A stretch of DNA of 25,667 nt, taken from the IMG/VR virus record IMGVR_UViG_3300010885_004433, positions 1-25,667 of that record. One strand, given 5' to 3'. Made by a program: the position numbers and the translations under genes. Under the pieces are notes generated by a model. The model was not told the origin of the DNA. It made no database searches and saw nothing but the letters and a program-made list of their open reading frames with translations. The stretch is from a virus. The number at the start of each line of letters is the position of its first letter. Position 1 is the stretch's first letter. Below, piece by piece: positions 1 to 25,667 of this stretch.

Positions 1-55
1 AAAAAAGTTTGCAGACCTCTTAAAATCTCATGTGGAGAATACTATATACTCTTGA
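1..55 (+). CDS. 3' end of an upstream gene (partial, tentative)
   Basis: The second frame is open from the window edge and ends at a TGA at 53-55. It would encode a short C-terminus, KKFADLLKSHVENTIYS, with ordinary amphipathic composition. Frame 1 is also open to about position 87, so the choice of frame is uncertain. The stop overlaps the -35 box of the gp32 promoter, a compact arrangement typical of phages. No family can be assigned from 17 residues. Confidence 0.35.
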   Translation, partial: KKFADLLKSHVENTIYS

Positions 56-80
56 CAGGCGAGATTGCCTGTGATACAAT
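52..80 (+). promoter_or_regulatory. sigma70-type promoter for gp32
   Basis: A perfect -35 box TTGACA (52-57) is followed by a 17-nt spacer and the -10 box TACAAT (75-80, one mismatch to TATAAT). The predicted start is near 87, giving a leader of about 35 nt before the gp32 ATG. The spacer contains the inverted repeat CAGGC (56-60) / GCCTG (67-71), which could be an operator. This is a host-type early or middle promoter and not the T4 late TATAAATA type, which fits a replication gene. Confidence 0.8.
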
Positions 81-116
81 ACACTGATATACAAAACATA
101 CACTGATATAAGGAAC
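79..116 (+). repeat. Tandem 19-bp direct repeat in gp32 leader
   Basis: ATACACTGATATA occurs at 79-91 and again at 98-110. The full 19-bp period differs at only three positions between copies, and those differences in the second copy create the AAGGA ribosome-binding site (about 110-114). The first copy overlaps the end of the -10 box. The position, from promoter to ribosome-binding site, is where gp32 autoregulation acts in T4, but a regulatory role here is inference. Confidence 0.7.
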
Positions 117-121
117 ATACA

Positions 122-1033
122 ATGTCAAACTTTGCAACACTTAAGAAGTCTTCTTCCGATCTTTCTCGCCTTACTAAGGAGATTGAAAAGATCAATCAGC
201 CGCAATCAAATGACCGTGCAGAAGATACTCGTTTCTGGAAGCTGGAACGTGGTAAGGATGGTAATGGCTCTGCTGTTATTCGTTTTCTACCCGCACCTGC
301 TATTGATGGCGACGATGCTCTTCCGTGGATTCGTTACTTTGACCACGGCTTCAAGGGCCCAACTGGTAAGTGGTATATTGAAAACTCATTGACCACTATT
401 AATCAGAAGGATCCGGTTTCTGAATATAACTCTTCTCTTTGGAATGCTTCTAGCGATGATAACTCATGGCAGCGTAAGCAGGCCCGTGATCAAAAGCGCC
501 GTCTGCATTACATTGCTAATATCTATGTGGTTTCTGATCCGAAGAACCCAGACAATGAAGGCAAGGTTTTCTTGTTCAAGTTCGGTAAGAAGATTTTCGA
601 TAAGCTCAATCTCGCAATGCATCCTGAATATGAAGGAGATACTCCGGTCAATCCTTTCGATATGTGGAAGGGTGCAAACTTTAAGCTTCGTATTCGTACC
701 GTTGCTGGTTATCCTAACTATGACCAGTCTTCATTCGATAATGCGAAGGCTCTTTCTGAAGATGACTCTGAACTTGAAAGTATTTGGAAATCTGAATATT
801 CTGTCAAAGAATTTTTGGATCTGAAGAACTTCAAGTCTTATGATGATTTGAAGAAGAAACTCACCGAAGTTCTTGGTGATGTTGCTGCAACTACTAAGCC
901 TTCGGCATCTAAGGTTATTGATTCAGAAGATGATGAAATACCTTTTAAGGCCGCCGCACAGCGTAAGTCGGTAGTTATTGAAGACGAAGATGAAGACCTG
1001 AATTACTTCAAGGGTCTCGCTGAAGACGAATAA
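122..1033 (+). CDS. 32: gp32 single-stranded DNA-binding protein
   Basis: This 303-aa protein matches T4 gp32, which binds single-stranded DNA cooperatively during replication, recombination and repair. The clearest segment is the core around residues 128-160 (HYIANIYVV, DPKNPDNEGKVF, FKFGKKIFDKL), followed by GANFKLRIR and the GYPNYDQSSF stretch. The N-terminus is basic and polar, as in the cooperativity domain. The C-terminus is strongly acidic (DSEDDE, EDEDEDLNYF, ending AEDE), as in the tail that contacts replication partners. The T4 zinc cysteines are absent: the protein has no cysteine, although the His of FDHGF (about residue 75) is kept. Lysine is coded almost only by AAG (29 of 32 by hand count) and arginine mainly by CGT, unlike the neighbouring genes. 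The AAGGA site precedes the ATG at good spacing. It is transcribed alone, from its own promoter to its own terminator. Confidence 0.95.
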   Translation: MSNFATLKKSSSDLSRLTKEIEKINQPQSNDRAEDTRFWKLERGKDGNGSAVIRFLPAPAIDGDDALPWIRYFDHGFKGPTGKWYIENSLTTINQKDPVSEYNSSLWNASSDDNSWQRKQARDQKRRLHYIANIYVVSDPKNPDNEGKVFLFKFGKKIFDKLNLAMHPEYEGDTPVNPFDMWKGANFKLRIRTVAGYPNYDQSSFDNAKALSEDDSELESIWKSEYSVKEFLDLKNFKSYDDLKKKLTEVLGDVAATTKPSASKVIDSEDDEIPFKAAAQRKSVVIEDEDEDLNYFKGLAEDE

Positions 1034-1062
1034 TTTGGGTGTGAACCTGCTACCAAATGGAG

Positions 1063-1092
1063 AGAGCGGCTTTCGGGCCGCTCTTTTCTTTT
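1063..1092 (+). terminator. Intrinsic terminator after gp32
   Basis: A perfect 8-bp stem AGAGCGGC (1063-1070) / GCCGCTCT (1077-1084) encloses the loop TTTCGG and is followed by TTTCTTTT. It lies 30 bp after the gp32 stop. The minus-strand gene ends immediately beyond it (stop at 1091-1093). No T-tract follows the stem in the minus direction, so it should mainly stop plus-strand transcription. Confidence 0.93.
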
Positions 1093-3802
1093 ATGCTGTA
1101 GAACCCGGTGTAGCTCTAGTAAAATGTCCTGTACCTTCTCTTCCAAACTTAGAGCGTGTAATTGCTCTATGGTGTGAAGGAGAATGTTGATATTTTGCAG
1201 ATGTTAAATTATCACGCCAATGAACATCGTTATTCATCACGACATTAGTTTCTCTTGGTGTTGGAGGCGTTTGTTGAAAACTACTCTGGTTTTGTTTAGT
1301 TTGTTCTGAATCTGCGCTATAAGCTGATTTTTCATTATTTGTTACAAGTTCTTCAGCATTTCTTTTTTTATTTGATTCTACTCTCAAACCTGTACCAGAT
1401 TTAGTAATACCATTCTCTACTTCACCTTCATTGATCTTAGCTACCTCATCACCATTCTCATTCACCACAGATAGATTATCTTTCTCAGGAATAAAACCGC
1501 CTTGCGCCATAGTTTGCGCCGGTGGTTGTTCAGGCGGTATAGGTGATGCGGTCTGCGCTGGCACAGGAGTAGGTTCTGCTTGTACTGGCGGCGCCGGTTC
1601 TACAGGTGCTATTGATTGTACCTGATCAGAATCAACTCTACTTAATACATCTCCTGTACCAATACCATCTTTAGCTACAGTTTGTCCATCTTTAATTCTT
1701 GACCCAATACCATTAGCAATGCTATCGCCAACGGCCACAGAACCTGGATATTTTTCAGCTATACGTTTGTATTCTTTGTCACCTGGATGATAACCACCAT
1801 AGCCACTGTAATCTTGTGGTTGTTCTACTGTTGCACCTGATTCGGTCGCTGCTCTTAAGACTTCATTGTGTGCAGGAGTAAAATCTTTACCATCAGCTTC
1901 ACCTTCTCTAGGCGGTACAACAACAACTTTATAACCTTTAGCCTTAGCTTTATTGATTGCGGCAAGAGTATTGTCATATGTCTTGGATGTATCAGCCCAA
2001 TCATTTGTACCCATAGAAATAATCATAGTTCTTTGATTTGTAGGCTCTGCTGAAGTTGGTGATGCAGTAGATTCTTCAGCACCTTGTACAGGTTGTGGTC
2101 CATATTTAACGCCTTCTACTGCGCCAATTTGACTAAGAGTTGGTCCTAATACACCTCTTTCTCCTCCTAAATCAAAATGCATCAGATCAGGAGTTGTGCC
2201 GCCGCTTACTGTACCGAATGCAGCACCATGTGCAAGTTTACCTTTCAATTCAGGATGTCTGGCTTCCATTTCACCATAAACATGTTGTCCAAGTAATTTA
2301 TACATTCCCGTGTCATCAGCACCTTTGTTTGGTATTTCTTTACCGTCTGGGCCAATGATATGAAGATCAATAGCACCTTTGCCTTTTTGCTTGTGTTGTG
2401 ACTTTGATGTGTGTCCAGTTTCCGTATAACCTTCTGAGATATAGACCTTATAGCCTGCAGGCAAATGAGCAGCGCCTGCCGTAACAACTTCGACTAATCT
2501 AGGATCAACATCTTCTAAATCGGCATCTGCTGTTTTATCTAAGGGGATTAAAGTTGTGGTACCTTCTTTGTCTGCAATAGATTGTGAAGATGAAGGCGTT
2601 TCTGTACCATATAAAGTTTTTGTTGCAGCTACAATTCTTCTGCCTTCTTCAGTTTTTATCATATCTAATCTAACTTTGTTGATTTCTTCTGGAGTAGAAG
2701 CATCAGACAATGCTTTAGTGTAGGTTGTTATATCTTCTTGATATGCGGTAACAGCATTTGAAATTCTACCAGGCGCACTAGAAGCTATTTCTGCTTTGCT
2801 TGGTCTTTCAACATATTGAACAAAATCGTGAGCCATTTGTTTAACATCACCAGATGCTAAAGCTTTTTTATATCCACGACTTTCATCAGAACCGCCATAT
2901 TTTGCAGATTCACCTGAACGTTCTAATGCAATCCAATCATATTGAATTTCAGGATCTGTCCAATCAGCATTTTTAGTTTTAGCGTAGTTTTGAAGTCCTT
3001 TAAATCTATTACCTCCCCACTGCATCAAACCAAAATGTTCTGATTTCTTAAAATCTTGAATACTAGTATCAAAACCAGATTCACCTTGAACATTACCAGA
3101 TACGGCAGCAGCTTCTTCTTTAGTGAAACCTCTCTTTTGTAGACCATACATCAAAGATTGTTTCTTTGACATATTTTCAGGAGTAATACCAACTTGATTG
3201 GATTTTGCCTGTTCAATAATTTGTTTATCTGATAATTGAGATGCTTCGGTAGGTTTAACACGAATCATATCTTTGCCATCATTAGCCTTAAACTTTTCAA
3301 AGCCTATTTCAGATAGTTTATCATCAGGCAAAGCTTTTATATAGCTTACTTTATCATCATCGGTTGAGATACCATTAGGTCCTACTGCACTATAAAGACC
3401 ATCAACGTCAATACCTTTTTCAAGTAACTTCTTCTTCATATCATCTGTAGTAGGTGTTGCCGGTGTTCCTTGTGGATGAGCACCTGAATCTAGCTTAGTT
3501 TCTTTAGTATAATAAGGCTTTGCACTACCTTGATCACCGCCACCGACCTGATCATAGTTGCGACCAGCATCCAATAATTTCTTATCTATATTAGATGTTA
3601 TAAAATTGGTAACATCAGGTAATGCCTTTCTGTAATAATCTGGAAAAGCATCAGCCACCTGAAAAGGTGTCAATGAGTTCAGAATAGAATCTAAGAACGC
3701 TTGATTTGTATCAGCCGCTTGTACACGTTGTCCAATTGGTATACTCATTAGTTCAGAAAAATCTATTGTTAGATCGTTAAGTGCTGATGGGTCTATTGCC
3801 AT
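1091..3802 (-). CDS. Tail hub / tape-measure-like protein with lysozyme, M15-like peptidase and permuted SGNH domains
   Basis: This 903-aa protein is the last gene of the minus-strand tail operon. Residues about 205-350 resemble the phage tail lysozyme family (GNVQGESGF with the probable catalytic Glu at 241, then HFGLMQWGGNR). Residues about 430-550 resemble M15 zinc D,D- or L,D-peptidases: SQHKQKGKGAIDL gives His470 and Asp479, and DLMHFDL gives Asp539 and His542. The H-to-D spacing is two residues longer than the usual HxxGxAxD. Residues about 592-725 carry SGNH-hydrolase blocks in permuted order: MGTND (block III), YHP (block V), then VGDSIANG (block I, Ser694). A Pro/Ala linker (about 731-765) leads to GGFIPEKDNLSVVNENGDEV, reminiscent of C-terminal motifs in tape-measure proteins, then a His/Arg-rich end. 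No signal peptide or membrane segment is evident. It probably rides in the tail tip and opens peptidoglycan at injection. Its start overlaps the upstream stop (TAATG). Whether it is the tape measure or a hub enzyme is unresolved. Confidence 0.8.
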   Translation of the reverse strand: MAIDPSALNDLTIDFSELMSIPIGQRVQAADTNQAFLDSILNSLTPFQVADAFPDYYRKALPDVTNFITSNIDKKLLDAGRNYDQVGGGDQGSAKPYYTKETKLDSGAHPQGTPATPTTDDMKKKLLEKGIDVDGLYSAVGPNGISTDDDKVSYIKALPDDKLSEIGFEKFKANDGKDMIRVKPTEASQLSDKQIIEQAKSNQVGITPENMSKKQSLMYGLQKRGFTKEEAAAVSGNVQGESGFDTSIQDFKKSEHFGLMQWGGNRFKGLQNYAKTKNADWTDPEIQYDWIALERSGESAKYGGSDESRGYKKALASGDVKQMAHDFVQYVERPSKAEIASSAPGRISNAVTAYQEDITTYTKALSDASTPEEINKVRLDMIKTEEGRRIVAATKTLYGTETPSSSQSIADKEGTTTLIPLDKTADADLEDVDPRLVEVVTAGAAHLPAGYKVYISEGYTETGHTSKSQHKQKGKGAIDLHIIGPDGKEIPNKGADDTGMYKLLGQHVYGEMEARHPELKGKLAHGAAFGTVSGGTTPDLMHFDLGGERGVLGPTLSQIGAVEGVKYGPQPVQGAEESTASPTSAEPTNQRTMIISMGTNDWADTSKTYDNTLAAINKAKAKGYKVVVVPPREGEADGKDFTPAHNEVLRAATESGATVEQPQDYSGYGGYHPGDKEYKRIAEKYPGSVAVGDSIANGIGSRIKDGQTVAKDGIGTGDVLSRVDSDQVQSIAPVEPAPPVQAEPTPVPAQTASPIPPEQPPAQTMAQGGFIPEKDNLSVVNENGDEVAKINEGEVENGITKSGTGLRVESNKKRNAEELVTNNEKSAYSADSEQTKQNQSSFQQTPPTPRETNVVMNNDVHWRDNLTSAKYQHSPSHHRAITRSKFGREGTGHFTRATPGSTA

Positions 3803-4005
3803 TATCGTTTTCTGTTTCTCTTATTGGCGGCCTCTTGGTCACGCCTATCTTCTTCTTGCTTCTTCAAGTAGTTCGTCAATAAGTCAACATAAACAAATTT
3901 TTCCCATGGTATCATGCCTTCTAGTTCGGTTAGAGAGTATTTGTGGTATTGCATCAATGCAAAATTAGTATTATAATGATTTGTAATACTATCATACCCG
4001 AACAT
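3802..4005 (-). CDS. Overlapping 67-aa ORF, candidate -1 frameshift extension of gp26
   Basis: This 67-aa ORF sits between gp26 and the 903-aa gene and shares one base with each (TAATG junctions at 4005 and 3802). It contains ALMQYHKYSLTELEGMIPWE followed by KFVYVDLLTNYLKKQEE and a very basic tail (KRNRKR). A mid-sized helical protein with a histidine, an S-L-x-E-L run and a P-W-E turn is reminiscent of the short T-type extensions of tail assembly chaperones; this is a by-eye resemblance. It could be translated by termination-reinitiation at TAATG. It could also be made by a -1 slip on the T7 tract at 4011-4017, which leads exactly into this frame and would yield a gp26 fusion of about 308 aa. 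A gp51-like baseplate hub assembly role is the alternative reading, from position only. Confidence 0.7.
   Translation of the reverse strand: MFGYDSITNHYNTNFALMQYHKYSLTELEGMIPWEKFVYVDLLTNYLKKQEEDRRDQEAANKRNRKR
3966..3991 (-). repeat. 8-bp inverted repeat just inside the 67-aa ORF
   Basis: TAGTATTA (3966-3973) and TAATACTA (3984-3991) are perfect complements with a 10-nt loop. In the minus-strand mRNA this hairpin starts 19 nt after the slippery T7 tract. That is longer than the usual spacing for a frameshift stimulator, and the stem is AT-rich, so a role is uncertain. Confidence 0.4.
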
Positions 4006-4727
4006 TATAGAAAAAAATTTATAAAGTCTTTATACCTCACATTATGAACTTTGCCACAGCTTGGGCATGTTTCTTGACCAGTTATGTAGAAATATGGAAA
4101 ATTATCTATAAATTCTTCTAGTTTTTTAAACTGCTCTTGTGTTAGACCTTCAATAAAATTGTTTAGTTCTTCAGGCGTAAAATCTTTGTTAGTATAATAT
4201 TGCCCTTTTGAAAATACTTTATCTATGCAAGCCATGATAACTTTAATTTTAATAGTTAAAGCATCACTCTTATTGTCTAGCATCTTCATAGTATCATATG
4301 ACGGATATTTCATGGTAAATATTAAATCGCTATTAAATTCTATGTCTAATCCAATTTTAGGTCTAGCTATTTCTACATTTAATATATCAAGATTAATGGC
4401 AAAACGACCGCTGCATATATCACCACCATCTAAAGGTTCATTACATTTGAAATTGACTTTAATCGTTTCACCTATTGATTTAGCCCTTAATGCAATAAAC
4501 AAATAATCAATATCAAAGAATGGTAAAGCATTAACGTTTACATCACCACTTACTATACAGTTATTCAGCACTTGCTTAGTGATCTTGATAATCTCTTGCG
4601 GGTCTTTCGTTTGTGCTGCCATTAACAACATTTTTTCTTCTTTAACCAAAAATGGTCTAAACACGACTTCTTTTCCATTAGAAGGTAGTTTCAATTCATA
4701 TGTTGGCACATCAATCTTGGGTATCAT
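4005..4727 (-). CDS. 26: gp26 baseplate hub assembly protein (tail assembly chaperone-like)
   Basis: This 240-aa protein fits the T4 gp26 'T4 base plate protein' family. The N-terminal pattern PTYELKLPSNGKEVVFRPFLVKEEK is characteristic, followed by helical segments and a C-terminal CPSCGKVH (Cys221, Cys224, His228). Together with Cys95 and Cys105 this could form a zinc site. The N-terminal pattern (L-P-S-x-G-K-x-x-x-x-R-P-x-x-x-x-E-E) also resembles tail assembly chaperones of other contractile phages. The start is preceded by AAGGATAA, a good ribosome-binding site. The last sense codons are AAT TTT TTT CTA before TAA, forming an in-frame slippery heptamer. It lies downstream of the tube-like gene and upstream of the tape-measure-like gene, the canonical position of a tail assembly chaperone. 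Confidence 0.82.
   Translation of the reverse strand: MIPKIDVPTYELKLPSNGKEVVFRPFLVKEEKMLLMAAQTKDPQEIIKITKQVLNNCIVSGDVNVNALPFFDIDYLFIALRAKSIGETIKVNFKCNEPLDGGDICSGRFAINLDILNVEIARPKIGLDIEFNSDLIFTMKYPSYDTMKMLDNKSDALTIKIKVIMACIDKVFSKGQYYTNKDFTPEELNNFIEGLTQEQFKKLEEFIDNFPYFYITGQETCPSCGKVHNVRYKDFINFFL
4011..4017 (-). promoter_or_regulatory. Candidate -1 frameshift site (T_TTT_TTT) at the end of gp26
   Basis: In the minus-strand mRNA the gp26 codons AAT TTT TTT CTA TAA contain U_UUU_UUU with phase X_XXY_YYZ, a textbook simultaneous-slippage heptamer. After a -1 slip the next codons are TCT ATA ATG, entering the 67-aa ORF at its own ATG. The fusion would be 239 gp26 residues, Ser-Ile, and the 67 residues. 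The sequence is seen directly; use as a recoding site is inferred from its phase, position and gene context. Confidence 0.6.
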
Positions 4728-4736
4728 AATTTATCC

Positions 4737-5453
4737 TTATTTTACATAATTTATCTGAGTTCTATATCCACCAGTGAATATACTTTCTTTGCCATTAACT
4801 AATGTATCGGTACGAGGTGAAGGTGCCTTGTCATAATTAATTCTTTGCCATTTATAATATGTAAAGGTGACAGCTAATCTTTGAAACTGATCATCTGCCC
4901 ATGTCATCGGCTGTGGGCTGATACTGACAGGATATGCATTTAATAGTGTAATGCGATATGTTTCTTTAGCTGCTTTATCTGCACCATAGTCGGCGTACTG
5001 GCTAACATGAATACTTGTTTCATAATCTGATTTGAAGCTAAAATCAAAACTGTTCGTTGGGCTAATATTTTCCATCCAATCATCAAAGAACTGTCGCTCT
5101 AACGATTCAGAGCGGCATAAAAATGTCATGGTAGTGTCTTCATATTGAGATTGAAACGGCAGCTTTTGATTTGGACCATAGTAATGAGCATCAAGGCTTA
5201 AAAATGCTCTACCAGGCATTTCAGCCGCTTCACACAAATAGGTTAAATCTCTATTGAAGCCAGTATACTTTGATGGATTTGGTGTAGGAAAAGTGCCAGC
5301 GGCACCGTCTGTAATTCGTCTTGTCCAGCTAGGAAGATCAATACGAACAAAGAATCTGGCTGACTTGGCTAGCCCGCCAAATTTACCCATCTCGCCTAAA
5401 CCAGAATTCATTGTGGTATCTGATAATGGGTTTGTTATTGGTATATCTGACAT
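4737..5453 (-). CDS. gp19-fold tail-tube family protein, probable gp54-like tube initiator
   Basis: This 238-aa protein has the look of the T4 gp19/gp54 tube family. A disordered N-terminus is followed by FFVRIDLPSW, then YLCEAAEMPGRAFLSLDAHY, the YEDTTMTFLCR strand and FFDDWMENI, and a final strand YRITLLNAYPVSISPQPMTW. It is shorter than T4 gp54 (about 320 aa) and longer than gp19 (about 163 aa). In T4, gp54 starts tube polymerisation on top of gp48. It lies just upstream of gp26 (9-bp gap) and just downstream of the 167-aa gene (1-bp gap), in one operon. It could instead be the main tube protein. The N-terminal residues up to about 25 are low-complexity. Confidence 0.68.
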   Translation of the reverse strand: MSDIPITNPLSDTTMNSGLGEMGKFGGLAKSARFFVRIDLPSWTRRITDGAAGTFPTPNPSKYTGFNRDLTYLCEAAEMPGRAFLSLDAHYYGPNQKLPFQSQYEDTTMTFLCRSESLERQFFDDWMENISPTNSFDFSFKSDYETSIHVSQYADYGADKAAKETYRITLLNAYPVSISPQPMTWADDQFQRLAVTFTYYKWQRINYDKAPSPRTDTLVNGKESIFTGGYRTQINYVK

Positions 5454-5454
5454 T

Positions 5455-5958
5455 TTAGTTCTTTCTAATGAATAGTTCTAATGATAGTTGAGCAGCTTTA
5501 TCCCATTCTGTAGCGGGTATTTCAATAAAACGTGTACGCACATGACCATATAGGTATCGTTTGACACAAGGCCCAATCACAGATTTAATGCTCTTAGTTG
5601 AACTAAGCAGGTCATAAGATATCTGCAATCTAGTTTTAGGTGAATATTTCTTGGCTGTAGCATAGTCCTGAAGCCTGTTTAATAAGTTCATTCTTTGACC
5701 TGAATTGAGATAATGGATATTCAAACCTAAGAAACCATCATGATAATCTTCTATAGGAAATACTAGAGGATATGCATCGTATATTGCTAGTTTTGCTTTA
5801 GTTTTTGGATCATACTTGAAGAAGAACATTCTACCAATAGAAGCATAGGCTCTTTGCTGTTCCTGCATACGCAATAGGTTATCACGCATGGAGCTGGCGC
5901 TCCGTGCTTTCTCGCTCATCCAATCGAATAGTTCTTTTGATGTATATTTTTGTGCCAT
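5455..5958 (-). CDS. Conserved T4-like baseplate-operon protein of unknown function
   Basis: This 167-aa protein is the first gene of the minus-strand tail operon. It has no named domain I can assign. Visible features are a charged helical N-terminus (residues 1-40), the segment GRMFFFKYDPKTKAKLAIYD followed by PLVFPIEDYHDGFLGLNIHY, and CVKRYLYGHVRTRF near the C-terminus. The FPI(E)xYxDGFLGLN(I/L)HYL pattern is one I associate with conserved hypothetical proteins of cyanophage-type T4-like genomes, usually next to tail genes. It has no signal peptide or membrane segment. A structural or assembly role in the baseplate is inferred only from location. TAGGTAC just before the ATG offers a weak ribosome-binding site. 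Confidence 0.8.
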   Translation of the reverse strand: MAQKYTSKELFDWMSEKARSASSMRDNLLRMQEQQRAYASIGRMFFFKYDPKTKAKLAIYDAYPLVFPIEDYHDGFLGLNIHYLNSGQRMNLLNRLQDYATAKKYSPKTRLQISYDLLSSTKSIKSVIGPCVKRYLYGHVRTRFIEIPATEWDKAAQLSLELFIRKN

Positions 5959-5963
5959 GTACC

Positions 5964-5970
5964 TATTTAG
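5964..5970 (-). promoter_or_regulatory. Late-promoter-like CTAAATA before the minus-strand operon
   Basis: CTAAATA, a relative of the T4 late element TATAAATA, reads toward the tail operon and ends 5 nt before the ATG at 5958. If it were used with T4 geometry, transcription would start at or near the A of the ATG. An alternative upstream promoter for this operon is not evident. AT-rich sequence makes chance occurrence plausible. Confidence 0.35.
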
Positions 5971-5973
5971 TTC

Positions 5974-6002
5974 TTGACAGGTGGTTGACTACGTGCTATA
6001 AA
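5974..6002 (+). promoter_or_regulatory. sigma70-type promoter pointing antisense into gp4
   Basis: TTGACA (5974-5979), a 17-nt spacer and TATAAA (5997-6002) form a near-consensus promoter on the plus strand. It resembles the gp32 promoter, which also begins CTTGACAGG. No plus-strand gene lies immediately downstream. A transcript would run antisense through gp4 (6031-6468) toward gp48 at 6500. It sits in the 72-bp space between the two minus-strand genes. Confidence 0.5.
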
Positions 6003-6030
6003 GGCTATGCCCTGTATGAAATGAATACCT

Positions 6031-6468
6031 TTACTTAATACCTAAATGATCCTCAGTGATAAGCTTAAAGGCCCAGCCTCTATCAAGGCAGTATTCAGTA
6101 GCAGCTTTCCACTTCGCCTGGTTCTTCCCCCATGTCATTACCTCAGTAAGGTACTTTCTAGTTCTCTTACTCTGTACCTTAGGCTCCATGGTCTCCTTCT
6201 TAGGTTTTACCTCTAGTATCATGGTCTGAGTAGAACCATCTTTCATTCTAGCTTCCACAATAAAGTCTGGATAGTACCTATGTCTGCGGCTGTCTGTAGG
6301 GCATATATAGGGTATTATTAGTTCTTCTGATCCCCATGCCATGATGGCCGTATTCTCATCTAAATACTTCATGACTCTAAGTTCCCATAACGAACGATAG
6401 ATTATGTTCGTCGGGTCACCTTTGTATTTCTTTGGGTTCTTTGGAGAAAACTTACCTTTATATGCCAT
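6031..6468 (-). CDS. 4: gp4 head completion nuclease
   Basis: This 145-aa protein matches T4 gp4 (gp50/gp4, about 150 aa), needed to finish DNA-filled heads before tail attachment. The N-terminus KGKFSPKNPKKYKGDPT and the YRSLWELRVMKYLD helix are family hallmarks. The fold is the TnsA-like PD-(D/E)xK nuclease: Glu29 in the WEL helix, Asp68 in YYPDF, then Glu86 and Lys88 in ILEVKPKKE. The full catalytic set appears intact. The gene stands apart from the downstream tail operon by 72 bp and is divergent from gp48 across a 31-bp gap. No strong minus-strand promoter is visible upstream; TATATATT close to the start may serve. Codon use is mixed and unremarkable. Confidence 0.92.
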   Translation of the reverse strand: MAYKGKFSPKNPKKYKGDPTNIIYRSLWELRVMKYLDENTAIMAWGSEELIIPYICPTDSRRHRYYPDFIVEARMKDGSTQTMILEVKPKKETMEPKVQSKRTRKYLTEVMTWGKNQAKWKAATEYCLDRGWAFKLITEDHLGIK

Positions 6469-6475
6469 ATAAATA
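6468..6475 (+). promoter_or_regulatory. T4-type late promoter before gp48
   Basis: TATAAATA is an exact match to the T4 late promoter element, in the 31-bp divergent gap before gp48. It ends 24 nt before the ATG, leaving room for a short leader carrying the TAGGAAA ribosome-binding site (about 6488-6493). It is the best candidate for driving the long plus-strand baseplate operon. Confidence 0.7.
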
Positions 6476-6499
6476 TATAGAATAACCTAGGAAACAATA

Positions 6500-7471
6500 A
6501 TGGCTGAAAATAATAATCAAGGCGGGTTTGACTGGATAATAGACCAGATTGCTGGCGACACTTATGCAAACTTAGGGTTTGAATCATCTAAGTATGATTT
6601 TACTTATAGAGTATTTCCTGAAAATCTAGGTAATGAAGAAAACTCACATTATATGATTTTAAATATTAATGTGCCAGTAACGATTAGTGGAACTAGTATT
6701 GTTCAAAATACAGCATTACCAAGCAATGCTCCTTTACTAAATCAAAATTCAAAAGTAGATAGTTTGAGATTTGCTGAATTTCGTAGATATAATGAAAATC
6801 AAGGTGGTGGCGGTGTCGGTAGGGGAATAGCATCAAGACGTATTGCAGCAGCAGTTGCTCTACATATGCCTAATTCTGGGTTAGTATATACAGAAGATAA
6901 CAAATATGAAGCTGCCACATTATCTTCAATGGTTAGCGGTATTGTATCAGGCGCATCTACCTTTATCGGCTCTCTTGATCCGACAGGCGTGAGCGGTAAA
7001 TTACTTGGAAGATTAGGTACATTAGCAGATGGTACTGGCAGTACAATTAAGAATACAGCTAAAATTGCAGGTACTCCTATTAATCCAATGGTTGAAGTTA
7101 TATTTACCACTCGACCACAACGCCAGTGGATGTTTGAAGTTTTAATGGCACCAAGAACACAAACAGAAGCAGAAGCCATACGTGAGATCATTAGAACAAT
7201 TCGTTATTATGCTGCGCCTGAATTACAAGCCGGTGGTTTTGTTTTTATACCACCTGCTGAATTTGATATTACATTTTATAGAAATGGTGAAGAAAATACC
7301 TATTTACCACGTATTAATACTTGTGTGCTTGAAAAGATCGATATTGACTATGCACCAGCAGATGGCATATATGCTACATTTAGCAATGGTGCGCCTGTGG
7401 CTGTTAGAATGAGTTTAGGTTTTAGAGAAATTGAAATTAATCACAAAGCTAGAGTATTGTTGGGATTCTAA
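6500..7471 (+). CDS. 48: gp48 baseplate tail tube cap
   Basis: This 323-aa protein corresponds to T4 gp48 (364 aa), which caps the hub and, with gp54, forms the platform for the tail tube. Supporting features are the N-terminal YTFRVFPENLG-type strand region (here YDFTYRVFPENLG), a Gly/Ala-rich middle (residues 135-190), and the C-terminal half. That half contains INPMVEVIFTTRPQRQWMFE, EIIRTIRYYAAPE and FVFIPPAEFDITFYRNGEEN, the tube-like fold shared with gp19. It ends FREIEINHKARVLLGF. It is first in the plus-strand operon behind a late promoter and overlaps gp53 by one base (TAATG at 7471), suggesting coupled translation. Confidence 0.85.
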   Translation: MAENNNQGGFDWIIDQIAGDTYANLGFESSKYDFTYRVFPENLGNEENSHYMILNINVPVTISGTSIVQNTALPSNAPLLNQNSKVDSLRFAEFRRYNENQGGGGVGRGIASRRIAAAVALHMPNSGLVYTEDNKYEAATLSSMVSGIVSGASTFIGSLDPTGVSGKLLGRLGTLADGTGSTIKNTAKIAGTPINPMVEVIFTTRPQRQWMFEVLMAPRTQTEAEAIREIIRTIRYYAAPELQAGGFVFIPPAEFDITFYRNGEENTYLPRINTCVLEKIDIDYAPADGIYATFSNGAPVAVRMSLGFREIEINHKARVLLGF

Positions 7472-8367
7472 TGGCAAATTTTTTAGATAAATTTCCTCTT
7501 GTCCGATACACAGTAGACAAGAAACTATTAAATGAGTATGATACCGTAAGGAATATATTATTTCGTATAGGCATACTTAAAGATATAATGGAAGTAAATG
7601 TCAATGCTTACTATTATTATGCTATAAAAGATTCAGATACCCCTGAAACCTTAGCTGAAAAAATATACGGTAATGCAGAAGCTCACTGGATCATTCTATA
7701 TGCTAATAACATATATGACCCATATTTCGACTGGCCTATGAATGAAAAAGTCTTTGAAAAATATATAATAAAAAAATATGGTTCACTAGAATGGGCTAAG
7801 ATTAACTACCACCATTATGAAAAAGTAATAACTAGAGAAAACCCTTTTGATCAGGTCACCATGACCACACGCTTCGAAGTTAATGATAAGATATTGACTG
7901 ATGGCATATTAACATTAGTGACCCATTGGACAGATTATCAGCTAGGTGAAATAGCTTTTGTGGGTGAATCAGTTGTATCAAATACCTTCTCTGGTCGAGT
8001 TATAGCATGGAATAATGTTAATAACCAGATCGTCTTAGCTAATACTAATGGAGCAATTGCGCCTCTACAAGACTTAGTAGGTAATAGTTCAGCCGCTAAT
8101 AATGTTGTATTGTCTGTTGATTTACCTATAGTTCCTATGGATGCATATAATACCCTAGTTGATACCACAGATTTTGCCACATATGAGGTGGCTGGTAAGA
8201 CAGTATTCGAGACGCTATCTAGAGACAAAATAACCTATTATGATTATGAAGAGCGTTTAAATGAATCTAAGCGCCAAATCAAGATAATTCAACCACAATA
8301 TTATAATCAAATTATAAGCGAATTTGATAGTATAACAGGTCTAAGACCATTTAGTAGAAGACCATAA
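7471..8367 (+). CDS. 53: gp53 baseplate wedge protein
   Basis: This 298-aa protein matches T4 gp53, which locks wedges around the hub. The N-terminus FLDKFPLVRYTVD and the LysM-like part around residues 52-80 (SDTPETLAEKIYGNAEAHW, then IILYANNIYDPYFDWP) are diagnostic. It is about 100 residues longer than T4 gp53 (196 aa). The extra part includes a beta module at residues 159-208 (GEIAFVGESVV then FSGRVIAWNNVNNQIVLAN) that has a close counterpart in gp8. The C-terminal YYDYEERLNESKRQIKIIQP segment is typical of cyanophage-type gp53. Confidence 0.92.
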   Translation: MANFLDKFPLVRYTVDKKLLNEYDTVRNILFRIGILKDIMEVNVNAYYYYAIKDSDTPETLAEKIYGNAEAHWIILYANNIYDPYFDWPMNEKVFEKYIIKKYGSLEWAKINYHHYEKVITRENPFDQVTMTTRFEVNDKILTDGILTLVTHWTDYQLGEIAFVGESVVSNTFSGRVIAWNNVNNQIVLANTNGAIAPLQDLVGNSSAANNVVLSVDLPIVPMDAYNTLVDTTDFATYEVAGKTVFETLSRDKITYYDYEERLNESKRQIKIIQPQYYNQIISEFDSITGLRPFSRRP

Positions 8368-8369
8368 TT

Positions 8370-9638
8370 ATGCCAGAAACCAGCGGAACATTTAAATATC
8401 CTAGAAATAATAATCCAATACCAGAATCATCAGATGCTAAAACATCATTTGAAATAATATTTGATGGTATTAATGATTCATTATTTGCTGATCTCAGTGC
8501 TAAGTCTATATCACTTACTGAGAGTATATTAACACCCGGTCTACAAACATCTATAACATTTCATAGTTATTTACATACACCAATAATTAAAACTTTAGAT
8601 AATTTCAAAAGTGCCGCTGTTAATGTTATACTGTCAAAACCTGTATTAAAATTATTTGATTTTGACCCTCAATTAAGTATATATTCACGTATATATCGAC
8701 TTAGCAATAGAAAACTAATTGCTGCTAATGTAGAAGAATTTACCCTTCATGGCTGTGATGACACTCTATTAAATGATGCTCGTAATTTAGTATCAAAATC
8801 ATGGAAATGTGTTACTCCATCATCTATTGTAACAGAGGTTCTTCGTTCATGTGTCGGTGCTAAAATTATAGACATTGAATCATCATCACCAGCCAGAGAT
8901 TTTATTGCTGAGAATATTCATCCGTTTCAAGTAATAAACCAGCAGGCCGATGTGGCTCTAGCAGGTGGTAATGACCCATCATTTGTTCACTATATGACAT
9001 ACGAAGGTTTTCAAGACGGGCAACCTATTGGCACCCACCATTTTCGTTCACTTAGTAGTTTAACCGCAGATAATAAAGGTGTAGCTAGGTTCTTTTCACA
9101 AGAAACAGGTCTTAACTCTGGTTTTAATCATCCAGAATCTATCTTAGATTATACCTTTCTTTGCGATTTTGATTATTTGTCTGATATATTAAATGGTTTA
9201 GATTTAAATGGTAAACAAATGGCATCATTGACTGTGGTAAATACTATGTTAAAGCAACAAAGTTTACTAGGTAATAAAGCAACGGGTTGTGGTGTGGGCG
9301 GCGGTCAATTTATGGCGGCATTTAGTAATTTCAATTCAGCCGGTGACCAAGATTCATGTAATACCGATGTAGAAAAACACTTATTAACCAGACAAGCTAG
9401 AATGAGTTTATTAGAAGAAGATAAATTAGCCCTTAGATTAACTGTACCATTTAATAGTGCGCTACATGCAGGTAAAATGATTGAAGTATATATTGCTAAT
9501 AAAGCTTCTAAAAAATTTAATAATTATGGTACAGGGCTATATCTAATACATAGTATGACCCATGATGTCAGAACTGGTGGTTTTGGCACCACCACAATGG
9601 ACTGCGTATCACAAAGCGTTGGTGGAGGTATTCAATAA
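8370..9638 (+). CDS. 27: gp27-like baseplate hub protein
   Basis: This 422-aa protein occupies the T4 gp27 position before the gp5-type protein and has similar length (T4 gp27, 391 aa). Visible segments include FEIIFDGINDSLFADLSAKS, a series of beta-rich stretches, LVSKSWKCVTPSSIVTEVLR and IHPFQVINQQADVALAGGND followed by PSFVHYMTYEG. The HPFxVxxxxxxxA and 'FVHYMTYE' pattern is typical of hub proteins with gpD/VgrG-like folds, where the trimer forms the torus that sits on the gp5-type protein. The C-terminus SVGGGIQ runs straight into the next gene with a TAATG overlap. Assignment rests on pattern plus gene order. Confidence 0.75.
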   Translation: MPETSGTFKYPRNNNPIPESSDAKTSFEIIFDGINDSLFADLSAKSISLTESILTPGLQTSITFHSYLHTPIIKTLDNFKSAAVNVILSKPVLKLFDFDPQLSIYSRIYRLSNRKLIAANVEEFTLHGCDDTLLNDARNLVSKSWKCVTPSSIVTEVLRSCVGAKIIDIESSSPARDFIAENIHPFQVINQQADVALAGGNDPSFVHYMTYEGFQDGQPIGTHHFRSLSSLTADNKGVARFFSQETGLNSGFNHPESILDYTFLCDFDYLSDILNGLDLNGKQMASLTVVNTMLKQQSLLGNKATGCGVGGGQFMAAFSNFNSAGDQDSCNTDVEKHLLTRQARMSLLEEDKLALRLTVPFNSALHAGKMIEVYIANKASKKFNNYGTGLYLIHSMTHDVRTGGFGTTTMDCVSQSVGGGIQ

Positions 9639-10891
9639 TGGTCGCTTATCCAAATGAAAATAAAATAGTATACGGTATTGTTGTTGGTGGTAATGATAGT
9701 GATCCTGATCCAACTCAGTCTGGTGGTTGCCGTATATATTTACCTCATGAATATGGTAAAGATGTAGATATTAAACATTTGCCATTTGCTCGAAATCTAG
9801 CGCAAGGCAATCAAGGCGGTATTGAGAATTTCAACCCGCCGCCAGAACACGGCTCAGCCGTTATGTGTATGAAGATGGCTGGTCATGCTGGCACTGGGCA
9901 TCTTCATATTATGGGTGCTGTGCCAAATGATATTAGCCGAGGTGGCACTACGCCTGGTAATAGTAATCCATGGCCTGCTATAGATAAAGCTATTAAAGAT
10001 ATAACTAAAAAAAGAATACCACCTAATATTGGTTCAGGTGAAGCAGGTTCAAAACCACCAAAAGAAAAAGGTCAATATCACTCACATAGTCTAATGAAGA
10101 GTATACCATCAACTGGTACTTTATGGCCCATGAACGGCGTGACAATACCTCAAATGTCTAATATTACCACTGCTGTTCAAGCTTTTTCCGGTATGTTATC
10201 TGGAGATATGCTAAGTATGCTACCAGGTATGAATATGTCACTAGGTGGTTTGTTAAGTGGTATGGGTGATAAATTACTCGGTGAATTAATGAAGAATATG
10301 CCACCTGAAATTGGTGCTGCTATGAACTCTATGTCTAATTTAATGCAGACAATTGAATCAGCCGAGAGTGGTGGTTTTTCTATGGCATCTAAAGTTAACC
10401 CCGATATATTCTTTAAAAACGCCGCTGACGTTCTCTCAGATGCTAGAACAATATATGATCTAGTTGGTTCATTTCAGAGGCTACAGCACGATACTTCATT
10501 ATATGGTCTAGATAGTTTACCACCAGTAAATATTACTTCAACTGGTGGTCCATTTGGTGATATACCTATGCAAATTGATGCTTTGGGTAATATTACTAGT
10601 TTGGCTCCTGAACCAGTGCAGAAATTGGCTGAAGCATTTGGATCTTTAATGTCTAACGGATCAGGGTTTCCAGGTGTATTTCCTGGTGCTAATATGTTTG
10701 GTGGTTCTTCTCAGGTATTAAATAATATGTTTCAACGATTAAAGCCAGAAGAATTAACCAAAGCTACCCAGCAAATGCAAAAGGGTGTAGCACCCGGCGT
10801 AGACCCTAGAAAAGCAGTAAATAATATGCATAAATTTGCTACATCGGCCGAGAAATTGGGCTTAAAGGCTCTCGAAAAAGTTTTATCATGA
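9638..10891 (+). CDS. 5: gp5-type OB-fold hub protein lacking lysozyme
   Basis: Residues 1-100 of this 417-aa protein match the gp5 N-terminal OB fold (VYGIVVGGNDSDPDPTQSGG, CRIYLPHEYG, NPPPEHGSAVMCMKMAGHAG then THLH-like GHLHIMGAVPND). The OB fold joins the hub torus to the spike. T4 gp5 would continue into lysozyme and beta-helix domains; neither is present. Instead there is a Pro/Lys-rich stretch (110-145), then a Met- and Gly-rich segment (about 173-250; some 13 Met in 78 residues). A helical region follows (KNAADVLSDARTIYDLVGSF) and a C-terminus rich in Gln, Met and Lys. It overlaps the upstream gene at TAATG. The spike gene follows 10 bp later behind a GAGG ribosome-binding site. The gene symbol refers to the OB domain only. 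Confidence 0.78.
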   Translation: MVAYPNENKIVYGIVVGGNDSDPDPTQSGGCRIYLPHEYGKDVDIKHLPFARNLAQGNQGGIENFNPPPEHGSAVMCMKMAGHAGTGHLHIMGAVPNDISRGGTTPGNSNPWPAIDKAIKDITKKRIPPNIGSGEAGSKPPKEKGQYHSHSLMKSIPSTGTLWPMNGVTIPQMSNITTAVQAFSGMLSGDMLSMLPGMNMSLGGLLSGMGDKLLGELMKNMPPEIGAAMNSMSNLMQTIESAESGGFSMASKVNPDIFFKNAADVLSDARTIYDLVGSFQRLQHDTSLYGLDSLPPVNITSTGGPFGDIPMQIDALGNITSLAPEPVQKLAEAFGSLMSNGSGFPGVFPGANMFGGSSQVLNNMFQRLKPEELTKATQQMQKGVAPGVDPRKAVNNMHKFATSAEKLGLKALEKVLS

Positions 10892-10901
10892 GGATTAATT
10901 A

Positions 10902-11798
10902 ATGTCAACTAATGCAACATCTACTGACCCAAAAGACAAGACACCAGAGAAGTGGTCAGGCCCTAAAGATGGGCGTGAATTAAGCGGCGCTGGTACATAT
11001 CCTAATTACAATTCACATAAGACCCGTTCAGGTCATGTATTTACTATGGATGATAGTGACGGCGCCGAGACAGTTACCCTACAGCACCGTGGTGGGTCTA
11101 TGGTTCAATTTTTACCAGATGGAGCCGTGCAATTCGTTTCTCATAATGGACAATATAACTTTGTCTTTGGTGAAAATCGAGTACATATCACTGGCGCATA
11201 TGATGTTACTGTAAAGGGCGGTGGCTCACTGCGAGTAGAGGGCGACTATAATCATACCGTCATGGGTAACCATAATATGACCGTAAATGGTGATTACAAT
11301 ATGACTGCGAAGAACATGAATGCCACAATACGTGGTAATATGGATACCTCAGCTAAGAACATGACAACCAAGGTACAGGGTTCTACAGAGATCACCACAG
11401 AAGGTGTTACCTCTATTGCGTCTCATGGCGGTCTGTCTATGTCTTCATCTGGCGAATCGGTATCTATTCTAGGTCAGGGTGATCTTGGTATTGGCGCCAC
11501 AGGTAAAATCATGTTACATTCTGGCGATACACTAGACGTTAAATCAGGAGCAGCTATGCGCCTAGGTTCTGACGCCAGTATTGATGTAAAGGCAGATGGC
11601 ATATTACGCACCGAATCAGGTGGTCAAACATCAATCAAAGCTGGTGGTATTATTGGCGCCGACGGCACAAATATATATCTTAACTCTGGATCATCTCAGT
11701 CAGCCGATAGTGCGAAGGAGATGGAAATTAATATACCTAAACCAACTAATCCAAATGCCGAAGCTGGTTCTTCTAGCGGCGGTACTAGTGTAGCATAA
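10902..11798 (+). CDS. gp5C-type beta-helix spike protein
   Basis: This 298-aa protein resembles the C-terminal needle of T4 gp5/VgrG. After a disordered, charged N-terminus (1-35) comes TRSGHVFTMDDSDGAETVTL and the DGAVQFVSHNG strand. Octad repeats of the VxGxxxxx type follow at about 95-160 (VKGGGSLR, VEGDYNHT, VMGNHNMT, VNGDYNMT), the signature of the triple-stranded beta-helix. A second glycine/serine-rich repeat zone (160-270) continues the helix. The tail (EINIPKPTNPNAEAGSSSGG) is disordered and may bind a tip protein. In T4 this domain is part of gp5; here it is a separate gene directly after the OB-fold gene. Confidence 0.85.
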   Translation: MSTNATSTDPKDKTPEKWSGPKDGRELSGAGTYPNYNSHKTRSGHVFTMDDSDGAETVTLQHRGGSMVQFLPDGAVQFVSHNGQYNFVFGENRVHITGAYDVTVKGGGSLRVEGDYNHTVMGNHNMTVNGDYNMTAKNMNATIRGNMDTSAKNMTTKVQGSTEITTEGVTSIASHGGLSMSSSGESVSILGQGDLGIGATGKIMLHSGDTLDVKSGAAMRLGSDASIDVKADGILRTESGGQTSIKAGGIIGADGTNIYLNSGSSQSADSAKEMEINIPKPTNPNAEAGSSSGGTSVA

Positions 11799-11806
11799 AT
11801 AAAGAT

Positions 11807-12208
11807 ATGGTAAACATTATCGCACGTAAAAACGACTATTCAGACTTAGACCTGAATTTCATACCTCATCCTACTACAGGTGATGTTATGAAAAAAACAG
11901 GTGTTGAAGCAATTAAAAGGTCAGTTCGTAATTTAATTTTGACCAATTTTTATGACCGACCTTTTCAATCATATATTGGCTCAGGCGCATTAAAAATATT
12001 ATTTGAAAATGCTTCGCCAATTACATCTAATTTATTGTCAGACGCTATTAGACAAGTTATACGAAACTTTGAACCTAGAGTTCGTCTAGAACAAGTAAAA
12101 GTTCAGTTTGATATTGATAATAATGGGTATAATGCTTCGTTATATTTTACAATACTAAACAGTAATGAACCAGCAATAATTAACTTATTCTTAGAGCGCA
12201 TTAGATGA
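11807..12208 (+). CDS. 25: gp25 baseplate wedge protein
   Basis: This 133-aa protein has the length and pattern of T4 gp25 (132 aa), the wedge core component that also seeds the tail sheath. Key features are DLNFIPHPTTGDVMKKTGVEA, VRNLILTNFYDRPF and the conserved EPR motif in IRNFEPRVRLEQVKV (about residues 89-95). The domain is related to sheath-initiator and lysozyme-like wedge proteins of other contractile systems but has no known enzymatic role here. It overlaps gp6 by four bases (ATGA). CATAAATA lies just upstream. Confidence 0.95.
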   Translation: MVNIIARKNDYSDLDLNFIPHPTTGDVMKKTGVEAIKRSVRNLILTNFYDRPFQSYIGSGALKILFENASPITSNLLSDAIRQVIRNFEPRVRLEQVKVQFDIDNNGYNASLYFTILNSNEPAIINLFLERIR

Positions 12209-14283
12209 GTACAGCAAACACTTCCTTAAGAATAGCAGAACTTGATTTTGATTCTATCAAGAACAATCTGAAGAATTACTTACGTAGCCAGTCGGAGTTT
12301 CAAGACTTTGACTTTGAAGGCTCCGGCATGTCCATTTTACTGGACCTGTTAGCCTATAATACTCACTATATGGGTTATTATTTAAATATGGTAGGTAATG
12401 AATCATTCCTTGATACAGCCCAGCTAAGAGAATCGATGGTCTCTATTGGTAAATTAATGAATTATGTGCCAGCATCTAAGAAAGGTGCTAGTACAAAGAT
12501 CAATATTACTGTTACGCCTGCGCCTGGTTCAGAAGATATCACTGCTCAGGCTGTTACAATAGACAAATATACTAAGCTACTTGGTGCTGATATTAATGGT
12601 GTCAATTATCCATTCGTTACAATATATTCAAACTCAGCATCTAAGATTGCTGGTTCATTTAACTTTGCTAATGTGGTTATCAAACAAGGTGAAGTAGTTA
12701 CCCGTCAATTTGAAATGGATGCTCAAAATACTCGCCGTCGATTTAAATTACCATCATCAAATGTTGACATATCTACCGTGGCCGTATCTGTGCAAGAATC
12801 TAGTACAAATACCAGTATAACGGTATATAATGTATATGATGATATTACCTTAGTTAAAGGCAGCACCGCAGCATATTTTATTGAAGAAGATACTGATTTA
12901 AATTATGTGGTCCAGTTTGGTGATGATATTATTGGTAAGAAACCAAAGATTGGTTCAATTATTAATATTACTTATCTTGATACAATTGGTAAAGGGGCTA
13001 ATAGTATTAACGTATTTACCTTTACTGATAAAATTGGTAGTCGTTATAGTAGTAATGTTATCATTAATTCGACCGCACCGACATATGGTGCAGCAGATAA
13101 AGAATCTGTAGAAGAAATTCGTTTTAGGGCACCTTATCATTATACAGCCCAGAACCGTGCAGTAACTAAGTTAGACTATGAAACTCTTCTACTCAGAGAT
13201 TTTCCATTTATTAATTCAATCTCGGTATGGGGTGGTGAAGATAATGACCCTGTAGTTTATGGTAAAGTATATCTATCACTTAAACCAACTACAAATTACA
13301 TTTTGACAACCGCTCAAAAAGAACAGATTAAAGAAAACTTGATCAAGAGCCGTAATGTATTGACCATTATTCCTGAGATTGTAGACCCAGATTATGAATA
13401 TATTACCTTATTAGGTAAGATCACATATAATCCAAGCAAAACAGGCCGAACAGCAGACCAAATCTTGACACTGGTTAAGGCTGCCATATCAGATTATAAT
13501 AATGCAGAACTTAAAAGCTTTAACTCAATATTTCGTAAGTCGAAGCTTCAACAATATATGGAAAATGCTGAGCCATCTATTACTGGTTCAGACATTCAAA
13601 TATATCTACAAAAACGCCAGATTTTAAATCTTGGTGACACAGAGAATATTAGAATACGATATAATTTACCTTTAAGAAGAGGTGATTACATATCTAAGCT
13701 TTATACATTCCCTGAAGTAATATCTAAAGATTTGATTGATGTTTCAAGAAGTACCTTTATTGAAGAAGTGCCAGAATCATTTACAGGCGTCGAAAGCATT
13801 TCTATTGAAAATCCAGGTATTCGTTATACAGAGATGCCAACTGTGACTATTACAGGTGACGGTATTGGAGCTACTGCTTTGGCTAAAGTGGTAAATGGAA
13901 AAATTTCGACAATAAAAATAACAAATAAAGGAACTAATTATACTAGAGCAACCGTAGCTATTAATGGCGGCGGTGGTTCAGAAGCCTCAGCCACAGCAGT
14001 TCTAGAAGCTAGAAAAGGTACATTACGTACATTCTATTACAAAGATAATGGCGAAAAGGTTATTATCAATAGCAATGCTGGTACGATTGATTATGATACA
14101 GGTGAGATATTCTTAGTAGCCTTTACACCTGTATCGTTGGTGGCTAATGATTATTATCCTAATGACGTACTAACATTCAATACACCTTCTCAGAGTGAAA
14201 TTATTAATCCATTGCGTAATAGAATATTACAGATAGATGAAGGTGATCCATTTGCACTTCAACTTAGAGTAGAAGCGGAATAA
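12205..14283 (+). CDS. 6: gp6 baseplate wedge protein
   Basis: This 692-aa protein corresponds to T4 gp6 (660 aa), whose dimers form the inner ring that ties wedges together. The N-terminus is classic: LRIAELDFDSIKNNLKNYL, then FDFEGSGMSILLDLLAYNTH and GYYLNMVGNESFLDTAQLRE. The middle has the J-like fold with YVVQFGDDIIGKKPKIGS and RFRAPYHYTAQNRAVTKLDYE, seen across contractile baseplates. An inserted glycine-rich beta module occupies about residues 529-602 (NPGIRYTEMPTVTITGDGIG, then NKGTNYTRATVAINGGGGS). Similar modules occur in three other proteins here. The C-terminus (DEGDPFALQLRVEAE) is also typical. It overlaps gp25 (ATGA) and the next gene (TAATG at 14283). Confidence 0.95.
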   Translation: MSTANTSLRIAELDFDSIKNNLKNYLRSQSEFQDFDFEGSGMSILLDLLAYNTHYMGYYLNMVGNESFLDTAQLRESMVSIGKLMNYVPASKKGASTKINITVTPAPGSEDITAQAVTIDKYTKLLGADINGVNYPFVTIYSNSASKIAGSFNFANVVIKQGEVVTRQFEMDAQNTRRRFKLPSSNVDISTVAVSVQESSTNTSITVYNVYDDITLVKGSTAAYFIEEDTDLNYVVQFGDDIIGKKPKIGSIINITYLDTIGKGANSINVFTFTDKIGSRYSSNVIINSTAPTYGAADKESVEEIRFRAPYHYTAQNRAVTKLDYETLLLRDFPFINSISVWGGEDNDPVVYGKVYLSLKPTTNYILTTAQKEQIKENLIKSRNVLTIIPEIVDPDYEYITLLGKITYNPSKTGRTADQILTLVKAAISDYNNAELKSFNSIFRKSKLQQYMENAEPSITGSDIQIYLQKRQILNLGDTENIRIRYNLPLRRGDYISKLYTFPEVISKDLIDVSRSTFIEEVPESFTGVESISIENPGIRYTEMPTVTITGDGIGATALAKVVNGKISTIKITNKGTNYTRATVAINGGGGSEASATAVLEARKGTLRTFYYKDNGEKVIINSNAGTIDYDTGEIFLVAFTPVSLVANDYYPNDVLTFNTPSQSEIINPLRNRILQIDEGDPFALQLRVEAE

Positions 14284-16391
14284 TGGCTAACACTAATACG
14301 GGCATTTCAAACTTCGTATATTCTCAGTCACCATTCTTTGTAAAGAATGATCATCCTAACTTTATACGTTTTATGGAAGCATACTATGAATACCTTGAGC
14401 AAGACGGCAAGACCATCAATAGAGCTAAAGGGTTTCGTGAAGCACTAGATGTAGATAAAACAATAGACCTATATGCCGACCAACTATACTCTCAATTTCT
14501 ACATTTAATTCCTACAGAAGCAATTGCTGATAAAAATTTAATTATTAAGCATGTCGAAGACTTCTATAGGGCCCGTGGTACTGAAAAGTCTGTCCAGTTT
14601 CTATTATCTATTCTTTATGATGTAGACACCGATTTTTATTATCCTAAGAAAGATATTCTTAAAGCCTCAGATGGTAAGTGGTATCAAGAAAAATCATTAA
14701 AGGTATATGATATTAAGATCAATGATACTCTTGATGAAGGTACATATACAGCTAAAAACTTTACCGGAAGACAACTTAGAGGGTTAAAATCAAATGCTAC
14801 CGCTACAGTTGAATCAGTAGACGTTTACTATGAAACTGGTGTTATTGTTAAAGAATTAAAGATATCTAATCAGGTTAGAGACTTTGTTGCAGGTGAAAGT
14901 ATTGAAGCCTACTTTGAAGAAGAAGGTCAAGTTAAAACATTAACTGCAAATGTGTTCTCTGGTATTATTGTTAAGGTTGATATTTTAAGTCGTGGTAATA
15001 ACTATGTTGTAGGCCAGCAGGCTAAAATAGAAAGCAATACTGGTTCAGGCGGTGTTGTTATTGTTTCATCCGTTTCAAAAGCTGCTATTAGAACAATATC
15101 ACCTCTTGATGGTGGTGTAGGTTTTCATGGCGCAGATCCAATTCTTATTTCAGGCGGTGGTGGTTATGGCGCTAATGCACAGGTTGCTTTAACTAATACT
15201 GATGAATTTTATCACCCCAATACATATAATATTGTTATATCATTAATCAGTTATGAAGCCAATACAAAAATAGGCAATTCAAAATATTCGAATTTAAAAA
15301 GTACAGTTACCGATCCGGCTAATAACTGGGTCGCTAATTCTATGCTTTATTTCTTATATGGTAATACAGGTCCAATTCAGACCGTTTATGTAGTTCTTGG
15401 TGGCAATAATTATACTGGTGCTGTTTCTCTATCTGCTCGGGCAAATACAAGAGTTACAAATTTAGGTATTTTAGGTAGAATGCGTATTACTGCACCTGGT
15501 CATGGATATGCTGCTAATGATGAAATTCAATTTATTAATCAAAAAGTAAGTTTAGTTGAGGGTGCTGGTACAGGCGCTAAAGGTTATGTGTCTACAGTAA
15601 ATGCTACAGGCGCAATTACTAAAGTTAAGTTTAAAGCAGTATCAGGTAGTTTGATAGGTGGTACTGGATATAGCCAAAATTATTTACCTACAGCTAATGT
15701 AATTAGTTCAACAGGTAATGGAGCTATCATTACGGTGACTGATTTATTAGGGTATGGAGAATCATTGGTTAGTACATCTGATGATATTGGTACTCTTCTT
15801 GAATTAAAAATTATATCTGGTGGTTCAGGTTATAAATTTGCACCTGCCATCAATCTAAAGCATATTGGTTCAGGTACTGCACAGGCTGTATCGACAATTG
15901 TACAAGGTGTTTATAGTTATCCAGGTCGTTTCTTGAATGATGATGGTATGCCTAGTAGTTTCAATTTCTTGCAAGATGGTCGTTATTATCACAACTATTC
16001 TTATGTTGTTCGTGTCAAGCAAGCTATTAGTAATTATAGAAAAGCACTTAAAGACCTAGTGCATCCTGCTGGTATGAGCCTATTTGGCGAGTATACCTCA
16101 ATTGATGAGGGCGATACAATGAATGTTCAAGTGGCCACTGCAAATTCTACAAAGAAGATAATCTTTAATTTTGCAAAATATGCTGCTAATTTGAGCAATA
16201 TCCGTATCACTAAAACAGCACATGGACTAAAATCAGGCAATACTGTTTATCTAGAATTCCAAACAGGAAATACTATAAATATAATGAACGGCGTGTTCAC
16301 TGTTTCCACTTCAAATGCAAATACATTCTTTGTTCTACAGTCAAATACAGTAAATACTTCAGGTAACGTTTATTATGGCATCATACAATAA
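14283..16391 (+). CDS. Baseplate wedge protein in the gp7 position
   Basis: This 702-aa protein lies between gp6 and gp8, where T4 has gp7 (1032 aa). The N-terminal 130 residues follow a pattern common in phages of this group: SPFFVKNDHPNFIRFMEAYY, IKHVEDFYRARGTEKSVQFL and YYPKKDILKASDGKWYQ. The remainder is mostly beta and glycine-rich, with at least two stretches (about 227-305 and 368-540) of GxGY/GGxGAxA-type modules. After another conserved block (DGRYYHNYSYVVRV, RKALKDLVHPAGMSLFGEY) there is a C-terminal module (about 617-702; AHGLKSGNTVYLEFQTGN) of a kind often appended to phage tail proteins. A gp7 role is inferred from position; direct sequence resemblance to T4 gp7 is not evident by eye. 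Confidence 0.75.
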   Translation: MANTNTGISNFVYSQSPFFVKNDHPNFIRFMEAYYEYLEQDGKTINRAKGFREALDVDKTIDLYADQLYSQFLHLIPTEAIADKNLIIKHVEDFYRARGTEKSVQFLLSILYDVDTDFYYPKKDILKASDGKWYQEKSLKVYDIKINDTLDEGTYTAKNFTGRQLRGLKSNATATVESVDVYYETGVIVKELKISNQVRDFVAGESIEAYFEEEGQVKTLTANVFSGIIVKVDILSRGNNYVVGQQAKIESNTGSGGVVIVSSVSKAAIRTISPLDGGVGFHGADPILISGGGGYGANAQVALTNTDEFYHPNTYNIVISLISYEANTKIGNSKYSNLKSTVTDPANNWVANSMLYFLYGNTGPIQTVYVVLGGNNYTGAVSLSARANTRVTNLGILGRMRITAPGHGYAANDEIQFINQKVSLVEGAGTGAKGYVSTVNATGAITKVKFKAVSGSLIGGTGYSQNYLPTANVISSTGNGAIITVTDLLGYGESLVSTSDDIGTLLELKIISGGSGYKFAPAINLKHIGSGTAQAVSTIVQGVYSYPGRFLNDDGMPSSFNFLQDGRYYHNYSYVVRVKQAISNYRKALKDLVHPAGMSLFGEYTSIDEGDTMNVQVATANSTKKIIFNFAKYAANLSNIRITKTAHGLKSGNTVYLEFQTGNTINIMNGVFTVSTSNANTFFVLQSNTVNTSGNVYYGIIQ

Positions 16392-16401
16392 CAGGTAAAA
16401 A

Positions 16402-17745
16402 ATGGTCGTTTCAGTTTACTCTAAAAATTTGAATATCTTTAATGCGGAACAGTTTAAAGAATCTGTAACGGAAACTGCTAATACAAAGCTTTATTTTACA
16501 ATTGGTAGAGTAGAGCATTGGGCTAATGATTCTTTACCAAACCAAGCTAATAGCTCAGTCACTTCTCTATATGAAGTATATCGTAATATGATTGGTGGTA
16601 AAAGAGTTACTGGTAATGATATGTACCATTGCATTCCAAGAATTAATTGGACACAGGGCGTTACTTATGATAGTTATGACCATTGTACCTGTTCTCTTAT
16701 CCTCTTCGATTCAAATACTAAGTTTTATACCGTCACACCAAACTGGGATGTTTATAAGTGTATTTCGAATAATGGCGACAGACCATCTCAGAATGTACCT
16801 ACTCAAAAGATTACAAGTGGTGTAGTTCAAGAGGTTGATGGTTATATTTGGAAATACATGTACAGCATTTCACCTGCTGAACAATTAAGATTTACTACTC
16901 TAGAATATATTCCAGTTAAAACTCTATCTGTTAATGATAACTCTTTACAGTGGCAAGTTCAACAGAATGCTATTGATGGTGGTCTAGAATATATCGAAGT
17001 ACAAAATGCAGGTATTGGTTATTCTGATAATTCAAAAATTTGGATTGCAATTACTGGTGATGGTATAGGAGCTAATGCTTTCGCTCAAACAAACACAATA
17101 AGCAATACAATTTCATCTATAATTATAGATAGACCGGGTTCAGGATATACATATGCAAATGTTCGTATCGTAGATGATAATGGCATTTATGGTGCATATG
17201 CATATGGTAGAGCAGTCATATCGCCGCCGGGCGGACATGGTTCTGACCCTTTAAGAGAATTAGGCGGTAGCAATCTAATGATTAATATAAGGTTGCGCTA
17301 CGATGAAGATGGTAAATTACCAACAACAAATGATTTTAGACAATTAGCCCTAATTAAAGATCCATATCAATATAGCTCTACAACCATTCGATCTAATACA
17401 GCTATCACTCAGCTAACCACACTAACACTTTCAGGTGTTGGTGATGATGACTTTTCTGAGAATGAAGTTGTATATCAGGGTACATCATTAGCTAATGCTA
17501 TATTTACAGGTACGGTTGTTGCATGGGATGGATCAAGTCAACTAAAACTATCTAATGTATCAGGCACAATCGAAGCGCAAACACTGTTTGGTATATCTTC
17601 AGGCGCAACAGGTGTAGTATCTATTCCATATACACTTCCAGATTTGGAACCAAATTCTGGACAATTACTATATATTGACAACATTCAGCCTATTTTAAGA
17701 TCATCGGATCAGATCGAAGATTTCAAAATAGTATTAAAATTTTAA
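16402..17745 (+). CDS. 8: gp8 baseplate wedge protein
   Basis: This 447-aa protein matches T4 gp8 (334 aa). Recognised segments are KLYFTIGRVEHWANDSLPNQ, SLYEVYRNMIGGKRVTGNDM, then PRINWTQGVTYDSYD and FYTVTPNWDVYKCISNNGD, followed by DGYIWKYMYSISPAEQLRF. Extra length comes from an inserted glycine-rich beta module at about 194-275 (NAGIGYSDNSKIWIAITGDG, then DRPGSGYTYANVRI) and a second at about 353-405 (ENEVVYQGTSLANAIFTGTV, then VAWDGSSQLKLSN), the latter shared with gp53. The final strand (QIEDFKIVLKF) closes the protein as in the family. It is followed by a 20-bp gap containing AGGATAA before the next gene. Confidence 0.92.
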   Translation: MVVSVYSKNLNIFNAEQFKESVTETANTKLYFTIGRVEHWANDSLPNQANSSVTSLYEVYRNMIGGKRVTGNDMYHCIPRINWTQGVTYDSYDHCTCSLILFDSNTKFYTVTPNWDVYKCISNNGDRPSQNVPTQKITSGVVQEVDGYIWKYMYSISPAEQLRFTTLEYIPVKTLSVNDNSLQWQVQQNAIDGGLEYIEVQNAGIGYSDNSKIWIAITGDGIGANAFAQTNTISNTISSIIIDRPGSGYTYANVRIVDDNGIYGAYAYGRAVISPPGGHGSDPLRELGGSNLMINIRLRYDEDGKLPTTNDFRQLALIKDPYQYSSTTIRSNTAITQLTTLTLSGVGDDDFSENEVVYQGTSLANAIFTGTVVAWDGSSQLKLSNVSGTIEAQTLFGISSGATGVVSIPYTLPDLEPNSGQLLYIDNIQPILRSSDQIEDFKIVLKF

Positions 17746-17765
17746 GGCAGGTTTAGGATAAAGCA

Positions 17766-20700
17766 ATGGCTAAAGCAAACGTAGCAAACACATTAGTAGT
17801 ACCTACCGAGACTACAGTATTTCCTTATTATGATGATTTTGATGAAGGTAAAAACTTCTATCGTATTCTCTTTAGACCAGGCTATGCCGTTCAGGCCAGA
17901 GAATTAACACAGCTACAGACCATTCTACAGAACCAGATTGAAAGATTTGGTCGTCATATTTTTGTAAACGGTTCTTCTGTTATTGGTGGCGAAGTATATT
18001 TTCCTCCTAATGCCTATTCTAGTATTAACCTACACCATTCTTTTGCCAATACAAACATTGATATTAATAATTTTGATAAGAAATTGCTCGTTTCTACTGA
18101 TACTGCAAATTCAATTCAGTTCCGTGTTTCTTTGGTAACAGGCCCAACTGATACTGATCCTCCTACACTTTTTGGTAATTACATTTCAACTCAACATTTT
18201 GGTGATAATCAAACTTTTGTAATCAAGAACGGTTCAACATTTGCCAATACTGCTACAGCCAATTCAGCATCACAAAGTCGATTTGCAGGTATTAAAGACA
18301 GTATTTTCTTTTATAGTGGTTATTTTATTAAAGTTCCTTCTCAGACGGCTATTATAAGCAAGTATACCCTTGTTCCAGACTGTCGTATCGGTTTACAGTT
18401 AGATGATGCTATTGTAACTGAACAATCTGATTCATCATTACTTGATCCAGCTCAAGAATCATTCAATTATCAAGCACCAGGTGCGGCCCGTTATAAGGCA
18501 GATTTATTACTTACATCTAGATCATTAGATAGTACAGACGATTCAAAGTTTATTGAATTATCTCGAATTCAAAATGGCGAACTTCGCAGCCTTGTCAAAT
18601 ATCCTATCTATTCAGAAATTGAAGAAGTCTTGGCCCGTAGAACATATGATGAATCCGGTAATTATACAGTTAAATCATTCTCACTTGGTCTTCAAGAGCA
18701 TCCTCATAATCCTCAAAATTCTGTCCTTGTTACACTTTCACCTGGTAAAGGTTATGTTTATGGATATGAAATTGAAACAATGGGTAAAACTCAAATAGAT
18801 ATAGCAAAAGGTAAAACACTTAAGCAAGTATATGCTCATGATTTAAACATGAACTATGGTAATTATGTTTATGTAGATACTCTTAATGGCCTATTTGATA
18901 CATCTACTATGGAATCATATGATATTCATTGTGTACCTTGGGCTAACGTTAACTATTCAAGTAATGCATCTTATGCTCAGACTAAGATTGGTACAGGCCA
19001 TACAAAAGACCTAGAATTTTATTCTGGTGATGTAAATTTAGATGCTCGTAAATATGAATTCTATCTGTTTGATACGAACTTTATTAATATTTCATCTAAT
19101 GTTGTTTATACGGATAACATTTCAACTATTCGACTTTATAATACTACTAAACAATCAAACGTATCTAATGCTTATTCAGGCGCAGTTCTTAGAATTGTAA
19201 ATGGAACTGGCGCAGGATATTCATACACTATTGATTCATATGATGCACCAACTGGATATATTAATCTTTCATCACAACTGTTTGAAAATTTAAGTCCAGC
19301 TTCAAATGTAGCAATTGAGTTTAGTTTTAGTAATGCCGATTCTTTTGTTAAGAGAAAACCAATTACACCAGGTGCAACATCAAATGCATATGCAAATATT
19401 AACACATTAAGCAAATCTAGATCATTAGCTAATGGTGCAGCATTTATTAGTGAATCATCTCTGAATACACTATTATTTCCTTTACCTGATAACTATATTG
19501 CTTACGGTGCAAATGGTCTTCAGAATATGACTTATTCATATAGAAGAAAGTTTAATACTACATTTACGGCTGGCAACTCAACTCCTATTCAAGTTGCGAC
19601 GAATGAAAATTTTATTGGTGCTACTTCTAGCAGTAACATATCATCTACTATAATGAATAACTTTTTGGTTGTATGTATTGACAAGGGTGTTAGTGCAAGA
19701 TCAAATGGCGATATTATCAAACCAAAAGTTACCATTTCTGGTTCACCAGAACAAGCTGTATTCTCAACAAGTAATACAGATGTAAATGATACATTTACTG
19801 CTTCTGTATTAGCCAAAGTAGAATTTGATCAGGGTGTAGTAGCAAAACAAAAAACATTACATTTAATTAAATCAACTACAAAATCAACTAATACAGCAGT
19901 TGTATTGACTGGTCCAACAGGATCATCTGCTAATGTATACTTGTCTGATGGTCAAGTTCTTATTACTAGACCTTCACGTAAAGTTGGAGTTGCAGAAAGT
20001 CTTTATATTTCTGATGTTACAAATGCTGTAATTTATGATTTGAATGGTGCAACATTACCATTAGATGGTGCTGATATTACACAATATACTGATGTTACAT
20101 ATAGATATGAATTAGATGATGGTCAAAGAGATAACTTTTATGATCATGCTTCTATCAGATTAAAGCCAAATTATTCATCATGTAAAGGACCACTTCTTGT
20201 ATGTTGCCGTTACTACGAACACGGTTCAATCAGTGCGACTGGTGGCGGTTATTTCTCTGTAGATTCTTATCCAGATTTAAATACCGTTCTTTATGAAAAT
20301 GGAGATGCCCTTGGTGATGGATATTCTATTATTCCTGCATTTGTTACAAGTTCAGGAGATACTGTACAATTACGTGATAGTATAGATTTTCGACCTTCAA
20401 GACAGAATGGTTCAAACACATCACCAAATTACACAATAAATGGCGCAAAAATTCCTTTACCAACTACTGATTTTGGTTTAGATTATGAATACTATCTCGG
20501 CCGTAGAGACTTAATCGTTCTAGATAAGAATAGACAATTCTTGGTAATTGAAGGTATACCATCAAAGTATCCTCAAGATCCAACTTCACCAACTTCAGCA
20601 ATGGTTCTATACTCATTAGGTATTCCGCCTTATACTGAATATGCTAAAGACGTTTCTGCAAAATATATAGAAAATAAACGCTATACTATGAGAGATATTG

Positions 20701-21224
20701 GTAGAATTGAAAAGCGTGTAGAAAATCTTGAATATTATGTAACGCTCAATACACTAGAAAAGAATGCTCTAGATATAACCATTCCGGATGTTGATGGATT
20801 GGATAGAACTAAGTATGGTGTATTCGTTGATAGCTTCACTTCACATGCTCTTGGTAATCCTCTCCTTCCTGATTATCAGTGTTCGATGAATTTTAAAGAA
20901 GGATGGATGCAAAACCAAAGCGAAACATTAGGTGTTAAATTAAAAGCTAATTCTTCACTTAGCAACGATGTAGTTATTACAAAAGATAAGACTATTCTTA
21001 CTTATGATGAAGTTGAATATCTATCACAAAAAGATGCAACTAAGTTTTCACCTATTGCTGAATTTTTGTATGCGGTATTTGATGGTAATATAGTTACTAA
21101 TCCAGAAGCAGACATTTGGTATTCAACCAAAAAAGCTCCTGATATTATCATTACAGATGAAAGTATAAGTCAATCTGGAATAGCTAATATACTTCAAAGC
21201 ATTGTAAATTCTCAGTCAAGATAA
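17766..21224 (+). CDS. Large DUF4815-type baseplate/tail structural protein
   Basis: This 1152-aa protein begins with the DUF4815 signature: TVFPYYDDFDEGKNFYRILF, RPGYAVQARELTQLQTILQN, QIERFGRHIFVNGSSVIGGE. This family is found as a large structural protein after gp8 in many T4-like phages infecting marine hosts. Central parts are beta-rich and contain SPGKGYVYGYEIETMGKTQ. A later block (DGQRDNFYDHASIRLKP, then the RDSIDFRPSR region) is also conserved in the group. A C-terminal segment has GRIEKRVENLEYYVTLNTLE, a short predicted coiled coil, followed by FVDSFTSHALGNPLLPDYQC. No enzymatic motif or signal peptide is visible. A gp10-like peripheral baseplate role is possible but unproven. Confidence 0.82.
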   Translation: MAKANVANTLVVPTETTVFPYYDDFDEGKNFYRILFRPGYAVQARELTQLQTILQNQIERFGRHIFVNGSSVIGGEVYFPPNAYSSINLHHSFANTNIDINNFDKKLLVSTDTANSIQFRVSLVTGPTDTDPPTLFGNYISTQHFGDNQTFVIKNGSTFANTATANSASQSRFAGIKDSIFFYSGYFIKVPSQTAIISKYTLVPDCRIGLQLDDAIVTEQSDSSLLDPAQESFNYQAPGAARYKADLLLTSRSLDSTDDSKFIELSRIQNGELRSLVKYPIYSEIEEVLARRTYDESGNYTVKSFSLGLQEHPHNPQNSVLVTLSPGKGYVYGYEIETMGKTQIDIAKGKTLKQVYAHDLNMNYGNYVYVDTLNGLFDTSTMESYDIHCVPWANVNYSSNASYAQTKIGTGHTKDLEFYSGDVNLDARKYEFYLFDTNFINISSNVVYTDNISTIRLYNTTKQSNVSNAYSGAVLRIVNGTGAGYSYTIDSYDAPTGYINLSSQLFENLSPASNVAIEFSFSNADSFVKRKPITPGATSNAYANINTLSKSRSLANGAAFISESSLNTLLFPLPDNYIAYGANGLQNMTYSYRRKFNTTFTAGNSTPIQVATNENFIGATSSSNISSTIMNNFLVVCIDKGVSARSNGDIIKPKVTISGSPEQAVFSTSNTDVNDTFTASVLAKVEFDQGVVAKQKTLHLIKSTTKSTNTAVVLTGPTGSSANVYLSDGQVLITRPSRKVGVAESLYISDVTNAVIYDLNGATLPLDGADITQYTDVTYRYELDDGQRDNFYDHASIRLKPNYSSCKGPLLVCCRYYEHGSISATGGGYFSVDSYPDLNTVLYENGDALGDGYSIIPAFVTSSGDTVQLRDSIDFRPSRQNGSNTSPNYTINGAKIPLPTTDFGLDYEYYLGRRDLIVLDKNRQFLVIEGIPSKYPQDPTSPTSAMVLYSLGIPPYTEYAKDVSAKYIENKRYTMRDIGRIEKRVENLEYYVTLNTLEKNALDITIPDVDGLDRTKYGVFVDSFTSHALGNPLLPDYQCSMNFKEGWMQNQSETLGVKLKANSSLSNDVVITKDKTILTYDEVEYLSQKDATKFSPIAEFLYAVFDGNIVTNPEADIWYSTKKAPDIIITDESISQSGIANILQSIVNSQSR

Positions 21225-21227
21225 TGA

Positions 21228-21234
21228 CTAAATA
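21228..21234 (+). promoter_or_regulatory. Late-promoter-like CTAAATA before the 1084-aa gene
   Basis: CTAAATA lies in the only intergenic gap (33 bp) of this part of the operon and ends 23 nt before the ATG at 21258. This is the same geometry as the exact TATAAATA before gp48. It could be an internal late promoter that boosts expression of the distal tail genes. Confidence 0.45.
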
Positions 21235-21257
21235 CTGTAAAAAGGCATTCTAGAAAA

Positions 21258-24200
21258 ATGGCAATAACAATCTCAAAAATAACAACTCCGACAACAATAG
21301 TTGCACCAACTACAACTGCGGTCACACAATCAAGTAGTATTGTAACAAGTCAGCCTGTGTCAATTCCTGCTGCGGCGCCAACCACAGCGCCAACTCAGAC
21401 ATTGCAACAAAATGCTCAGATTGTTACTAATACAACCACCGTGGATACAGTTCTTGGTAGTGTCATAACTTCCGTATCAATTATTCCTTATATGAGATAT
21501 TTGCCAATAGATTTTATTGGTTATAGAATGAGACCTAATCGTCAAGTTTGGTTTTACTTTGATGACAAGTCCGTAGATAATCTTATTCAAAATCCAAATA
21601 TTATTGAAGTAAATACCACCTCTACAGTAAATGACATAAGAAGTGGCCCACAAAGAACTATTCGTGTAGGCAGTTCAACCGCTAGAATTCTACATGTAGA
21701 AAGAAATAGTACTAGTGGAAATGCTGTGTTCTATATTTCCGAATTTACATCCCCAGCTGCGCTTACAGTTGGTGACTCTATTACAGTAGATGGTTTATCT
21801 TATACAACCACACTTAAATCATACAGCCACTGCTCAGGTAAAGTTCAAGTTGGTTCAAGTAATACTACAATAAAGATGACATTAGATGCAAACAGAACAA
21901 CAGATGACTATTATTTTGGTAATACTATTATAATTGTTAATGGTACAAATGCTGGTCAATCAGCAGAAATTGTTTCATATAATTGCCTAAACAGACTTGC
22001 TACTGTTCAACCCGCATTACAACTTAGTTCAACAGAAAGTAATTTGATTTATACAATTGGAGATTATAGAAGTTGGTATTCAGCCGATACTTTCCCTGCT
22101 TCATACATAACAGAGCGTGGACTTGTATCTGGTGTATTTCATGTTCCAGATCCAAATAAAAATCCAAAATTGGCTGTAAGAACAGGTGATAGACTTCTTC
22201 GTATTCTTGATAATCCAAGAAATGATACTGGATCATATACAACAAGAGCAGACTATAGATTTACATCTAACGGTTTAGATACTTCAGTTGCACAAATAAT
22301 TGAACGTGATATTATTACAGATTTTCCTATAGTTGTACCGCCTACACCTACACCATCTACAACTAAAACAATGACTCCAACACCTACACCAACATCTTCG
22401 ACTCCGGTGACTCCAACACCTACTCCTACTCCTACAAGAACACCAACACCGACACCTTCAAATATTATAAAAGATCCTTGTGCAGGTGTAGAATGGCCAT
22501 TAGCCACTACAGTAACTTTAAGTTGGACTGTGGCTCCTCCTGGTAGAAAATCATTGAGTCAGACAACAACTGAAGGAACTAATTCAGCTTTAGATTCTTT
22601 CTATAAGAATGCATCAATTGCTTCTGTTGCACGATTGATATATACGAATAAATCCGGTGTTCCTATTTTAGGGGCCCCTAATATATCACAAGATATATCT
22701 GTAATTGTAAATACTCACAGTGCTAAAAAACCTTTACCATGGCGTATTCCTTTTGAAACAACAACACCAGCAGGCGCAAGATTTCTAACACCTACAGATC
22801 CTGATGGTAGAACATATATCAAACATTTTAGAGCATTGCCCGGCAATTATTCTGGCGCAGGCGACCAACTTACCAATGTACCGATTGATGTTACAGGAGT
22901 ATATTTTTGGCAATTAATGTATGATATAAATCAACCAGGAGCATGTATTAAAATTCCGCATGATCCTACAGCACAATCATTTTATATTGCAGCTACAGAA
23001 CATCCAGATGGTGTATTCATTTCATCAGTCGATCTTTTCTTCAAGAATAAAGGCGAATCTCTTCCTGTTGAAGTTCAAATTCGTCCTATTGTTAATGGTA
23101 ATCCAAGTAGTAATACATTGATACCTGGTGCAACTACTACAATGGAAACCGAAGATATCAAGGTATCTAATTTTCCTGATGCTGCTAATGTAAGCACTAA
23201 TACTCGATTTACATTCCCAAGCCCAGTATATCTAAACTCAGGATACGAATATGCAATCGTTGTAATCACTGATGATTATGGTTATGATTATTATGGTGCA
23301 GCAAAAGGCGAGACAATAATTGGTACTGATAGAGTTGTATCACAACAGCCATTCTTAGGTTCTCTATTCAAGTCTCAAAATCAAATGACATGGACACCTA
23401 TTCAAGATGAAGATATGATGTTTGTTCTAAACAAGGCATCATTTAATACTACAGAAGGCACTGTAATATTTGAAGAAGATAAAAATGCATTATTTTATGA
23501 AGTATCTTCAAATGTTGCATATAATGGATTTGATAGTAACAAATCAAATACATATTACGATTCTTTTGAGTTAAGATCAGATGCCATTGAGTTTAATAGA
23601 ACAAAACTTAATTATTATATAAAAGGTGTACCTAATTCTAGCTTAACATTGTCATCTGCATATACTAACTTTAAACCTGATAGTAGATTTGATCTAACTG
23701 ATAGAAACATTCTATTTAATCCAGAATTACAAAATAAATCTATGTTGATGAGAGTTGATTTATCGACACAAAATAAAGATGTTTCGCCAATTTTATATCA
23801 TGAACGCCAAAATATGGTAACAATTGAAAACTTGATTAATGATACAGGATTAACAGAAGATAGATACATCATTTCTGATCCTGGTTCATCATATACAACA
23901 AATGCTTATGTTACTATTACAAGTGAAAATGGTTATGGCGCCAATGCTTGGGCAGTAGCTAATGCTACAACAGGTAACATTGTTGCCATTAAAGTTGATA
24001 GTGTTGGTGTAGGTTATGTTGATGATGTAACAATAACGATTGGCGGAGGCGGTGGCACAGGTGCTACTGTTAATGTATCAACCGAAACTGGTTCATCTGG
24101 TGGTCCAGCTATAGCACGTTATATTTCAAAGACAGTAACACTACTTGATGGATTTGATGCCGGCGATCTTAGATTACTATTAACAGCAGTAAAACCACCA

Positions 24201-24512
24201 GGTTCAAATGTTAACGTATATTATAAAGTACGTAATTCTCTTGATCCAGAACGCATTGAAAATCGTAACTGGAAGCGCATGAATATGAAGACTAGTTCTT
24301 ACACATTCTCAGTGAATAGAAATCCTATTGAATATGAATATAGACCATCAATGTCTTCTAATAATATTACATATACAACTGATACCACAACATATAAAAC
24401 ATTCAATCAGTTTGCAATTAAAATTGTTCTATCTTCTCCAAATACAGTAGCAAATGCAATTCCTTATGTTCTAGATGTAAGAGCCATTGCATTGCCTGGA
24501 GATGTGTATTAA
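21258..24512 (+). CDS. Large baseplate/tail structural protein with Pro-Thr linker
   Basis: This 1084-aa protein follows the DUF4815 gene. The N-terminus (1-65) is low-complexity Thr/Pro/Ala/Gln, then VSIIPYMRYLPIDFIGYRMR and PNRQVWFYFDD. A Pro-Thr linker (about 361-400) separates an N-terminal beta region from the main body. The main body contains DPTAQSFYIAATEHPDGVFI, SSVDLFFKNKGESLPVEVQI, and YLNSGYEYAIVVITDDYGYD, then MTWTPIQDEDMMFVLNKASF. I know this combination from large virion proteins adjacent to DUF4815 in related phages. Near the C-terminus (about 869-945) is a glycine-rich beta module (DPGSSYTTNAYVTITSENGY, then IGGGGGTGATVNV). No catalytic motif is seen. Probably a peripheral baseplate or fibre-network protein. 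It overlaps the next gene by one base. Confidence 0.78.
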   Translation: MAITISKITTPTTIVAPTTTAVTQSSSIVTSQPVSIPAAAPTTAPTQTLQQNAQIVTNTTTVDTVLGSVITSVSIIPYMRYLPIDFIGYRMRPNRQVWFYFDDKSVDNLIQNPNIIEVNTTSTVNDIRSGPQRTIRVGSSTARILHVERNSTSGNAVFYISEFTSPAALTVGDSITVDGLSYTTTLKSYSHCSGKVQVGSSNTTIKMTLDANRTTDDYYFGNTIIIVNGTNAGQSAEIVSYNCLNRLATVQPALQLSSTESNLIYTIGDYRSWYSADTFPASYITERGLVSGVFHVPDPNKNPKLAVRTGDRLLRILDNPRNDTGSYTTRADYRFTSNGLDTSVAQIIERDIITDFPIVVPPTPTPSTTKTMTPTPTPTSSTPVTPTPTPTPTRTPTPTPSNIIKDPCAGVEWPLATTVTLSWTVAPPGRKSLSQTTTEGTNSALDSFYKNASIASVARLIYTNKSGVPILGAPNISQDISVIVNTHSAKKPLPWRIPFETTTPAGARFLTPTDPDGRTYIKHFRALPGNYSGAGDQLTNVPIDVTGVYFWQLMYDINQPGACIKIPHDPTAQSFYIAATEHPDGVFISSVDLFFKNKGESLPVEVQIRPIVNGNPSSNTLIPGATTTMETEDIKVSNFPDAANVSTNTRFTFPSPVYLNSGYEYAIVVITDDYGYDYYGAAKGETIIGTDRVVSQQPFLGSLFKSQNQMTWTPIQDEDMMFVLNKASFNTTEGTVIFEEDKNALFYEVSSNVAYNGFDSNKSNTYYDSFELRSDAIEFNRTKLNYYIKGVPNSSLTLSSAYTNFKPDSRFDLTDRNILFNPELQNKSMLMRVDLSTQNKDVSPILYHERQNMVTIENLINDTGLTEDRYIISDPGSSYTTNAYVTITSENGYGANAWAVANATTGNIVAIKVDSVGVGYVDDVTITIGGGGGTGATVNVSTETGSSGGPAIARYISKTVTLLDGFDAGDLRLLLTAVKPPGSNVNVYYKVRNSLDPERIENRNWKRMNMKTSSYTFSVNRNPIEYEYRPSMSSNNITYTTDTTTYKTFNQFAIKIVLSSPNTVANAIPYVLDVRAIALPGDVY
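22338..22460 (+). repeat. Pro-Thr codon repeat (linker) in the 1084-aa gene
   Basis: A near-microsatellite run of CCT/CCA/CCG and ACA/ACT/ACC codons encodes about 41 residues, largely alternating Pro and Thr (for example PTPTPTPTPTRTPTPTPS). This is an extended, disordered spacer between folded domains. The opposite strand shows a Gly-Val open frame that is only its shadow. Confidence 0.9.
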
Positions 24513-24751
24513 TGAAAAATTTAGTTAAAGTTGAAGATAGAGAATCACTTCGTAAAGATTTAAATTCTGGTGCCATTTTACTTTCAGATAAACAAGCTAT
24601 GAATGAATATAATTCACGAAAAGCTATGTTGCAGAATGTACGCAACGTAAATGATGAGATAAATACTATAAAAGAAAAGTTATCCAAAGTAGATAAAATA
24701 GAGTTGGATATGCAAGAAATAAAAGAGCTTCTAAGAGGATTGGCAAAGTAA
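24512..24751 (+). CDS. Small coiled-coil protein, unknown function
   Basis: This 79-aa protein starts MKNLVKVEDRESLRKDLNSG and then AILLSDKQAMNEYNSRKAML. The second half (residues about 45-79) is a heptad-like amphipathic helix with VNDEINTIKEKLSKVDKIEL, typical of a coiled coil. A start of the type K-x-(L/Y)-V-K-V-E-D-x-x-x-L-x-R/K-D-x-x-S-G-A-I is one I recognise from small conserved genes downstream of the large structural genes in similar phages, without known function. Its start overlaps the upstream stop (TAATG) and the fibre gene begins one base after its own stop, so it is translated in one block with tail genes. It may be an assembly factor or trimerisation aid for the adjacent fibre; this is inference. 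Confidence 0.8.
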   Translation: MKNLVKVEDRESLRKDLNSGAILLSDKQAMNEYNSRKAMLQNVRNVNDEINTIKEKLSKVDKIELDMQEIKELLRGLAK

Positions 24752-24752
24752 A

Positions 24753-25667
24753 ATGGCTATTGCAAACGTTACGCTAAACAATACATTTGATGAATGGCGC
24801 ACAGTAACAAACCAGGTGATTTCGTTTGTAAATGAAGTCGATACTTTGCAACTTTTCAATGTTGCTTCTAATTCTGCTGTTCTTACTACTACATCAAGAA
24901 TTGCAAGAAATCAAACAGTATATCTTAGTTTAAATGTTTCTAGTAGTGTATTAGATACTTCTACATTAAATGTTGCCACAGCAAATGCTGTTAATGTTGT
25001 TTTCAATTCTTTAGCTAATACAGATGCTAGATTAGTTCTAGTTTCAAATGGTGCAAATACAATAAACGCCGTTTCAATTGCAGGAATTATTCAAGCTAAT
25101 ACAGCCAGAAATGTTGCTAATCAGGCCTTTGCTAAAGCCAATACAGCAAACATTACTGCTGACATAGCATTCGGTAATGCTAACCAAGCCTTTTCTCTAG
25201 CTAACACCGCAAACATTACGGCTGATAGAGCTTGGAACCATGCTAATGCAGCCTTTGCAAATGCCAATACTATTATGGCAACTGCACAGTCTGCATTTAC
25301 TAAGGCTAACACCGCAAATATTACGGCTGACATAGCATTCGGTGTTGCTAATCAGGCTTTCTTTAAGGCTAATACTGCAAATATCACTGCTGACATAGCT
25401 TTTGGTAATGCTAACCAAGCTTTCTCTAAGGCTAATACTGCAAATATCACTGCTGATATAGCATTCGGTGTTGCTAATCAGGCTTTCTCTAAGGCTAATA
25501 CTGCTAACATTACCGCAGATAGAGCCTGGAACCATGCCAACTCTGCTTTTGCTAATGCTAATACCATCATGGTCTCGGCGCAATCCGCCTTTACACAAGC
25601 CAATATTTCTTTTGCTTTAGCTAACACCGCTAATATAACTGCCGATAGAGCCTGGAACCATGCCAAT
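24753..25667 (+). CDS. Heptad-repeat tail fibre protein (3' end outside window)
   Basis: The frame is open from ATG 24753 to the window end (305 codons, no stop). It begins MAIANVTLNNTFDEWRTVTN, a start I associate with tail fibre proteins in this phage group: a short N-terminal domain with the TFDEWR pattern, then coiled rod. Residues 1-114 are beta/mixed. From residue 115 it is a rod of alanine-rich heptads such as AFSKANT, ANITADI and AFGVANQ, with Ala or small residues at heptad core positions. Larger repeat units are 21, 35 and 42 residues, all multiples of seven. It probably forms a trimeric alpha-helical stalk, with a receptor-binding tip expected beyond the window. The start is preceded by AGAGGA at about 15 nt, a distant ribosome-binding site, and follows the upstream stop by one base. 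Confidence 0.85.
   Translation, partial: MAIANVTLNNTFDEWRTVTNQVISFVNEVDTLQLFNVASNSAVLTTTSRIARNQTVYLSLNVSSSVLDTSTLNVATANAVNVVFNSLANTDARLVLVSNGANTINAVSIAGIIQANTARNVANQAFAKANTANITADIAFGNANQAFSLANTANITADRAWNHANAAFANANTIMATAQSAFTKANTANITADIAFGVANQAFFKANTANITADIAFGNANQAFSKANTANITADIAFGVANQAFSKANTANITADRAWNHANSAFANANTIMVSAQSAFTQANISFALANTANITADRAWNHAN
25095..25667 (+). repeat. Tandem in-frame 63/105/126-bp fibre repeats
   Basis: After two introductory heptads (25095-25136), units beginning with the codons for ANTANITAD start at 25137, 25200, 25305, 25368, 25431, 25494 and 25620. Units are 63, 105, 63, 63, 63 and 126 bp, and the last is cut by the window edge. Two unit classes alternate: an IAFG(N/V)ANQAF form and an RAWNHAN form with an extra ANTIM stretch. 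Neighbouring 63-bp units are close to identical at DNA level, indicating recent duplication. Confidence 0.92.

Follow-up and report, generated by a model that had tools for sequence, protein, structure and literature searches.

The tail assembly chaperones of T4-like phages were reportedly identified by Vladimirov, Gautam and Davidson in 2022 (Virology 566:9-15). Passages of two papers that cite this work state that poly-T signals for -1 frameshifting are known in the TAC-N genes of T4-like phages (PMC12846349) and that some T4-like phages have separate genes for the short and the long chaperone (PMC10885494). In phage lambda, the short chaperone G and the long form GT, extended by a -1 frameshift, act on the tape measure protein (PMC5009743). 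A 2016 review described G-T frameshifting as widely conserved 'except T4' (PMC5009743). The chaperone loci of Vandenendeviridae and Andersonviridae, including phage Adele, have likewise been described as having a poly-T motif close to the 3' end of TAC-N at which -1 frameshifting is conserved (PMC12846349). The locus described here lies in a stretch of 25,667 nucleotides of viral DNA (the window), which gave no match in a megablast search against phage records. As far as the citing papers describe them, the T4-like chaperones of Vladimirov et al. belong to the same gene family and follow the same short/long strategy as those of the window. Whereas the motif of the Vandenendeviridae and Andersonviridae is GTTTTT, that of the window and its relatives is TTTTTT[T/C]. 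The initial annotation of this locus knew of no description of frameshifting for the T4 gp26 family; judging from the citing papers, it had already been described for T4-like phages by Vladimirov et al. in 2022. The principle of the frameshift is already published, and the window adds an undescribed member.

The gp26-like gene of the window occupies 4005-4727 on the minus strand and encodes the 240-residue short form (TAC-N), with matches to PF12322 (E 2.6e-59) and phrog_150 (E 1e-58). At its 3' end the minus strand reads ATA AAT TTT TTT CTA TAA TG. The last Phe-Phe of gp26 is thus encoded within an in-phase slippery heptamer T_TTT_TTT (4017-4011), as the initial annotation had noticed, and the zero-frame stop TAA (4005-4007), which ends the short form, overlaps the ATG of a 67-aa ORF on the same strand (3802-4005) as TAATG. 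The -1 frame is open from 4029 through this ORF to 3802 and overlaps gp26 by 22 nt, a stretch that contains the heptamer. Since the -1 frame is open only from 4029, a slip must fall in the last 22 nt before the gp26 stop. Shifted reading would give NFF-S-I-M-FGYD at the junction, and the computed fusion (TAC-NC, 3802-4727) has 239 + 2 + 67 = 308 aa and a mass of 35.9 kDa, the length first predicted. The tryptic peptide across the junction is predicted to be DFINFFSIMFGYDSITNHYNTNFALMQYHK. We propose that gp26 makes a short and a long tail chaperone by programmed -1 frameshifting on T_TTT_TTT, and on the comparative evidence we assign this reading a probability of about 0.92.

The heptamer by itself is only suggestive, because in-frame X_XXY_YYZ heptamers occur 33 times in the 8,129 codons of the window, or about once per 250 codons; its significance derives from conservation in relatives. 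Could the T run be a chance product of low G+C content and a conserved Phe-Phe? The window has 36% G+C, and the Phe-Phe is conserved at the same place in T4 gp26, which would fit such an origin. Against it, T4-type gp26 codes the pair as TTC TTT, 11 of the 12 Phe-Phe pairs in the genes of the window begin with TTC, the one that begins with TTT being the slippery site, and the codon preceding Phe-Phe ends in T in all 93 related junctions analysed. We give this explanation a negligible probability; the heptamer at the gp26 end is not a chance feature of the window. TTT makes up 242 of the 325 Phe codons in the window (74%), and the prevalence of TTC at the first position of Phe-Phe pairs despite this preference suggests that T runs are avoided outside the frameshift site.

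Two scans of viral contigs yielded 124 loci with 96 distinct junctions, of which 93 were analysed in detail; the junctions are related by descent, and their counts are not independent trials. The question raised with the initial annotation was whether a heptamer in this phase and an overlapping -1 ORF are conserved. The small ORF was in the -1 frame in 96/96 distinct junctions. The conserved -1 frame alone was not counted as evidence, since overlaps of the types TAATG and ATGA produce it as well. The heptamer was in phase in 93/93 junctions, being T_TTT_TTT in 57 and T_TTT_TTC in 36. In each of the 93, TTTTTT[T/C] coincided exactly with the final two positions of the gp26 profile, with the shift point inside the open -1 frame. 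Among Phe-Phe pairs elsewhere in the loci of the relatives, 208 of 393 begin with TTT, and the heptamer with its overlap is conserved beyond the expectation from codon use (93/93 vs 208/393).

The same slippery arrangement is found in isolated phages of the Kyanoviridae and Pootjesviridae, in some Straboviridae (Aeromonas 65, PX29, Vibrio phi-Grn1 and V05) and in unclassified phages. Besides these four Straboviridae, the annotated phages with the arrangement are P-SSM2, Mosig, Melnitz, S-SZBM1, P-HM2, S-CAM22, Pseudomonas pf16, SRB7757, Variovorax V45v66, Stenotrophomonas Yut3, phiM12 and the rhizobial phages Rhizobium P10VF and RHph_I1_9 and Sinorhizobium phiM9. In P10VF, RHph_I1_9 and phiM9 the heptamer is T_TTT_TTG.

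Several variants of the site were also seen. One locus besides the 93 (L074) has G_TTT_TTT at the 3' end of gp26, and Vibrio phage BX-1 (Ackermannviridae; L145, around 3660-3675), which carries a gp26 relative, has C_GTT_TTT; both resemble the GTTTTT motif reported for Vandenendeviridae. In L032-L037 gp26 ends with nine T's, which form two consecutive in-phase heptamers before the stop. In L013, L014, L087, L089, L103 and L128 the zero-frame stop is reached about 25 nt 3' of the heptamer, so the short form gains about eight residues, read in another frame over the sequence that codes for the C-domain.

The overlap of stop and start codon raises the alternative that these are two separate genes and that the 67-aa protein is made alone, by re-initiation at TAATG through translational coupling. 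An ATG lies at or adjoining the gp26 stop in the window and in most of the relatives nearest to it. Of the 93 relatives, 31 have an ATG in frame ahead of the conserved domain; in 26 of these the ATG is at +2. Public records also annotate gp51 as a separate gene; their annotation of the small ORF varies, and in P-HM2 it begins at an internal codon 90 nt past the gp26 stop. In 53 of the 93 junctions, however, the small ORF has no ATG, GTG or TTG upstream of the conserved domain, which means that the domain could hardly be made there except via a change of frame. Re-initiation would also leave the conserved T tract without a role, no Shine-Dalgarno (SD) sequence is found at a normal distance from the ATG of the window, and in T4 the C-domain is fused to the N-domain. 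We consider re-initiation unlikely, at odds of a few percent. The conservation of the heptamer, the -1 phase and the missing start codons together lend comparative support to the -1 recoding of gp26 that the initial annotation had suspected.

Genes 26 and 51 of T4 provide a natural control. PF12322 and phrog_150 are matched by T4 gp26 (208 aa) as well as by gp51 (249 aa); the additional C-terminal part, which the 67-aa ORF matches, is present in gp51 alone. The ORF itself (TAC-C) matches phrog_634 (E 2e-23) and columns 238-280 of phrog_150, and its own profile matches T4 gp51 (E 9e-6), making it homologous to the gp51 C-terminus. T4 gp26 thus resembles the short form of the window, and gp51 combines the N-domain with the C-domain that the window holds in its -1 ORF. 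In T4, however, the two are separate genes on opposite strands and gene 26 ends without a slippery tract, whereas the window has one recoded locus. In phages with two genes, the Phe-Phe at the end of gp26 is either encoded by TTC TTT or lost, and the T tract was kept in none of the readable two-gene (T4-type) relatives checked. The loss of the tract where the genes are split indicates that it persists only in loci with the C-domain in the -1 frame. Synonymous interruption of the T tract, which had been named at the outset as counting against recoding, was found only in these T4-type phages, where the C-domain resides in the separate gene 51.

Because T4 gp51 consists of the N-domain plus the small C-domain, and the tract is lost in the split genes, we equate the predicted frameshift product of the window with T4 gp51, and the short/long pair with lambda gpG/gpGT. 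The likeness to lambda, drawn from the description of its proteins and not from direct comparison, lies in a short form plus a -1-extended long form; the window differs in its site, T_TTT_TTT, and in its C-domain of about 67 aa. The 67-aa ORF had been seen as an overlapping extension of gp26. Its fusion through the -1 frame agrees with the comparative data, and the extension is not an unknown one but the C-terminal domain of T4 gp51. Sullivan et al. (2010) noted that gp51 of cyanophages is about 20% as long as other gp51 proteins and resembles their C-terminal region (PMC3037559); recoding would account for this short gp51.

What, then, would assist slippage at this site? Tested in E. coli constructs, U_UUU_UUU shifts less readily than A_AAA_AAG, and -1 shifting in dnaX is promoted by both an SD sequence and a stem-loop (PMC5009743). 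Across the junctions, the pairing energy with the 3' end of 16S rRNA dipped sharply about 7 nt 5' of the heptamer, to a mean of -6.1 as compared with +0.5 elsewhere in gp26. About 73% of the junctions were below -4 at this SD-like position, and about a quarter had no strong element, including the nearby group L045-L050. Part of the signal reflects a conserved Leu-Glu-Gly. Even so, Glu was coded by GAG in 45 of 60 cases (75%) at the SD-like site and in 486 of 1,943 (25%) elsewhere, an excess that appears to reflect selection on the nucleotides. In the clade of the window the element is GTGAGG (4035-4040, minus strand), located 17 nt 5' of the heptamer as opposed to about 9 nt in most junctions and just outside the interval 3998-4030 that was first marked, which includes the slippery site. 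Its duplex energy with the 16S 3' end is -6.9 in the window, a stronger pairing than the -6.2 elsewhere in gp26. All seven close relatives with GTGAGG use AGG as the Arg codon here, whereas AGG is rare elsewhere (6/63). From its sequence, this upstream element is a candidate stimulator of slippage in the window.

Conserved RNA structure downstream of the heptamer was not found: the mean folding energy of the following 50 nt was no different from that at control positions (window z -0.63), and such structure was rejected as a general stimulator. Stable stems 3' of the heptamer were seen in the individual relatives L018, L063 and L085.

The upstream element also bears on whether the fusion might arise from slippage of RNA polymerase on the T run instead of the ribosome. 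Homopolymer T runs can slip, and the nine T's of L032-L037 would be candidates; most tracts, however, have just six or seven T's, and an SD-like element at fixed spacing together with the codon bias points to a ribosomal event. We hold polymerase slippage to be very improbable, slightly more so than re-initiation, and retain ribosomal frameshifting as the preferred reading.

The chaperone role is assigned by family and by analogy. The model of gp26 (pLDDT 93) aligned with the uncharacterised Bacillus protein 3fgx (Z 8.2) and, through its N-terminal half, with the HK97 tail assembly chaperone 2ob9 (VIA-align Z 7.5 over 80 residues), both above unrelated rows. Foldseek of the model against the PDB gave no significant match (E 1.5), so that the HK97 chaperone emerged only with VIA-align, and a sequence search of solved structures with gp26 gave none. 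Directly after the chaperone locus, where a tape measure gene is expected, lies a 903-aa ORF (1091-3802, minus strand) with a Phage_lysozyme2 domain (PF18013, E 1.3e-22). Its match to the tape-measure family phrog_9570 (E 1e-10) probably runs through the lysozyme region, and the downstream ORFs showed no similarity to T4 gp29 when profiles were compared. In phiM12 and phi-Grn1 the large ORF after the chaperone locus matches tape-measure families. By position, the 903-aa ORF is a candidate tape measure protein with a cell-wall-cutting domain.

Some further features of the window were recorded. Within the 903-aa ORF the Phage_lysozyme2 domain spans residues 218-355, and more hydrolase-like regions are possibly present. 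A head closure protein (gp4-like, phrog_218; 6031-6468, minus strand) has a further match to PF08722 (E 3e-21), the N-terminal family of Tn7 TnsA-like endonucleases. On the plus strand, a structural ORF of 1084 aa (21258-24512) has a Pro-Thr repeat stretch (TPTPTPTPTRTPTPTPS) in mid-protein, and an ORF running off the window end (24753-25667), with many ANTANITAD..AWNHAN repeats, is probably a tail fibre.

Based on these comparisons, we suggest how the locus would operate. Gene 26 would encode the tail assembly chaperone, and most ribosomes would end at the TAA and release the 240-aa short form. A fraction of ribosomes, at whatever rate slippage takes place, would move back by one nucleotide at T_TTT_TTT, where both Phe-tRNAs would pair anew with TTT TTT, and the SD-like sequence upstream would probably aid the slip. 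The shifted ribosomes would read 69 more codons to give the 308-aa long form, with a C-domain that has its match at the end of T4 gp51. If the pair works like lambda gpG/gpGT, coating of the tape measure protein would fall to the short form and recruitment of the tail tube subunit to the long form. We also advance, tentatively and as a possibility that we judge to have less than even odds, that in single-gene T4-like chaperones the frameshift is tuned by an SD-like element under nucleotide-level selection, that the spacing of each lineage (about 9 nt in most, 17 nt in the clade of the window) sets the ratio of short to long form, and that two genes took over in the T4 branch. The upstream element is perhaps less widely known than the recoding itself.

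The gain from these results lies mainly in annotation, in a wide data set and in an upstream stimulator that can be tested. A strong comparative case can be made that what marine T4-like phages carry as a short orphan 'gp51' is gp26's frameshifted tail and not a separate gene, and the two should be annotated as one recoded gene. The same chaperone pair would thus be reached by two routes, recoding in most of the T4-like lineages examined and two genes in T4.
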